64,000 nt of DNA. Origin: Desulfovibrio piger (GTDB taxonomy: Bacteria > Desulfobacterota > Desulfovibrionia > Desulfovibrionales > Desulfovibrionaceae). The notes below the pieces were generated by a model. It saw only the letters and a list, made by a program, of their open reading frames with translations, did no database searches and was not told the DNA's origin. Both the position numbers and the translations under genes were made by a program. Of the stretch, positions 1 through 64,000 are shown one piece after another (positions within the stretch are counted from its first letter, which is position 1; each line of letters starts with the position of its first letter). The stretch lies in contig NZ_JABAFY010000011.1 in NCBI RefSeq assembly GCF_012843875.1, positions 1 through 64,000 on the forward strand. Direction: 5' to 3'.

Positions 1-30
1 GGACGTGGCCAGCTCGTTGGCGCGAACGGC

Positions 31-59
31 TTTATGCGCCTTTTCAACTCCACCGTCAA
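31..59 (-). promoter_or_regulatory. Strong sigma-70 promoter firing off the left edge
   Basis: Reading the minus strand there is a -35 TTGACG (54-59), a 17-base spacer and a -10 CATAAA (31-36). Directly upstream of the -35 (60-80) are A/T tracts that look like an UP element. No start codon follows within the 30 remaining bases. This layout is typical of rRNA or tRNA promoters, so I infer that a stable-RNA gene lies just outside the window. Confidence 0.45.
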
Positions 60-321
60 GCATTTTTCCGCAAAAAATTTTACGGAGTTGCCCCATACTG
101 ACTGATTATTCAATCAACATACCGAAAAGACACAGAAAATTCTTGATAAATTTCTTTGTCTTTTCCTTTTTGCCCTTCTCCTTTTTCCGCCAATCGAGGC
201 CCTCCCCTCTCCCCTCCGGCCGGAAAGTGCGCCCATTTTCTTCAGAAGCACCGGATTCCTCCAGACCTTAAAGACCGTTCCGCAGCCATGATCTTTTGCT
301 GTCCTCTTTTCGGCAGCGACA
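60..321. other. Intergenic stretch without a supported gene
   Basis: This stretch lies between the outward promoter and the terminator of the YczE-like gene. It contains a long pyrimidine-rich run (about 140-195). The open frames across it have no recognisable protein character and no convincing ribosome binding site. I see nothing else in it. Confidence 0.5.
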
Positions 322-351
322 CAAAACAAAAAAGGGAGCCCGAAGGCTCCC
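322..351 (-). terminator. Rho-independent terminator of the YczE-like gene
   Basis: On the minus strand a perfect 7-bp stem (GGGAGCC/GGCTCCC, positions 334-351) with a 4-base loop runs into a T-tract at 322-333. It lies 26 bases after the stop codon of the preceding minus-strand gene. Confidence 0.85.
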
Positions 352-377
352 CTGTCATGCTTTATCTATGGCAATGC

Positions 378-1094
378 CTAGGCGGCATAGCTTTCCTGCA
401 GCACCAGGCGACGACGGCGGGCTTTCTCCAGCTTTTCCTTTTCCCAGAAGAGCGGAGCCAGACGACGCGTCCAGCGGGAGAAGAAGCGGACGCTCATGCC
501 CACCAGCACGGCCGAGATGATGGTGCCCTCGCGCAGGCCCACGATGGTATGCAGGACGGCCAGGCTGAGCAGCACCGCGGCCAGCACCATGGAGGAGTCC
601 ACCAGGACCTTGATGTTGCCGAAATTCTTGTGCGTGCGGAAGACGATGGCCACGACCATGCCCTCACCGGGCAGCACGGTGGCGTTGCTGATGATCTCCA
701 GGCTCACGCCCAGGCCCAGGACCATGGAGCCCACCAGGCACATGAGCATCTGCTGCCAGTAGACATCAGTCACCAGATAGGAGGTGGCCCACATCCAGCC
801 GTCGATGAACAGGCCGAACAGGAAGACCGCGGGGATCTGCATCAGATGCCCCACCGTAAAGTAACGACCCAGCAGGGCCTTTTGTACCACGAGAAAACAG
901 ATATTGGACAGAAAAGTCACGGTCCCCAAACTCAGGGGGAAGATGGCGCTCAGGGCGTACGGCAGGCTGGTGATGGGCGAGGTGCCCAGACAGGCATTGG
1001 TCACCAGCGCTACCCCCAGGGCACAGACCAGCAGTGCCACGGTGAAGCCCGCATAACGTTTGCACAACACAGATTTGTCAACAGTCACTTTCAT
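378..1094 (-). CDS. YczE/YyaS/YitT-like integral membrane protein
   Basis: This is a 238-residue inner-membrane protein with about six hydrophobic segments (roughly 15-35, 45-72, 83-105, 115-137, 165-185 and 188-205) and a basic cytoplasmic tail rich in Arg/Lys from residue 207. The pattern, with small-residue loops such as GTSPITSLP near residue 37 and LREGTIISA near 188, fits the YczE/YyaS branch of YitT-like proteins, whose function is unknown. I chose the ATG at 1094 because a GGAG sits 8-9 bases upstream; a start 10 codons earlier is possible but has no better site. The gene is monocistronic, with its own terminator. Family assignment is by pattern only. Confidence 0.8.
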   Translation of the reverse strand: MKVTVDKSVLCKRYAGFTVALLVCALGVALVTNACLGTSPITSLPYALSAIFPLSLGTVTFLSNICFLVVQKALLGRYFTVGHLMQIPAVFLFGLFIDGWMWATSYLVTDVYWQQMLMCLVGSMVLGLGVSLEIISNATVLPGEGMVVAIVFRTHKNFGNIKVLVDSSMVLAAVLLSLAVLHTIVGLREGTIISAVLVGMSVRFFSRWTRRLAPLFWEKEKLEKARRRRLVLQESYAA

Positions 1095-1401
1095 TCTGAA
1101 AACTCCGACCACGTCCATACACAACGCGGTACTCCGGCGATGAAACCAAGGGGGGCGCCGTCTCCGCCCACGTGCCGCTCCTTCCGGCGCCGGTCGGGAA
1201 GGCAGGGCAAGGGGACGTTATCGAAATGACGTCCGCCGCGGGCAACGTCCCGCCGCCTTTCAGAAGAGAACAGAAAAGCGACGGCGCCGTTACCGGCGCG
1301 GCACAAATTGGAGCCGGGCTCCGGGAAGAACAGAAAAAAACGTTGCTGTCGCAACTATGCAGATGCGACAAAAAGCAGCGCAGCTGTTCTTCGTGCGCCT
1401 C
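1095..1401. other. Intergenic region between ruvB and the YczE-like gene
   Basis: This region of about 300 bases carries the ruvB terminator at 1334-1370 and presumably the promoter of the YczE-like gene. I could not pick a convincing -35/-10 pair. No gene is visible on either strand. Confidence 0.5.
1334..1370 (-). terminator. Probable terminator after ruvB
   Basis: On the minus strand a 7-bp stem (1347-1353 with 1364-1370) overlaps a shorter GTTGC/GCAAC hairpin. Both are followed by a run of seven T (1334-1340 on the plus strand as A). It lies about 30 bases after the ruvB stop. Confidence 0.6.
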
Positions 1402-2478
1402 TCAGCGCAGTAAGAGGTTGAGGTGGCGGTAGGCTTTGGCGGTCACCATGCGACCACGGGGGGTACGCTTGAGCAGACCGCACTGGATGAGGTAGGGCTC
1501 GTAGATCTCTTCGATGGTACGCACTTCTTCGGAGCAGGCCACGGCTAGCGTCTTGAGCCCCACGGGTCCGCCGTCGTAGTGGGTGATCATGACTTCCAGC
1601 AGGCGTCTGTCCATGCGGTCCAGACCTATCTCGTCGACGTCCATGCGCCGCAGGGCCTCGGCAGCCTGTTCCGCGGTGATGACGTCGTGGCCGCCCATCA
1701 TGGCAAAATCCCGCACGCGACGCAAGAGGCGGTTGGCGATGCGCGGTGTGCCGCGGGAGCGGCGGCCTATCTCTTCCGCACCGTCAGGAGTGACGGCGAT
1801 GCCGAGGATGTGCGCCGTGCGCAGCACCACCCGGGCCAGTTCGGCTGGCGTGTAGAACTCCAGCTGCGAAAGGATGCCGAAGCGCCCGCGCAAGGGCGCG
1901 GAGATCAGGCCCATACGCGTGGTGGCCCCTACCAGGGTGAACGGCTCCAGGTCGATCTTGACCGTGCGGGCCGCCGGGCCCTGCCCGATAACCAGATCCA
2001 GCTTGAAGTCTTCCATGGCCGGATACAGCACTTCCTCCACAGCGATGGGCATGCGGTGGATCTCGTCCACGAAGAGGATGTCGTTGCGGGACAGGTTGGT
2101 CAGGATGGCGGCCAGATCACCGCTGCGCTCCAGCACCGGGCCCGAGGTGCAGACCAGGTTGACGCCCAGCTCGGCAGCCATGATCTGGGCCAGGGTCGTC
2201 TTGCCCAGACCGGGGTTGCCGTAAAAAAGCGTATGGTCCAGCGCGCAGCCGCGTTCACGGGCAGCGCCCAGATACACGCGCAGATTGGCACGCAGTTCTT
2301 CCTGACCGATGAAATCATCCAGACTGCGGGGCCGCACGCTCTCTTCCAGCGCGGCGGTGCTCAGACCGGGGTCTTCCGTGCCGGCTGCGGGTGCGGGCGT
2401 GTGCTGTTCCGCAGGGGCATCCCAGTCATCATTGCCGAAAAAACGGGCTGCGGGGGAAGGGGAGGATTTCTGTGCCAT
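1402..2478 (-). CDS. ruvB: Holliday junction branch-migration helicase RuvB
   Basis: RuvB is the hexameric AAA+ ATPase motor that pulls DNA through the RuvA-Holliday junction complex during recombination repair. The 358-residue product has a Walker A GNPGLGKT (about 87-94), Walker B ending in DEIH (138-141), the sensor segment GATTRMG (184-190) and a C-terminal winged helix. About 50 residues precede the conserved core ([14 protein letters not shown]), which is longer than the usual short N-terminus and rich in Ala/Pro. I chose the ATG at 2478; an in-frame GTG at 2535 would add 19 residues and lie 22 bases after ruvA. The gene follows ruvA in the same direction, so co-transcription is likely. 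Confidence 0.97.
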
Positions 2479-2557
2479 GATGTCCAGTCGGTCAGGATTT
2501 GCCCCCTGCACAGGCCGGGCCTGCACGGGGAACACTCAAGAAAAAGAAAGCGCCGGT

Positions 2558-3169
2558 CTACAGACGACCGCGCGCCAGTGCCTTGAGCGCCGCCCGCAGA
2601 GCGCCGGTGACGTCAAGGTCGGGCTCCTGCAACAGGATGTTTTTGACCACAGGAGCGCATTCGTCTTCAGAATAGCCAAGATTGGACAAACCATCAAGCA
2701 CGTCCCGGAACACGGAGCCCGGGCGGCCGTTGGGCGCCAGCACCGCCGCCTGCGGCACGTCCTCCACCTTGAGCTTGTATTTGAGCTCCAGAAAAACATG
2801 CTGGGCCGTCTTCTTGCCGATGCCGCTCACCCGGGTGAGGGCATCCACGTCCTCTTCCAGCACGATGCGGCGCAGGTCGTCGGGCCGGTACAGGGAAAGG
2901 ATGGCCAGCGCCGTGCGCGCGCCCACCTTGGAGATGGTCAGCAGCACCTCGAAGACCTGCCGCTCCTCAAAGGTGGCAAAGCCGAACAGCTGCTGGGCAT
3001 CCTCGCGCACCACCAGGCTGGTGTACAGGGCCACGCTTTCCCCGCGTCCGGGCAGGGATGCCATGGTGTGGGCGGGCAGATCCAGCTCGTAGCCCACGCC
3101 ACCGCGCGTGACCACGATGCAGGAGGTGCCCCAGGTCTCGGCCAGCAGGCCTTCAAGATAGGCGATCAT
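2558..3169 (-). CDS. ruvA: Holliday junction DNA-binding protein RuvA
   Basis: RuvA is the tetrameric protein that recognises four-way junctions and loads RuvB. At 203 residues it has the family's normal length. The N-terminal OB-fold begins MIAYLEGLLAE, two helix-hairpin-helix motifs follow (one at LLTISKVGARTALAIL, the other at VSGIGKKTAQHVFLEL), and the C-terminal domain III contacts RuvB. The start has a good GGAG-type site. It lies between an EamA transporter gene (upstream, 48 bases) and ruvB; no ruvC is visible in the window. Confidence 0.97.
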   Translation of the reverse strand: MIAYLEGLLAETWGTSCIVVTRGGVGYELDLPAHTMASLPGRGESVALYTSLVVREDAQQLFGFATFEERQVFEVLLTISKVGARTALAILSLYRPDDLRRIVLEEDVDALTRVSGIGKKTAQHVFLELKYKLKVEDVPQAAVLAPNGRPGSVFRDVLDGLSNLGYSEDECAPVVKNILLQEPDLDVTGALRAALKALARGRL

Positions 3170-3217
3170 GGATGCTCCTTGATGTCATCGAAAAACAGGG
3201 ATGCGGAGGCAGCGGCC

Positions 3218-3631
3218 TCACAACACCAGCAAAAGGGCCCCGGCCGTGATCAAGATGCCCCCGGCCACGGTCTTGGGATCACAGGGCTCGCCCAGGATGA
3301 GCACCCCCAGCAGCATGGCCAGAGGCACGCTGAGCTTGTCCAGCGGCGCGACCTTGGAGACGTCCCCCAGCTGCAGGGCCTTGAAGTAGCACAGCCACGA
3401 CAGGCCCGTGGCCACGGCGGAAAGGAACAGGAAGAGCCAGGTATGCCCGCCGATCTGGCGCACCTCGCGCCAGGTGCCGGCATACAGGCTCACGCCCCAG
3501 GTGAGGAGCAGGATGAAGCCCACCCGGATGGCCGTGGCCAGCCCGGAATCCACGTCCCGGACGCCCAGTTTAGAAAAAATGGCTGTCAGGGCCGCGAATA
3601 CGGCCGCCAGCAAGGCATAGACCTGCCACAT
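3218..3631 (-). CDS. EamA/DMT-family transporter, single-domain (137 aa)
   Basis: This short, very hydrophobic protein has four to five membrane segments and carries one EamA unit. The N-terminal helix starts at residue 3, and the conserved tail reads LGVLILGEPCDPKTVAGG followed by a last helix. Full DMT exporters carry two such units, so one unit of this size suggests function as a homo- or heterodimer, as in the small EamA proteins. The substrate is unknown. It sits upstream of ruvA on the same strand with a 48-base gap and may drive ruvAB transcription, though no functional link is obvious. Confidence 0.85.
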   Translation of the reverse strand: MWQVYALLAAVFAALTAIFSKLGVRDVDSGLATAIRVGFILLLTWGVSLYAGTWREVRQIGGHTWLFLFLSAVATGLSWLCYFKALQLGDVSKVAPLDKLSVPLAMLLGVLILGEPCDPKTVAGGILITAGALLLVL

Positions 3632-3992
3632 GACGCTTTCCTCCCCTCTGTTGCCGGTCTCTCCCGCCGGGCCCTGGGGAACAGTCTCTGAGAGCTGTCA
3701 TGCCGTGGAGACGCTGCCCGGGCCCCCTGCTCCCCTCGTGGGCAGGACGCCCCCCTGACCGGAGGATGCCGGCGGTATCCGCGAGGCAGCGCCGCTCCGG
3801 GCCGGTGCGGCGCCCCATACGGCAACCATGCAGGCAGGGACCGGGCTGCCTTTCCGGGGCATGGGCAACAGACACGGCTGCCCCGAACAGGGAGGCAACC
3901 GTATCATTTTGTATCAATATATATGGCAAGGCCTGTTGTGCCTGCCACCCCACCCCGCAGGGCACCTTGCCGTGCGGCAGGAGCGCCCTGCC
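3632..3992. other. Intergenic region between moaA and the EamA gene
   Basis: About 360 bases without a supported gene. It holds a short A/T-rich patch at 3899-3925 with a direct repeat of TGATAC, read on the minus strand, which could belong to the EamA-ruvAB promoter. I found no well-spaced -35/-10 pair. A GC-rich hairpin follows the moaA stop but has no T-tract. Confidence 0.4.
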
Positions 3993-5000
3993 CTAGCCGC
4001 CGATGGAGACCATCTTGCTGCTGGCCACAGCGCCCCCCTGCCGGGCCGCCAGCAGATCCGCGCCCACAGGCTTGCTCTTGCAGGCCTGGGCGATGACCCG
4101 GGCGATATGCTCATCCGTGACCTTGGGATGACGCAGCAGGGGCCGCAACGGATACTCCCTGTCGGCAAACAGACAGGTGCGCAGATGCCCGTCGCTGGTC
4201 ATACGCAGGCGGTTGCAGGACAGGCAGAAATGGTTGGTCAGCGGCGTGATGAAGCCCATGCGCCCCTTGCCGCCTTCCAGGGCGAACATGCGGGCCGGGC
4301 CGCGCTGGCCCTCGTTGGCATCGCCCAGCGGCACCAGGCGGACGTGCTGCTCCACGGCGGCGCGGATGTCGCTGGCGGGCCAGAAATTCTCGGGGCTCCA
4401 CAGGGTATCGCTGCCCATGGGCATGAATTCGATGAAGCGCACGTCCACGGGCAGGGTCATGGCCGCATGGACGAAGTCGGCCAGCTGGCCGTCATTGATG
4501 CCGCGCAGGCCCACGGCGTTGATCTTGACCCGGATGCCCGCGGCCAGCATGGCGTCCAGGGCCCGCAGCACTTCGGGCAGCATGTCGCGCCCGGTCACAC
4601 GGGCAAAGGTCTCGCGGTCGAAGCTGTCCAGCGACAGGTTCACGGCGCTGATGCGGATACGCTGCAGCAGGGGGATGTGCTCCTCCAGCAGCGTGCCGTT
4701 GGTGGTGATGCGGATGTCCAGGTCGTCGAAGCGCTGCCGCAACCGCAGGAGGAAGTCGTCACAGCCCTTGCGCGCAAAGGGTTCCCCGCCGGTCAGACGC
4801 ACCTTTCCCACGCCCATGCCGCGCACGATCTGCACCAGACGGATCATCTCCTCATAGCGCAGCACCTTTTCGTGCGGGATGCACTGGTGCCGGGCATTGC
4901 TGTGACAATACAGACAGCGCAGGTTGCAGCGGTCCGTCAGTGACAGGCGCAGGTAACGTACCGTGCGGCCGTGGTCGTCGTGCAGGGCATGGATGCTCAT
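3993..5000 (-). CDS. moaA: GTP 3',8-cyclase MoaA (molybdenum cofactor)
   Basis: MoaA is a radical SAM enzyme that converts GTP to 3',8-cyclo-7,8-dihydro-GTP, the first step of molybdopterin synthesis. The 335-residue product has the SAM cluster motif C25-x3-C29-x2-C32, the glycine motif LTGGEPFARKG, the second cluster region (NHFCLSCNRLR, about residue 255, with a further Cys after HLRT) and the double-Gly C-terminus required for activity. The ATG at 5000 is preceded by GGAGGGACG; an in-frame start nine codons upstream lacks this site. It is divergent from a small secreted protein. The right edge carries a MogA-like gene of the same pathway, unlinked to this one. Confidence 0.97.
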   Translation of the reverse strand: MSIHALHDDHGRTVRYLRLSLTDRCNLRCLYCHSNARHQCIPHEKVLRYEEMIRLVQIVRGMGVGKVRLTGGEPFARKGCDDFLLRLRQRFDDLDIRITTNGTLLEEHIPLLQRIRISAVNLSLDSFDRETFARVTGRDMLPEVLRALDAMLAAGIRVKINAVGLRGINDGQLADFVHAAMTLPVDVRFIEFMPMGSDTLWSPENFWPASDIRAAVEQHVRLVPLGDANEGQRGPARMFALEGGKGRMGFITPLTNHFCLSCNRLRMTSDGHLRTCLFADREYPLRPLLRHPKVTDEHIARVIAQACKSKPVGADLLAARQGGAVASSKMVSIGG

Positions 5001-5056
5001 CGTCCCTCCGGGGCCTCCTGTTGCCAAGAAGCAAAAATGGTTTTACACATGCAGCC

Positions 5057-5362
5057 ATGAAGACACTCTTACGCAATCAGCGTGTCCGGCGTCTGCCGGC
5101 CGTCATCGCCCTGTGTGCCTCTCTGGCCCTGCCGCTGCCCGCGCTGGCCTGGGACGGCTTTGATGCGGATTCCGCCGATCTGGTGGAGATCATCCCCGAT
5201 GCCCTGCCCAACAAGGGCGACACCGTGGACGTGCGCAACTACAGCAATGACGAGACGACCACCTGCCTGGTGGTCTCCGTCACCCGCAACAGCCGCACCG
5301 TGGAGATCGTGGTCCGCACGCCCGACGGCGAAGCGCACACCCTCGTGATGGAAGGCCGCTAG
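5057..5362 (+). CDS. Small secreted protein, DUF5334-like
   Basis: This 101-residue protein has a clear Sec signal peptide (basic start KTLLRNQRVRR, hydrophobic core, cleavage after about residue 27 at ALA|WDG). The mature part begins WDGFDADSADLVEI and continues as short beta-rich segments. The AWDG start after the signal and the small size resemble the DUF5334 family, whose function is unknown. The mature protein has a single Cys. It is divergent from moaA with 56 bases between them. A GACCCGG/CCGGGTC hairpin (5394-5412) lies between it and the convergent gene but has no T-tract on either side. Confidence 0.7.
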   Translation: MKTLLRNQRVRRLPAVIALCASLALPLPALAWDGFDADSADLVEIIPDALPNKGDTVDVRNYSNDETTTCLVVSVTRNSRTVEIVVRTPDGEAHTLVMEGR

Positions 5363-5416
5363 CCGTCGCGGACGGACGCGCCGGAACCCTGGGGACCCGG
5401 CGCGACCGGGTCATGC

Positions 5417-5980
5417 CTATTCGTCGGCGCCCTGCTCGTAGCCGGGCAGCACCACACTGGCAGCCTCGCTCTTGCCCTGTCCCTTGGGGCAGTTGGACTG
5501 CAGATGGCAGATCTCGCAGCCGCCCTTGAAGGGATAATGGGTCACCAGAGCAAAACGGCGGTTCAGGGTGGGGGCATCTTCACGATATTCCAGGCCCAGG
5601 CCGGACAGGGCCTCACGCAGGGCCTCGGTGGGACGCGGTGCGGGCGCACAGCCGGCATCTTCCACCTGGGGCAGCACTTCCTGCACGGCGGCCATGCACA
5701 TGTACTGGGCCAGGTTGTTGTCCTGCCAGCCGTCCGAAGGGGATTTTTCCCAGGCGGCGTCCACCTGCTGCTCCACGCTCTCGGGCAGCCAGACGGCCAG
5801 ATAGGAGATCTTGGCTGTCTTGATCTCGCAGACCTTGAGTTGCGGCATCCACTCTTCCCACAGCTTGCACAGCCGTTCCAGCGTCGCGCCGCCCAGGCGC
5901 GATTCCTGGCTCAGGGTCATGAAGCCTTCCATATCGAAATAGGGACGGATCTCGTGTTCCGTAACGGTAATCTCGCTCAC
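5417..5980 (-). CDS. Conserved hypothetical protein with C-terminal Cys cluster
   Basis: This soluble 187-residue protein has no family I recognise. The N-terminal two-thirds is mixed helical with many Trp/Glu (for example LWEEWMPQLKVCEIK). The C-terminus has a Cys cluster, C155-x2-C158-x5-C164, in the context GGCEICHLQSNCPKGQG, which could bind zinc or an iron-sulfur cluster. The start has a GGAGAGACTG site. It is convergent with the DUF5334-like gene and divergent from the gene upstream of miaB. Codon use matches its neighbours, so it is probably a native lineage gene. Confidence 0.7.
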   Translation of the reverse strand: MSEITVTEHEIRPYFDMEGFMTLSQESRLGGATLERLCKLWEEWMPQLKVCEIKTAKISYLAVWLPESVEQQVDAAWEKSPSDGWQDNNLAQYMCMAAVQEVLPQVEDAGCAPAPRPTEALREALSGLGLEYREDAPTLNRRFALVTHYPFKGGCEICHLQSNCPKGQGKSEAASVVLPGYEQGADE

Positions 5981-6145
5981 AGTCTCTCCTTGCGGGCATC
6001 AGGATGAGCCCTTCTTTACCGTGCTATTGTAACCAAGGAAAGGCGACCGTCAAGCCTGCACATCCTTTCACATGCGCCGGCCCGCCGGGCTTTACTATTG
6101 CGGCCGTCTTCTTTACCATCCCCCATATTTTTTCAAGGAGCCTGC

Positions 6146-6529
6146 ATGAGCAACCAACCCGAGCTTCCCAAGAAGATCCGCTACAAGTACGTCATGGACG
6201 ACAGCGTGCGCATGAGCACCGCCCACGGCGTCTGGGGCGGCATCAATCCCCAGGGAGAGATCGAACTCAATTTCTATGAGGAAAGCGACTCCCTGCCCCA
6301 GTGGTCCGAATGCCTGGTGGCCCCGGACGGTTCGCTGGGCCCCGAGATGATGGACGAGGAGAACCTGGAAGTGCGCGAGGTGGTGCGCCGCATCAACACC
6401 CGCGTGCTGCTCAACTACAACACGGCCCGCGCCGTGCTGGAATGGCTGGAAGACCGCGTCGCCGCCCTGGAGATGGACGAAAGCGGCATGGCCGTCTACC
6501 CCCGCAACATCACCGGCCCCGAACAGTAG
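6146..6529 (+). CDS. Conserved hypothetical protein, possibly DUF3467-like
   Basis: This soluble acidic 127-residue protein has a layout of alternating strand and helix: a beta-rich start (KIRYKYVMDD), a segment GGINPQGEIELNFYEE, then EVVRRINTRVLLNYNTARAVLEWLEDRV. That pattern recalls DUF3467 proteins, but the match is loose. The ATG at 6146 has AGGAG seven bases upstream; the frame remains open further upstream without a ribosome site. It ends only 5 bases before miaB, so the two are almost certainly co-transcribed. No catalytic motif is visible. Confidence 0.75.
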   Translation: MSNQPELPKKIRYKYVMDDSVRMSTAHGVWGGINPQGEIELNFYEESDSLPQWSECLVAPDGSLGPEMMDEENLEVREVVRRINTRVLLNYNTARAVLEWLEDRVAALEMDESGMAVYPRNITGPEQ

Positions 6530-6534
6530 AAAAC

Positions 6535-7881
6535 ATGATCGACAACAGCTTCCACATCATCACCTTCGGCTGCCAGATGAACGTGCACGACTCGCAGTGG
6601 CTGGCCCGCGCCCTCGAAGCGCGCGGCTTTTGCGAGGCGCCCCTGGAAGAGGCCCGCGTGGTGGTGGTCAATACCTGTTCCGTGCGCGAAAAGCCCGAAC
6701 AGAAAGTCATGAGCACCCTGGGCCGCATCCGCCAGGTCACCGGCAACTCGCCGCGTGTGCTGGTGGCCGTCACCGGCTGCGTGGCCCAGCAGCTGGGCGA
6801 AAAACTCTTCAGTCGCCAGGTGCGTCTGGTGGCGGGCAGCGACGGCATCAGCGGCGCGCCCCAGGCCATCGAACGCCTGCTGGACGAGCCCGCCCTGCGT
6901 CTTTCCCTGCTGGACTTCACCAGCCATTACGTGGAGCGCGAACCCGGCGCCGATACGCCGTCCGCGCCCGTGGGCTTCGTGAACATCATGCAGGGCTGCG
7001 ACAATTTCTGCGCCTACTGTATCGTGCCCTATACCCGCGGCCGCCAGAAGTCCCGTCTGACCCCGGCCATCCTCGACGAATGCCGCCACCTGCTGGACCG
7101 CGGCGCCCGCGAGATCACCCTGCTGGGGCAGAACGTCAACGCCTTCGGCCGCGATACGCACGGTGACGGCGTCAGCTTTGCCGCCCTGCTGGAAAAAGTG
7201 GCCGCCCTGCCCGGCCTGAAGCGCCTGCGCTACGTGACGCCCCATCCCAAGGACATGGGCCCCGAAGACGTGGCGGCCTTCGCGAACATCCCGCAGCTCT
7301 GCCCGCGCCTGCACCTGCCCCTCCAGGCCGGTTCCGACGCCGTGCTCAAGCGCATGGGCCGCAAGTACGACAGCGCCCGCTATCTGGAACTGGTGGCCAG
7401 CCTGCGTGACGCCCGCCCGGACATCGCCCTGTCCACGGACCTCATCGTGGGCTTCCCCGGCGAGACCGAGGAAGATTTCGCCGCCACGCTGGAGCTGATG
7501 CGCGCCAGCGACTTCATGTCCAGCTTCTCCTTCTGCTATTCGGACCGTCCCGGCACCCGGGCCAGCCGTTTCCTGGACAAGATCGCCCCCGACGTGCAGC
7601 AGGATCGTCTGCTGCGCCTGCAGGCCCTGCAGGAGGAGCTTTCCCAGCGCTGGCTCGACGCCCGCGTGGGCCAGGAATGCGAAGTGCTGCTGGAGAACGC
7701 CAGCCGCCGCGAGGCCACCGACGACGACAGCCTGCAAAGCTGGCAGGGCCGCGACATCTACGGAGCCCTGGTGCATGTGCCCCTGCCCGCCGGCGACCAT
7801 ACCGGCCGCCTGGTCAACGCCCGCATCGTGGAAGCCAAGAAGCACAGCCTGGTGGCCGAAGCCACGGGACAGCCATGGTAG
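6535..7881 (+). CDS. miaB: tRNA-2-methylthio-N6-dimethylallyladenosine synthase MiaB
   Basis: MiaB is a radical SAM methylthiotransferase that adds the methylthio group to i6A37 of tRNAs reading UNN codons. The 448-residue product has the N-terminal MTTase domain with cluster ligands C13, C48 and C82, the radical SAM motif C155-x3-C159-x2-C162 (CDNFCAYC), and a C-terminal TRAM domain from about residue 375. The ATG follows the upstream gene by five bases. Its last codons overlap the next gene by seven bases (ATGGTAG), which indicates translational coupling. MtaB or RimO paralogues are less likely, given the NTCSVREK and QMNVHDS motifs. Confidence 0.96.
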   Translation: MIDNSFHIITFGCQMNVHDSQWLARALEARGFCEAPLEEARVVVVNTCSVREKPEQKVMSTLGRIRQVTGNSPRVLVAVTGCVAQQLGEKLFSRQVRLVAGSDGISGAPQAIERLLDEPALRLSLLDFTSHYVEREPGADTPSAPVGFVNIMQGCDNFCAYCIVPYTRGRQKSRLTPAILDECRHLLDRGAREITLLGQNVNAFGRDTHGDGVSFAALLEKVAALPGLKRLRYVTPHPKDMGPEDVAAFANIPQLCPRLHLPLQAGSDAVLKRMGRKYDSARYLELVASLRDARPDIALSTDLIVGFPGETEEDFAATLELMRASDFMSSFSFCYSDRPGTRASRFLDKIAPDVQQDRLLRLQALQEELSQRWLDARVGQECEVLLENASRREATDDDSLQSWQGRDIYGALVHVPLPAGDHTGRLVNARIVEAKKHSLVAEATGQPW

Positions 7882-8486
7882 AGATGCACGTGGAGGGCCT
7901 GAGCCTCGACCCGCAGACACGAAAACCCATCGTCATCCTGCGGCAGAACGACGGCAAGGGCCTGCTCCCGCTCTGGATCGGCGCCATGGAGGCCATGACC
8001 ATCTCGCTGGTGCTCAACGGCGAGGAGCTGCCCCGCCCCCTGGCCCACGACCTGCTGCTCATGGTGGCCAAGGCCCTCAACGGCACGCTCACCGGCGTGG
8101 ACATCGTGGACTACAGGGACGACATCTACTACGCGGTGCTCCTGCTGCGCGGCCCCTCGGGCCTCATCAGCGTGGACTGCCGCCCCTCGGACGGCATCGC
8201 CCTGGCCCTGCGCGCCTCGGTGCCCATCCGCGTCAAGACCGAAGTCTTTGAAAAGGCCGCCCGCGAGCAGGAGCCCGGCAGCATCCATCCCGCCACCCGG
8301 CACCAGGCCGGTTCCGATGCCGCCACCGACATGGCCCGCACCGCCGACGCCCGTAAGGAGGCCGACACCCTGGCCGCCCTGCTGGCCAAAGGCGCCGTGC
8401 CCGAAGATCTGGGCGAGGCCGCCGGGCCGGAGCGGCTGCGTGACCTTTTGCGGGCCCTGGAGCCGGCGTCACGCAATAAGATGTGA
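7875..8486 (+). CDS. Bifunctional nuclease (BFN/DUF151) domain protein
   Basis: The first 120 residues carry the BFN/DUF151 domain: VILRQNDGKGLLPLWIGAM, then LAHDLLLMVAKALNG and the end motif DCRPSDGIALALR. Plant members of this family have RNase and DNase activity; bacterial roles are unclear. The C-terminal part (about 130-203) is low-complexity, rich in Ala/Glu, and ends with a short helical piece (LRDLLRALEPASRN) resembling the UVR-like tail found in other members. It overlaps miaB by seven bases and is followed by a strong terminator. Confidence 0.88.
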   Translation: MVEMHVEGLSLDPQTRKPIVILRQNDGKGLLPLWIGAMEAMTISLVLNGEELPRPLAHDLLLMVAKALNGTLTGVDIVDYRDDIYYAVLLLRGPSGLISVDCRPSDGIALALRASVPIRVKTEVFEKAAREQEPGSIHPATRHQAGSDAATDMARTADARKEADTLAALLAKGAVPEDLGEAAGPERLRDLLRALEPASRNKM

Positions 8487-8524
8487 CGCGCCTACCCCTC
8501 CTGAAAGCGCGCAACGCCTGTTCT

Positions 8525-8565
8525 GCGCAGGTATCCGAGATGGATGCCTGCGCTTTTCTTTTATT
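8525..8565 (+). terminator. Strong rho-independent terminator ending the miaB operon
   Basis: A 12-bp stem (8525-8536 with 8542-8553, one G-U pair) closes a 5-base loop and is followed directly by TTTTCTTTTATT. It separates the housekeeping operon from the accessory module that begins just after it. Confidence 0.9.
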
Positions 8566-8583
8566 CTGCCTCCCGGCAAGGCG

Positions 8584-8617
8584 ATAACTTTAGTTATAGC
8601 TCCATAACTAAAGTTAT
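8584..8617. promoter_or_regulatory. Tandem palindromes, candidate activator-binding (UAS) sites
   Basis: There are two 14-bp palindromes, ATAACTTTAGTTAT (8584-8597) and ATAACTAAAGTTAT (8604-8617). Each is symmetric (ATAACT-2-AGTTAT) and each is the exact reverse complement of the other. Their centres are 20 bp apart, about two helical turns, so bound dimers would lie on the same face. They sit 70-90 bp upstream of the sigma-54 promoter, the normal place for an enhancer. I infer they bind the sigma-54 activator encoded at 15023-16417; there is no T-tract, so a terminator is unlikely. Confidence 0.65.
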
Positions 8618-8680
8618 GCCCCGTCTCTCCTCATGGAGAAATTTTAAAAAAAACATGTTTATTTTCACTAGATTATTATT

Positions 8681-8696
8681 TGGAACGCCTCTTGCT
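8681..8696 (+). promoter_or_regulatory. Sigma-54 (-24/-12) promoter for the amidohydrolase-MFS operon
   Basis: TGGAAC-5-TTGCT keeps the invariant GG and GC exactly 10 bases apart and differs from the consensus TGGCAC-5-TTGCA at two positions. It lies about 50 bases before the amidohydrolase ATG, just after an A/T-rich run. The paired palindromes upstream and a sigma-54 activator gene in the same locus support it. Confidence 0.75.
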
Positions 8697-8745
8697 ATCC
8701 CTCAGGAAACCCCTTTAACACCAACCTTTTTCCAAGGAGAGCCGT

Positions 8746-9975
8746 ATGCGTAAGCTTGTGCTGTGTGGCAAACTGTTCGATGCCGTCGACGGAAGTGTGC
8801 GAGAAAATATGGCCATTATCGTGGAACAAGACCGCATCACGGAAATCACACCGAAGGCGGGCCTTGCCATACGTCCCGACGACGAGCTGATCGACCTCTC
8901 GCGCCATTTTGTCATGCCAGGTCTGATAGATGCCCACGTGCATCTGGGGATGAGCGGTTTTCCCGCCATCAGGGAACCGGACGAGCCTGCCGAATTCGTT
9001 GCGGCCAAAGCCCTCAAGAACGCCAAAGACAACTTGCTTGGCGGATTCACCACAGTCCGCGATGAGGGATATTTCACCATCCAGGGCTGCCAGAGCATCC
9101 GCGATGCCATCAATGCCGGATTTGCCACGGGGCCCCGTATTTTCACCAGTGGCATGGTGATCACGCAGACAGCCGGGCACCTGGAGCCACGTTGGACGCA
9201 GGAGCGTTTTGGCTTTCAGACCCTCAAGCCGGTTAATGTTGCCAACACCCCCGGCGAAGTCGTGGCGGCCGCCCGACATATGCTGAAGATGGGCGCCGAC
9301 CAGATTAAGATCATGGTGACAGGCGGTGTTTTGAGCAAGGGAACCAATGTGGGCGAGCAGAATATGAGCGACGAGGAAATTCAAGCCGCCGTCTCCGTGG
9401 GCAAGATGCACGACCGTGTCGTCTCCGCCCACGCCCACGGCACGGAAGGGATCAAGGCGGCGGCCAGAGCGGGCGTTACCGTCATCGAACATTGCACGAC
9501 AGTGGATGATGAAGGGATTGAGCTCATGCTGAAAAACAAGGTCGCCCTGGTACCCACCTTTATCGTCCTCAAGCTGATCGCCGAGAAAGGCGCGGCGGCC
9601 GGGGTCTCCATGGACGCCGTCGAAAAATCCGCGGCCCTGGTGCCCATGCACCTGCACAATATCAAAAAGGCCTATGACGCCGGCGTGCGCGTCATTTTTG
9701 GCACGGATACGGGAACACCGCTGGGCTACCATGGCAAACAGCACCAGGAATTCGTTCTGATGGAACAGGCCGGGATTGCCAAAACCGATATCTTGCTGGC
9801 TGCCACCCGTTATGCCGCCGAGCTGCTCGGCTGGCAGGCGGACATAGGGACCCTGGAACCTGGTAAATACGCCGATATCGTCGCCCTTCCCGGGGATCCG
9901 TTTGAAAGCATGGAGGCCATGAAACAGATCAGCTTCGTCATGAAGGGCGGGCAGATTCACCTTCAGCGGGCATAA
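8746..9975 (+). CDS. Amidohydrolase, Xaa-Pro dipeptidase/imidazolonepropionase-like
   Basis: This 409-residue cytoplasmic metal-dependent hydrolase belongs to the amidohydrolase superfamily, with a complete binuclear site. H64 and H66 lie in DAHVHL, a probable carboxylated Lys188 in QIKIMVTGG, H229 in SAHAHG, H249 in IEHC and D321 in GTDTG. The AGHLEPRW segment near 143 and the overall pattern resemble the subgroup that cleaves N-acyl amino acids or Xaa-Pro dipeptides, so an amide or peptide bond is the likely target; the exact substrate cannot be read from sequence. The ATG has AAGGAGAG upstream. It is first in a sigma-54-controlled pair with the MFS gene, 15 bases apart. The DNA here is less GC-rich than its neighbours. 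Confidence 0.88.
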   Translation: MRKLVLCGKLFDAVDGSVRENMAIIVEQDRITEITPKAGLAIRPDDELIDLSRHFVMPGLIDAHVHLGMSGFPAIREPDEPAEFVAAKALKNAKDNLLGGFTTVRDEGYFTIQGCQSIRDAINAGFATGPRIFTSGMVITQTAGHLEPRWTQERFGFQTLKPVNVANTPGEVVAAARHMLKMGADQIKIMVTGGVLSKGTNVGEQNMSDEEIQAAVSVGKMHDRVVSAHAHGTEGIKAAARAGVTVIEHCTTVDDEGIELMLKNKVALVPTFIVLKLIAEKGAAAGVSMDAVEKSAALVPMHLHNIKKAYDAGVRVIFGTDTGTPLGYHGKQHQEFVLMEQAGIAKTDILLAATRYAAELLGWQADIGTLEPGKYADIVALPGDPFESMEAMKQISFVMKGGQIHLQRA

Positions 9976-9990
9976 GGCAGGGAGCATCCT

Positions 9991-11232
9991 ATGCGCATAT
10001 CAAAAAAAATTTTCTTCGGCTGGTATGTCGTGGCGGGCGGATTCCTTCTGATGGCAATCCTCCATTCCATGATGCAGACCTGTTTCAGCCTTTTCGTTGT
10101 GCCCGTCACCACAGATATGGGCATCACGCGCAGCGCCTTCGGCATCTGCAACACCGTCGTCATGGTGGTGACCATGCTTTTGTCCCCTTACATGGGGAAA
10201 TGGCTGGCCCAAAAGCGCACGACCCTCATTTTCACTACCTGCATCGTAGGCCTGGGCTTGTCCTACGCCAGCTATTCCCTGGCCCATGCGGCCTGGCACC
10301 TGTATGTCAGCGCATTTCTGGTGGGCGTGTTCTCGTGCGGCGCCGTGGCCCTGCCCCTTTCCATCATAATCACCAACTGGTTCAAGAAGGCGCGCGGCAC
10401 GGCCATCAGCATCGCGTTGGCGGGCAGCGGCATAGGAGGAGCCATCATCAGCCCCATCCTGACCATGGTGATCCAGAATATGGGCTGGCGACCGGCTTTC
10501 GTCATCTTTGGCATTGTCATGATTGTGGTGGAAGTACCCGTCGCGCTCTTTCTTATGCGTCCCCGTCCCGAGGACATGAACCTGCAACCGTACGGCGCCG
10601 ATGAAAACGCCCCCCAGGATGTTGAGCATAAGGACGATGACGGCGTGCCGTTGAGCGCGTTAAAAAAATATCCTTTTTTCTGGATCTACTGGGTGGGCAT
10701 GTTCGTCATGGGGCTGGTCGGCTTCGGCTCCCTGGGACAGCTGGCCGCCTCCCTCACCGATGCCTACGGTCAGGGTTTTTGCGCCATGATCATCTCTTTC
10801 TTCCTGCTTCTGCTTACTCCTGCCAAAATATCGCTCGGCTGGGTCTATGACAAAATCGGCCCTAAATTTGGCACCATCTATGTCATGGGCTTTTTCGCCA
10901 TCGCCCTGGCCATGCTGCTTATTACTAATTCAACAACCCTCATGTGGGTCATGGCCATCTTTTATTCCATCGGCATTTGCAGCGGCACTGTCACGCCGCC
11001 TGTCGTCACGGCCGCGACCTTCGGCTCAAAGTATTACGGGGAAATCTACGGCTTCGTGAACTTTGGCGTCATGGCCGGGGGGGCCCTGGGAGCCCCTGTC
11101 GTGGCGGCCGTCTATGACCTGGCGGGATCTTACGATGTGGCCTGGGTCGCCTGCTCGATCCTCTGCATCGTTTCCACAGTTCTGCTTGTCATCGCGGATA
11201 TTCGCTGCCGCCAGGTTTTGGGCAAGGCATAG
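9991..11232 (+). CDS. MFS transporter, oxalate/formate-antiporter-like
   Basis: This 413-residue permease has 12 predicted membrane helices and a cytoplasmic loop around residues 190-215 rich in acidic residues. MFS landmarks include the DMGITRSAFG start of helix 2, LAQKRT after it, and the GWVYDKIGPK loop in the second half. It resembles the monocarboxylate/oxalate-formate branch, which moves small carboxylates. Translation starts 15 bases after the amidohydrolase stop with a GGGAG site, so it is co-expressed and probably imports the substrate of that enzyme. Its last 44 bases overlap the convergent hydrolase gene. Confidence 0.9.
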   Translation: MRISKKIFFGWYVVAGGFLLMAILHSMMQTCFSLFVVPVTTDMGITRSAFGICNTVVMVVTMLLSPYMGKWLAQKRTTLIFTTCIVGLGLSYASYSLAHAAWHLYVSAFLVGVFSCGAVALPLSIIITNWFKKARGTAISIALAGSGIGGAIISPILTMVIQNMGWRPAFVIFGIVMIVVEVPVALFLMRPRPEDMNLQPYGADENAPQDVEHKDDDGVPLSALKKYPFFWIYWVGMFVMGLVGFGSLGQLAASLTDAYGQGFCAMIISFFLLLLTPAKISLGWVYDKIGPKFGTIYVMGFFAIALAMLLITNSTTLMWVMAIFYSIGICSGTVTPPVVTAATFGSKYYGEIYGFVNFGVMAGGALGAPVVAAVYDLAGSYDVAWVACSILCIVSTVLLVIADIRCRQVLGKA

Positions 11233-13195
11233 CTTCCATGGGAAGGGCGCCGCGCTCCCCGGACGGGGCGGCGTCCTTCCCATGCCGGCATGCCACGGCA
11301 TCCGCGGATAGAATGGGAAGCTCCACCCAAGAGGGGTGCGCCGCATCCACATGGATGGCGTTACGGGCAACGGTCCACTCCACGGCCTGCTCAGGAAAGG
11401 CCGCCACATTCAGGTTGCGGCTCCAGCGGGGGTAGGAACTGCTGCCGACCGTTATCCGCAGGCGATGGCCTGCGCGAAAAAGATATTCTGTCGCCGACAT
11501 CCTGACCGTGTAGTCATAGATATGGCCCGGCTGCAATAAGGAAGGCGCCGAGGCCGACTCACGGAAGCGTGCGCGCTGGATGCCTTCGACGACATTCAGT
11601 GACCTGCCGTCGGGAAACACGTCGCATAAGCGCACGACCCAGTCCGTATCCACCGCGGATGACGAGGCGCTGAGGTGGGCGCTTACCGCGCCGGACACCA
11701 GCAGATCATGCACCAATGGCCCGGAGGTGAACGTCAAACTTCGCTTATCCACAGGCCCTTGTTCCTGCTGGCCATAGTCCACGAGGCTGTCCGGGCCAAA
11801 AGGAAAAAGCAGCAAACCGGAACCGCCACGCGTCGGCGTAGGATTCATGGGATCATAGAGGTACGTTTGCGGTGGGGCAGCCGGTGCCGGGCCTGCCTGG
11901 GAAAGCGCTCCGTCATTGAGGGACTCCCCCTTTCGCCGCGCCGACGCGTGAAAATACCACACCTGGGGCTCGGCTTCCGCAGGCGGCCATGACGGTGCCG
12001 TGCGCCAGCAGTTCCGCCCCATGGTGAAAACGCTGACGGGCGCATCCTCACGATAAAGCGGCGTGCGCGTATCCTTCAGCCAGTAGTCGGCAAAGGCCAG
12101 GCGCATCATGTTGAAGCCGGGTTGATTGAGGCCGGGACCATAGTCCACGCTGCCGATGCGGGTTCCATGGTAGCTGGGAACACTGTGATGCCACGGGCCC
12201 AGCAAAAGGCGTTGATTCCGCCTTGCCAAAGGAGCGCCGGCACGCTGGCGAAGCTCCTGGAACGCGTTCAGCGTGCCGTCCAGAAAAATATCATACCACC
12301 CTCCTATATGGAGGATGGGAATCTCGATCCGGCTAAAATAGCTGGAAGGACTAAGACGTTTCCAGTACGCGTCGGCAGTGGGGTGGGAAGCCCAGGTGGC
12401 GAAAAGGTTGACTCCCGGGGCTATTTGAGCAGGCTTGAAATCAAGAAGCGGAATCACATCGGCAAAGGTCTGCTGGTCCGCCAAATACATTTCCAGCAGG
12501 TTTTTCCAGCGCTGGAGCGCGGGCGTGTTCCCCAGCGTTTTTTCCGCCAGATCCCAGCCCAGGATCACCGTTCCCCAGTAGAGGGAAAACCCGAACTCCA
12601 TGGCTCCGCCACGGTAGTACCACTGCCAGGCGTCGGATCCGGTCAGGGCCGACATGGCGCATACAAGATGGGGAGGCCGCGCGGCCGCCGTATGCAGCAG
12701 AATTTGCCCGGAATACGACTTGCCGACCAGACCGATTTTACCGTTGGACCACGGCTGCCGCGCGGCCCATTCCACCATATCCCAGCCATCATTCCCGGGC
12801 AGGGCCGCCATATCAAAACTGCCACCCGACTTGAAACGCCCCCGTACGTTCCATATGATGACAACATAGCCGCGCGGCACAAAGAACGTATGCGTACTCA
12901 TACGGATATCGGTAGAGCAGCGTTTGTCATAAGCGCTTCCTTCCAGTAGTACGGGAAAGCGCCCCGAGGCCTTGGGGCGGTAGATGTCAACGGCCACCGT
13001 CGTGCCGTCACGCAAGGTTACGGGCACGTCATATTCCACCACCATGGCATAGCAGGGGCGTGAGGGCTCTCCATCCACCGCGGCGGGGTTGCCTGAAGCC
13101 GCAACTGCGATGCCGGGCCATAACAGGCTGAGCAAAAAAAGGACGAGGCTTATTTTCCCAGGAAAACGATGGAGCAAGATATATGTATCCATCAT
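11189..13195 (-). CDS. Secreted CocE/NonD-family (S15-like) hydrolase
   Basis: This 668-residue alpha/beta hydrolase of the X-Pro dipeptidyl-peptidase/cocaine-esterase group begins with a signal peptide (hydrophobic core 14-31, cleavage near VAA), so it acts in the periplasm or outside. The catalytic triad is visible: Ser160 in GKSYSG, Asp in GGWYDIFLDGT and His in LGPWHHS. A C-terminal jelly-roll domain typical of the group follows. Members cleave acyl, ester or Xaa-Pro amide bonds. The ATG at 13195 has GGAGGAT upstream. It converges on the MFS gene and is divergent from the kinase gene. I infer it supplies the product taken up by the MFS protein. Confidence 0.87.
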   Translation of the reverse strand: MMDTYILLHRFPGKISLVLFLLSLLWPGIAVAASGNPAAVDGEPSRPCYAMVVEYDVPVTLRDGTTVAVDIYRPKASGRFPVLLEGSAYDKRCSTDIRMSTHTFFVPRGYVVIIWNVRGRFKSGGSFDMAALPGNDGWDMVEWAARQPWSNGKIGLVGKSYSGQILLHTAAARPPHLVCAMSALTGSDAWQWYYRGGAMEFGFSLYWGTVILGWDLAEKTLGNTPALQRWKNLLEMYLADQQTFADVIPLLDFKPAQIAPGVNLFATWASHPTADAYWKRLSPSSYFSRIEIPILHIGGWYDIFLDGTLNAFQELRQRAGAPLARRNQRLLLGPWHHSVPSYHGTRIGSVDYGPGLNQPGFNMMRLAFADYWLKDTRTPLYREDAPVSVFTMGRNCWRTAPSWPPAEAEPQVWYFHASARRKGESLNDGALSQAGPAPAAPPQTYLYDPMNPTPTRGGSGLLLFPFGPDSLVDYGQQEQGPVDKRSLTFTSGPLVHDLLVSGAVSAHLSASSSAVDTDWVVRLCDVFPDGRSLNVVEGIQRARFRESASAPSLLQPGHIYDYTVRMSATEYLFRAGHRLRITVGSSSYPRWSRNLNVAAFPEQAVEWTVARNAIHVDAAHPSWVELPILSADAVACRHGKDAAPSGERGALPMEAMPCPKPGGSEYPR
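11237..11284. other. Long hairpin in the overlap of convergent genes
   Basis: CATGGGAAGG (11237-11246) pairs perfectly with CCTTCCCATG (11275-11284), and the GC-rich interior (CGCCGC.../...GGCGGCG and CCCC/GGGG) extends the stem. It begins five bases after the MFS stop and lies inside the last codons of the CocE-like gene. There is no T-tract, so it is more likely an mRNA 3'-end stabiliser than a simple terminator. Confidence 0.5.
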
Positions 13196-13206
13196 GGGGA
13201 ATATCC

Positions 13207-13222
13207 TCCAGAGTATTCTGGA
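13207..13222. promoter_or_regulatory. Palindrome overlapping the ribosome site of the CocE-like gene
   Basis: TCCAGA-GTAT-TCTGGA is a 6-4-6 inverted repeat between the divergent CocE-like and kinase genes. On the CocE-like transcript it would fold so that part of its GGAGG is paired. It could be an operator, an mRNA switch or chance; only the symmetry is directly seen. Confidence 0.35.
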
Positions 13223-13227
13223 ACGTC

Positions 13228-13255
13228 ATTGCACGATGGTATATGGTTATGACAA
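13228..13255 (-). promoter_or_regulatory. Possible sigma-70 promoter of the CocE-like gene
   Basis: On the minus strand, TTGTCA (13250-13255), a 16-base spacer and TGCAAT (13228-13233) lie just upstream of the palindrome and the ATG. Matches to consensus are five of six and four of six. It overlaps the start codon of the divergent kinase gene. Confidence 0.35.
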
Positions 13256-15030
13256 AGCTACGAGACGTTTTATTTACAAGAAAAATATTGTTTTTAGTCC
13301 TTCTTTGCATAATAGCATGCATATTTTTTGCTATATATAAGTATTATGAAGGCACTGATTTTTCAAAAAATCCATACATTTTCTATGAACGCAGCATCAC
13401 GGCGCGCATCGGCGCCTACGCTCCCTACGCGTTTATGGACAAAGGGGGAACGCTCGACGGGTATGTCATGGATCTAACGTACGCCATCAGCCGTGTCATG
13501 GGGGTCCGTGTCGTTTTGCTCTCCCGCAGGCTCGACAGCCCGACCGAGCTGGCGAAAAAGCATGACGCCGATGTTGTGCTGTGTATGGTCAAAACCCCTG
13601 TCACCAGTAAAGAATATGATTTCACAGCCCCCTATGCAACGCATACGTTCTCCATCTTCGCCCGTAAAGGGGCCCCGCCCCCAGATATGGACTACATCGC
13701 CCAGGGGGAGGCCTGGGTTGTTAACGAAGATGGCGTCTACCATGAATTATACGGGGAACGGCATGACTGCCCCCTCAGCGGAACCGCCGAGGAAGCCTTG
13801 CATGATATAGCTCAAGGGCGACGCATGTATACGATCATGGAAACGTATATTGGAAAAAAACTTATAGAGGAACAAGCCCTTGATAATGTCGCCTTTCTGC
13901 AGGAAACCAATATCAGCGTTGAATACGCCTACGCCATCAGAAAGGGAAACCCCAACATTTTTGATATTTTTTCCAACGGCCTGAAGTACCTGCACAGCTC
14001 CGGGCAATTCAATAAGATTCAACATAAATGGCTGGAAAAACGCTTTCTCCTGACCAAGCGAAATCTTGAACAATTTTTTGTCTACGCCGCCATCGCGCTG
14101 ACAATTATTCTTCTCTCCGCGGTGGCGATGCTGATCTGGTCCCATGTCCTCAAGGAGCAGGTCCGCCGCCGTACTGCGGAACTGAAGCAGGAGATCAACG
14201 AAAGGCGCAAAGCCGAATCCAGGCTGCGTCAAAGCCAAGCGCAACTTGTCCAGGCGGATAAAATGGCCGCCGTCGGCACCCTGGCTTCGGGCATAGCGCA
14301 TGAAATCAATAACCCAAACGGCCTGCTGTTGCTGAATCTTGTTTTTATCCAGGACATCCTGCGGGATATCCGCCCCTATCTCGATACGCATTTCGAGAAG
14401 GAGGGAAACTTCATGATCGCTGGTATGCCGTGGCCCCAATTGCGCGACACGCTGGATTCCATGATGGAGGACTCCATCCAGGCGTCAGGCCATATCCGGG
14501 ATATTGTCGACGACCTGAAAGAATTTGTCCGCAAAAGCGGCGACAGCCCGTCCGAGCTGTTCCAGCTCAACGATGCCCTGGAGCATTCCCTGCGTTTGGT
14601 CCGGAACATGATCAAAAAGAGTACCAGCCGCTTCCAGATGCGAACCGGGCGCGACATGCCGGCCGTCAAGGGGAGCCCGCGCAAAATCGGCCAGGTTCTC
14701 ATCAATCTTATCATCAACGCCTGCCAGGCCCTGGAACATCCCGCACAAGGGCTGTTGCTGGAAACGGGGACGTCTTCAGATGGGCGCAGCGTTTTTTTCC
14801 GTCTTACGGATGAAGGATGCGGCATCTCGGCCGAAGATCTGCCCTGTATCTGTGATCCGTTTTTCACGACAAAGCGTGCCCATGGCGGCACGGGCCTTGG
14901 CCTTTCCGTAAGCAGCTCCATTGTTGAAGGATACGGGGGCAGCCTTTCTTTCATTTCCGAACCGGGCCAGGGAACCACGGTCACATTGACCCTGCCCGCC
15001 CACCGCCCACAGGATACACGCCATGATTGA
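13243..15030 (+). CDS. Sensor histidine kinase with periplasmic solute-binding domain
   Basis: The product is about 595 residues. TM1 (about 14-32) is followed by a periplasmic domain of the SBP_bac_3 type (RIGAYAPYAFMDKGGTLDG through HKWLEKRFLL), TM2 (about 282-305), a short coiled linker, a HisKA domain with phospho-acceptor H353 in SGIAHEINNP and a HATPase domain (N-box LINACQAL, DEGCGIS, GGTGLGLSV). This is the NtrB-like layout typical of kinases paired with sigma-54 activators. The sensor domain implies detection of a small amino-acid- or peptide-like ligand. ATGs at 13243 and 13249 are both possible; neither has a strong ribosome site. The 3' end overlaps the response regulator by eight bases. 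The first kilobase is A/T-rich compared with the window. Confidence 0.9.
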   Translation: MVMTKLRDVLFTRKILFLVLLCIIACIFFAIYKYYEGTDFSKNPYIFYERSITARIGAYAPYAFMDKGGTLDGYVMDLTYAISRVMGVRVVLLSRRLDSPTELAKKHDADVVLCMVKTPVTSKEYDFTAPYATHTFSIFARKGAPPPDMDYIAQGEAWVVNEDGVYHELYGERHDCPLSGTAEEALHDIAQGRRMYTIMETYIGKKLIEEQALDNVAFLQETNISVEYAYAIRKGNPNIFDIFSNGLKYLHSSGQFNKIQHKWLEKRFLLTKRNLEQFFVYAAIALTIILLSAVAMLIWSHVLKEQVRRRTAELKQEINERRKAESRLRQSQAQLVQADKMAAVGTLASGIAHEINNPNGLLLLNLVFIQDILRDIRPYLDTHFEKEGNFMIAGMPWPQLRDTLDSMMEDSIQASGHIRDIVDDLKEFVRKSGDSPSELFQLNDALEHSLRLVRNMIKKSTSRFQMRTGRDMPAVKGSPRKIGQVLINLIINACQALEHPAQGLLLETGTSSDGRSVFFRLTDEGCGISAEDLPCICDPFFTTKRAHGGTGLGLSVSSSIVEGYGGSLSFISEPGQGTTVTLTLPAHRPQDTRHD

Positions 15031-16417
15031 TAGCCCCTGCGGAATTTTACTGGTTGATGACGAACCAGCCTGGCTCCGTTCTCTGGAAAGACTCCTGCGC
15101 CGTTCCTCGCTGGCCGGAACTGTCATCACCTGCTCAGACAGCCGTGAGGCGCTGGGGATCCTTGACAAAGAAAATATCGGCCTGGTCCTGCTGGATCTCA
15201 CCATGCCCTATGTCAGTGGCGAGCAACTCCTGGGCGACATCCGCGCCGCCCATCCCGACGTGCTGGTCATTATTCTCACCGGCATGAATACGGCGGACAA
15301 AGCCATGCAGTGCCTGAAGGCCGGCGCCTTCGACTATTTTGTAAAAACATGGGGCGAGGAACGCCTGCTGACCGGCATTTCCCATGCCATACGCGTTGCC
15401 AGCCTTGAAAAAAGTCGCGCGGAAACAAGCCGCAGCATTCTGAGTCAGCGACCGCTCCACCCCGAAGCCTTTCGCGACATCATCACGGCTAATAACGAAA
15501 TGTTTACTATTTTCAGGTACATGGAGTCTATTTTGCCTTCACGCTATCCCCTGCTCATCACCGGGGAAAGTGGTGTCGGCAAAGAGCTTGTGGCGCGCGC
15601 CGCCCATGCTCTGACCAGAGCCCGTGGAAACTTCGTCAGCGTGAACATGGCAAGCCTTGACGGCGCCATGCTGGAAGACACCCTCTTTGGCCATGTCAAA
15701 GGGGCCTATACAAATGCCTCGGCAGCGCGCGCGGGACTGGTGGAGCAGGCTCAGGGCGGTACGCTTTTTCTGGACGAGATAGGGGAAATGCCTCCCCACT
15801 CCCAGGCCCGCCTGCTCCGTTTTTTACAGGAAGGGGAATATTATCCCATTGGCGCGGACCGGCCCAAAAAAGTGGCCTCGCACATCGTCGTGGCCACCAA
15901 CAGGGATATCAAGGCGCAGCAGCATGAAGGGAGTTTTCGTAAGGATCTTTACTTCCGCCTCAGCACCCACCATGTCCACATACCGCCCTTGCGCGAACGC
16001 CACGAAGACATTCCGCTTCTCATTCACGCATTCATGAACGAAGCCACCAAGGATTTCGGCGGCCCTCCCCCGCGTCTGCCCAAGGATGTTTTGCTCGCCC
16101 TTATGAAATATCCCTACCCGGGCAATGTTCGTGAGCTGAAATCCATGATCATCCATGCTGTCAGCCTGGGCAGGGCGGAACTCCAGCTTGCCGACTTTCC
16201 CATGCTGACCGGCAAGGATCTCCCCGAACTCACGGACATTTCTCCAGAAAGCTATCTCCTGAAGACATTCCTTGGTATGGATAAATTTCCTCCTTTGCAC
16301 GCTGTCAGGCAGATCATGACCACCGCGGCCCTGATAAAATGCGACGGCAACCAGACGGCGGCGGCAAAGTTGCTGGGCATTTCGCAACCGGCCATAAGCA
16401 AGCGCATCAATTCCTGA
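15023..16417 (+). CDS. Sigma-54-dependent response regulator (NtrC family)
   Basis: The 464-residue product has a receiver domain with acidic pocket D12-D13 and phospho-acceptor D58 (LVLLDLTMP), an AAA+ domain with Walker A GESGVGKE (about 181) and Walker B FLDEIGE, and a Fis-type helix-turn-helix at the C-terminus (NQTAAAKLLGISQPAISKR). The loop that normally reads GAFTGA is GAYTNA (227-232), so the second Gly is Asn. It is translationally coupled to the kinase (overlap ATGATTGA). The obvious target is the sigma-54 promoter at 8681 with its upstream palindromes; no other good sigma-54 site was found in the module. Confidence 0.93.
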   Translation: MIDSPCGILLVDDEPAWLRSLERLLRRSSLAGTVITCSDSREALGILDKENIGLVLLDLTMPYVSGEQLLGDIRAAHPDVLVIILTGMNTADKAMQCLKAGAFDYFVKTWGEERLLTGISHAIRVASLEKSRAETSRSILSQRPLHPEAFRDIITANNEMFTIFRYMESILPSRYPLLITGESGVGKELVARAAHALTRARGNFVSVNMASLDGAMLEDTLFGHVKGAYTNASAARAGLVEQAQGGTLFLDEIGEMPPHSQARLLRFLQEGEYYPIGADRPKKVASHIVVATNRDIKAQQHEGSFRKDLYFRLSTHHVHIPPLRERHEDIPLLIHAFMNEATKDFGGPPPRLPKDVLLALMKYPYPGNVRELKSMIIHAVSLGRAELQLADFPMLTGKDLPELTDISPESYLLKTFLGMDKFPPLHAVRQIMTTAALIKCDGNQTAAAKLLGISQPAISKRINS

Positions 16418-16467
16418 TATCCCTGCTTAGGCAAGGCCCGTCCGCCATCCTCAAGGCGCGGGGCCCG

Positions 16468-19400
16468 TTACTCCTTCCGCATCCTGGCGTGAGCCATGGA
16501 CATGAAGAGCTTGATGCGGTTGAGCTGGTTGGCCTCGCTGCTGCCGGGGTCATAGTCCACGGCCATGAGGTTGGCCGCGGGACGCAGGCGCTTGAGTTCC
16601 TTCATGACGCCCTTGCCGGTGATATGGTTGGGCAGGCAGCCGAAGGGTTGCAGGCAGAGCACGTTGGTGGCGCCGTTGTCGATAAGCTCCAGCATCTCGG
16701 CGGTCAGGAGCCAGCCTTCACCGGCCTGGTTGCCGCGCGAGATGATGCCCTTGACGCTGTGCGACAAATGCCGGATGCGGGACACGGGCATGAAGATGCT
16801 GCCCTCCAGGGCCTTGCGCATGGAGGCGCGCAGCATCTCCACCCGCATGATGAACAGCCAGCTGCCCAGCGCGGGCAGGATGCGTCCGCCCAGCCGCTTC
16901 CAGCGGTACATGGGATCCATGAAGCAGTAGAGGAAGAAGTCCATGATGTCGGTGAGCACGGGCTCGCCGCCTTCGTCCATGATGTGCCGGGCCACATGGT
17001 TGTTGGCATCGGGGTGGTACTTGAGCAGGATCTCGCCCACGATGCCCACCTTGGGCCGGACAACGCCGTCACGCGGGATCTTCGTGAAGTCTTCCACGAT
17101 GCGGCGCATGTCCTTGCGGAAGGCACGGGTATCGCCCTTGCCCGCCACTTCGCGGGCGCGCTGCGTCCAGCGTTCCAGCAGGGCGTCGGTATCGCCCTTG
17201 TGCAGCTCGTTGGCCCGGCAGGACATGGAGACACGCTGCAGCATGTCGCCGTACAGGCAACTCAGGATCATGCGGTGCAGCATGCTGCCCGACATCTTGA
17301 AGCCCGGCTGCTTGTTGAGGGAACCGCTGCTCAGGGTCAGGATGGGCACCTGCGGGAAGCCCGCTTCCTGCAGGGCCTTGCGCAAAAGGGCCGGATAATT
17401 GCTGGCGCGGCAGGGGCCGCAGGTCTGGGCCAGCATCAGGGCCGTGCGCTGCGGGTCGCACCGGCCGTTGAACAGGGCGTCCAGCATCTGGCCGATGACC
17501 ACGATGGCCGGGTAGCAGGCGTCGTTATGGACGTAGTTCAGGCCCAGCTCGATGGCCCGGCGGCTGACCACGGGCAGCACCTGCAAGCGGTAGCCCGCGC
17601 TGTTGACCGCCGCCTCCATGATGGAGAAATGCAGCGGCGCCATCTGCGGGGCCACGATGGTGTGGGTCTCGCGCATGTCTTCGGTGAAGTACGGGCTTTC
17701 CGGGCGCGGGGACTGCCGGAACTCCGGCGCCCTGCTCTCGCGGCGTTCCCGCACCGCGGCCAGCAGCGAACGGATGCGGATGCGGGCCGCCCCCAGCGAC
17801 GCGCCTTCGTCGATCTTGATGAGCGTATGCAGGCGACCGTGATGGGTCAGCAGTTCCGCCACCTGGTCGCTGGTCACGGCATCGAGGCCGCAGCCGAAGG
17901 ACGTGAGCTGCACCAGCTCCAGCAGGGGACGCTCGCAGACCAGGGCCGCGGCCCGGTACAGACGGGAGTGGTAGCTCCACTGGTCCACCACGCGCAAAGG
18001 ATCGCGCAGCACGCCCAGATGGGCCACGCTGTCCTCGCTGAGCACGGCCGCGCCCAGCGACGCGATGTAATCCGGCAGGCCGTGATGCACGGCAGGGTCC
18101 GCATGGTAGGGACGGCCGCACAGCACGATGCCCAGCCCCCGTTCACGTTCCACCTGGGCCAGGATGCGTTCGCCCTCGGCCCGCAGTTCGGCACGATAGG
18201 CCTCCTGCTCGGCACGGGCCGCATGGGCCGCCTCCCACAATTCCAGCTTGGGCAGGCCCAGCACTTCGTGCAGGCGGTCCACCAGGGTGTTCAGATGCTC
18301 CAGCGAGACGAAGGGCGTGTACAGATGCGCGCCCAGCTCCCGCACCTCGTCGGTGTTCAGGCGGATGACCTCGGGATAGCCGGAGACCACGGGGCAGTTG
18401 TAGCCCCGCACCGAGGTATCCTGCCCTTCACGCGGCAGACAGGGGAAGAAGATCTCCCGCACGCCCTGGCGCAGCAGGGCCGTCACATGGCCGTGGGCCA
18501 GCTTGGCGGGATAGCAGACCGTCTGGGACGGCATGGACGAAAGCCCCAGATCGTACAGCTCCTTGCCCGATGCCGGGGAAAGCTCCACCCTGTAGCCCAA
18601 GCGGGTGAAAAAGGTGAACCAGAAGGGATAGTGCTCGTAGATGTTGAGCACACGGGGGATGCCCATGCGGCCGCGGGGGGCCTGCTCCGGCTCCAGCGGC
18701 TGGTAGCGGAACAGGCGCCGGGCCTTCCAGGCGTAGATGTTGGGCATGACCGGGACATCGTCCTGCGAATCCCCCATGCCGCCGCGCTCGCAGCGGTTGC
18801 CGGACACGAAGCGGTGCCCGTTGGAGAAACGATGCACCTTGAGCAGACAATGGTTGCCGCAGCCACGGCAGCGCACGGACTTGGTCGTGATCTCCAGCGA
18901 GCGCAGCCCGGCGGAACTCAGGGGCGTGCGCTCCTCCTGTCCGGCACAGCGGCGCAGGGCCAGCAGGGCCGCGCCGTACGCGCCCATGAGCCCGGCGATG
19001 TCGGGACGGCTGACCTCGCGTTGCAGCAGGTTTTCCATGACGCGCAGCAGGGCGTCGTTCATGAAGGAACCGCCCTGCACCAGCACGCGTTCGCCCAGCT
19101 CGTCGGGCGTGCGCAGGCGCAGCACCTTGTACAGGGCATTGCGGATGACGGCATAACAGAGCCCGGCCGCGATGTCGCCGATGGAGGCGCCTTCCTTCTG
19201 GGCCTGTTTTACCTTGGAATTCATGAACACCGTGCAGCGCGAGCCCAGATCCACGGGATGGCGGGCAAAGAGCGCGGCCTGCACGAATTCTTCCATGCTC
19301 AGGTTCAGGCTTTGGGCAAAGGTCTCCAGAAAGGCCCCGCAACCGGCGGAACAGGCTTCATTGAGGGTCACGCCCGCGATGCAGCCCTGCCGGACCTTGA

Positions 19401-20712
19401 GGCATTTCATGTCCTGGCCGCCGATGTCGATGACATAGGTGGCGTCCGGTACCAGACGGCAGGCCGCCTTGAGGTGGGCCACGGTCTCCACTTCGGAGAT
19501 GACGGAGCCCAGGGCAGCCCGGGCGTAGTCGGCGCCGTAGCCCGTGGCCGCACTGGCCTGTATCCAGGCACCGGCGGGCAGACGGTCCACCAGATCGGCC
19601 GCATAGGGCAGCAGCCCGGCCAGCGGATCGCCCTGGTTGCGCTGGTACCAGGTGTCCAGCACGGCACCGTTGATGTCCACCAGCACGGCCTTGACCGTGG
19701 TGGAGCCCAGGTCAACGCCCAGATAGAGCGGGCCCGAGGCCTCGGCCAGCCGGCCGCGCGGCGCGGCGTCCTGACGGTGACGGTCGAGGAAATCGTGGTA
19801 TTCGGCTTCGGAATCGAACAGGGGCGGTAGGCTGGCGCTGGTCTCGCCCTCAAACGTACGGGTGCGGGCGCGTTCGGCCAGTTCGGCCACGCTCACGGGC
19901 GCGGAAGCCACGGGCCGCCCCATGCCGGGGATGTCCACCAGGCTCAGGGCCGTACCGCGCGCCACCACGTACTGGGCGTCCGGCACATCCACCACGTCTT
20001 CGGGAGCCATGTGCAGGGTCTCCACAAAGCGGGCCTTGAGCTGGGGCAGGAAATGCAGGGGCCCGCCCAAAAAGGCGACCTTGCCGCGGATGGGGTGGCC
20101 GCAGGCCAGACCGCCGATGGTCTGTTCCACCACGGCCTGGAAGATGGAGGCCGCCAGATCCTCGCGGGGCGCGCCTTCGTTGAGCAGGGGCACCACGTCG
20201 GTCTTGGCGAAGACGCCGCAGCGGGACGCGATGGGATAGATGGTGGTGTGGCGCGCGGCCAGGGCATCGAGACCGGCCGCATCGGTATCCAGCAGGCTGG
20301 CCATCTGGTCGATGAAGGCCCCGGTACCGCCGGCACAGGCCTCGTTCATGCGCAGATTGTCCGAACCGTCGGAAAAATAAAGGATCTTGGCGTCCTCGCC
20401 CCCCAGTTCCACAGCCACGTCGGTCTGCGGCGCCAGGACGGCGATGGCCCGCGACGTGGCCAGTACCTCCTGCACGAAAGGCAGCTCCAGGGCCTGCGCC
20501 AGCCGCAGGGCCGCGGAGCCCGTCATGGCCGGACGCACCACCAGACCGGGCCGCCGTTCGGCCAGATCCTCCAGCAATGTGCGCAAGGTCGCGCGCACCG
20601 CCGCGCCATGACGTTCATAACGGGCTTCCAGCAGCGTGCCCCGCGCATCCACCAGGGCCAGCTTGACCGTGGTGGAGCCTGCATCGAGCCCGAGATACAA
20701 AGCTTCTTCCAT
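16468..20712 (-). CDS. Giant acyl-CoA dehydratase activase/dehydratase-like fusion
   Basis: This 1414-residue protein has two BadF/BadG/BcrA/BcrD-type ATPase modules in tandem (about 4-270, start YLGLDAGSTTVK; about 329-590, start YLGVDLGSTTVK), a DUF2229-type middle region, and a C-terminal part resembling the subunits of 2-hydroxyacyl-CoA dehydratases (Cys-containing QTCGPCRASNYP near 1090). Both ATPase modules keep the two Cys that hold the interface [4Fe-4S] cluster in dimeric activases (C126/C165 and C454/C493), so one polypeptide could form a pseudo-dimer. A further Cys group lies near 630 (RCRGCGNHC). Related large proteins occur widely in anaerobes without a settled function. It follows a tetR gene by 36 bases. 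Confidence 0.85.
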   Translation of the reverse strand: MEEALYLGLDAGSTTVKLALVDARGTLLEARYERHGAAVRATLRTLLEDLAERRPGLVVRPAMTGSAALRLAQALELPFVQEVLATSRAIAVLAPQTDVAVELGGEDAKILYFSDGSDNLRMNEACAGGTGAFIDQMASLLDTDAAGLDALAARHTTIYPIASRCGVFAKTDVVPLLNEGAPREDLAASIFQAVVEQTIGGLACGHPIRGKVAFLGGPLHFLPQLKARFVETLHMAPEDVVDVPDAQYVVARGTALSLVDIPGMGRPVASAPVSVAELAERARTRTFEGETSASLPPLFDSEAEYHDFLDRHRQDAAPRGRLAEASGPLYLGVDLGSTTVKAVLVDINGAVLDTWYQRNQGDPLAGLLPYAADLVDRLPAGAWIQASAATGYGADYARAALGSVISEVETVAHLKAACRLVPDATYVIDIGGQDMKCLKVRQGCIAGVTLNEACSAGCGAFLETFAQSLNLSMEEFVQAALFARHPVDLGSRCTVFMNSKVKQAQKEGASIGDIAAGLCYAVIRNALYKVLRLRTPDELGERVLVQGGSFMNDALLRVMENLLQREVSRPDIAGLMGAYGAALLALRRCAGQEERTPLSSAGLRSLEITTKSVRCRGCGNHCLLKVHRFSNGHRFVSGNRCERGGMGDSQDDVPVMPNIYAWKARRLFRYQPLEPEQAPRGRMGIPRVLNIYEHYPFWFTFFTRLGYRVELSPASGKELYDLGLSSMPSQTVCYPAKLAHGHVTALLRQGVREIFFPCLPREGQDTSVRGYNCPVVSGYPEVIRLNTDEVRELGAHLYTPFVSLEHLNTLVDRLHEVLGLPKLELWEAAHAARAEQEAYRAELRAEGERILAQVERERGLGIVLCGRPYHADPAVHHGLPDYIASLGAAVLSEDSVAHLGVLRDPLRVVDQWSYHSRLYRAAALVCERPLLELVQLTSFGCGLDAVTSDQVAELLTHHGRLHTLIKIDEGASLGAARIRIRSLLAAVRERRESRAPEFRQSPRPESPYFTEDMRETHTIVAPQMAPLHFSIMEAAVNSAGYRLQVLPVVSRRAIELGLNYVHNDACYPAIVVIGQMLDALFNGRCDPQRTALMLAQTCGPCRASNYPALLRKALQEAGFPQVPILTLSSGSLNKQPGFKMSGSMLHRMILSCLYGDMLQRVSMSCRANELHKGDTDALLERWTQRAREVAGKGDTRAFRKDMRRIVEDFTKIPRDGVVRPKVGIVGEILLKYHPDANNHVARHIMDEGGEPVLTDIMDFFLYCFMDPMYRWKRLGGRILPALGSWLFIMRVEMLRASMRKALEGSIFMPVSRIRHLSHSVKGIISRGNQAGEGWLLTAEMLELIDNGATNVLCLQPFGCLPNHITGKGVMKELKRLRPAANLMAVDYDPGSSEANQLNRIKLFMSMAHARMRKE

Positions 20713-20748
20713 TACCTGATTCCCCCGCTTCTGCCGGATAAATCTCGT

Positions 20749-21453
20749 CTATCGTCTTTCGTCGTATCCGGTCCCGCACCCGGCCCCTGCCGAGCGGGCG
20801 CGCCACTTGGCCGCGGCATCGTCCAGCCCGGCAAAGATGAAGTCCTTGACCATCTGGTCAAGGGACGCGCTTTTTTCTGCCAGGTTCGGGAACAGACTGT
20901 TGGCAAAGGCCGGATCCAGCATGATGAGCATCATGCAGGTCCCCATGGAACTGGCGATGCAGCAGTCCAGCTGGGAGGCCTCCTGCGGGATGCCGGTGAT
21001 CTCGCTCAGCAGGCCGCGCAACAACCGGGCTTTGGGATGCACCTTTTCCTGCAGGAAAGGATCCACAAAGCCCGCCGGCGAAAAAAACTCCCGTGCCAGC
21101 ACCCGCACATGCCAGCTGCGCGGCCCGTGCAGATGGGCCAGCAGCTCGTCCAGCGTACGCGAAAGCTTTTCGCGCGCCGTGCCCTCCGCCAGGATCTGGC
21201 GCAGGCGCTCCAGCGTGAAGAGACGGTCATGGGCCTCGGCCAGCACGGCCGCATACAGCCCTTCGCGGCTGCCGAAATGATAATTGACCGCCGCCATATT
21301 CACATGGGCCCGTTCACAGACCTGTTTGCTGGTCATGTTGGCATAGCCGCACTCGGCCGCCAGCTGCCCTGCCGATTCCAGTATCCGGGCCCGGGTCAGA
21401 TCCCCGTCACCGCGCTTGCCGCGCTCGTGCCCCCCGTGGGAAATACTGCCCAT
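20749..21453 (-). CDS. TetR-family regulator with CerR-like C-terminal domain
   Basis: This 234-residue regulator has an N-terminal TetR helix-turn-helix (about 20-65: ARILESAGQLAAECGY, then MTSKQVCERAHVNMAAVNYHFGS). The ligand-binding part resembles the CerR/DUF1956 type (LHGPRSWHVRVLAREFFSP). Repression in response to a small molecule is the family role. It lies upstream of the giant activase gene in the same direction with a 36-base gap, so it probably controls that gene and itself. The 21454-21590 upstream region is strongly A/T-rich and is the likely operator zone, but I could not define a clean palindrome. Confidence 0.88.
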   Translation of the reverse strand: MGSISHGGHERGKRGDGDLTRARILESAGQLAAECGYANMTSKQVCERAHVNMAAVNYHFGSREGLYAAVLAEAHDRLFTLERLRQILAEGTAREKLSRTLDELLAHLHGPRSWHVRVLAREFFSPAGFVDPFLQEKVHPKARLLRGLLSEITGIPQEASQLDCCIASSMGTCMMLIMLDPAFANSLFPNLAEKSASLDQMVKDFIFAGLDDAAAKWRARSAGAGCGTGYDERR

Positions 21454-21590
21454 TACCGCCTCATAGTGCTAAAGTTCCATTATCCAATCAAGAATATTTC
21501 CTGCCATGTTCAAAAAACGTTAACAAATTAAAATTCAAATTTCAATTATTTTTCTTACCGCCGGGATCAGCATCGCGGCGTGGCAAACGG

Positions 21591-21631
21591 ATAAAAAGAA
21601 GGCCCCGCGGCATGGTGCCGCAGGGCCTTCC
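21591..21631 (-). terminator. Terminator of the first MATE gene
   Basis: Reading the minus strand, a stem of about 13 bp (21599-21628, small mismatch) is followed by CTTTTTAT. It starts about 10 bases after the MATE stop and separates it from the tetR promoter region. Confidence 0.85.
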
Positions 21632-21637
21632 AGAACG

Positions 21638-23116
21638 TCAGCGCTGGATGCGCCGCCGTACGGCTTCGGCCTCCAGACCATGCAGATGGTGCACGCGTAT
21701 CAGGTAACACAGGGCCCCGAAGCCCAGGGCCACGATATAGGAGATCCAGAAGCCCGCAGGCCCCATGGCCGGGACGATCCAGTCCGTACGGGCCAGCGTG
21801 AAGCCCAGGGGCAGGCCGATGATCCAGTAGGAGGTGAAGCAGACCAGCGAGATGATGCGGGTATCGTTGTAGGCACGCAGGATGCCGATACTGATGGTCT
21901 GCAGGGCGTCCACCAGCTGGTAGCAGGAACCGAGCAGCAGCAGGCTCATGGCCAGGGCCGTCACGGCGGGATCGTCGTTATAGATGTGCACGATCTGCTC
22001 GCGGAACAGGGCCGTGCAGGCCGCGATGATCAGCGAGGAGACCGCGCCCATGCACAGGGCCGTGCGGGCCGAAAGACGGGCCCGGCCCAGACGCCCGGCC
22101 CCCACGCTCTGCCCCACCCGGATGGCCGCCGTGATGTTCAGCGACAGGGGCAGCATGAAGACCATCCCGGCAAAGTTCATGGCGATCTGGTGCCCGGCCA
22201 CGATGACCTTGCCCAGCGGTGCCAGCAGCAGTGCGGAAAGTGCGAACAGCGAGACCTCGAAGAACACGGCCAGCGCACCGGGCAGGCCGATGCGCAGGAT
22301 GCGCCAGATCAGGGGAAAGTCGAAACGGCACGGCACCGGCTCGGGCGTATAGGGAGCGGCCAGGGGACTGGCGTCATCACGGGCGCGGGCCTCGCAGCCG
22401 CAGGCAGGGGCCGTGCGCGGCAGCAGCAGGGGCAGGAACAGGGGATGCAGATCCCGGTACTGGGCATCCCGGCGCACGTAGTAGATCATGCAGGCGGCCA
22501 TGAACCAGTAACACAGGGCGGTGGCCACGCCGCAGCCCACGGCCCCCAGCTGGGGCAGGCCCAGCTTGCCGTAGATGAGCACATAGTTGCAGGGCACGTT
22601 GAGCGCCAGCCCCAGGATGCCGATGATCATGGCCGGGCGCGTGCGGGCATAGCCTTCCAGAAAGCTGCGCACATTGACGAACAGCATGAAGCCCGGCAGG
22701 CCCCAGAGCATGGCGCGCAAGTAGCCGCCGCCCAGGCGGGAAAGTTCCTCATCCAGCCCGAAGGACTGCAAATGCCAGGAGATGACGTAAAAGGCGGTCA
22801 TCAGGATGGCGCTGATGACCAGCGTGAGCCAGATGCCCTGCCGCAGCAGGTGCGGGGTGCGCGAACGCTGCCCGCCGCCCACCAGATGGGCGCTCATGGC
22901 CGGCAGGGAAAGCAGGCAGCCGATGCCCAGCAGGGAAAGAGGGTTCCAGATGGAACCGGCCACCGCCACGGCAGCCATGTCCGCCGTGCTGGCCTGACCG
23001 GTCATGGCCGTGTCTACGAAGTTCATGCCCATCTGTGACATCTGGGCCACAAATACAGGGAGGCCCAGAGCAACAAAGCGCCGGGCCTCGGACAAAGAAA
23101 AGAACTGGTTCTGCAT
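21638..23116 (-). CDS. MATE family efflux transporter (copy 1)
   Basis: This 492-residue Na+- or H+-coupled multidrug/toxin exporter has 12 membrane helices and the MATE signature regions (MNFVDTAMTGQAST after helix 1, NVPCNYVLIYGKLG in the first half, GHQIAMNFAGM in the second). A hydrophilic loop around residues 235-265, rich in Ala/Pro/Arg, is longer than in copy 2. The ATG at 23116 has GGGAG upstream. The second MATE gene lies upstream on the same strand; parts of the two are nearly identical at DNA level, so this is a tandem duplication. The substrate cannot be inferred. Confidence 0.93.
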   Translation of the reverse strand: MQNQFFSLSEARRFVALGLPVFVAQMSQMGMNFVDTAMTGQASTADMAAVAVAGSIWNPLSLLGIGCLLSLPAMSAHLVGGGQRSRTPHLLRQGIWLTLVISAILMTAFYVISWHLQSFGLDEELSRLGGGYLRAMLWGLPGFMLFVNVRSFLEGYARTRPAMIIGILGLALNVPCNYVLIYGKLGLPQLGAVGCGVATALCYWFMAACMIYYVRRDAQYRDLHPLFLPLLLPRTAPACGCEARARDDASPLAAPYTPEPVPCRFDFPLIWRILRIGLPGALAVFFEVSLFALSALLLAPLGKVIVAGHQIAMNFAGMVFMLPLSLNITAAIRVGQSVGAGRLGRARLSARTALCMGAVSSLIIAACTALFREQIVHIYNDDPAVTALAMSLLLLGSCYQLVDALQTISIGILRAYNDTRIISLVCFTSYWIIGLPLGFTLARTDWIVPAMGPAGFWISYIVALGFGALCYLIRVHHLHGLEAEAVRRRIQR

Positions 23117-23472
23117 GGTCTCCCATCCGCAGCCGGAAATATCCGGTTACAAGACAAGCCCTTATGCCGGGCCGGAGGCAGGCGGGGCATCCTGCCGGCA
23201 CAGCCGTGGCAGGGTACGGTCCGCGCCCCTCCTATACCTGCTCCCCCCTTGAATGACAAGCCCGCGCCATACCGGGAAATACCTTCCCGAAAAGCCGCCC
23301 GCTTTTTCTTTGCCGGCACGGCCCGCAATGCCCCTGTCCTGCCGTGGCGGCACATGTTCCGTCATGGCAGGCACGTCCGTGAAGATGGGCCTTCAGCCAC
23401 GCAAAAAAGGAGAGGCCTTGCCATGCCTCCCCTTCCCCGCGTGCGTATCCGGCTAAAATCCATCGCTCCCGC
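23117..23472. other. Intergenic region between the two MATE genes
   Basis: About 355 bases containing the terminator of MATE copy 2 (23403-23431) and presumably the promoter of copy 1. No gene is supported on either strand. Confidence 0.5.
23403..23431 (-). terminator. Terminator of the second MATE gene
   Basis: On the minus strand GGGGAGGC and GCCTCTCC form an 8-bp stem (one G-T pair) with an 8-base loop and run straight into six T. It lies 42 bases after the MATE copy 2 stop. Confidence 0.85.
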
Positions 23473-24897
23473 TCAGCGGCGGATGCGCTGGCGCACGGCC
23501 TCCGCATCCAGCCGGTGCAAGCGGCCCATGCGCAAACGGTACAGGCTGAAGCTCACCCACAGGGCCAGGCCGTAACCTATCCAGAAGCCGGTGGCGCCCA
23601 TGGCGGGCACCAGCCAGTCCGTCCGGGCCAGGGGCCAGCCCGTGCCCAGCCCCACGATCCAGTAGGAGAACAGGCAGACGCCCAGGATGTAGCGGGTATC
23701 GTTGTAGGCGCGCAGCACACCGATGCTCACCGTCTGCAACGATTCCGGGATCTGGTTGACGGCGGCGAAGACCAGCAGGCCCACGGCCAGCCCCAGCACG
23801 GCGGGGTCCGAGTTGTAGATCTGGGCGATCTGCGGCCGCAGGCACAGGGTGGCCGTCATGGTCAGCAGGGCCAGGCCCAGCCCCAGGCACAGGGCCGTGC
23901 GGGCCGAAAGGCGGGCCCGTTCCAGACGCCCGGCCCCCAGGTTCTGCCCCACCCGGATGGCCACGGTGATGTTCAGCGACAGGGGCAGCATGTAGACGAT
24001 GCTGGAAAAGTTCATGGCGATCTGGTGCCCGGCCACCACCACCTTGCCCAGCGGTGCCAGCAGCAGGGCCGTGACCGCGAACAGCGATGCCTCGAAACAG
24101 GCAGCCAGCGCACCGGGCAGGCCGATGCGGAAGATGCGCCAGACCAGCGGCCAGTCCACCCGCCGGACCTCGCCGCCCTCCCCTGCCGTACGCGGCAGCA
24201 GCAGGGGCAGGAACAGCGGCCCCAGCTTGCGGCAGCGTGCCTCGCGCCGGGCATACAGGGCCAGGGTCAGGCCCATGAACCAGTAGCACAGGGCGGTGGC
24301 AACGCCGCAGCCCACAGCCCCCAGCTGGGGCAGGCCCAGCTTGCCGTAGATGAGCACATAGTTGCAGGGCACGTTGAGCGCCAGCCCCAGCAGGCCCACG
24401 AGCATGGCCGGACGCGTGCGGGCATAGCCTTCCAGAAAGCCGCGTACGTTCACGAACAGCATCATGCCCGGCAGGCCGAAGAGCATGGCCCGCAGATACC
24501 CGGCCGCCAGCGGCGCCAGCTCGGCATCCAGGCCGAACAGCTCCAGATGGAGGGAAAGGAAGGCGAACACGCCCATAAGCACCAGCGACAGCAGGCTCGA
24601 AAGCCAGAGGCCCTGCCGCAGCAGATGCGGGGTGCGCTGCTGTTCGCCGCCGCCCACCAGATGGGCCATCATGGCGGGTAGGGACAAAAGGCAGCCCATG
24701 CCCAGCAGGGAAACCGGCACCCAGATGGAGCCCGAGACGGCCACGGCGGCTATGTCCGCCGTACTGGCCTGGCCGGTCATGGCCGTGTCCACGAAATTCA
24801 TGCCCATCTGGGCGATCTGCGTCACCAGCACGGGCAGGCCCAGCGCCAGGAAGCGGCGGGCCTCATTGAGGGAAAAGAATCTGTTCTTGGTCATCAT
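23473..24897 (-). CDS. MATE family efflux transporter (copy 2)
   Basis: This 474-residue 12-helix MATE exporter has the same landmarks as copy 1 (MNFVDTAMTGQAST, NVPCNYVLIYGKLG, GHQIAMNFSSI). The central hydrophilic loop is short (PRTAGEGGEVRR). I chose the tandem ATGs at 24897/24894; the frame stays open far upstream but that extension is not membrane-protein-like and is interrupted by the mqnD terminator hairpin. No strong ribosome site is visible. Separate terminators for both copies suggest independent transcripts despite the tandem order. Confidence 0.92.
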   Translation of the reverse strand: MMTKNRFFSLNEARRFLALGLPVLVTQIAQMGMNFVDTAMTGQASTADIAAVAVSGSIWVPVSLLGMGCLLSLPAMMAHLVGGGEQQRTPHLLRQGLWLSSLLSLVLMGVFAFLSLHLELFGLDAELAPLAAGYLRAMLFGLPGMMLFVNVRGFLEGYARTRPAMLVGLLGLALNVPCNYVLIYGKLGLPQLGAVGCGVATALCYWFMGLTLALYARREARCRKLGPLFLPLLLPRTAGEGGEVRRVDWPLVWRIFRIGLPGALAACFEASLFAVTALLLAPLGKVVVAGHQIAMNFSSIVYMLPLSLNITVAIRVGQNLGAGRLERARLSARTALCLGLGLALLTMTATLCLRPQIAQIYNSDPAVLGLAVGLLVFAAVNQIPESLQTVSIGVLRAYNDTRYILGVCLFSYWIVGLGTGWPLARTDWLVPAMGATGFWIGYGLALWVSFSLYRLRMGRLHRLDAEAVRQRIRR

Positions 24898-24913
24898 GTT
24901 CTGTGTTGGAGGC

Positions 24914-24950
24914 AAAAACAGGGCCGTTCCCTGCGGAACGGCCCTGAAAA
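24914..24950 (-). terminator. Terminator of mqnD
   Basis: A perfect 12-bp stem (24919-24930 with 24935-24946) with a 4-base loop is flanked by A-runs on the left and right. Read on the minus strand it ends in TTTTT, serving mqnD, whose stop is 70 bases upstream. Confidence 0.88.
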
Positions 24951-25015
24951 GGCCCCGGCGGCATGACCGCACGAGGCCCCCGGATACGTACGAACAGGCC
25001 TGATGCGGCCCTGCT

Positions 25016-25846
25016 TTACAGGAAGAGCCCCGCCTCGGGCAGGCGCAGGCCCTGCATCTTCGCCGCGGTCTCCACCAGACGGGCGATGGCCTGACGGCCC
25101 GTTTCGCCCAGGTCACGGCTGTACTCGGTGACGAAGGTCTTGATGTGGGCCGAGGTCACGCTCTCGGCCAGCTCCTGCGCGTGTTCGCGGATGAATTCCG
25201 CCGAGGCGCGCGGGTTGGCATTGGCATAGTCCACGCTGGCCGTGATGGCCGCTTCGATGGCGCGGGCCAGCTCCACGGGCACGTCGCGGCGCACGGCGAT
25301 GGCGCCCAGCGGCAGGGGCGCATGATAGGTGGCTTCCCACCACTGCCCCAGGTCCAGCAGCTTCACCAGGCCGCGGTCGGCATAGGTGAAACGGCCTTCA
25401 TGGATGATGACGCCCATGTCCGCCTCGCCGGTGAGCACCGCATCCATGACATCGCTGAAGAGCATCTCTTCGCGCGGGCCCTGGAAGCCGCCGTGCAGGG
25501 TCAGCAGCAGGTTGGCCGTGGTCATGAGGCCCGGCACGGCCACGCGGGCCGTTTTCCATTTTTCTTCGGGCAGGTCCTCGCGGGCCACCACCAGCGGGCC
25601 GCAGCCCCAGCCCAGGGCGGCGCCCGAGGCCATGATGGCATAATCGTCCATGATGTAGGGCACCACGCCCAGCGAAAGTTTGGTCACCGGCAGCTTCTTC
25701 TGCCGGGCAAGGGCATTGAGCTCCTCCACGTCGGCCATGTGCGGCGTGAAGTGCGCCGGGGACGGCACCAGATGGTGCAGCAGGGCATGGAAGATATAGG
25801 TATCATTGGGACAGGGCGAAAGGCCCAGCGTCATGTTCTCCGCCAC
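25016..25846 (-). CDS. mqnD: 1,4-dihydroxy-6-naphthoate synthase MqnD
   Basis: MqnD converts cyclic de-hypoxanthine futalosine to 1,4-dihydroxy-6-naphthoate in the futalosine route to menaquinone. The 276-residue protein has the periplasmic-binding-protein-like fold of the family, starting with MTLGLSPCPNDTYIFHAL and including SLGVVPYIMDDYAIM and MGVIIHEGRFTY. I prefer the GTG at 25846 (GAGAGGTG upstream); the ATG four codons later at 25834 is an alternative. It is divergent from mqnE, with both promoters in about 110 bases. Confidence 0.95.
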   Translation of the reverse strand: MAENMTLGLSPCPNDTYIFHALLHHLVPSPAHFTPHMADVEELNALARQKKLPVTKLSLGVVPYIMDDYAIMASGAALGWGCGPLVVAREDLPEEKWKTARVAVPGLMTTANLLLTLHGGFQGPREEMLFSDVMDAVLTGEADMGVIIHEGRFTYADRGLVKLLDLGQWWEATYHAPLPLGAIAVRRDVPVELARAIEAAITASVDYANANPRASAEFIREHAQELAESVTSAHIKTFVTEYSRDLGETGRQAIARLVETAAKMQGLRLPEAGLFL

Positions 25847-25881
25847 GGGACACCTCTCTTTGTTTGATCCGGCGTAACAGT

Positions 25882-25911
25882 TTGACAGGCAGCGAGACTG
25901 GAACATATACT
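25882..25911 (+). promoter_or_regulatory. Sigma-70 promoter of mqnE-mqnC
   Basis: A consensus -35 TTGACA (25882-25887), an 18-base spacer and TATACT (25906-25911) lie 45 bases before the mqnE start. A short GGCC-rich hairpin lies in the leader. Confidence 0.75.
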
Positions 25912-25956
25912 GCGCTGTTCCGGCCTTCGGCCAATCATCATTTGAGGATAACCATT

Positions 25957-27090
25957 ATGCTGGATGCTTCCTATTACGCAAGCCTCGGGCTTGCCGACGT
26001 TCTGGACAAGGTCCTTGCCGGCCAGCGCCTGAGCGCCGAAGACGGCATGGCGCTTTTCGCCTGCCCCGATATCACCGCCGTGGGCGCTCTGGCCCACCAC
26101 GCGCGTTGCCGCATGCACGGGGACAAGACCTCGTATGTGGTCAACCGCCAAATAAATTATACCAATGTCTGCGTCAACGGCTGCGTGTTCTGCGCCTTCC
26201 GCCGCGACCGCGAAGAAGACCAGGGGGCCTTCTGCCTGAGCACCGAGGAAGTGCTGGAGCGTCTGCGCGCCGCTGACGCCACGCCCCTGCATCTGGACGA
26301 GCTGCACATCGTGGGCGGCTGCCATCCCACCCGTCCTTTCCAGTGGTTCCTGGACACCCTGCGCGCCGCGCGCGAGCTCAATCCCGACCTGCTCATCAAG
26401 GCCTTCACCCCGGTGGAGATCGCCCACTTCGCCAAGATGGAAGGCTGCTCCACCCTCGAAGTGCTGCAGCGCCTCAAGGAAGCCGGCCTGGTCATGATGC
26501 CCGGCGGCGGCGCCGAGATCTTCGACGAGGGCCTGCGCGCCCAGATCTGCCCCCACAAGGCCGGTTCCGCCGAGTGGCTGCGAATCTCCGGCGAGGCCCA
26601 CAGCCTGGGCATCAAGACCAACTGCACCATGCTCTACGGTCATCTGGAGACCTACGCCATGCGCGTGGACCATCTCTGCCGCCTGCGCGAACAGCAGGAC
26701 AAGAGCGGCGGTTTCACCTGCTTCATCCCCCTGCCCTTCCTGACCGAGAACAGCAAGCTCAAGCTGCCTGAAGAAAAGCTCGGCCCCGTGCGCGGTCTCG
26801 ACCAGCTGCGCACCGTGGCCGTCTCGCGCCTGATGCTGGACAACATCCCCCACATCAAGGCCTACTGGATCATGATGGGCACCAAGCTGGCCCAGACGGC
26901 CCTCTGGTACGGCGCCGACGACCTGGACGGCACCGTGGTGGAAGAGCATATCGGCCATATGGCCGGTGCCGGTTCCGCCCAGGGCCTGACCCTCAAGGAA
27001 CTGGAATTCATGATCCGTGAAGCGGGCTTCACGCCCGTGCGGCGCAACGCCATCTTCAATACCGTCCAGACCGAGGAGGCCCGCGCATGA
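25957..27090 (+). CDS. mqnE: Aminofutalosine synthase MqnE
   Basis: MqnE is a radical SAM enzyme that joins the MqnA product to the 5'-deoxyadenosyl group, giving 6-amino-6-deoxyfutalosine. The 377-residue product has cluster motif C72-x3-C76-x2-C79 in VNRQINYTNVCVNGCVFC, the family segment ELHIVGGCHP, and MMPGGGAEIFDEGLR. The ATG at 25957 has GAGGAT upstream. Its TGA overlaps the mqnC ATG (ATGA), so the two are translationally coupled, in pathway terms two consecutive radical steps around the nucleosidase step. Confidence 0.96.
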   Translation: MLDASYYASLGLADVLDKVLAGQRLSAEDGMALFACPDITAVGALAHHARCRMHGDKTSYVVNRQINYTNVCVNGCVFCAFRRDREEDQGAFCLSTEEVLERLRAADATPLHLDELHIVGGCHPTRPFQWFLDTLRAARELNPDLLIKAFTPVEIAHFAKMEGCSTLEVLQRLKEAGLVMMPGGGAEIFDEGLRAQICPHKAGSAEWLRISGEAHSLGIKTNCTMLYGHLETYAMRVDHLCRLREQQDKSGGFTCFIPLPFLTENSKLKLPEEKLGPVRGLDQLRTVAVSRLMLDNIPHIKAYWIMMGTKLAQTALWYGADDLDGTVVEEHIGHMAGAGSAQGLTLKELEFMIREAGFTPVRRNAIFNTVQTEEARA

Positions 27091-28214
27091 GCGACCAGCA
27101 GTTCCGTCCGGCGCACAGCGCCTTTGACGAAAGCCCCGAAGTGAAGGAGGCCGCGGCCCTTTCCCTGGCCGGGAAGCGCCTGGACCGCGCCGCCGCCGAA
27201 GCCCTGTATTACGGCGCCTCTCTGCACACGCTGGCCCAGCTGGCCCACGCCATGCGCCTGCGCCTGCATCCCGAGCCCATCGTCACCTATGTGGGCGACC
27301 GCAACATCAACTATTCCAACGTCTGCGTCTGCGCCTGCCGCTTCTGCGCCTTCTTCCGCGCGCCCGAATCCGGCGAAGGCTACGTCATCACCCGCGAGGA
27401 GATGGCCCGGAAGATCGACGAGACCCTGCGCCTGGGCGGCACCCAGATCCTGCTGCAGGGCGGGCACCATCCCGACCTGCCCCTGGAATGGTACGAAGAC
27501 CTGCTGCGCTGGATGCGTGCCACCTGGCCCAGCCTGCACATCCATGCCTTCTCCCCGCCGGAGATCTTCTTCTGGTCGCAGAAGTTCGGTCTGAGCGTGG
27601 ACGAGGTCATCTCCCGCCTCAAGGCCGCCGGTCTGGACTCCATCCCCGGCGGCGGCGCCGAGATCCTCCAGAACGATGTCCGCGCCCAGGTCTCGCCCAA
27701 CAAGTGCAGCGCGGACCAGTGGCTCTACGTCATGGAACGCGCCCACAACCTGGGCATGCGCACCACCGCCACCATGATGTTCGGCCATGAGGAAGAGCCC
27801 CGCCACCGTCTGGACCACCTCTTCGCCGTGCGCGAGGTACAGGACAGGACCCACGGCTTCACCGCCTTCATCCCCTGGACCTTCCAGCCCGCCCATACCC
27901 GCATCAACGTGACGGCCCCCCTGCCCGCGCCCGCCTATCTGCGCCTGCTGGCCGTGTCGCGCCTGGTGCTGGACAATATCCCCAACATCCAGTCCTCCTG
28001 GGTGACCATGGGGCCCGAAGTGGCCCAGCTGGCCCTCTTCTACGGTGCCAACGACTTCGGCTCGCTCATGATCGAGGAGAACGTGGTGGCCGCCGCCGGC
28101 GTGTCCTACCACCTGACCCGTCATGAGATCCACAAGATCATCCGTGCCGCCGGCTTCACCCCCGTGCAGCGCACCATGAACTACACCCCTGTGGATCCTC
28201 AGCTCGAAGACTAG
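27087..28214 (+). CDS. mqnC: Cyclic dehypoxanthinyl futalosine synthase MqnC
   Basis: This radical SAM enzyme cyclises dehypoxanthine futalosine, the step before MqnD. The 375-residue product has cluster motif C80-x3-C84-x2-C87 in NINYSNVCVCACRFC, a GGTQILLQGGHHPDLP segment and IPGGGAEIL. It overlaps mqnE by four bases. MqnB, the nucleosidase that acts between MqnE and MqnC, is not in the window and may be replaced by a general MTA/SAH nucleosidase elsewhere (inference). Transcription probably ends at 28466-28502. Confidence 0.96.
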   Translation: MSDQQFRPAHSAFDESPEVKEAAALSLAGKRLDRAAAEALYYGASLHTLAQLAHAMRLRLHPEPIVTYVGDRNINYSNVCVCACRFCAFFRAPESGEGYVITREEMARKIDETLRLGGTQILLQGGHHPDLPLEWYEDLLRWMRATWPSLHIHAFSPPEIFFWSQKFGLSVDEVISRLKAAGLDSIPGGGAEILQNDVRAQVSPNKCSADQWLYVMERAHNLGMRTTATMMFGHEEEPRHRLDHLFAVREVQDRTHGFTAFIPWTFQPAHTRINVTAPLPAPAYLRLLAVSRLVLDNIPNIQSSWVTMGPEVAQLALFYGANDFGSLMIEENVVAAAGVSYHLTRHEIHKIIRAAGFTPVQRTMNYTPVDPQLED

Positions 28215-28233
28215 CTGACCATAAAAAGATGAT

Positions 28234-28311
28234 GCGAGGGGGAGGCCCCCCTTTTGTGAACAAAAGGTGCGGCCTCCCCCTCGCGCTCCCCCTCCACGCC
28301 AAAAAACTTTG
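28234..28311 (-). repeat. Dispersed G/C-skewed hairpin repeat, copy A
   Basis: Perfect 14-bp arms (28234-28247 and 28271-28284), one all G-rich and one all C-rich, enclose an inner palindrome CTTTTGT/ACAAAAG (28251-28266). On the minus strand the unit is preceded by AAAGTTTTTTGG. The same start and inner palindrome occur in copy B at 32521, and related units lie at 32053 and 40770. Confidence 0.7.
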
Positions 28312-28465
28312 CCCGGATCTGTCCTTTTCCCGCAGGCTCGGACATCGTGTATTGGTGTGAAAAACGGGAAAAAAGCCCAGCAGGTTCTGCCGGTCCACCA
28401 GTGCGGCGGGCGTAGGATATGCCCTCAGGTACCGGGAGATCCCCGCAGACAAAAAGATACGGAAA

Positions 28466-28502
28466 AGCGGACATGGCCGTGATGGTCATGTCCGCTTTTT
28501 TT
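28466..28502. terminator. Bidirectional terminator between mqnC and katA
   Basis: A perfect 10-bp stem (28466-28475 with 28487-28496) is followed by seven T on the plus strand and by TTTT on the minus strand. It can serve both convergent genes. Confidence 0.85.
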
Positions 28503-28821
28503 GCCGGCAGCATTCCGTCAGCGGAAGCTCTGCCGCGACACGGCGTGTCTTCCGCGCCTGCAACGACGAAGCGCTGCCGGGGCACTGGGAAGGACTCCTT
28601 TTCCGGACCGGCTGAAAGGACATGCTGCCGCTTTCAGCCGGAACCCAGCCTTGCGTGGGCCTTTTGGGGAAAAGGAGACCAGGGAGAGCCATCGGCCCGC
28701 AGGGTGCCACCGGATACCGGCCCTCAGGACGTATGCCGCGACGGGGAGGAGGATCCGTCGCTGCGCAGGAGACTCCGGTACCGGCAGCAGGGACAATGGC
28801 CCCCTGTCTCACATTGTTTCT

Positions 28822-30279
28822 TTAGATCTCGCTTTCCGGGATACCGCAGGCCCGGGCCACGCCCGCACCGTAGGCGGGGTCGGCCTTGGCGCAATGACGG
28901 ATATGGCGCAGCTTGATCTCGCGGGGCGCGTCGCCCAGGGCGCGGGCCGTATTGCCGAACAGCTCTTCCTGCTGTTCCGGCGTCATCACGCGGAACAGCT
29001 TGCCGGGCTGCTCGAAGTAGTCGGCATCATCGCAGGGATAGTCCCAGCGGTCCGCATCGCCGCTGATCTTCAGGGGCGGCTCGCTGAAGTCGGGCTGTTC
29101 CTGCCAGGCACCCGTGCTGTTGGGCTCATAGCTGGTATAACTGCCGTAGTTGCCGTCCACCCGCATGGCGCCGTCCCGGTGGAAGCTGTGGTAGGGACAG
29201 CGGGGACGGTTCACCGGGATCATGTTGTGGTTGACCCCCAGGCGGTAACGCTGGGCATCTCCATAGGAGAACAGACGGCCCTGCAGCATCTTGTCGGGCG
29301 AGACGCCGATGCCGGGCACCAGATTGGCGGGATTGAAAGCCGCCTGCTCCACCTCGGCAAAGTAGTTCTCGGGATTGCGGTTCAGTTCCAGCACGCCCAC
29401 TTCGATGAGGGGATAATCCTTGTGGTACCAGACCTTGGTCAGGTCAAAGGGATGATAGGGCAGCTTTTCGGCGTCCTCCTCGGGCATGATCTGGAAATAC
29501 AGGGTCCAGCGGGGGAAGTCGCCCTTTTCGATATGCTCGTACAGATCGCGCTGGTGGCTGTCCCGGTCACGGCCGATGAGTTCCTGCGCCTCGGCATCGG
29601 TGAGGTTCTTGATGCCCTGCTGGGTCTTGAAATGGAACTTGACCCAGAAGCGCTTGTTCTCCGCATTGATGAGGCTGTAGGTGTGGCTGCCGAAACCGTG
29701 CATGTGGCGGTACGACGCCGGGATGCCGCGATCGCTCATGACCACGGTGATCTGGTGCAGGGCTTCGGGCAGCAGGGTCCAGAAGTCCCAGTTGTCCGTG
29801 GCGCTGTGCATGTTGGTGCGCGGGTTGCGCTTGACCACATGGTTCAGGTCGGGGAACTTGAGCGGGTCACGCAGGAAAAAGACCGGCGTGTTGTTGCCCA
29901 CCATGTCCCAGTTGCCCTGGTCCGTGTAGAATTTGACGGCAAAGCCGCGGATGTCGCGTTCCGCGTCCGCTGCGCCGCGCTCGCCGGCCACAGTGGAGAA
30001 ACGGACGAAGACTTCGGTCTGCTTGCCGACCTCGGCAAAGAGCGAGGCCTTGGTATACTGAGTGACGTCATGCGTCACCGTGAACGTCCCGTAAGCACCG
30101 GAGCCCTTGGCGTGCATGCGCCGCTCCGGGATGACCTCACGGTCGAAATGGGCCAGTTTTTCCTGGAACCAGACATCCTGCATCAGCATGGGGCCGCGCG
30201 GACCGGCAGTCAGGGCATGATTGTTATTGGCTACCGGCGCACCGGCACTGGTGGTCAGGCGGTCATTTTTATCAGTCAT
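28822..30279 (-). CDS. katA: Monofunctional haem catalase (small-subunit type)
   Basis: This enzyme dismutates hydrogen peroxide. The 485-residue protein has the length of small-subunit catalases, with distal His56 (RRMHAKGSG), Asn129 (VGNNTPVFF) and proximal haem ligand Tyr338 in [14 protein letters not shown]. There is no signal peptide, so it is cytoplasmic. The ATG at 30279 has AAGGAG upstream; the frame is open further up without a site. A HbpS-like haem-binding protein gene lies upstream on the same strand, 100 bases from the catalase promoter region. A possible Fur/PerR-like operator is at 30377. The gene symbol is by family; the lineage could equally call it kat. Confidence 0.96.
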
Positions 30280-30376
30280 ATGCTTTCTCCTTGGTTTGCG
30301 CACCTGGTTGGTGCAGTGACAGCCTCCCCCCAGGAGGTATCGCAAGGAAAGAAATGCCATGACCGGCAACTTTTGT

Positions 30377-30397
30377 AAATAGGAATTATTACTATTT
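30377..30397. promoter_or_regulatory. Candidate Fur/PerR-like operator of the catalase gene
   Basis: AAATAG and CTATTT form an inverted repeat with a 9-base A/T-rich centre in the catalase promoter region. It recalls A/T-rich Fur-family boxes but does not match a consensus well. Peroxide or iron control is therefore only a suggestion. Confidence 0.35.
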
Positions 30398-30497
30398 AGT
30401 TATTTTCTTACTTTTTCCGCCGGATCTCCCTCGGGCAGCGGGCAGCCGCCCGCATGTCACGCCGCACGCCACGCGGGCCAGTGCCCCGCACGCAGGA

Positions 30498-31007
30498 CTA
30501 GTGCTGCAACACCAGCAGGCCGATGCGGGCCAGACGTCCGTCTTCACTGCCGTGGGCACCGCCGACCCCGATACCGCCCACCACCACATTTTCCAGGATG
30601 ACGGGGATACCGCCTTCCATAAGGGAGAAATTGGGGTCGAGATAACGGATGTCCGAGGGGATGGAGCCGTCCCGTATGCCACGGGCTATGGCGACCGTCT
30701 CGCGCTTCTGGGAGGCCGCCGTGTAGGCTTTTTTGTAACTGGCGTTGAGCGTATGCACACCGGCGTGATGGTCGCGCAGCACCGCCAGTATCTGGCCGGA
30801 GCGGTCCACCACGGTCACGGTGACGGCATGCCCGCTCTCGCGGGCCTCATGCATGACCACCTCGACCATGGCCTGGGCCTGTTCACCCGTCAGGACAGGC
30901 TCACGCACGATGGCGCCCGCGGTCTCGTTTTCCAGTGCTGCAGCCATGACCGGAATCCCCCCAAGCAGCGTACCTGCCAGCAATACGAGAAAAAAACGTT
31001 TGAACAT
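30498..31007 (-). CDS. Secreted HbpS/GlcG-family (DUF336) haem-binding protein
   Basis: This 169-residue protein has a signal peptide (about 1-23, ending VMAAA). The mature part is one HbpS/GlcG domain: [33 protein letters not shown], and the glycine-rich end [19 protein letters not shown]. Family members bind haem or small ligands as octamers; Streptomyces HbpS acts with a catalase-peroxidase and a two-component sensor. Here it stands next to a catalase on the same strand, which suggests a similar haem or redox link (inference). The start has AGGTGAG upstream. Confidence 0.88.
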
Positions 31008-31195
31008 GACTCACCTGCTTTTTTCCATCATATACAGGAAGGCCAAGGGACGTCAAAACGCCTGCCCCCGCCCTTTCCTTTTTGGCGGCGGCCTGTTATG
31101 CAGCATTCCGGGATGCGTCCGCACGGGTGCCTCCCTTCCCACTGCCCCCGGACAGCCCACCAAGAAACGGCCGCTCTGCGGCCAGGAGGAATGCC

Positions 31196-32050
31196 ATGTC
31201 CAGTGAACCCGGTCTGCCCGCTGATGCCCTGCGCATGGGCCGTATCGGCTACCTCAACGTCCTGCCCATCTATCATCCCCTGGAAGCGGGCATCATCCCC
31301 CACGATTTCGAGATCATCTCCGGGCCGCCCGCCGTCCTCAACAACATGATGGCCCGGGGCGAGCTGCACATCTCCTCCAATTCCTGTTTCGAATACGCCA
31401 TGCGCCCCGAGCGCTACCATTTGGTGGAGGATCTTTCCATCGGCTCCCACGGCAATGTCATGAGCGTGCTGCTCATGTCCCGCCGCCCTGTGGAACAGCT
31501 GGGCGGCCAGACCATCCTCATCAGCGGCGAGACCCACACCTCCGTGGCCCTGCTGCGCCTGCTCATGAAGGACCACTACCACTGCGACGTGAACTACGTC
31601 ACCGGCGCCGTCACGCCCACCCTGGGCACGGACAGGGCCCCCGAAGCCTTCCTGGCCATCGGGGACGAAGCCCTGCGCCTGCGCAACCATCCTGACTATC
31701 CCTACCGTCTCGACCTGGCCGATGCCTGGGTGGAATGGACCGGCCTGCCCTTCATCTTCGGGGTCTGGGTGGTCAGCCACGACGCCGTGCAGAAAAAGCT
31801 TTTCCACAGCGACCCCGGCGCGCTCATGCGTCAGGGCCGTGACTGGGGCCTCTCCCATATGGATGTCATCCTCGACCTCACCGGCCACGGTTGCCCCCTG
31901 TCCCGCGAGGAACTGACCGTCTATTACAACGAAGGCCTGACCTTCAGCCTGGGAGAACGCGAACTGCAGGGCCTCAGCCTCTTCTACCGCAAGCTGGCCG
32001 ACGCCCGCATGATCCCCGGCGTGCCTCCCCTGCGCTTCTTCCACATGTAA
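31196..32050 (+). CDS. mqnA: Chorismate dehydratase MqnA
   Basis: MqnA removes water from chorismate to give 3-enolpyruvoyl-benzoate, the first committed step of the futalosine menaquinone pathway. The 284-residue protein begins RMGRIGYLNVLPIYHPLE and has the family's LHISSNSCFEYAM and SGETHTSVALLRLL segments. The ATG at 31196 has AGGAGGA seven bases upstream; another ATG at 31191 is out of frame. It stands apart from mqnEC/mqnD by the catalase-HbpS pair and is convergent with lon. Confidence 0.95.
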   Translation: MSSEPGLPADALRMGRIGYLNVLPIYHPLEAGIIPHDFEIISGPPAVLNNMMARGELHISSNSCFEYAMRPERYHLVEDLSIGSHGNVMSVLLMSRRPVEQLGGQTILISGETHTSVALLRLLMKDHYHCDVNYVTGAVTPTLGTDRAPEAFLAIGDEALRLRNHPDYPYRLDLADAWVEWTGLPFIFGVWVVSHDAVQKKLFHSDPGALMRQGRDWGLSHMDVILDLTGHGCPLSREELTVYYNEGLTFSLGERELQGLSLFYRKLADARMIPGVPPLRFFHM

Positions 32051-32052
32051 GC

Positions 32053-32220
32053 AAGTTTTTTGGGGGAAGGAGGGACCTTGCCCTGCTGTCGATGCCCGTA
32101 GCTCCCTTCGTCGCAACGGGCACGGCCTGCGGCCGCCTTCGGTCGCCGGCTTGCGCGCAAAGGTCCCTCCTTCCCCCAAGCCCCCATCCTCCTCCCAACG
32201 CGCTTTATGCAGGAGGATGG
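32053..32220 (+). repeat. Dispersed hairpin repeat, copy D, with long loop
   Basis: Two perfect 20-bp arms, G-rich at 32060-32079 and C-rich at 32160-32179, flank an 80-base loop. A second hairpin (CCATCCTCCT/AGGAGGATGG, 32184-32220) follows. The unit begins with AAGTTTTTTGG like copies A and B, and its tail contains AACGCGCTT, a variant of which is in copy C. It starts three bases after the mqnA stop. Confidence 0.65.
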
Positions 32221-32314
32221 ACTCCCCGGTACGACGCCGGACAGCCCCCATTGCCGGTCCCCCGGCAAAAATGGCCAAGACAAGCACGGCTCTCTGACAA
32301 AGAGGCCTGCGCCC

Positions 32315-32359
32315 AAAACAAAAACGCGGAAGGCACTCTGCCCTCCGCGTTTTTGTTTT
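32315..32359. terminator. Bidirectional terminator 1 between mqnA and lon
   Basis: A 16-bp perfect stem (32315-32330 with 32344-32359) carries A-tracts on one side and T-tracts on the other, so it can end transcripts in both directions. Confidence 0.85.
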
Positions 32360-32418
32360 ATACCGGACATCCGTTCAAAGGTACGCTGCGCACGCACGGC
32401 ACGCCATACGCACCAAAA

Positions 32419-32455
32419 ACAGGAAGAGGAAGGCACAATGCCTTCCTCTTCCTGT
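32419..32455. terminator. Bidirectional terminator 2 between mqnA and lon
   Basis: A 16-bp perfect stem (32419-32434 with 32440-32455) has a 5-base loop, is followed by TTT and is preceded by AAA. Its core (GGAAGGCAC..TGCC) resembles that of terminator 1, so the two may be duplicates. Confidence 0.8.
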
Positions 32456-32520
32456 TTTCCCGGTCCACGGGCCGTTGTCCGCTCCCCACCGTCCAGCGGC
32501 GGGGACCAGCGGCCCCACCT

Positions 32521-32583
32521 AAAAAAAGTTTTTTGGAAGGGGGTGCGGGGGAGAACCTTTTGTCCACAAAAGGTTTCCCCCGC
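32521..32583 (+). repeat. Dispersed G/C-skewed hairpin repeat, copy B
   Basis: AAAGTTTTTTGG (32526-32537) is followed by a hairpin whose arms are GCGGGGGA and AACCTTTTGT paired with ACAAAAGGTT and TCCCCCGC (32545-32583, one bulge). The head and the inner CCTTTTGT/ACAAAAGG match copy A. It lies 22 bases after the lon stop and may also act in lon transcript termination. Confidence 0.7.
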
Positions 32584-32605
32584 TCAAATCCCCCCTACTA
32601 TCAGC

Positions 32606-35047
32606 TTATTGCGGTGCAGCGGCACTGCTGTCCTTGTCGCTCTTGCCGGCGCGCAGGCTGAGATACAGCGGCTGGGCCGTGGCGCGACCGGAAAAGATCT
32701 CTTCCACGGAAGCGGCCAAGGCATGGGGCAGGACTTCGTCCACATGGTCCACGAAGACGATCTCCAGATCTTCCAGCACCTCGGCGGGCACTTCCTTGAG
32801 ATCCTTTTCGTTGTCATGCGGCATGAGGACCTTCTTGATGCCGCTGCGGCGGGCAGCCAGCAGCTTTTCCCGCAGGCCGCCGATGGGCAGCACGCGGCCG
32901 CGCAGGGAGATCTCGCCGGTCATGGCCACATCGTTGCGCACCGGGATGCCCAGCAGGGCCGAGGTGATGGACGTGGCCAGGGTGATGCCGGCCGAGGGGC
33001 CGTCCTTGGGCGTGGCGCCGTCGGGCACATGCACATGGATGTCCACCTTGCGGTGGAAACGCGGGTCAAGGCCCAGGATCTCGGCGCGGGAACGCACATA
33101 GGTCAGGGCCGCACGGGCGGACTCGGTCATCACGTCGCCCAGCTGGCCGGTGATGACCACCTGCCCGGAACCGGACATGAGGCTGGTCTCCACCATCAGG
33201 ATCTCGCCGCCGCGCTGGTTGTAGGCCAGACCGGCGCAGACGCCCACCTGGGACTCGCTCTCGCGCTCCTCGTGGCGATACTTCTTGACGCCGAGGAAGG
33301 AAGCCAGGTTCTGGCGGGAGATGCTCACGCACTTGTCCAGATCGTTGTCCTCCACCAGACGGATGGCGGTCTTGCGGCACAGGGCGGCGATCTCGCGCTC
33401 CAGATTGCGCACGCCCGCTTCACGGGTGTAGGAACGGATGATCTCCAGGATGGCGCCGTCGGACAGCGCGATGTTCTCCGGCTTCAGGCCGTGTTCCTTC
33501 ACCTGGCGCGGCAGCAGGAAGTTGCGGGCGATCTGGCGCTTTTCCGTCTCCAGATAGCTGTTGAGCTCGATGATCTCCATGCGGTCCAGCAGCGGTGCCG
33601 GGATGGTATCCAGCGAGTTGGCCGTGGTGATGAAGAACACCTTGGAGAGGTCGTACTCCAGATCCAGATAATGGTCCATGAAGGTGTTGTTCTGTTCCGG
33701 GTCCAGCACTTCCAGCAGGGCCGAGGCCGGGTCGCCCCGGAAGTCCGAGGTCATCTTGTCGATCTCGTCCAGGCAGAACAGGGGGTTGCTGCTCTTTACC
33801 CGTTTCAGGGACTGGATGATCTTGCCGGGCAGGGCGCCCACATAGGTACGGCGATGCCCGCGGATCTCGGCCTCGTCACGCACGCCGCCCAGGGAAAGGC
33901 GCACGTATTCGCGTCCCGTGGCCCGGGCCACGCTCTTGGCCAGCGAGGTCTTGCCCACGCCTGGCGGGCCCACGAAGCAGAGGATGGGACCGCGCAGGCC
34001 GTTGGAGAGCTTCTGCACGGCCAGATATTCCAGGATGCGGTCCTTGGGCTTTTCCAGACCGAAGTGGTCGCCTTCAAGGATGGCACGGGCCTTTTCGATG
34101 TCGATATTGATCTCTTTGAGGTCGTTCCAGGGCAGATCCAGCAGCCAGTCCACATAATTGCGCACCACGGTGTATTCCGCGGCCGAGGGCGGCATGCTGC
34201 GCAGCTTGCGCAGTTCGGACTGGCAGCGCTCGCGGGCTTCCTGCGGCATGTTGCGGCCTTCGAGCTTCTTTTCCAGCTCGTCCACTTCCGCCTGGGGATC
34301 GTCCTCGCGGCCCATCTCCTTGTTGATGGCCTTGAGCTGCTCGCTAAGGTAGTACTCGCGCTGGTTGCGCTCCATCTGCACCTTGACGCGGTTCTTGATG
34401 CGCTTTTCCACCGAGGCCAGGGCCACTTCGCCCTGCAAAAGCTCGTACACGCGCTCCAGGCGCTCGGTGACGTCGGCGATCTCCAGCACTTCCTGCTTCT
34501 TGCGGTAATCCACCTTGAGGTGGGGCACCACGGCGTCGGCCAGCGGCCCCGCATCGCGCAGGGCCATGATGGACATGAGCGCTTCCTGGGTCAGCTTCTT
34601 GTTGTTCTTGGCGTACTCTTCCAGCGCTTCCTGCACGGTACGCACCAGGGCCTCGCGCTCTTCGGGGCGGCTCTCGCTTTCCGGCACGGTGCAGAGCATG
34701 GCCATCAGGCAGTTGTCCTCTTCGCGCAGCTCCGTCCAGCGGGCACGGTGCAGGCCTTCGAACAGCACCTTGATGGTGCCGTCGGGCAGGCGCAGCATCT
34801 GCAGGACCTTGCAGACGACCCCCACGGGGCTCAGATCATCGGCGCCGGGCTTCTCCACATCGGGCTCGCGCTGGGCCACCAGGAACATCTGCTTGTTGTA
34901 GCCGGACTGGGCCAGTTCGATGGCCTTGATGGAGGCTTCGCGCCCCACGAAAAGCGGCATGATGGTACGCGGCAGCATGACCACTTCGCGCAGGGGCATG
35001 ACCGGCAGCTCGGCAAAAAAGCGCGCTTCGCGCTGGAATTCGGACAT
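32606..35047 (-). CDS. lon: ATP-dependent protease Lon
   Basis: Lon is the AAA+ serine protease that removes misfolded and regulatory proteins. The 813-residue product has the N-terminal substrate-recognition domain, a helical middle, Walker A GPPGVGKT (about 359-366), Walker B ending CLDEIDK, and the protease domain with catalytic Ser in PKDGPSAG (about 684) and Lys about 43 residues later. It has a short basic/Ser-Ala tail. The start is preceded by GAGG. It is the last gene of the tig-clpP-clpX-lon cluster, with 234 bases between clpX and lon. Confidence 0.97.
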
Positions 35048-35281
35048 AGTGAACCTCGTAAAAGGGCCGCGCGGGCGGCCCGCTCAGCCGTCGGGACGGC
35101 CGGGCCGGATGGCCCCGTATATCGTTGAAAGGGGAAGGATCCCTTCTGCCTGCGGCAAAAGCGGATGCTTCCCCCCTTTCAGATCTTGTGACAGCCTGCC
35201 CGGGGGCAGGCCCCGGCAAGGTGCGACCGGCAGCAGCAGGCGGGAGCGTCTCCACGCCGTGCGACCATGCCGGAAGCCGGG

Positions 35282-36559
35282 CTAGTTCAGGCTGGTATCG
35301 GCAGCAGCGCCTTCGGCGCTTTCGTCATACAGCAGCACCGGCTCCTTGCCCTTTTCGATGACGGCCCGGTTGATGAGGCATTCCTTGACACCGGGCATGG
35401 AGGGCAGGCGGAACATGATGTCCAGCATGGTGCGCTCCATGACGTTGCGCAGGCCGCGCGCGCCGGTCTTGCGCTCGATGGCCCGGGCCGCGATGGCCTT
35501 GAGGGCATTGGGCGTGAAGCGCAGCTGCACGTGGTCCAGTTCGAACAGCTTCTGGTACTGGCGCACCAGGGCGTTCTTGGGCTCGGTCAGGATACGCACC
35601 AGATCGGCCTCGTCCAGATCGTCCACATGGGTGATGATCGGGATACGGCCCACGAATTCGGGGATCAGACCGAACTTGACCAGGTCCTGGGGCTGGATCT
35701 TTTCCAGCAGCTCGCCCAGGGGCATCTCCTTCTTGGAGCAGACCTGGGCGCCGAAGCCCATGGAGCTGCCGCTCATGCGGGAGCCCACGATCTTGTCCAG
35801 GCCCACGAAGGCACCGCCCACGATGAACAGGATATTGCTGGTATCCATGCGGATGAATTCCTGCTGGGGATGCTTGCGGCCGCCCTTGGGCGGGATGTTG
35901 GCCTCGGTACCTTCGATGATCTTGAGCAGGGCCTGCTGCACGCCTTCACCGGACACGTCACGGGTGATGGAGGGGCCGTCGCTCTTGCGGGAGATCTTGT
36001 CGATCTCGTCGATGTAGATGATGCCCTTGCTGGCGGCTTCGATGTCGTAGTCGGCATTCTGCAGCAGCTGCACCAGGATGTTCTCCACATCCTCGCCCAC
36101 GTAACCGGCTTCGGTCAGGGTCGTGGCGTCGGCGATGGCAAAGGGCACGCGCAGCACCTTGGCCAGGGTCTTGGCCAGCAGGGTCTTGCCGCTGCCGGAG
36201 GGACCCACCAGCAGGATGTTGCTCTTTTCCAGTTCCACGTCATCGCCCAGGGCATCGGCGAAGAAGACGCGCTTGTAGTGGTTGTGCACGGCCACGGAGA
36301 GGATCTTCTTGGCCTCGGTCTGGCCGATGACGTATTCATCCAGGCGGGCCTTGATCTCCTGCGGCGAGAGCAGGCGCTCGTCGGCCTCCTCCACCTGCTG
36401 CTGGACCTTGTCGCGGGCGATGATGTCACCGCAGGCGCGCACGCAGTTGTCGCAGATGCAGGCGTTGTCCTGCACGATAAGGTTGTTCACCTCCAGCTCG
36501 CTGCGTCCGCAGAAGGAGCAGCGCAGCGGTTCCTGTCCGGAATTCTTGCTGTTGGACAT
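35282..36559 (-). CDS. clpX: ClpXP unfoldase subunit ClpX
   Basis: ClpX is the AAA+ unfoldase that feeds substrates to ClpP. The 425-residue product has an N-terminal zinc domain (C14, C17, C36, C39), Walker A GPSGSGKT (119-126), Walker B IDEIDK near 185 and the ClpP-docking loop, which reads MGF (SSMGFGAQV) in place of the usual IGF. It starts three bases after the clpP stop, so the two are co-translated. Confidence 0.97.
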
Positions 36560-36562
36560 AGA

Positions 36563-37165
36563 CTAGTTTTTCTCCGTCATATCGCTGCGCGATACCAGTA
36601 CCCGGTCGATGATGCCGAATTCGAGGGCCTGTTCGGGGGTGAGGAAATTGTCGCGTTCCGTGGCCCGGACCACCTCGTCGTAGCTCTTACCGGTGTTCTC
36701 GGCCAGCATGGTGTTCAGGCGTTCCTTGATGCGCAGCATCTCGCGGGCGTGGATGTCCACATCCGTGGCCTGGCCCTGGAAGCCGCCCAGCGGCTGGTGG
36801 ATCATGATCTGGCTGTTGGGCAGTGCGTAGCGCATGCCCTTCTGCCCGGCAGCCAGCAAAAATGCCCCCATGCTGGCGGCCCGGCCCATGCACACCGTGC
36901 TGACGGGCGCGGTGATGTAACGCATGGTGTCGTAGATGGCCAGACCGGCGGTCACGGAGCCGCCGGGAGAATTGATGTACAGGTTGATCTCCTTCTCCGG
37001 ATCCTGGGATTCCAGGAACAGGAGCTGGGCGCAGACAAGGGAGGCCACAGTGTCGTTCACTTCGCTGCTCAGCAGGATGATGCGATCCTTGAGCAGGCGG
37101 GAATAAATATCGTAGGCACGTTCGGAACGGCCCGTGGTTTCGATGACCATGGGGACGAGGGACAT
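36563..37165 (-). CDS. clpP: ATP-dependent Clp protease proteolytic subunit ClpP
   Basis: ClpP is the tetradecameric serine peptidase of ClpXP/ClpAP. The 200-residue product has catalytic Ser98 (GRAASMG), His123 (MIHQP) and Asp172 (ERDNFL). The ATG at 37165 has AGAGAGG upstream; the open frame runs further upstream into non-coding leader. It lies between tig and clpX, the common bacterial order. Confidence 0.97.
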
Positions 37166-37308
37166 GAAAACCTCTCTGTGAGTTAAACCGTATAAATTCG
37201 ACGCCGCCGCGACGGGAGAACCGCCGCGGCGTACGTCAAAAGCGGACGACGAAGCGTCGCCGGAAAGGTGCGGGAAACATCTGCACCATGGTGCAGACAT
37301 CGCTCGCT

Positions 37309-38631
37309 TTAGTTGTTTTCTTCAGTCTTTTCAGCAGCCTTGGGCTCCACTTCCTTCACCTGGGCCTTGGCGTAGATGGCGTCCATGGCCTTGTCGGCCA
37401 GGATGCGGTCACGCAGGGTGAAGATCATGCCGCTCTTTTCATAGGCTTCGCGAACCTGCTTGAAGTCTTCGCCGCTGCGCATGCACAGCTGGTAGAGCTG
37501 GGCATTGACTTCCTGCTCGTTCACATCCAGGCCTTCCTTCTTGGCGATGGCCAGCAGCAGCACCTGCATGCGGGTGATCTCTTCGGCCTGGGGCTGGACT
37601 TCCTTCAGCAGTTCTTCTTCGGTCTTGCCCAGGGAATCCAGGCTCTTGCCCTGGCGTTCCATGCGGGCGCGCATGTCGGCCAGCAGGGTGCGGGCCTGCA
37701 CGTCCACCATGCTGGGCGGCAGTTCGAATTCCACCATCTTCACCAGCTTGTCCAGCATGGACTTCTGGGCGGAACCCTTGTTCAGGTTGTAGCGGCTGGA
37801 GCGGTAGCTTTCGCGGATGCCGGCCTTGAGCTTTTCCACGTTTTCCACGCCCACGGCCTTGGCCAGTTCGTCATCCACGGCGGGCAGCTGACGTTCCTTA
37901 ATGGCATGCACCTTGACCTTCATGGTCACGGTCTTGCCGGCCAGGTCCTTGGCCAGGAAATCTTCGGGGAAGGTGATGTCGCCTTCGGCTTCGCAACCCA
38001 GCTTGATGGTCTTGACCAGGTTTTCGAAATCTTCCAGGGCCTGCTTTTCGCCCAGGGCCAGATCGAAGCCGTCAGCCTTGATGCCTTCCAGGGGCTGGCC
38101 GTTTTCGTAGGCGCAGAAGTCGATGTTGGCCACCTGGCCGTCCACGGCCGGGCCGTCGCCGTCCACGGGCACCAGCTTGGCGCGGTCGCGGCGGATGCGT
38201 TCCACAACTTCTTCCACTTCAGCGTCGTCCACGATGGTCTTTTCCTGCTCCACTTCCATGCCTTCGTAGGGGGGCAGATCGAAGGTGGGCAGCACTTCGA
38301 ACTCGATGCTGTAGTTCATGCCCTTGCCGCGTTCCATGACAGGCTCGCCGTCCACCATGTTGATACCGGAGACGGGGGTCACGTCCAGCTTGGACATCAC
38401 TTCATTGATGTGCACGTTGACGAGGTCCTGACGGGCCTCTTCATAGATGCGGTCGCGGAAACGCTGTTCGATGACGGAAGCGGGCACCTTGCCCTTGCGG
38501 AAACCGTCAATCTGCACAGACGTCTTGTACAGGGCGACAGCACCCATGATGGCGGCTTCCACTTCCTTGGGATCAGTGGTGATGGCAACCTTTTTCTTGA
38601 CCGGGGACAAATCTTCAACAGTATATTCCAC
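37309..38631 (-). CDS. tig: Trigger factor (ribosome-associated chaperone)
   Basis: Trigger factor is the ribosome-bound prolyl isomerase/chaperone that meets nascent chains. The 440-residue product has the ribosome-binding signature GFRKGKVP (about 43-50), a central FKBP-like domain (about 150-245) and a helical C-terminal chaperone domain. I chose the GTG at 38631, reading [15 protein letters not shown], because AAAGGAG lies 8 bases upstream; longer upstream frames are not family-like. The promoter is probably at 38794-38822. Confidence 0.96.
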
Positions 38632-38727
38632 GAGGCGCTCCTTTAACGAAAAGTCTCTTTTTTCCGCCGCGCCCCGGGGATGCCCCGAAGACGACCGCGA
38701 CCTGGGCCGCACGGCAGTTCTCTGAAT

Positions 38728-38777
38728 GATGATGCGGTGCAGAACACGCATCATCCGGCATGGCGAGCGACTCGCCA
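38728..38777 (-). promoter_or_regulatory. Two hairpins in the tig leader
   Basis: GATGATGCG/CGCATCATC (38728-38755, perfect 9-bp arms) and TGGCGAG/CTCGCCA (38761-38777, perfect 7-bp arms) fall in the predicted 155-base leader of tig. No known riboswitch is recognised. They may affect leader stability. Confidence 0.4.
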
Positions 38778-38793
38778 GCCACGACAATCGCTT

Positions 38794-38822
38794 CTCATAG
38801 CCCAAAGAAGGGCGGATTTCAA
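38794..38822 (-). promoter_or_regulatory. Probable promoter of tig-clpP-clpX
   Basis: On the minus strand TTGAAA (38817-38822), a 17-base spacer and TATGAG (38794-38799) fit a sigma-70 promoter about 160 bases before the tig start. No heat-shock-type site was recognised. Confidence 0.5.
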
Positions 38823-39181
38823 GCGGCTGGACGCCGGTCTCCCGGCAGCTCTCTGCCGTCAAAGATAAGCACGGAAGCGTGCCGGTCAAGATGAAAAGCC
38901 GTCCTTTGGCGAAACGGTGAAGAAGGCAGCAGGAGGCGCTCAGGTACAGGCAGAAAGAGGTGAAGGAACAGGGCCGCGGTCTGATGCGGTATGGCCCGTG
39001 ATGCCACGGCAAGAAGGGATGGACGGACGATACCCCTCGGCAACTCGCCGCAGGCCGGACGGGGAAGGAACATGCAGCAGCATGGCCAGGAAGGACTGCT
39101 GCCTGCGCGCTGCCGTGGAGGAATGGAGCTGCGCTGTCTTCCTCTGCGCCGGACAAGGAAGGCTTCCTGCACAACAGCCCT
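38823..39181. other. Intergenic region between tig promoter and tRNA-Leu
   Basis: About 360 bases with no supported gene. The reading frames over it lack any family character. It ends at the tRNA terminator. Confidence 0.45.
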
Positions 39182-39218
39182 CAAAACAAAGACGTCCCAC
39201 AGCCATGCCGGGGACGTC
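39182..39218 (-). terminator. Terminator of tRNA-Leu
   Basis: On the minus strand GACGTCCC/GGGACGTC (39191-39218) form an 8-bp stem followed by TTTGTTTTG. It lies 12 bases after the tRNA 3' end. Confidence 0.8.
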
Positions 39219-39229
39219 CTTGCAAATTC

Positions 39230-39313
39230 TGGTGCGAGAGACGGGACTTGAACCCGTATGGATAAACCGCTGGATTCTAAGTCCAGTGCGTCTACCAATT
39301 CCGCCACTCTCGC
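39230..39313 (-). tRNA. tRNA-Leu (anticodon TAG)
   Basis: A full cloverleaf reads on the minus strand: acceptor GCGAGAG/CTCTCGC, D-arm with GGTAGACGC, anticodon arm CTGGA-CTTAGAA-TCCAG giving anticodon TAG, a long variable arm as expected for Leu, T-arm GGGTTCAAGTCCC and an encoded CCA. It decodes CUN codons. It has its own promoter and terminator. Confidence 0.97.
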
Positions 39314-39323
39314 AAAGATAACT

Positions 39324-39352
39324 TTTATACCACAGACACCACTTTCCCGCAA
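39324..39352 (-). promoter_or_regulatory. Promoter of tRNA-Leu
   Basis: On the minus strand TTGCGG (39347-39352), a 17-base spacer and TATAAA (39324-39329) end about 10 bases before the tRNA 5' end, the normal start distance. Confidence 0.65.
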
Positions 39353-39534
39353 GCCTCGGCCAGCCCTCCCCTCAGTACCGGACAGCAGGAAAAAAGGGAA
39401 ATGGCAACAGTCCCAGAGGGGCCCGATCTTGCCGCCTGGCGAACTGCCGGGAGGCCTCTCTTCCGGGATGCTTTCCTCCCACTGCAATACATGCGGAGAG
39501 GATGGGAGGCGTGGAGGAAAGAGAGAGCTTGGGA

Positions 39535-39559
39535 AATGAGAAAGGGAGAGTCTTCTCCC
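39535..39559 (-). terminator. Probable terminator of selD
   Basis: GGGAGA/TCTCCC (39544-39559) with a 4-base loop is followed on the minus strand by TTTCTCATTT. It lies about 20 bases after the selD stop. The stem is short, so strength is uncertain. Confidence 0.5.
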
Positions 39560-39577
39560 CGGATCTCCCCTCCCCCG

Positions 39578-40636
39578 CTAGCGCAGCAGCAGCCGCTTGC
39601 CGTCGGGACGCGCCCCCAGCACTTCACCGATCTCCACGGCCATCTCGCCCCTGGCCTCCAGCCAGTCACGCACCGTGGCCAACTCTTCACCCGGCACGGC
39701 CAGCACGATACCGCCCGAGGTCTGGGCATCGAATACGATGCTTTCCACTGCCTCATCCACCGAAGGAGCCACGTCCACGGCAGGAGCGCAGTGGGTGCGG
39801 TTGAGATGGCTGCCCGCCGGGATGAGGCCCATGCGGGCATACTCCAGAGCGTGGGGCAGCAGCGGCAGGGCTTCCGTCTGCAATGATACGCAGACGCCCG
39901 AGGCCTGCGCCATCTCCAGCAGATGCCCGCCCAGCCCAAAACCGGTGATGTCCGTGGCGGCTGGGATGCGGAAGTGGGCGATGGCCTCCCCGGGGATACG
40001 GTTGAGACGTCCGCACCAGCGCTGCAGCAGCGCTTCGCTTTCCTCATGATCGTCCCAGCGTGCCTTGACGCCTGTAGCCAGGATGCCCGTGCCCAGCGGC
40101 TTGGTCAGCAGCAGACGCAGGCCCGGCCGCAGCTTGTCATTGGCGGCCACATGATCGGGATCGATGATGCCGGTCACGGCCATGCCGTACTTGAGTTCGT
40201 CATCCTGCACCGTATGCCCGCCGGCCAGCACGGCCCCGGCTTCTTCCAGGGCATCCATGCCGCCGCGCAGGATATTGGCCAGGATGTTCTCCGGGTCGTT
40301 CTCGGTCAGGCAGGTGGGGAAAAAAGCCACGTTCATGGCACACCAGGGCTGCCCGCCCAGTGCGTAGACATCCGACAGGGCATTGCAGGCCGCGATGCGG
40401 CCGAACCAGAAGGCATCGTTGACGATGGGCGCCAGGATGTCCACGGTCTGCACGATGGCCTTGCCCGCCGGCATGCGCACGACCACGGCATCCTCGTTGC
40501 GGGCACGCCCGGCGATGACGCGCTGCTCCAGATCCGACGATCCACGGGGCACGAGGCCCCGCAAAAGCTGCTCCAGGGCCCCTGGAGCCATTTTTGCCGC
40601 TCAGCCGGCGGCCCGGGCCTTTTCCAGCAACTTCAT
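39578..40636 (-). CDS. selD: Selenide, water dikinase SelD, a selenocysteine protein
   Basis: SelD makes selenophosphate from selenide and ATP for selenocysteine and selenouridine. The reading frame starts at the ATG at 40636 (GAGG upstream) and reads MKLLEKARAAG, then an in-frame TGA at 40601-40603, then AAKMAPGALEQLL. The TGA sits exactly where the catalytic Cys/Sec of SelD lies, three residues before the essential Lys (U12/K15, as C17/K20 in E. coli). Full length is 352 residues with U12. The N-terminal and C-terminal AIRS domains are normal (GRARNEDAVV, AGGHTVQDDE, TDITGFGLGGH). A start at the later ATG would lose the catalytic residue. A hairpin of SECIS type follows the TGA. Confidence 0.95.
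40561..40597 (-). promoter_or_regulatory. Bacterial SECIS element in selD
   Basis: On the minus strand, directly after the TGA, outer arms GCAAAA/TTTTGC enclose a perfect 8-bp inner stem GCTCCAGG/CCTGGAGC (40570-40588) with loop GGC. The apical loop is about 20 bases from the TGA and begins with G, which fits the bacterial SECIS rules for SelB binding. Confidence 0.8.
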
Positions 40637-41253
40637 GATGAACCTCGCTTTGTTGAAAAATGAAAGGATGCCGCACAGGCACAGGCCGTCCATGCCATGA
40701 AAGCCCCCCTGCTGGCAAGTCATGACAGAGAAGGGACGACAAAGGTCAGTGGATGGCTGCTTGATAGTATTGAGGGGGCGAGGGGAACTTTTCCTTGCGC
40801 CCAAAAGCTTCCCCTCGCCCCCTCAAACTCCTCCCCCACTCCCCTCAAAACGCGCTCATAAAAAACCCAGAAAGACGTGAGGGAGAGATATTCCACCAGG
40901 CTGTCCTCCTCTATGGATCTGCCGGCTGCCTCCGGCGTGAGAACCAGGAAGGACAAGGGAACGGGAACGCCTGCAGCGTATGTAAAAAAGGGATAGGGGC
41001 TGTCGGTCAGTACAGGCATGTGAGTGCAGAGGCTGCGTTGTCGTGGAGCGCCAAACTTTCCGGACAGCGTGTAGGAATGCAGGCTCCGGGCTGATGCACG
41101 GCCGTACGGAGGCGCCGAAAGGGATGGGGATTCCCTCGTCTTGCCGCATATCGGCCGGGCTCCCGGCATGCATACGGAAAGGGGGCCCCCGAAGGGCAGC
41201 AAGCCCCCTGCAGGAGGACGTCTTCCTCCCCTGCCAGGCTATTCCCCAAAACG
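40637..41253. other. Intergenic region between selD and rplQ
   Basis: About 600 bases. It contains hairpin repeat copy C (40770-40866) and the leader of selD. The part from 40870 to 41250 shows only short GC-rich inverted repeats; no gene is supported. Confidence 0.5.
40770..40866 (-). repeat. Dispersed G/C-skewed hairpin repeat, copy C
   Basis: Perfect 18-bp arms (40770-40787 and 40809-40826), one G-rich and one C-rich, have inner CTTTT/AAAAG. On the minus strand the unit is led by TTTTTTATGAGCGCGTT and a G-rich run, similar to the flank of copy D (AAGCGCGTT plus G-rich run). Confidence 0.6.
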
Positions 41254-41278
41254 CAAAAAGGCCCCCTTGCGGGGGCCC
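41254..41278 (-). terminator. Terminator of the alpha operon (after rplQ)
   Basis: On the minus strand GGCCCCC-GCAA-GGGGGCC (41260-41277) is followed by TTTTTGCG. It lies about 50 bases after the rplQ stop and ends the long ribosomal cluster. Confidence 0.9.
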
Positions 41279-41326
41279 TTGTATCCTTTTCCCTCGTCCG
41301 GCCGGAACCGGACACGGTCATCGGAA

Positions 41327-41731
41327 CTACTCGGCGCTTTCAGCCTTGGCGGGAGCTTCCGTCTTGGCTTCGGGCAGGCGGGTCAGTTCGATGATGGCCA
41401 TGGGAGCGTTATCGCCCTTGCGGGGCATGGCCAGCTTCATCACGCGGGTGTAACCACCAGGCACACCGGCGAACTGGGGACCAATTTCGTCAAACAGGCG
41501 CTTAACCAGAGCGTAGTCGCACAGCACGCGGTAAGCCAGACGGCGGGCGTGCAGGTCGTTGCGCTTGGCCAGGGAGATCAGCGGCTCGACAACGCCGCGG
41601 AGTTCCTTGGCTTTCACTTCGGTGGTGCGGATGCGGCCGTGGATAAGCAGCGCCTTGGCGAGATTGTGCAACAGGGCCTTACGGTGCGCAGGCGTCCGCG
41701 AAAGTTTTTTGCCGGAATTGCTATGCCTCAT
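41327..41731 (-). CDS. rplQ: 50S ribosomal protein L17
   Basis: L17 lies near the polypeptide exit tunnel of the large subunit. The 134-residue protein has the conserved start [23 protein letters not shown] and a short Ala/Glu-rich tail beyond the usual core. I chose the ATG at 41731, which overlaps the last codons of rpoA by 11 bases, so translation is coupled. It is the last gene of the cluster. Confidence 0.97.
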
Positions 41732-42764
41732 TTTGCTGCTTCCTTTTCCAGTCCTGATATTTCTTTTCGAAACCGTCAACCTTCATGCCGAAATCAAGGC
41801 CCATGTCGTGCAGGACTTCCTTGATCTCGTCCAGAGATTTACGGCCGAAGTTCTTGGTTTTGAGCATTTCAGCCTCGGAACGCTGCACCAGTTCGCCCAC
41901 CAGCGCGATGTTGGCACTGCGCAGGCAGTTGGTGGCGCGCACCGAAAGCTCGAGATCGTCGATGCTCTTGAAGAGATGCTCGTTGGTCTCGCCGCTGTCG
42001 CTGCTGCCGTGACGCATGTCACCGGACACACGTTCATCGAAGTTGATGAACACCGAGATCTGATCCTTGATGATCTTGGCGCTGTACGCGATGGCATCTT
42101 CAGGGGTCAGCGAGCCGTCGGTCCACACTTCGAGAATCAGGCGGTCGTAGTTGGTCATCTGACCCACACGAGCCTGTTCCACAGCGTAGGCGACCTTGCG
42201 AACCGGCGAGAAGGAGGAGTCCAGCTTAATCAAACCGATTTCATCGGCCAGACCTTCGTGCATGTCGGCAGGCACATAGCCCTTGCCCATGCGCACTTCA
42301 AATTCCATCTCCAGCACCACGTCCTCGGTGAGGGTGGCGATGTGCTGTTCAGGATTGAGCACGGTCACATGCTGATTGGCCTGAATCTGGGCGGCCGTAA
42401 CAGGCCCTTTGCTGTCAACGCGAAGCGTCAGGCGCTGCGGTTCGTCCGTGTCCATGCGCAGACGCACCTGCTTGATGTTCAGCACCACGTCGGTCACGTC
42501 TTCGAGGACGCCGTGGATGGTGGTGAACTCATGCTGCACGCCGGTAATCTTCACAGACACAAAGGCAGCACCCTGCAGGGAGGCAAGCAGCACACGACGC
42601 ATGGCATTGCCGATGGTGGTGCCGTAACCTCTCTCCAGCGGTTCGCAAACAAACTTGCCGTGCGTGCTGCTGGCCGTGTCTTCGTCGCGCAGGATCTGGT
42701 CGGGCTTGACGAGCTCGTTCCAGTTGCGCGCATTGATAAGGCGTTCGCCCTGTTTGATAAGCAT
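41721..42764 (-). CDS. rpoA: RNA polymerase alpha subunit
   Basis: Alpha assembles RNA polymerase through its N-terminal domain and binds UP elements and activators through its C-terminal domain. The 347-residue product has the NTD assembly signature ([20 protein letters not shown] near 45) and the CTD helix-hairpin-helix ([23 protein letters not shown]..., [14 protein letters not shown]). Length is normal. It starts 12 bases after rpsD. Confidence 0.97.
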
Positions 42765-42775
42765 GAAGCCCCCGC

Positions 42776-43402
42776 TTATTTCGAGTAAAGTTCAACGATC
42801 AGCTGTTCATTGACCGGGAACTGGATGTCGTCACGCTGCGGCAGAGCCTTCACGGTGCCCTTGAAAGCGGCGCCGTCGGCTTCCAGCCAGGCGGGGCAAC
42901 CGCGGCGGGCGATGACTTCCTGGGCTTCGGCCAGAACGGGGATCTTGCGGTTCTTTTCGGGCACTTCGATGGTATCGCCCACGCGCACCTGCAGCGAGGG
43001 GATGGTCACCTTGTGGCCATTGAGGGTGAAGATGCCGTGACGCACCAGCTGACGGGCCTGGTTACGGGAGTTGGCGAAACCGAGACGGTACACCACGTTG
43101 TCCAGGCGGCGTTCCAGGATCACCAGCAGGTTGGTACCGGTGACGCCCTTCTGCATTTCAGCCTTTTCGAAGTATCCGCGGAACTGCTTTTCCAGGATAC
43201 CGTAGCTGCGGCGGGTCTTCTGCTTCTCGCGCAGCTGGACAGCGTATTCGCTGACTTTCTTACGCGCACGGCCGTGCTGGCCAGGAGCGTAGGGACGGCG
43301 ATCATAAGCGCACTTGTCGGTAAAGCAGCGGTCGCCCTTCAGGAAGAGCTTGCAGCCCTCGCGACGGCAAATGCGGCATTTGGCTTCAGTATATTTGGCC
43401 AT
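42776..43402 (-). CDS. rpsD: 30S ribosomal protein S4
   Basis: S4 is a primary 16S rRNA binder and accuracy protein. The 208-residue protein keeps an N-terminal zinc knuckle of four Cys (C9, C12, C17 and C26/C31 region: [18 protein letters not shown]), the C+ form of S4, and the S4 RNA-binding domain ([21 protein letters not shown]). Confidence 0.97.
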
Positions 43403-43449
43403 TTGAAGAATCCTCTTGCGTTGATTACCACTGCCTCTCGGGCAGCCAA

Positions 43450-43839
43450 CTACACGCGACGGCGCTTAGGCGGCCGGCAACCATTGTGGGGGATGGGCGT
43501 AACGTCGCGGATGAAAGCAACCCGGAAGCCAACAGCGGCAATGGCGCGCATGGCGGCTTCACGACCGGAGCCGGGGCCCTTCACATACACACCCACGGTG
43601 CGCATGCCGTTGTCCTGAGCCTTGCGGGCGGCAGTTTCGGCAGCAACCTGGGCAGCGAAGGGGGTGGACTTGCGGGAACCCTTGAAACCGCTCTGGCCGG
43701 AAGAGGCCCAGCTGATGGCGTTGCCGCGAGTGTCCGTAAAGGTGATGATGGTATTGTTGAACGAAGCCTGGATGTGGGCAATGCCCACGGGCACGTTCTT
43801 CTTTTCTCTTTTCTTGACCACTTTCTTGGGTCTGGCCAT
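43450..43839 (-). CDS. rpsK: 30S ribosomal protein S11
   Basis: S11 sits on the platform of the small subunit. The 129-residue protein has the typical core ([38 protein letters not shown]) and ends in the basic [12 protein letters not shown]. It lies between rpsM and rpsD. Confidence 0.97.
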
Positions 43840-43884
43840 GATATTACCTCAATCTGGCTAAATTCGCGTGAAAAGGAATGCGCC

Positions 43885-44253
43885 CTACTTCTTCTTGCCC
43901 ACCACACCGCGACGGGGACCCTTGCGGGTACGCGCATTGGTGTGGGTGCGCTGACCGTGCACGGGCAGGCCGCGACGGTGACGCAGGCCACGGAAGCAGC
44001 CGATGTCCATGAGGCGCTTGATATTGGTAGAGATCTCGCGACGGAGGTCGCCTTCCACCTTGTAGTTCTGCTCGAGTTCCTTACGGATCTCGTTCACTTC
44101 GTCGGCGGAAAGATCATCAATGTTGCGCTCCCAGTTCACACCGGTGGTGCTCAGGATCTGCAGGGCCGTAGCACGGCCGATGCCATAGATATAGGTGAGC
44201 GCAATGTCCACACGTTTGCCACGAGGCAAATCAACACCTGCAATTCTCGCCAC
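43885..44253 (-). CDS. rpsM: 30S ribosomal protein S13
   Basis: S13 is in the head of the small subunit and contacts the P-site tRNA with its tail. The 122-residue protein begins [15 protein letters not shown] and ends in the basic extension [23 protein letters not shown]. The next gene upstream is rpmJ, 15 bases away. Confidence 0.97.
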
Positions 44254-44268
44254 AGTACGTCTCCTGCC

Positions 44269-44382
44269 CTAGCCCTGGCGCTGCTTGTGCCGGGGGTTTT
44301 CGCAGATAACTCGAAGAACACCCTTGCGCCGGATCACCTTGCACTTGGGGCATATTTTTTTGACGGAAGGTCTGACTTTCAT
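44269..44382 (-). CDS. rpmJ: 50S ribosomal protein L36
   Basis: L36 is a 37-residue zinc-binding large-subunit protein. The sequence [19 protein letters not shown] holds C11 and C14, and C27 and H32 complete the zinc site. I chose the ATG at 44382; a longer open frame upstream has no family support. It is the zinc (C+) form. Confidence 0.96.
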
Positions 44383-44531
44383 GATTCGTCTCCAATGAGT
44401 GGCAAAGCCATCCGGCTTTGCGTGACCAAGGTTTGCCGCTGCCGGAAGCACAACACAAACCCGGTCAATACGGCTGCTCACCGCTCATTAGCAGCGGGAA
44501 CAGAAACCTTTATCCATCTTTACCTGCTCTG

Positions 44532-45326
44532 TCAACAACCAATTGTCGTCCGGTTCAGGCCGCGGTCCGAAATGCTCAGGATCCGGGGTCCGTCCGGCGT
44601 AATGGCTACACTGTGTTCAAAATGCGCAGCCAGGCGGCGGTCGCGTGTCACAGCAGTCCATTTGTCTTCCAGAACGTCCACCTCGTAGCTGCCGGCGGTG
44701 ACCATGGGCTCAATGGCGATGACCATGCCGTTACGCAGGGTCAGCCCGCGGACACCGGGGTGATAGTTGGGGACTTCCGGCTTTTCGTGCATCTTGGCGC
44801 CAACTCCGTGGCCCACATACTGACGCACGACATTGAAACCGGCGGCTTCCACATAGTTCTGCACGGCCATACCGATGGCATAGACATCGTTACCGGCACG
44901 CGCCTGCTCGATGCCGACATAGAGGCTCTCCTCCGTGACGCGCATGAGCTTGCAGGCTTCCTCGCTCACCTTGCCCACAGGGAAGGTACGCGCAGCGTCG
45001 CCCACAAAACCTTCAAAGACCACGCCCATGTCGACGCTGACGATGTCCCCTTCCTCAAGCAGCCGCGGGGAGGGGAAACCGTGGACCACCTGCTCGTTGA
45101 CCGAGCAGCATGTGGCGTAGGGGTAGCCGTAATAGCCCAAAAAGGCCGGTTTCACTTTATAATCGGCGCACATGTCGCGCGCCAGTTCTTCAAAGCGCAT
45201 GGTCGTTTCGCCCGGCTTCACGATGTCGCCGATGGCATCCAAGATGTTGGCCACCATACGGTTGGCCTCGCGCAGGCAAGCGATCTCCCGCTCATTTTTG
45301 ATGAATGCGCCTTGATACTTCTTCAT
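44532..45326 (-). CDS. map: Methionine aminopeptidase, type I
   Basis: Map removes the initiator Met from nascent proteins. The 264-residue protein has the five metal ligands D99, D110, H173, E206 and E237 and the active-site H82 (NEQVVHGFP). It lacks an N-terminal zinc domain, so it is the short type Ia form. It sits between secY and rpmJ, replacing adk-map of other genomes; no adk is present here. Confidence 0.97.
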   Translation of the reverse strand: MKKYQGAFIKNEREIACLREANRMVANILDAIGDIVKPGETTMRFEELARDMCADYKVKPAFLGYYGYPYATCCSVNEQVVHGFPSPRLLEEGDIVSVDMGVVFEGFVGDAARTFPVGKVSEEACKLMRVTEESLYVGIEQARAGNDVYAIGMAVQNYVEAAGFNVVRQYVGHGVGAKMHEKPEVPNYHPGVRGLTLRNGMVIAIEPMVTAGSYEVDVLEDKWTAVTRDRRLAAHFEHSVAITPDGPRILSISDRGLNRTTIGC

Positions 45327-45351
45327 GACTTTCCAGCTCTCTTTGCCAGAA

Positions 45352-46665
45352 TTACATGCGGCCGCCCTTGCGGGCCGCCTTGTTCATCAACCCCTGGTAC
45401 TGGGTTGAGATCATGTGGGACTCGACCTGATTCATGAAGTCCATGGCCACGCCGACAAGGATCAGCAGGCTGGTACCACCGAAGTAGAACGGCACGTTGA
45501 ACTTGGCGATCATGAGCATGGGCAGCAGGGAAATGGCCGAGATGTACACCGCGCCGCTCAGGGTCAGACGCGAGAGTACGGTGTCGATGTATTCCTGGGT
45601 GCGTTCGCCGGGACGGATGCCGGGGACGAAGCCGCCGTTCTTCTTCAGGTTCTCGGCCATATCCTTCGGGTCGATGATGATGGCCGTGTAGAAGTAGCAG
45701 AAGAAGAAGATCAGGACAACATAGAGCACATTGTACAGGACGCCGTGCGGAGCAAAGAAGTCCGTGACCATCCTGACGTATTCATTGGTGGAGAACTGGC
45801 CCACCGTGGCCGGGAACAGCAGCAGCGACGAGGCGAAAATGGGCGGGATGACGCCCGCCGTATTAACGCGCAGGGGCAGGTGCGTGTTCTGGCCGCCAAA
45901 CATCTTGCGTCCGATCTGGCGCTTGGCATAGCTGATGGGGATACGGCGCTGGGCACGCTCCACGAACACGATGGCCGTCAGCACGGCGGCCATGAGCAGC
46001 ACGATGATGACCGCGAGGAAGATGCTCATGCTGCCGGACTTGATGAGGTCCATGGACTGCATGATGCCGCGCGGGATGCCCACCACGATACCGCAGAAGA
46101 TGATCAGGGAGATGCCGTTGCCGATACCGCGTTCAGTGATCTGCTCACCCAGCCACATGACGAGCATGGAACCGGCCGTGAAGGTGGCCATGGTCACCAT
46201 GCGGAAATGCCAGCCCGCATTGAGCACGATGGGCGTGCCGTCGGGGCTGGTCATGGATTCGAGCCCGATGGAGATGAACAGGCCCTGCACCAGGGTGATC
46301 AGCACGGTCAGGTAACGGGTGTACTGGGTTATCTTGCGGCGTCCGGCCTGGCCTTCTTCCTTGGCCATGCGCTTGATGTCGGGGCTCACCACCTGCAAAA
46401 GCTGCATGATGATGGACGCCGAGATGTAGGGCATGACACCCAGAGCGAAGACGGACACGTTGGACAGGCCGCCACCGGAGAACATGTCGAACATGTCGAA
46501 CAACGTTCCCGACAGGCTTTTGAAGTACGCGGCCAGGGCCGCGGCATCCACACCGGGGATGGGCACATGCACACCGATTCTGTAGCAGCACAGAAGGAGG
46601 AAGGTCCAGCCCAGGCGCTTGGCCAGAGAAGATTGTCCGAGGGGATTAACCGATGCTGATGCCAT
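45352..46665 (-). CDS. secY: Protein translocase subunit SecY
   Basis: SecY is the channel of the Sec translocon. The 437-residue protein has ten membrane helices; the plug region follows helix 1 (GTLFDMFDMFSGGGLSNVS) and the cytoplasmic ribosome/SecA-binding loops are conserved (GIRPGERTQEYID). It starts 120 bases after rplO, with a long hairpin between the two genes. Confidence 0.97.
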   Translation of the reverse strand: MASASVNPLGQSSLAKRLGWTFLLLCCYRIGVHVPIPGVDAAALAAYFKSLSGTLFDMFDMFSGGGLSNVSVFALGVMPYISASIIMQLLQVVSPDIKRMAKEEGQAGRRKITQYTRYLTVLITLVQGLFISIGLESMTSPDGTPIVLNAGWHFRMVTMATFTAGSMLVMWLGEQITERGIGNGISLIIFCGIVVGIPRGIMQSMDLIKSGSMSIFLAVIIVLLMAAVLTAIVFVERAQRRIPISYAKRQIGRKMFGGQNTHLPLRVNTAGVIPPIFASSLLLFPATVGQFSTNEYVRMVTDFFAPHGVLYNVLYVVLIFFFCYFYTAIIIDPKDMAENLKKNGGFVPGIRPGERTQEYIDTVLSRLTLSGAVYISAISLLPMLMIAKFNVPFYFGGTSLLILVGVAMDFMNQVESHMISTQYQGLMNKAARKGGRM

Positions 46666-46714
46666 GAATCACTCGTTACCTTTTACGCTGTAAGGGACGC
46701 ATATGCGCGGGAGC

Positions 46715-46753
46715 GTCTTTACCCCGCGCCCATTCCGGCGCGGGGTCAAAGAC
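46715..46753. other. Long hairpin between rplO and secY
   Basis: Outer arms GTCTTT/AAAGAC and perfect inner 9-bp arms CCCCGCGCC/GGCGCGGGG enclose a 6-base loop. There is no T-tract after it on the minus strand (GCTCCC follows), so it may be an mRNA processing or partial attenuation site that lowers secY expression relative to the ribosomal genes. Confidence 0.55.
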
Positions 46754-46784
46754 ATCCGCCTGCCGTTACCGGCATGGCGCATAA

Positions 46785-47249
46785 TTACTCAGCCGCTTGC
46801 GCAGCTTCAAGTTCGGTGGCTTCGCCGCCGGCGTTGCGGATCTTTTCCGCAGCGGCCTGGCTGAACTTGTGAGCTTCCACCTTGATGGCCGACTTCACTT
46901 CGCCGCGGGAAAGCACTTTCACGGGCGCGCCCAGACGGGCCAGGCCGCGGGCGTAGATGTCGTCCAGGGTGATCTCGCTCTTGCCTTCAAAGGCTTCCTG
47001 CAGACGGTCCAGATTGATCACGTCGTAGGTCACCTTGAAGGGGAAGTTCTTGAAGCCGTGCTTGGGAAGACGACGCTGCAGGGGCATCTGGCCGCCTTCG
47101 AAACCGGGACGCACACCGCCGCCGGCACGGGCGTTCTGACCCTTGTTACCCTTGCCAGCGGTGCAGCCCAAGCCGGAACCGGAACCACGGCCCACACGAC
47201 GGCGGGTTTTGCGCTCTTCCGGGAAGGGAAAGAGATTGTGCAGTTGCAT
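46785..47249 (-). CDS. rplO: 50S ribosomal protein L15
   Basis: L15 helps assemble the large subunit. The 154-residue protein has the glycine-rich start (RRVGRGSGSGLGCTAGKGNKG) and a C-terminal alpha/beta domain. The tail is Ala/Glu-rich. Confidence 0.97.
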   Translation of the reverse strand: MQLHNLFPFPEERKTRRRVGRGSGSGLGCTAGKGNKGQNARAGGGVRPGFEGGQMPLQRRLPKHGFKNFPFKVTYDVINLDRLQEAFEGKSEITLDDIYARGLARLGAPVKVLSRGEVKSAIKVEAHKFSQAAAEKIRNAGGEATELEAAQAAE

Positions 47250-47276
47250 GATATATACTCCTCCTGCGGCCGTGGA

Positions 47277-47453
47277 CTAGTCCACCAGGGCCACAAGGTG
47301 CGAAACTTTGGCGATGATGCCCCGGATGGCCGGGGTGTCCTTGAACGACTTGACCTGTTCGCGACGCTTGAGGCCAAGGGAGTCCAGCAGCTTGCGCTGG
47401 GCCGGCGTGGTGCCGATGCGAGAACGCACGAGTTTGACCGTAATTTCAGCCAT
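47277..47453 (-). CDS. rpmD: 50S ribosomal protein L30
   Basis: L30 is a 58-residue large-subunit protein. The translation begins MAEITVKLVRSRIGTTPAQR and ends HLVALVD, with the typical LGLKRREQ segment in the middle. It is encoded between rplO and rpsE, with its ATG at 47453 just three bases after the rpsE stop. Confidence 0.95.
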   Translation of the reverse strand: MAEITVKLVRSRIGTTPAQRKLLDSLGLKRREQVKSFKDTPAIRGIIAKVSHLVALVD

Positions 47454-47456
47454 GAC

Positions 47457-47969
47457 TTACTTCCTCGGGGCTTCGAGCTTCTTGCCACGCAGCTCGGACA
47501 CTTCGTCAGCGCTGCGCAGGGAGATCAGGCCCTGCATGGTGGCACGCAGCACGTTATGGGGGTTGTTGGTGCCGATGGCCTTGGCCAGGACGTCACGCAC
47601 GCCCACGGCTTCCATGACGGCACGCACGGCACCACCGGCGATGATACCGGTACCTTCGGAGGCGGGCTTCAGCATGACGCGACCAGCGCCGAAGCGGCCC
47701 AGCACTTCGTAAGGCAGGGTGCCTTCCACCAGAGGAATCTGCACGCGGTTCTTGCGAGCGCGTTCAGTGGCCTTGCGCAGGGCTTCGGGCACTTCCTGGG
47801 CCTTGCCCAGGCCGTAGCCCACGCCACCCTTGCCGTCGCCCACCACCACAAGGGCGCTGAAGCTGAAACGGCGACCGCCCTTGACCACCTTGGCCACGCG
47901 GTTCAGGGAGACGATCTTTTCGATTTCGCCCAATTCGTTCTGTTTGGTTTCGGTATTTTCCTGACGCAT
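47457..47969 (-). CDS. rpsE: 30S ribosomal protein S5
   Basis: S5 is an accuracy protein at the mRNA entry of the small subunit. The 170-residue protein has the double-stranded-RNA-like N-terminal domain ([26 protein letters not shown]) and the C-terminal S5 domain ([17 protein letters not shown]). It lies one base after rplR. Confidence 0.97.
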
Positions 47970-47970
47970 A

Positions 47971-48330
47971 TTAGAACTCCAGGCCGCCTTCGCGGGCGCC
48001 GTCGGCCACGGCTTTCACGCGACCGTGATAAAGGTACCCGTTGCGATCGAACACCACCTGGGTGATGTTCTTTTCCTTGGCAAGACGGGCGATTTCCATG
48101 CCCACCTTCTCGGCGCCGGCCAGGTTGCAATGCATACCGGCTTCGGTCTTGGCCAGGCTGAGGGTGGAGGCGGCGACCAGGGTGGCGCCTTCCTGATCGT
48201 TCACGATCTGGGCGTAGATGTGCATGTTGGAGCGGTACACCACCAGACGGGGACGTTCGGCGGTACCCTGCACCTTTTTACGAATGCGAACCTTGCGGCG
48301 CTGACGGGATTCATTCTTGGTAAGCTTCAT
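47971..48330 (-). CDS. rplR: 50S ribosomal protein L18
   Basis: L18 binds 5S rRNA. The 119-residue protein has the basic N-terminus ([16 protein letters not shown]) and the conserved [15 protein letters not shown] and [26 protein letters not shown] segments. Confidence 0.97.
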
Positions 48331-48344
48331 GACGCAATCCCTAC

Positions 48345-48884
48345 CTACTTCTTGCCGCCGGACTTACCGACCTTGCGGCGGATGGTCTCGGTGGTATACT
48401 TAATGCCCTTGCCCTTGTAGGGTTCGGGCTTGCGGATGCGACGGATCTTGGCGGCCATTTCGCCCACCAGTTCCTTGTCGGCGCCGCTGATGGTCAGGAT
48501 CTGACCTTCGGCCTTGGCCTGGATGCCTTCGGGCAGTTCCACCAGCACGGGGTGGGAGAAGCCCACGGACAGTTCCACCAGGTTGCCCTTGACGGCAACG
48601 CGGTAGCCCACGCCGATCACTTCCAGGGACTTGGAGAAGCCCTTGGTCACGCCTTCGATGCAGTTGGCGAGCAGGGTGCGGCGCAGACCGTGCTGAGCAC
48701 GGCTGTGACGGTCGTCTTCCACGCGGGTCAGGGTCAGCACACCGTCGGTGAGGTCATAATTCAGCAGGCTGCACACAGGGGTATGCAGCGTACCCTTGGG
48801 GCCCTTCACTTCCACAACATCCGTTCCGATCTTGACTTCAACGCCAGCGGGAACGGTAATGGGCTGTTTGCCGATACGAGACAT
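48345..48884 (-). CDS. rplF: 50S ribosomal protein L6
   Basis: L6 is near the sarcin-ricin loop. The 179-residue protein has the two-domain layout and the signature near the C-terminus ([16 protein letters not shown]). Confidence 0.97.
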
Positions 48885-48893
48885 GGTGCACCC

Positions 48894-49274
48894 CTACCAG
48901 ATTTCACACAGAAGTTCGCCGCCCACCTTCTTTTCATGGGCGGTCATGCCGTCCAGCACACCGCTGGACGTGGACAGAATGCAAATGCCGAGGCCGTTCT
49001 GCACCTTGGGGATCTGGTGAGCGCCCACATACACGCGGCGACCGGGGGTGCTGACGCGCTTCAGGCCGGAGATGACGGCCTTGCCCTTCTGGTACTTCAG
49101 CGTGATGGTAATGTTGCGGTCGTCGATAGCCACGTCTTCGACGTAACCTTCCTGCTTGAGGATGGCGGCTAAGGCTTCTTTCATCTTCGAGCGCGGCACA
49201 TTCACTTCCTTGTGCAGGGCCAAATGTGCGTTGCGGATACGGGTCAGCATATCCGCAATAGGATCTGTCAACAT
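48894..49274 (-). CDS. rpsH: 30S ribosomal protein S8
   Basis: S8 is a core 16S rRNA binder and, in other bacteria, a regulator of the spc operon. The 126-residue protein begins MLTDPIADMLTRIRNAHLA and ends ILSTSSGVLDGMTAHEKKVGGELLCEIW. Unlike the usual arrangement it is separated from rpsN by about 620 bases that contain a terminator, so it may have its own promoter. Confidence 0.97.
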   Translation of the reverse strand: MLTDPIADMLTRIRNAHLALHKEVNVPRSKMKEALAAILKQEGYVEDVAIDDRNITITLKYQKGKAVISGLKRVSTPGRRVYVGAHQIPKVQNGLGICILSTSSGVLDGMTAHEKKVGGELLCEIW

Positions 49275-49840
49275 CGATAGCTCCTAAGGTTGGTTTCGTG
49301 AGGGGTTAGCGGCCCCATGCCGCCACTTCCCGCACACAATCGAAAGTCCATATCCCAAGCCGGAGCAAAAGGCAATGTTTTTTTTGCTCACGGCCTGAAA
49401 ATCCGCTCTTTCCAGGGCGTTCCCGAGTCATGCCGGCGCCGGTCCTGCCGGGCATCCCGGCCTGCATGCGAGGGACCAGGCACCGGATCGCCGCACCATG
49501 AATGAAAACGGGGCTGCTCCACTGCAGGAGTCCCGCCCGTCTCCGGTGCGACCCGCGCCGCATGGCCGGCTCCACCGGACTTTCCGGCAGGGTACGGCGT
49601 ACGGCGCGCAGGGGCAGATAGCCCATCTGTCATCGGGAAGCAAGAAAAATTTGCAAAAGGAAGGAGACCGGCCGGGTGAAGAACGTATCCCGAAAGAGGA
49701 TACGTCCCTCCCCGGAAGCCGGAAACCATGTAAGACTGCGCCCCCGGATGCGCACAAGGGACCTTCCTGCCCGGGGCCGCCCGCCGGATGCAGGAAGCGC
49801 CGGGGCACAGTCCCCTCTCCCCTGCCCTTCTCCGGAAACG
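49275..49840. other. Noncoding insertion inside the spc operon
   Basis: These bases separate rpsH from the rpsN terminator. I see no protein-like frame. A weak candidate promoter for rpsH on the minus strand is TTGCCT, 17 bases, TATGGA at about 49346-49374. No repeat or insertion sequence was recognised. Confidence 0.5.
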
Positions 49841-49868
49841 GAAAGAGGGACCCCTTTCGGAGTCCCTC
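49841..49868 (-). terminator. Terminator or attenuator after rpsN
   Basis: On the minus strand GAGGGACTCC-GAAA-GGGGTCCCTC (49845-49868, one G-T pair) is followed by TTT and C. The hairpin is perfect with a GNRA-like loop, but the T-tract is short, so partial termination is possible. Confidence 0.7.
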
Positions 49869-49896
49869 CATCTTTCAGATCAGTCCGGGATGCGGA

Positions 49897-50082
49897 TTAC
49901 CAGCTGGATTTACGCACACCGGGCAGTTCGCCGCGCAGGGCCATGTTGCGGAAGCAGATACGGCAGATGCCGAACTGGCGCATGAAGGCCCGGGGACGCC
50001 CGCAAATGGGGCAACGATTGTAGGCGCGGGAGCTGAACTTGGGCTTACGGGAAGCCTTCACTTCAAGAGCGGTACGGGACAT
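49897..50082 (-). CDS. rpsN: 30S ribosomal protein S14, zinc type
   Basis: S14 sits in the small-subunit head. The 61-residue protein is the short zinc-binding form: [19 protein letters not shown] then [20 protein letters not shown], giving two CxxC pairs. I chose the ATG at 50082; the longer upstream frame overlaps rplE and is not family-like. Confidence 0.96.
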
Positions 50083-50092
50083 AGCTCTACTC

Positions 50093-50632
50093 CTACTTGC
50101 GGAACGGCATGCCCAGCTGGTCCAGAAGGAACTTGCCTTCCTTGTCCGTGGTCGCCGAGGTGACAATGGTGATGTTCATGCCCTTGGGGTTTTCCACACG
50201 GTCAGCTTCCATTTCGGGGAAGATGGTGTGTTCCTTGATGCCCAGGGTAAAGTTGCCGCGACCATCAAAACCACGGTCCGGGATACCGCGGAAGTCACGC
50301 ACGCGGGGCAGGGCAAAGTTCATCAGCTTGTCCAGGAAGTCCCACATACGATCCTTGCGCAGGGTGACGCGAGCCCCGATGGGCATGCCTTCACGCAGCT
50401 TGAAGGAAGCGATGGACTTCTTGGCGCGGGTAACCACGGCCTTCTGTCCGGCGATGGCGGTCAGTTCCGCCACGGCTTCTTCCATCAGCTTGTTGTTCTG
50501 GCTGGCGGCGCCGAGACCGATGTTCAGAGAGATCTTCTCGATGCCGGGCAGTTGCATGGAGGAGGAGTAGTTGAACTCCTTCTGCAGTACCGGAACCACT
50601 TTCTCTCTATAAATCTTTTCAAGGCGTGTCAT
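50093..50632 (-). CDS. rplE: 50S ribosomal protein L5
   Basis: L5 binds 5S rRNA and contacts the P-site tRNA. The 179-residue protein has the typical start [16 protein letters not shown] and segments [11 protein letters not shown] and [21 protein letters not shown]. Confidence 0.97.
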
Positions 50633-50641
50633 CGTATCACC

Positions 50642-50974
50642 TTATTCCATAACTTCGTTGCACTTCTTGCAGAAGCGCACTTTTTTCTGCTTGCCTTCGG
50701 ACTCAATGTACTTGTAGCCCACCTTGGTCGGCTTGGCGCAAGCGGAGCACACCACCATCACGTTGGACACGTGGATGGGCATTTCCTTTTCCACGATGCC
50801 ACCGGGCTGCTGGGCATAGGGGTTGGGGCGCATGTGGCGCTTGGCCACGTTGACCTTTTCCACCAGCACGCGGTCCTTCTTGGGAAGAACCTTGAGCACC
50901 TTGCCGATCTTGCCCGCGTCCTTGCCGGTGATGACCATCACCTTGTCGTCCTTGCGGATGCGATACGTTTTCAT
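50642..50974 (-). CDS. rplX: 50S ribosomal protein L24
   Basis: L24 starts large-subunit assembly. The 110-residue protein has the KOW segment ([29 protein letters not shown]) and four C-terminal Cys (CSAC and CKKC), a zinc-ribbon-like tail. I prefer the ATG at 50974, with AGGAG six bases upstream; the ATG two codons earlier touches that site. Confidence 0.96.
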
Positions 50975-50983
50975 AGTCATCTC

Positions 50984-51352
50984 CTACAGCACTTCGGGGG
51001 CAAGAGAAATGATCTTCATGAAGTTGGCGGCGCGCAGCTCACGAGCGACGGGTCCGAAGATACGGGTACCCACGGGTTCGCCCTGGTTGGAGAGCAGGAC
51101 AGCGGCGTTGCCGTCGAACTTGATGTAGGAGCCGTCCATGCGACGCACTTCCTTGGCAGTGCGCACGATAACGGCCTTCATGACGTCGCCTTTCTTGACC
51201 TTGCTGTGGGGCATGGCTTCCTTGACGGACACGACGATGATGTCGCCCACGGAAGCGTAACGGCGGTGGGAACCACCGAGCACCTTGATGCAGGCCACCT
51301 TTTTGGCGCCGCTGTTGTCGGCCACCTGAAGAGTCGATTCTACCTGGATCAT
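50984..51352 (-). CDS. rplN: 50S ribosomal protein L14
   Basis: L14 takes part in the inter-subunit bridge. The 122-residue protein begins [28 protein letters not shown] and ends with [19 protein letters not shown], the normal family ends. Confidence 0.97.
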
Positions 51353-51361
51353 GGTTCTACC

Positions 51362-51625
51362 CTACACAGCCTTTTCGATGATGGAGACCAGATGCCAGCG
51401 CTTGTTGCGCGACATGGGGCGGAACTCCACGATTTTAACCTTATCGCCCATGCCGCATTCGTTCATGGGATCATGAGCCGTGAACTTTTTGCGGCGCCTC
51501 ACATACTTCTTGAGCAGAGGATGCTTCACCAGCGTTTCAACGCGCACGACGATGGTCTTGTCGTTCTTGTCGCTGACAACGATACCGGTGAGGGTTCTGC
51601 CCTTGCGATTTTCCAGAGCTTGCAT
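51362..51625 (-). CDS. rpsQ: 30S ribosomal protein S17
   Basis: S17 is a primary 16S binder. The 87-residue OB-fold protein has [18 protein letters not shown] and [18 protein letters not shown], both typical. Confidence 0.97.
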
Positions 51626-51637
51626 GGTTCAGCCCCT

Positions 51638-51856
51638 CTATTCCTTTTCAGTCAAAACGGTGGAAATGCGAGCCACCTGACGGCGCATGGCCTTGAGCTC
51701 GGAAGTCTTTTCAAGCTGCGCGGTGGCATGCTTGAAACGGGCCGTCATGAGTTCTTCGCGCTGTTCGGCCAGCTTGGCACGCAGCTCTTCGACGCTCATG
51801 TCGCGCAGCTCGGCGGCAGTGGCCATGGCGGCTTTTTCGTTCTTCTTGGCAGCCAT
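51638..51856 (-). CDS. rpmC: 50S ribosomal protein L29
   Basis: L29 is a helical protein near the exit tunnel that binds SRP and trigger factor. The 72-residue product has the core ELRDMSVEELRAKLAEQREEL and a short lysine/alanine-rich leader of about 12 residues beyond the usual start. Confidence 0.95.
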   Translation of the reverse strand: MAAKKNEKAAMATAAELRDMSVEELRAKLAEQREELMTARFKHATAQLEKTSELKAMRRQVARISTVLTEKE

Positions 51857-51857
51857 A

Positions 51858-52271
51858 CTACAGGCCCTCCCTCACCACGATGATGGTCTTCACGGGCAGC
51901 TTGTGGGCGGCGCGGGTCAGAGCCTCGCGAGCCAGGTCAAGGCTGACGCCCTTGATTTCGTACAGCACGCGGCCGGGCTTGACCGGAGCGCACCAGCCCA
52001 CCGGAGCACCCTTACCGGAACCCTGACGGGTTTCAAGAGGCTTGGCGGTCACGGGGCGGTCGGGGAACACGCGGATCCAGACCTTACCGCCACGCTTGAT
52101 GTGACGCATCATGGCGATACGGGCGGCTTCAATCTGCTGGCTGGACAACTGACCGTGCTGCACGGCCTTCAGGCCAATATCGCCAAAGGCGATGGAGGCG
52201 CCGCGGCTAGCCAGGCCACGCAGGCGGCCCTTCTGCCATTTACGGAATTTAACTTTCTTAGGCGCGAGCAT
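51858..52271 (-). CDS. rplP: 50S ribosomal protein L16
   Basis: L16 lies close to the A-site tRNA. The 137-residue protein has [17 protein letters not shown] and [20 protein letters not shown], typical of the family. Its first base is the last base of the rpsC gene, so the two are tightly coupled. Confidence 0.97.
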
Positions 52272-52912
52272 TACTGATCAACCTCTTTGTCAAGGATTTC
52301 ACCCTTGTAGATCCACACCTTGACACCGATGATGCCGTAGGTGGTGTGCGCTTCGGCAAAACCGTAGTCGATGTCGGCGCGCAGGGTCTGCAACGGCACG
52401 CGACCGTCACGGTACCATTCGGTACGGGCGATTTCAGCGCCCGCCAGACGACCGGAGCAGGTCACCTTGATGCCTTCGCCACCGAACTTGCGGGCCATGG
52501 ACACCGTGCGCTTCATGGCGCGACGGAAGGCCACGCGGCGTTCCAGCTGCTGGGCGATGTTTTCGGCCACGAGCTGGGCTTCCACTTCGGGACGACGGAT
52601 TTCATTTACTTCCAGCGAGAACTCACGGCCAAACTTCTGGCGGAGGTCGCCGCGCAGCTTTTCGATTTCCACGCCCTTGCGGCCGATGACGATACCGGGA
52701 CGGGCAGTGGACAGGATCAGACGGATCTTGCCACCGGCGCGTTCGATTTCGATCTTGGCCAGCCCCGCATGATACAGGAGCTTCTTCACATAGGCGCGAA
52801 TCTTGCTGTCTTCAAACACAAAGGCAGGGTAGTCCTTCTTGCTGAACCAGCGGGACTGCCAGTTCTTGTTGTACCCCAGCCGGAAGCCAAACGGATGAAC
52901 TTTCTGACCCAT
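52271..52912 (-). CDS. rpsC: 30S ribosomal protein S3
   Basis: S3 guards the mRNA entry channel. The 213-residue protein has the [18 protein letters not shown] start, a KH domain ([18 protein letters not shown]) and the C-terminal S3 domain. It lacks the long acidic tail of some relatives. Confidence 0.97.
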
Positions 52913-52915
52913 AGC

Positions 52916-53254
52916 CTATTCCTGCCCTTCTGCGAGTATAACGGTAACGTGGCTGGTACGCTTGTGAATCTTGGTGGCACGGCCCTGGGCGCGGGGCATG
53001 AAGCGCTTCCAGGTGGGGCCTTCGTTCACGATGACTTCCTTGATGACCATGGCGTCCACGTTCACGCCACCCAGCTGGGAGGCATTGGCCACGGCGCTCT
53101 TGAGCACATTCAGCAGCACGCCGGCGGGCTTGTTGGGGGTGAAGCGCAGAATGTTCATGGCTTCTTCCACACCCTTGCCCTGCACGTTCTTGGCCACAAG
53201 GCGGGTCTTGCGGGGCGACACGCGCTGGAATTTCGCGATAGCTTTGGATTCCAT
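52916..53254 (-). CDS. rplV: 50S ribosomal protein L22
   Basis: L22 lines the exit tunnel with its beta hairpin. The 112-residue protein has the signature near its C-terminus (FMPRAQGRATKIHKRTSHVTVIL). Confidence 0.97.
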   Translation of the reverse strand: MESKAIAKFQRVSPRKTRLVAKNVQGKGVEEAMNILRFTPNKPAGVLLNVLKSAVANASQLGGVNVDAMVIKEVIVNEGPTWKRFMPRAQGRATKIHKRTSHVTVILAEGQE

Positions 53255-53263
53255 ATCTCTACC

Positions 53264-53548
53264 CTACTTCTTGCCGGCCTTGGCCTTCTTGTCAGCGGCG
53301 TGGCCGTGGAAGGTACGGGTGGGCGAGAATTCGCCCAGCTTGTGACCCACCATGTTTTCGGTCACGAACACCGGCACAAACTTTTTGCCATTGTGCACCG
53401 CAAAGGTCAGACCCACCATTTCGGGCAGGATGGTCGAGCGGCGCGACCAGGTCTTCACCACGCGATGGTCATTGGAGGCCACCGCAGCGTCAACCTTCTT
53501 CATCAGGTGGCCGTCGATGAACGGCCCTTTCTTCAAAGATCTGGGCAT
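53264..53548 (-). CDS. rpsS: 30S ribosomal protein S19
   Basis: S19 is in the small-subunit head. The 94-residue protein begins [19 protein letters not shown] and has the [16 protein letters not shown] signature. Confidence 0.97.
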
Positions 53549-53557
53549 CTGCTACTC

Positions 53558-54388
53558 CTACTTCTGGCCGCGGCGCTTAATGATAAGGCGCGAAGAAGCC
53601 TTGTTCTTGTCGCGGGTCTTGAAGCCCTTGGCAGGCATACCCCAGGGCGACACGGGATGACGACCACCGGAGCTGCGGCCTTCGCCACCGCCCAGGGGAT
53701 GGTCGATGGGGTTCATGGCCACACCGCGGACCTGAGGACGGCGACCCAGCCAGCGGTTGCGGCCGGCCTTGCCCAGGGAGATGTTTTCGTGCTGGATGTT
53801 GCCCACCTGGCCCACAGTGGCCACGCAGGAAGCCAGCACCTTGCGCACTTCGCCGGAGGGCAGACGCAGCAGGGCGTACTTGCCTTCCTTGGCCACGAGC
53901 TGGGCGTAGGTGCCAGCGGCGCGGCAGAGCTGGCCACCCTTGCCGGGGTACAGCTCGACGTTGTGGATCACGGTACCCACCGGGATGCGGGACATCTGCA
54001 TGGCGTTGCCGGGCTTGATGTCGGCACCTTCACCGGCCAGCACCACGTCGCCCTGCTTCAGACCCACAGGAGCGATGATGTAGCGCTTTTCGCCGTCCAC
54101 GTAGTGGAGCAGGGCGATACGGGCGGTACGGTTGGGGTCGTATTCGATGTGCGCAACCTTGGCGGCGATGCCGAACTTGTTACGCTTGAAGTCGATGATG
54201 CGGTACAGGCGCTTCACACCGCCGCCACGACGACGGCTGGTCACGCGGCCACGGTTGTTGCGGCCGGCCTTCTTGGTCAGGCCCACGGTGAGCGACTTCT
54301 CAGGGGTCGTCCGGGTGATTTCCGCAAAGTCGGAAACCGTCTGGAAACGACGCCCGGCGGAGGTCGGTTTCAGCTTACGGACAGCCAT
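53558..54388 (-). CDS. rplB: 50S ribosomal protein L2
   Basis: L2 supports the peptidyl-transferase centre. The 276-residue protein has the normal two-domain layout and the signature [21 protein letters not shown] near residue 220. Confidence 0.97.
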
Positions 54389-54389
54389 T

Positions 54390-54680
54390 TTACACTCCCT
54401 CGAAGAACTCGATTTTATCGCCCTGGCGCAAGGTCACATAGGCCTTCTTCCAGCCGGGCTTACGGCCCACCACGCGACCCTGGCGTTCCCGATTGGAGGG
54501 AGCCTTGCGAACCACGTTGACCGCTTCAACTTTCACATCAAAAGCCTTTTCCACGGCCTGCTTGATTTCAAGCTTGTTGGCGCCGGGATGAACATAGAAA
54601 GCCACCTGACGGGACTCATCCTTCAGCAGGGTGGTCTTTTCCGTCAGCAGGGGCTTGATAAGAACCTGGGTGAATTCCAT
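54390..54680 (-). CDS. rplW: 50S ribosomal protein L23
   Basis: L23 is the docking point for trigger factor and SRP at the exit tunnel. The 96-residue protein has [17 protein letters not shown] and [19 protein letters not shown], both typical. Confidence 0.97.
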
Positions 54681-54692
54681 GAGTTGCCCCTC

Positions 54693-55316
54693 TTATTTTT
54701 CAAAGCGGGCCTGCACGGGCGCCACGGCGCCTTCCAGCAGGACCAGCTGCTTGTGGCGGAGGATCTCCAGCACGCTCAGACGATCAGGCGTGGTCAGCGT
54801 GATGCCGGGGATGTTGCGGGCGGAGCGGGTCAGGGCTTCGCTTTCCTCGGCGGTCACGATGAGAGCCTTGTTCAGGCCCAGAGTACCGGCCACTTTGGCA
54901 AAATGCTTGGTCTTGGCTTCGGGCAGTTCGATGCCCTTGACCACCAGCAGGTTTTCGGCGGCCAGACGGCTCGACAGAGCCATCTTCATGGCCAGGGCGC
55001 GCACCTTGCTGTTGACCTTGAAGCTGTAATCGCGGGGCTGGGGGCCAAACACGATGGCGCCGCCACGCCACACGGGCGAACGATTGGAGCCGGAACGGGC
55101 GCGACCGGTGCCCTTCTGCTTCCAGGGCTTCACGCCGCCGCCGGAAACGAAGGCGCGGGTCTTGGCCATGTGGGTACCGGCGCGCTTGGCGGCCATCTGG
55201 GCACGCACCACGAGGTTGAGGATCTCGGGACGAGCCTCAACTTCAAACACGTCGGCGGAAAGCGTCAGTTCGCCGCATTCCTGCTTGTTCTGGTCATAAA
55301 CTTTCACGGTAGCCAT
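54693..55316 (-). CDS. rplD: 50S ribosomal protein L4
   Basis: L4 lines the exit tunnel; in some bacteria it also represses the S10 operon. The 207-residue protein has the loop GGGVKPWKQKGTGRARSGSNRSPVWRGG spanning the tunnel region (cited in parts here: KPWKQKGTGRARSGS). No gammaproteobacterial-type S10 leader target is recognised upstream. Confidence 0.97.
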   Translation of the reverse strand: MATVKVYDQNKQECGELTLSADVFEVEARPEILNLVVRAQMAAKRAGTHMAKTRAFVSGGGVKPWKQKGTGRARSGSNRSPVWRGGAIVFGPQPRDYSFKVNSKVRALAMKMALSSRLAAENLLVVKGIELPEAKTKHFAKVAGTLGLNKALIVTAEESEALTRSARNIPGITLTTPDRLSVLEILRHKQLVLLEGAVAPVQARFEK

Positions 55317-55329
55317 TGTTGTGCTTCCT

Positions 55330-55959
55330 CTACTGCTTGCGGATCAGCACCAGCCCGTTCTTGGGGCCGGGCACGGAACCCTTGACCAGGATGACGTTGT
55401 CGGCAGGACGAACGTCAACGATCACAAGGCCCATTTCCGTCACGGTTTCGTTGCCCCAATGGCCAGCCATCTTACGGCCCTTGAACACATGGCCGGGGAA
55501 GGTGTTGTTACCGATGGAGCCGTTGTTACGGTGCACTTTTTCGCAACCGTGCGTATCCTTGGAACCGGCGAAGTTCCAACGGCGCATACGGCCCTGGTAG
55601 CCCTTACCGATGCTCTTGGCGGTCACTTTGACCTTGTCGCCGGTAGCAAACATTTCCACGGTCAGTTCCTGACCGGGTTCCATTTCAGGGGCGTTTTCCA
55701 GGCGGATTTCACGCAGTTCGCGGTACAGGCCGGTGCCGGCCTTGGCGAAGTGGCCCTTCATGGCCTTGCTGACGTGCTTTTCCTTGTCTTCGGTCAGCGC
55801 GATCTGCAGAGCGTTGTAACCGTCGGTTTCAACGGTCTTCACCTGGGTGACGGGGCAGGGCCCGGCCTGAATCACCGTGACGGGCACAGCGGCGCCGTCA
55901 CCGGCAAAAATGCGGGTCATACCAAGTTTACGACCCAAAATTCCCATTTTCTCAGCCAT
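55330..55959 (-). CDS. rplC: 50S ribosomal protein L3
   Basis: L3 is an early assembly protein near the peptidyl-transferase centre. The 209-residue product has [17 protein letters not shown] at the start and the [16 protein letters not shown]-like loop followed by [15 protein letters not shown]. The ATG at 55959 has GAGAGG upstream; another Met four residues later is possible. Confidence 0.97.
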
Positions 55960-55971
55960 GACTGCCTCTCA

Positions 55972-56289
55972 CTAGAGCTTGATTTCAACGTCCACGCCAG
56001 CGGGCAGGGAAAGCTTGCCGAGGGCGTCAACGGTCTGCTGCGTGGGTTCAAGGATGTCCATAAGCCGCTTGTGGATGCGCATTTCGAACTGCTCACGGGA
56101 CTTCTTGTCCACATGCACGGAACGCTGAATGGTGTACTTATGAATATTGGTGGGCAGCGGGATGGGCCCGGCCACACCGGCACCGGTATTGCGCGCCGTA
56201 TCCACGATTTCCGCAACAGCCTTGTCCAGGATGCGGTAATCGTAGGCTTTGAGCTTGATCCGAATGCGATCACTGCTAACTGTCGTCAT
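55972..56289 (-). CDS. rpsJ: 30S ribosomal protein S10
   Basis: S10 acts in the small-subunit head and in transcription antitermination with NusB. The 105-residue protein has [21 protein letters not shown] and [22 protein letters not shown]. It is the first gene of the ribosomal cluster here; no tuf or fusA precedes it. Confidence 0.97.
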
Positions 56290-57210
56290 TGTTGCCTACT
56301 CCGTTTGAAAAATCCTGGCCGGTTGGGTTCGGCGCAGGTTTCTTAACAGCTTTGCGCGGGCCAAAAACCACGGGCCCGAAGGTCGGCCTCACCCGTTGGG
56401 GAGACTGGGCAACAACTTGGGGAAGAGAAGCGCTTGAAGCAGCGCACATCACAGAATCTGAAGGAATCAGATATATCGGAAGGTACGGACGCCTGAGCGT
56501 GCCTGCATCATCCGTGTGATGCTTCCCGGCGTAGCCCAGGCCTGTCACTGACTGAAGCAGTGACGAGGGTGGTCCCGCAGGGTCACCAAATGGGGGAACA
56601 TCCCCCCTTACCTTTACAGCCCGGGGTCACCTGATCGCCAGGTGGGATCCGCTGTGTGGGCTGGAACGGCTCGACATTGTCTCGGCATCTGGTAACGCCT
56701 GCACATGTCAAAACCCGCCGCGGAGCGACCGCTTTGGGTGCATCAGGACAGACTCAATCTGCCCTTCCCTGCCGTCCAGGGAACAGCCTTGTTGCTCAAG
56801 GCGAGGTTCCTTCTATCGGGAATGGGGCGATGCGTCAAGTTTTTTTCACTGCGAGAGGGATTTTTTTTCGCGCTATTGCTGATTTTCCCGTTCCGACAAG
56901 AAAAAAGCGGAGCTCAGACGCGGATAAAGGAGGCATGTCATAAAATATATATTGCCATCCGCCGGAGTGGGGAATTTCTCACAGGCCGAAGCGCAAAAAC
57001 ACGACCTGTAGCCCCATGAAGCAAAAAAAAATCCCCAGCGACATCACGGATCGGGGGCTGCCCCAAGCGCCCCCTGCCGCAGAGGCAAACAGCGTGACGA
57101 AAAATTGTTGCTTCGATTGTTGGAGGCCTTCCTCCCGCAAGATCCGGGAGCGGGATGTGACGGCTGCCCAGGATAGCGGGCGAGATCCACAGCCCGGTAC
57201 AGCGTTTTTT
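56290..57210. other. Long structured noncoding region upstream of rpsJ
   Basis: About 920 bases between rpsJ and the ftsY terminator. The part from 56470 to 56720 is full of strong inverted repeats, for example GTCACTG/CAGTGAC near 56545-56565, GGGGG/CCCCC near 56594-56607, and CAGCCC/GGGCTG enclosing CACCTG/CAGGTG (about 56620-56667). No tmRNA, RNase P, 6S or SRP RNA signature was recognised, and no convincing promoter. It could be a long S10 leader or an independent structured RNA. The rest shows nothing recognisable. Confidence 0.5.
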
Positions 57211-57260
57211 CCCCAAAAAAGCGGGAGGGGACTTTCCCCAGCAGGAAAAGCCCCCCTCTC
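57211..57260 (-). terminator. Terminator of ftsY
   Basis: On the minus strand a G-rich arm and a C-rich arm (57223-57259) with CTTTTCC/GGAAAG inside form a long imperfect stem followed by GCTTTTTTGGGG. It starts about 25 bases after the ftsY stop. Confidence 0.75.
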
Positions 57261-57284
57261 GTCTACATCATACTAAAATCAGCG

Positions 57285-59969
57285 CTACTTGCCCTGATCC
57301 AGGTCGCCCAGCAGGGCGCGGGCATAGTCGGCACCGTTGAAGGGCCGCAGGTCTTCGAGCTTTTCGCCCAGGCCCACATAGGTGATGGGCAGCTTTTCCT
57401 GCATGGCCACGGCGATGGCCACGCCACCCTTGGCCGTACCGTCCAGCTTGGTGAGGATGAGCTCGTCCACACCGGCGGCTTCCTTGAAGAGCTTGGCCTG
57501 CGAAAGAGCGTTCTGGCCGGTGGTGGCGTCGATGACCAGGATGCAGCGGTGCGGCGCGCCTTCATGCTTCTTGCCCAGCACCTGACGGATCTTGGTCAGC
57601 TCTTCCATAAGGTTGACCTTGGTCTGCAGGCGGCCGGCGGTATCCACAAAGAGGATGTCCACCTTTTCGGCCAGGGCGCGGTCCATGGCTTCGTAGGCCA
57701 CGGAGGCCGGATCGGAACCGGCGGGGCGGGCATGGAAGAGCGCGCCCACGCGTTCGGCCCAGACCTGCAGCTGCTCGATGGCCGCCGCACGGAAGGTGTC
57801 GGCCGCGGCGATCATGACCTTTTTGCCCTGCATGCGGGCGCGGTGGGCCAGCTTGGCGATGGTGGTGGTCTTGCCCACGCCGTTGACGCCGATGAAGAGC
57901 ACCACTTCGGGCGGGTTCACGGCGCTGATACGACGCGGCAGACGGAAGATCTCGTCCACTTCGGCCATGAGCAGGCCGCGCACGTCTTCCACGCGGGTCA
58001 CGTTCTCCTTGCGGGCCCGTTCACGCAGACGCTCCACCAGCTCCAGCGAAGGTTCGTAGCCCAGGTCGGCCATGATGAAGAGCTCTTCCAGCTCTTCCCA
58101 GAAACTTTCGTTGAGTTCGCCGTGGCTGCTGAACAGGCTGTCCAGACGGCGGGAGAACTGCTCGCGGGTACGGCTCAGGCCTTCGCTGATCTTGAGGAAC
58201 AGGCGGCTGCGCTCGTCTTCCTCGTCCTCCATGTCCAGGGCCAGGGTCAGGCGATACTGCAACTCGGAGCGGAATTCGTCCAGCTGCACATATTCCATAC
58301 GCTCCAGCCAGCCACGGAAATCATCCACGAAGGCGTCCACTTCGGCGGCGGGCGCATCCAGCGAACGCAGCAGGAAGCGCAGACGCTTCCAAAGTTCGTC
58401 CCCGGCTTCTTCCACACCTTCCAGCACGATGCCCAGCCAGACGGAGAGGCGCGGTTCGGCCTCGCGCAGACACAGGATCATGGACTGGGCCAGAGCGGGA
58501 TCAAGACCGCAGGTCTCCAGCGCGGGCGCGGTGGGACGCTCGGCCGTGGCAGCCGCCGCAGCAACGGCAGTGGCGGCAAGGGCCGTATCGGCCACGACCT
58601 CAGCGACGGGCTCGTCCTGGTCCGGCGTAGCAGCGCTCTCCGTGTCTTTTTCCACCTCGGCCGGAGGTTCCTGTTCCGTGCTTTCAGCGGCAGCCGCGAC
58701 ACGTTCATCCGTACCTGCTTCCGCTACGGCAGTTTCAGAATGGACGTCTTCGCCCGCCTCCTGCTCCACCGCAACAGGCGTTTCTTCAGCCTCGCCAGCA
58801 GGGGCAGCCGCTTCCGGCCGGGCCGTATCTTCGTCACTGCCGAAGATGCGCTGCCACCAGCTGCGACGGGGCGCAGACGCTTCGGGCTTTTCTTCCGCTT
58901 CTTCGCGGACCTCGTCGCGGGCAGCTTCCTCTTCCGCGACATCCGTCCCGGCGTCGTCAGCTTCTTCAGCGGCAGCTTCGTCGGCTTCAACAGGGGTCAC
59001 AGTGGTCGTATCGTCACCGGCCGCATCAGCCATCACGACGGCATCGGCCCCGGTCACGGCCTCAGGCAGCGGTTCTTCTTCCGCTTCCTGGGCAGTCTCC
59101 ACAACGGTCTCAGCCTCGACAGCCACAGCTTCCGCTTCGGCAGGGGCCTCTTCCTCTTCTGCAGGGGATTCTTCCACAACATCCACGGGAGCGGCATCAA
59201 CGCCAGCAGGCTCCTCGCACATCTCGACAACTTCGGCTTCCGCAGCCTCAGCTTCCGAAGCAATCGCTTCCGAACTGACGCCATCCTGTTCGGGAGCACC
59301 CGTTTCTGCAGCGGCATCACCGGAAGCTTCTTCCGGCGCCGCAGCCTCGGCAGCCGCTTCCGTCACAGGCTCCTCGACCGAAGGGAGTTCATCTTCCATC
59401 ACAGCAGCCGGGGCTTCTTCCGCTTCGGCGACCGGTTCGCTTTCGGCCTCCACGGAGGGCTCATCCAGAAGCGTCGGCACCTCAGCTTCCGCCACAGGTT
59501 CCCCTTCCGCCACGGTGCTCTCGGCTTCTGCCGGAGCTTCGGACGCCGCAGGCTGGTCGGCAGGCGCCACCGTCACGGCAGCCTCGACGCTCCCGCCCTC
59601 CTCTGCGGCTCCGGCGGCAGGGCCATCGCTTTCAGCGGCGGGCACTTCCACCACGGGCTCATCCGCGACCACGGCTTCAGCCTCCGGCGCCACCTGTTCG
59701 ACATCCCCGGCAACGGGGGCGGCCTCGTCTTCCGGGGCCTCGTCCGCAGATGCGTCTTCAGCAGGGGCAACGACTTCTTCAGCCGCCGGGACGCTCTCCG
59801 GTTCCGGCGTGCTTTCCGGCTCCGCTACGGCGCTCCCGGTATCAGCGGCAGGCTCCTCCGAGGCAACAGACGTTGCGACCGCTTCCTTCTCGACTGCCGC
59901 GGCCTGCGTTTCTTTCGTTTCCTCGGTGCCCCCACCAAAAAACTTTTTTACTGCGGAAAAAAAGCCCAT
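57285..59969 (-). CDS. ftsY: SRP receptor FtsY with a very long acidic N-terminal domain
   Basis: FtsY is the membrane-associated GTPase that receives SRP-ribosome complexes. The C-terminal NG domain (about 595-890) has the G1 loop GVNGVGKT (about 690-700), DTAGRLQ and [10 protein letters not shown]. Residues 15-480 are a low-complexity Ala/Glu/Val/Pro-rich acidic stretch, and 485-595 is an additional helical region. At 894 residues it is far longer than typical FtsY (about 300-500). The N-terminus [14 protein letters not shown] is an amphipathic membrane-binding motif, and a second one lies inside ([10 protein letters not shown], about 366-376). The start has AAGGAGAG upstream. Confidence 0.96.
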
Positions 59970-59978
59970 AGTCTCTCC

Positions 59979-60983
59979 TTATTTCACTGCGGCCCCGCTC
60001 AGGGCCTGCAAAACTTCTTCAAGATCAGCCGCACAGGTCTCCACGGCCAGCGCACGCGCCTCACAGCCGGGATCCTCCAGCGCATCGAGCATCTCGCGGG
60101 CGCTGTCCTCAAGGCGCACAGCCCCCAGGCAGGGCGCTGCGGCAAGCAGCATCCGCCCCAGATGGCACAGCCCTTCCAGCTCATCTTCCGCATACAGGCG
60201 CATCATGAGCATGGGTGCATGGGCAAAGGTCTGGCGGAACAGGGCCGCGGTCATATGCCAGCTTGCGGGGTTCCCCTGCTGGAAATGCCTGCCGCGGATG
60301 GCATCCACCGGCAGAGCGTCCTCGGGGGCGGCGACATCCTCACCGGAGACGGGCCGCCACTTCCGGTCGTCGGATTTTTCCGGCTCCGGATCTCCCTGCT
60401 TGCGCAAAAGCTGCAGCCCCAAAGAATGCAGGCGCCTCAGATCGCCCCAGTGCCAGTACAGCGCCGCCAGAAAGACGCTGAGCAGCAGCGTATTGATGAT
60501 GAAGCGCCAGGTCTCGCGCTGCATGACCTTGTCCGAACCTTCCTGCACCAGGCGGCGGGCAAGATAGACCTCCACCGTGCCCACGGGCTGCCCTTCCCGG
60601 CGCAGCGGGCTCATGCCCTGCACGGTATTCTCCGTGATCTCGCCGTCCCAGGGCACGGCCTCCCAGTGCTCATTGCGGCGCTGGCCGGAAAAAAGACTGT
60701 CCCCCACCTGCACCGTCACGGCGTACAGGCGCTGATCCTCCATGAGCCCCGTCACCAGGGCGTCCGTGGAAACGGCGGTGAGTTCCCCGTGCAGTCCCAG
60801 CAGATGGGTGAAACGGCTGGCCACCCGGCCTGCCTCGTTCTGCAGACGGTTCTGTGCGGCATCGCGTTCAGCCATGATGTTCCACGCTGCCTGCGCCAGA
60901 AAGAGCAATATGACCAAAAGCCAGCAGGCCAGGGCCACCCAGCGGCGGTATCTGGTCAGGAAAATAAGAACTGACCGCTTCAC
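59979..60983 (-). CDS. Two-TM sensor-like membrane protein with a degenerate Hpt-like end
   Basis: This 334-residue protein has TM1 at about 15-35, a periplasmic domain of about 120 residues with sensor-like composition, TM2 at about 160-178, a Pro/acidic linker and a helical C-terminus (about 245-330). The end (LEGLCHLGRMLLAAAPCLGAVRLEDSA in parts) resembles an Hpt histidine-phosphotransfer bundle, but at the phospho-acceptor position I read Arg rather than His. Translation starts at GTG with GTGA overlap to murJ, and ftsY follows nine bases later, so the three genes form an operon. The role is unknown. Confidence 0.75.
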   Translation of the reverse strand: MKRSVLIFLTRYRRWVALACWLLVILLFLAQAAWNIMAERDAAQNRLQNEAGRVASRFTHLLGLHGELTAVSTDALVTGLMEDQRLYAVTVQVGDSLFSGQRRNEHWEAVPWDGEITENTVQGMSPLRREGQPVGTVEVYLARRLVQEGSDKVMQRETWRFIINTLLLSVFLAALYWHWGDLRRLHSLGLQLLRKQGDPEPEKSDDRKWRPVSGEDVAAPEDALPVDAIRGRHFQQGNPASWHMTAALFRQTFAHAPMLMMRLYAEDELEGLCHLGRMLLAAAPCLGAVRLEDSAREMLDALEDPGCEARALAVETCAADLEEVLQALSGAAVK

Positions 60984-62644
60984 GAGCGGGAATCTCCTTG
61001 CAATTTTGTGCGCAGCTTATGTGCCAGCATACGCGTATCGGCGTCCCCAAGCAGAACGAGGGCGCTCCCCCAGGCACAACATCCGGCCCCGATGGACAGA
61101 GCCAGGCCCGCCATGGCGGGCAGCCCGGGCAACAGGACCGGCATTACGGACAGCAGCTCCTGCAACGGGCAGACCATGCCGCACAGGCGCAGGACGATCA
61201 GGGCACCTGCGGCTGCCGCGCCCGCGGCCAGCCCATGCCGCAGACAGGCCATGCCGTCCAGAAGCGCCGGCGCGGGCAGCAAAGGCCGCAAACGTCGACG
61301 CAGCCCCCGCCACAGCCAGACGGTCTGTCCCCACAGGGCCGCACTGGCCGCCGCAGCCGGCAAACAAAAATATATGTCCCTTGCCATACTATGTAACAGC
61401 CACGCCCCGCCTGCAAGCGTAAAAACAACGGCAAGCAGCGAGGACAAGGCCGTCAGGCGCACGTCGCCCAGGGCGTTGCAGCCCGCCAGCAGGCAGCGGC
61501 TCACCGCGCAGGCGGGCAGGCAGGGCAGGTACGCCCAAAGGGCCAGGGTCACCTGCCGCACCCCCGTGGCATCGAATTCCCCGTGATGCAGCAAAACGTC
61601 CACAAGGCAGGGGCCCACGGCCCACAGCCCCGCCGCCGCAGGCAGGGACAAGAGCGTGGCCCAGCGCAAGGCCAGGGCCATGTCCCGCCGGAAGGCGGCA
61701 AAATCTTTTTCTCCGGCCAGACGGCTCAAACGCGGCAAACTGGCCATGCCGAGGCAGGCACCGATCAGGCCCAGCGGCAGCTCCAGCAGGCGCTCGGCAT
61801 AGTACAGGCCCGCGATCTGACTGCCCACCGCCAGCCCCATGGCCGCCAGCATCACCAGCTGCGGCGCGGCGGCCCCCAGCAGGCCCAGGGGCAAGCGCCC
61901 CAGACAGCCCCACAGCTCACGGCCGGAGGGCGCGGCGGCCGGACGCTCCATGGCGGTCGCCGGGAATACATGACGGGCATAGCCCCATTGGGCCAGCCAC
62001 TGGGCCAGGCCCCCGGCGCTCATGCCCGCGGCCAGTGCCGCCGGGACAGCCTCTGTGCCTCCCGCCAGCCAGCCCGCCAGCATGGCACTGATGACCACCA
62101 CATTGAAGATGACGGGCGAAAGCGCGGGCAGCCAGAAGACTTCGCGGCAGTGCAACACCGCCATGCCCAGGGCCGCCATCCCTGCCAGCAAAACATAGGG
62201 CAGGCAAAGGCGGAGCAGGCTGCTGCCCTCCGCCAAGGCTTCAGGAGAAAGCGCGGGCGCCAGAAAGGCCAGCAATTGCGGCGCTGCCAGCATGCCCAGC
62301 AGGACAAGGCCGCCCAGCACCAGCACGAGGCGCCGGAACAGGCCGGAGGCCAGAGCGGGCAGCGGATCCCCCTGGCCTTGCGCCACATCGTGCCGCACCA
62401 GCCAGGCCGTGAGCGTCATGGACAAAGAGCCTTCGCCCAGCAGGCGGCGCAGCAGATGCGGCAGGCGCAGGGCCGCCACCAGGGCATCGGCCACCGGCCC
62501 GCAGCCCACCATCCAGGCCATGCCCATGTCGCGCACCAGTCCCAGCAGGCGGGAAAGTAGGGTGAACAACGCCAGCATCCCGGCCGTGCGGGCCATACGG
62601 GCACCGCCTGAAGGACGGGGAGCATTGCCGTGCGAAAGGCTCAT
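60980..62644 (-). CDS. murJ: Lipid II flippase MurJ (MVIN family)
   Basis: MurJ flips the peptidoglycan precursor lipid II across the inner membrane. The 554-residue protein has 14 predicted membrane helices, beginning GMLALFTLLSRLLGLVRDMGMAW, and the family segment LGEGSLSMTLTAW. Two ATGs (62650, 62644) are available; AAGGAT has correct spacing only for 62644. It is followed, with a four-base overlap, by the sensor-like gene. The frame is open far upstream across queF but that part is antisense-like noise. Confidence 0.93.
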   Translation of the reverse strand: MSLSHGNAPRPSGGARMARTAGMLALFTLLSRLLGLVRDMGMAWMVGCGPVADALVAALRLPHLLRRLLGEGSLSMTLTAWLVRHDVAQGQGDPLPALASGLFRRLVLVLGGLVLLGMLAAPQLLAFLAPALSPEALAEGSSLLRLCLPYVLLAGMAALGMAVLHCREVFWLPALSPVIFNVVVISAMLAGWLAGGTEAVPAALAAGMSAGGLAQWLAQWGYARHVFPATAMERPAAAPSGRELWGCLGRLPLGLLGAAAPQLVMLAAMGLAVGSQIAGLYYAERLLELPLGLIGACLGMASLPRLSRLAGEKDFAAFRRDMALALRWATLLSLPAAAGLWAVGPCLVDVLLHHGEFDATGVRQVTLALWAYLPCLPACAVSRCLLAGCNALGDVRLTALSSLLAVVFTLAGGAWLLHSMARDIYFCLPAAAASAALWGQTVWLWRGLRRRLRPLLPAPALLDGMACLRHGLAAGAAAAGALIVLRLCGMVCPLQELLSVMPVLLPGLPAMAGLALSIGAGCCAWGSALVLLGDADTRMLAHKLRTKLQGDSRS

Positions 62645-62710
62645 GGGCATATCCTTAATAAAAAGACGTCCCGGTGCCGGCTGGGACCGGGACCGGGCAC
62701 GCGGCACATC

Positions 62711-62751
62711 GAAAAAAGCCTCCGGCAGGAAAAGGCGCCCTGCCGGAGGGA
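62711..62751 (-). terminator. Terminator of queF
   Basis: On the minus strand a perfect 12-bp stem (62718-62729 with 62738-62749) with an 8-base loop is followed by TTTTTT. It begins just after the queF stop and isolates queF from murJ. Confidence 0.9.
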
Positions 62752-62757
62752 GCTGCG

Positions 62758-63261
62758 TTACGGTCTGTGCGGATCGCTTTCCGTACGCCAGGCCTGGACA
62801 GCGGCCCGGACGGCAGCGTCCTTTTCCTCGGGCATGTCCTTGAACTGCTCGGCAAAGACATGGATGCGCGTACCGCCACGGGGCACGAACAGGCCCTTGA
62901 CGCGGCACCAGCAGGGTTCGAGCACGGTCCACAGGTCTTCCAGCACCGTGTTGGTGATGGTCTCCATGAAGGACTGATGGTTGCGGAAGGCGAACATGTA
63001 GAGCTTGAAGCTCTTGGATTCCACGCACAGCTGGTCCGGGATGTACTCCACGGTGATGGTGCCCATGTCCGGCTGCCCCGTCACCGGGCACAGGGACGTG
63101 AACTCGGGGAAGGCGATGCTGATGACGTAGGGACGCTGGGGGTAACGGTTGGGAAAGGATTCCAGCAGCGCCGTACTGGGGCCGCCCTGCAATTCGGGCA
63201 TCTTGCCGGTCCCCAGCACATGCAGGTGCTGCGTCTGGTCCTGGCTGCGGGTGGTGGACAT
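62758..63261 (-). CDS. queF: NADPH-dependent 7-cyano-7-deazaguanine reductase QueF
   Basis: QueF reduces the nitrile preQ0 to preQ1 for queuosine in tRNA. The 167-residue protein is the short unimodular form. It has the thioimide Cys58 in FTSLCPVTGQPD, Asp65, and the QueF motif ESKSFKLYMFAFRNH. The ATG at 63261 has AAGGAG upstream. No preQ1 riboswitch was recognised in the short leader. It is divergent from the MogA-like gene. Confidence 0.96.
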   Translation of the reverse strand: MSTTRSQDQTQHLHVLGTGKMPELQGGPSTALLESFPNRYPQRPYVISIAFPEFTSLCPVTGQPDMGTITVEYIPDQLCVESKSFKLYMFAFRNHQSFMETITNTVLEDLWTVLEPCWCRVKGLFVPRGGTRIHVFAEQFKDMPEEKDAAVRAAVQAWRTESDPHRP

Positions 63262-63316
63262 GAAAACTCCTTTTCTGATCTTGCCGGGCACCGGGAACGG
63301 GCCGCGGCTGCCGTCC

Positions 63317-63351
63317 TTGTAACTTATTGTGCTTGCCGCTACAATAGCGGC
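63317..63351 (+). promoter_or_regulatory. Promoter with a palindrome around the -10, upstream of the MogA-like gene
   Basis: TTGTAA (63317-63322), a 17-base spacer and TACAAT (63340-63345) fit a sigma-70 promoter. The -10 lies inside a perfect inverted repeat, GCCGCT-ACAAT-AGCGGC (63335-63351), where a bound repressor would block it. A divergent promoter for queF may use the same region. Confidence 0.55.
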
Positions 63352-63386
63352 CGTTATCTGCCGTCCCGGCAGTTTGTGGAGGATGC

Positions 63387-64000
63387 ATGAAACTTTCTGT
63401 TGCCTTGCGAGCCTGTTCCGCCGGGGGCCTCATGCCCCTGTCCGTGGCCCGGGTCGCAGGGATGCCCAGCCATCGTCTGGCGTCCCCGCTGGTGCGCCAG
63501 TGCCCCTTCATCCCTGTGGGCACCGGCCTGTATGATGCGAACGATGTGGAACTGCTGCGCGTCACGGGCCGCTGCTGGCTGCCCGCCGATGACGGCGGCC
63601 ACGCCCTGCAATGCCTGATGACCCGCGCTCTGGTGGATCTGCCCGTGGGCGAGATCAGCCTCGAGACGCGGCGCACGGGCCGTGCCCTGGCCTGGGTGAC
63701 CCTTTCGGACAAAGGCTCCCAGGGCATGCGCGACGATACCAGCGGCCCGGCCATGGCCGCCTTGGTGGCCGATACCCTGCCCCTGTGCCACAGCCAGGGC
63801 TTCCTGCTGCCCGATGATGCGGTGCAGCTGCGCGCCCTGCTGGTGGATCTGGCCCTGAACCAGGGCTATGACGTCATCTGCACCAGCGGCGGTACGGGCG
63901 TGGGCCCGCGCGACATCTCGCCGCAGGTCACGTCCGCGGTGCTGGACTATCCCCTGCCCGGCTTCAGCATGGCCATGATGCAGGCCAGCCTGGCCAAGAC
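63387..64000 (+). CDS. MogA/MoaB-like molybdopterin protein with N-terminal extension (partial)
   Basis: This gene is cut by the right edge after about 204 codons. Residues about 100-204 are a MogA/MoaB domain, which adenylates molybdopterin before molybdenum insertion: ALAWVTLSDKGSQGMRDDTSGP and DVICTSGGTGVGPRDISPQ are the family signatures. About 95 residues precede it (a sequence with GTGLYDANDVELLRVTGRCWLP and LPVGEISLETRRTGR), which I cannot place; a fragment related to MOSC is possible. The ATG has GGAGGATGC upstream. The right end is missing. Confidence 0.85.
   Translation, partial: MKLSVALRACSAGGLMPLSVARVAGMPSHRLASPLVRQCPFIPVGTGLYDANDVELLRVTGRCWLPADDGGHALQCLMTRALVDLPVGEISLETRRTGRALAWVTLSDKGSQGMRDDTSGPAMAALVADTLPLCHSQGFLLPDDAVQLRALLVDLALNQGYDVICTSGGTGVGPRDISPQVTSAVLDYPLPGFSMAMMQASLAK

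Follow-up and report, generated by a model that had tools for sequence, protein, structure and literature searches.

In a 2006 survey, selenophosphate synthetase (SelD) and FdhA came out as the selenoproteins with the widest distribution in bacteria (PMC1794560), and Table 3 of that survey lists selenocysteine (Sec)-containing SelD for Desulfovibrio vulgaris and D. desulfuricans (PMC1794560). The bacterial SECIS element has been described as a stem-loop that directly follows the UGA within the coding sequence and carries a guanosine in its small apical loop (PMC1088965). The SelD of E. coli (structure 3u0o) belongs to the same family and has the active-site Lys, but it has Cys at the site, and therefore no recoding is needed there. 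The SelD of Aquifex (structure 2yye), from a distant lineage, has a similar active-site motif, RSSG-C-AAK.

The gene described here lies in a stretch of 64,000 nucleotides of Desulfovibrio piger DNA, the whole of which is called the window, taken from an assembly of 2.86 Mb in 133 contigs. The D. vulgaris and D. desulfuricans proteins are the same enzyme in the same group of sulfate reducers and are likewise selenoproteins, differing from the present one in species and not in kind. Closer still is the selD gene of D. piger ATCC 29098 (L048, NZ_DS996359.1), the product of which is 96% identical over 360 residues, with a few residues different; its TGA and hairpin sequence are the same as in the window. 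The features of the gene are as follows.

39578..40636, minus strand: the gene selD for selenide water dikinase (selenophosphate synthetase); the product has 352 aa, and Sec is its residue 12 when numbering starts with the ATG at 40636.
40634..40636, minus strand: proposed selD start codon ATG, with GAGG upstream; the ATG is kept in most members of the genus.
40601..40603, minus strand: in-frame TGA, read as selenocysteine on the basis of the TGA in related genomes and the Sec machinery.
40589..40591, minus strand: internal ATG, coding for the Met that follows the conserved Lys; an ordinary gene caller would choose it, but translation is very unlikely to begin here.
39580-39578, minus strand: the real selD stop codon.

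Two other observations were made in the window: a pair of adjacent MATE-family transporter genes (21638-25116, minus strand), and a catalase gene in this sulfate reducer (28822-30369, minus strand).

The preliminary description of this locus had proposed that SelD is itself a selenoprotein, with an in-frame TGA at the catalytic Cys/Sec position and the essential Lys three residues later; it named no strand, and the feature is on the minus strand. The protein read through the TGA begins MKLLEKARAAG-U-AAKMAPGALEQLLRGL, contains the domains AIRS and AIRS_C, and scored 315.8 bits against the SelD profile TIGR00476, well over the curated cut-off of 125. In phmmer alignments to solved SelD structures (E-values of 5e-57 for 3u0o and 5e-44 for 2yye), the U fell on the active-site Cys of both the E. 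coli and the Aquifex enzymes. Within the motif G-U-A-A-K, the U and the Lys were aligned to Cys17 and Lys20 of E. coli SelD, such that U-A-A-K corresponds to C-x-x-K of 3u0o, and both proposals about the active site were thereby borne out. Among 61 related genomes, a selD with a single TGA was found in 44, a Cys codon in 3 (G009, G036, and G018), a partial gene in 1, and no selD match of this kind in 13. The residue types read at the site in these relatives were TGA or Cys and no other, and Cys is also present in many Firmicutes homologues. Taking these data together with the Sec machinery and the conserved hairpin described below, we estimate a probability of about 97% that the window selD encodes a selenoprotein that is translated from the ATG at 40636, with the UGA at 40603-40601 decoded as Sec by means of SelB and the hairpin.

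The best-surviving alternative is that there is no recoding, and that SelD starts at the ATG at 40591, past the TGA, with the open stretch upstream being a leader. As had been anticipated for ordinary gene calling, the mechanical ORF list gave exactly 39578..40591, which is the sole ORF of the selD frame under translation table 11, and a truncated protein starting at 40591 still matches SelD at 296 bits. However, neither the catalytic residue nor the conserved Lys would be part of this product, and the Met at 40591 is replaced in relatives mostly by Leu, Val, or Ile. In the Cys-containing orthologue L033, from the same genus, the open frame extends from the corresponding ATG across the site. 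Furthermore, when members of the genus were compared with the window, the 10 codons that precede the TGA showed 43/10/88 differences at codon positions 1/2/3, whereas the 24 nt upstream of the ATG showed 116/118/99 over the three positions. The 10 codons preceding the TGA therefore evolve like coding sequence, which argues strongly against a start at 40591, and the 24 nt upstream of the ATG have a non-coding pattern. Because of the coding-like upstream codons and the lack of conservation of the Met, we regard a SelD starting at 40591, which the preliminary description held to be incompatible with its reading, as very unlikely.

A second alternative is that the UGA is read as Trp, Cys, or a near-cognate amino acid without Sec machinery. 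Readthrough of UGA is a generally known phenomenon, but the full machinery for Sec is present in this genome. A search of the genome yielded SelA at 585.8 bits, SelB above its cut-off, and a tRNA-Sec gene that scored 85.2 bits against a cut-off of 47 and has UCA as its anticodon, and so selA, selB, and selC, the absence of which had been named as grounds for refuting the proposal, were all found. Three other genes of the same genome have a TGA at a known Sec site, namely two formate dehydrogenase alpha subunit genes and a NiFeSe hydrogenase gene with the motif DPULGCAVH. In addition, where selB is absent, selD is almost always missing as well or of the Cys form: selB was present in 42 of the 44 genomes with a TGA-containing selD versus 4 of the 17 others (Fisher p = 3e-8, an optimistic value that overstates independence because the genomes are related). 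Decoding of the UGA without Sec machinery is very improbable, slightly more so than a start at 40591.

Several genomes depart from this association. G017 has a TGA-containing selD, selA, and tRNA-Sec, yet selB was not found in its assembly (99% complete, 40 contigs), owing either to an assembly gap or to a recent loss. The other genome with a TGA-containing selD and no selB match, G020, is represented by an assembly that is only 79% complete. G025 and G052, the assemblies of which are rated 97-100% complete, have selA, selB, and tRNA-Sec and no selD over the cut-off. A tRNA 2-selenouridine synthase (SelU/MnmH) is encoded in the genome of the window (G000:C23:24197-25096; 343.7 bits, cut-off 219.75); the distribution of this enzyme is patchy, with matches above the cut-off, among the 61 genomes, only in the window's genome, the D. 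piger-like G006, and G008.

The preliminary description had also proposed a two-part hairpin that starts 3 nt after the TGA and fits the rules for a bacterial SECIS. The elements of this structure are as follows.

40570..40588, minus strand: SECIS upper hairpin, with a 7 bp stem and a 5-nt apical loop (40581-40577), conserved at synonymous sites.
40580, minus strand: guanosine of the apical loop, at an invariant third codon position.
40561..40597, minus strand: span of the lower stem (40597-40592 with 40566-40561), which folds here and is not conserved.

The hairpin exists and folds, with a predicted energy of -19.6 kcal/mol, its first pair 3 nt past the TGA, and an apical loop that starts 20 nt past the UGA. 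In the fold, the upper stem runs from 40588 to a loop near 40580-40577. By itself, it is weak evidence, because 2.5% of the window's 1739 TGAs have an equally long stem in a SECIS-like placement behind them, the fold z-score was only about -2, and an Rfam search at gathering and permissive thresholds returned no SECIS match and no family. It is the comparative evidence that takes the observation far beyond chance. In an alignment of 34 distinct Desulfovibrionales sequences, 97.9% of the cells of the upper stem were paired, compared to at most 47% when the stem was slid by one to three columns. The lower stem, paired in only 62% of cells, is not to be counted as signal. Therefore, the upper part of the proposed two-part hairpin was upheld, with its small G-bearing apical loop just past the UGA, whereas the lower part was not kept in relatives.

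Compensatory double changes in the hairpin were almost absent (one pair), since the protein sequence dictates one arm of the stem, and the free sites opposite adopt the pairing base. Classical covariation is thus uninformative here, and conservation at synonymous sites was used instead. When the 139 selD columns with a conserved amino acid were scored, the five scored codons of the hairpin ranked 1, 2, 3, 4, and 7 in synonymous conservation, and the chance of all five falling within the top seven is 5e-8. At the stem sites that are free to vary synonymously, we found T in 34/34 sequences at alignment column 18, A or G in 33/34 at column 21, C or T in 34/34 at column 28, and G in 34/34 at both columns 30 and 33. 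The loop guanosine at 40580 (column 24) was G in 34/34 sequences, whether the codon specified Gly, Glu, or Ala. The upper hairpin is thus under strong selection at synonymous sites.

The notion that the TGA, one base away from TGC or TGT, is a frame-breaking mutation or a sequencing error in a former Cys codon is scarcely credible, given that 44 of the 61 relatives and also the record of D. piger ATCC 29098 have the same TGA and that a hairpin under selection follows it; the independent assemblies already refute this reading.

The three Cys-type genes among the relatives are L033 (G009:C43), L045 (G036:C10, with a sequence identical to that of Candidatus Desulfovibrio kirbyi, L050), and L125 (G018:C203). 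The hairpin is weakened in L033 and gone in L045 and L125. The genomes that contain L033 and L045 are small (1.4 and 1.6 Mb, respectively), and searches of G009 and G036 for selA, selB, a strong tRNA-Sec, and selenouridine synthase found none of these; the Cys-type selD of each is an orphan selD. G018 retains selA, selB, and tRNA-Sec alongside its Cys-type, hairpin-less L125, and represents a change from Sec to Cys with the trait kept.

The gene, its position, the Sec machinery, and the evolutionary constraint on the frame and the hairpin are established here. The steps by which the selenoprotein would be made and would function, namely SelB binding, Sec insertion, and the chemistry, are proposed by analogy with established work on bacterial Sec decoding. 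Translation would initiate at the ATG at 40636, and SelB bound to the hairpin at 40570-40588 would hand Sec-tRNA-Sec to the ribosome at the UGA at 40603-40601, after which translation would continue to 39578. The selenol at the nucleophile site, with the Lys three residues on, would take part in the synthesis of selenophosphate from selenide and ATP. This selenophosphate would supply SelA for the formation of Sec-tRNA, and hence the synthesis of SelD itself, as well as the tRNA selenouridine synthase. Because SelD is required to make the very Sec-tRNA with which it is itself translated, a self-reinforcing threshold is conceivable, in which the selD SECIS would be a sensing element and an on/off switch for the entire selenium system; this idea is speculative, and we consider it improbable.

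The present Sec-containing SelD is real but already known in kind, occurring in Desulfovibrio and many other anaerobes, and nothing about it is new in kind because the D. vulgaris and D. desulfuricans proteins have been listed since 2006 (PMC1794560). What follows for this gene is a corrected annotation, since a start at 40591 would remove 15 residues from the N-terminus, among them the catalytic Sec as well as the conserved Lys. Sec-SelD is an expected biological feature of the group, and the compared sequences show clearly a selD SECIS shared across the order, whose free synonymous sites pair with bases fixed by the protein and whose hairpin decays once Sec is replaced by Cys.
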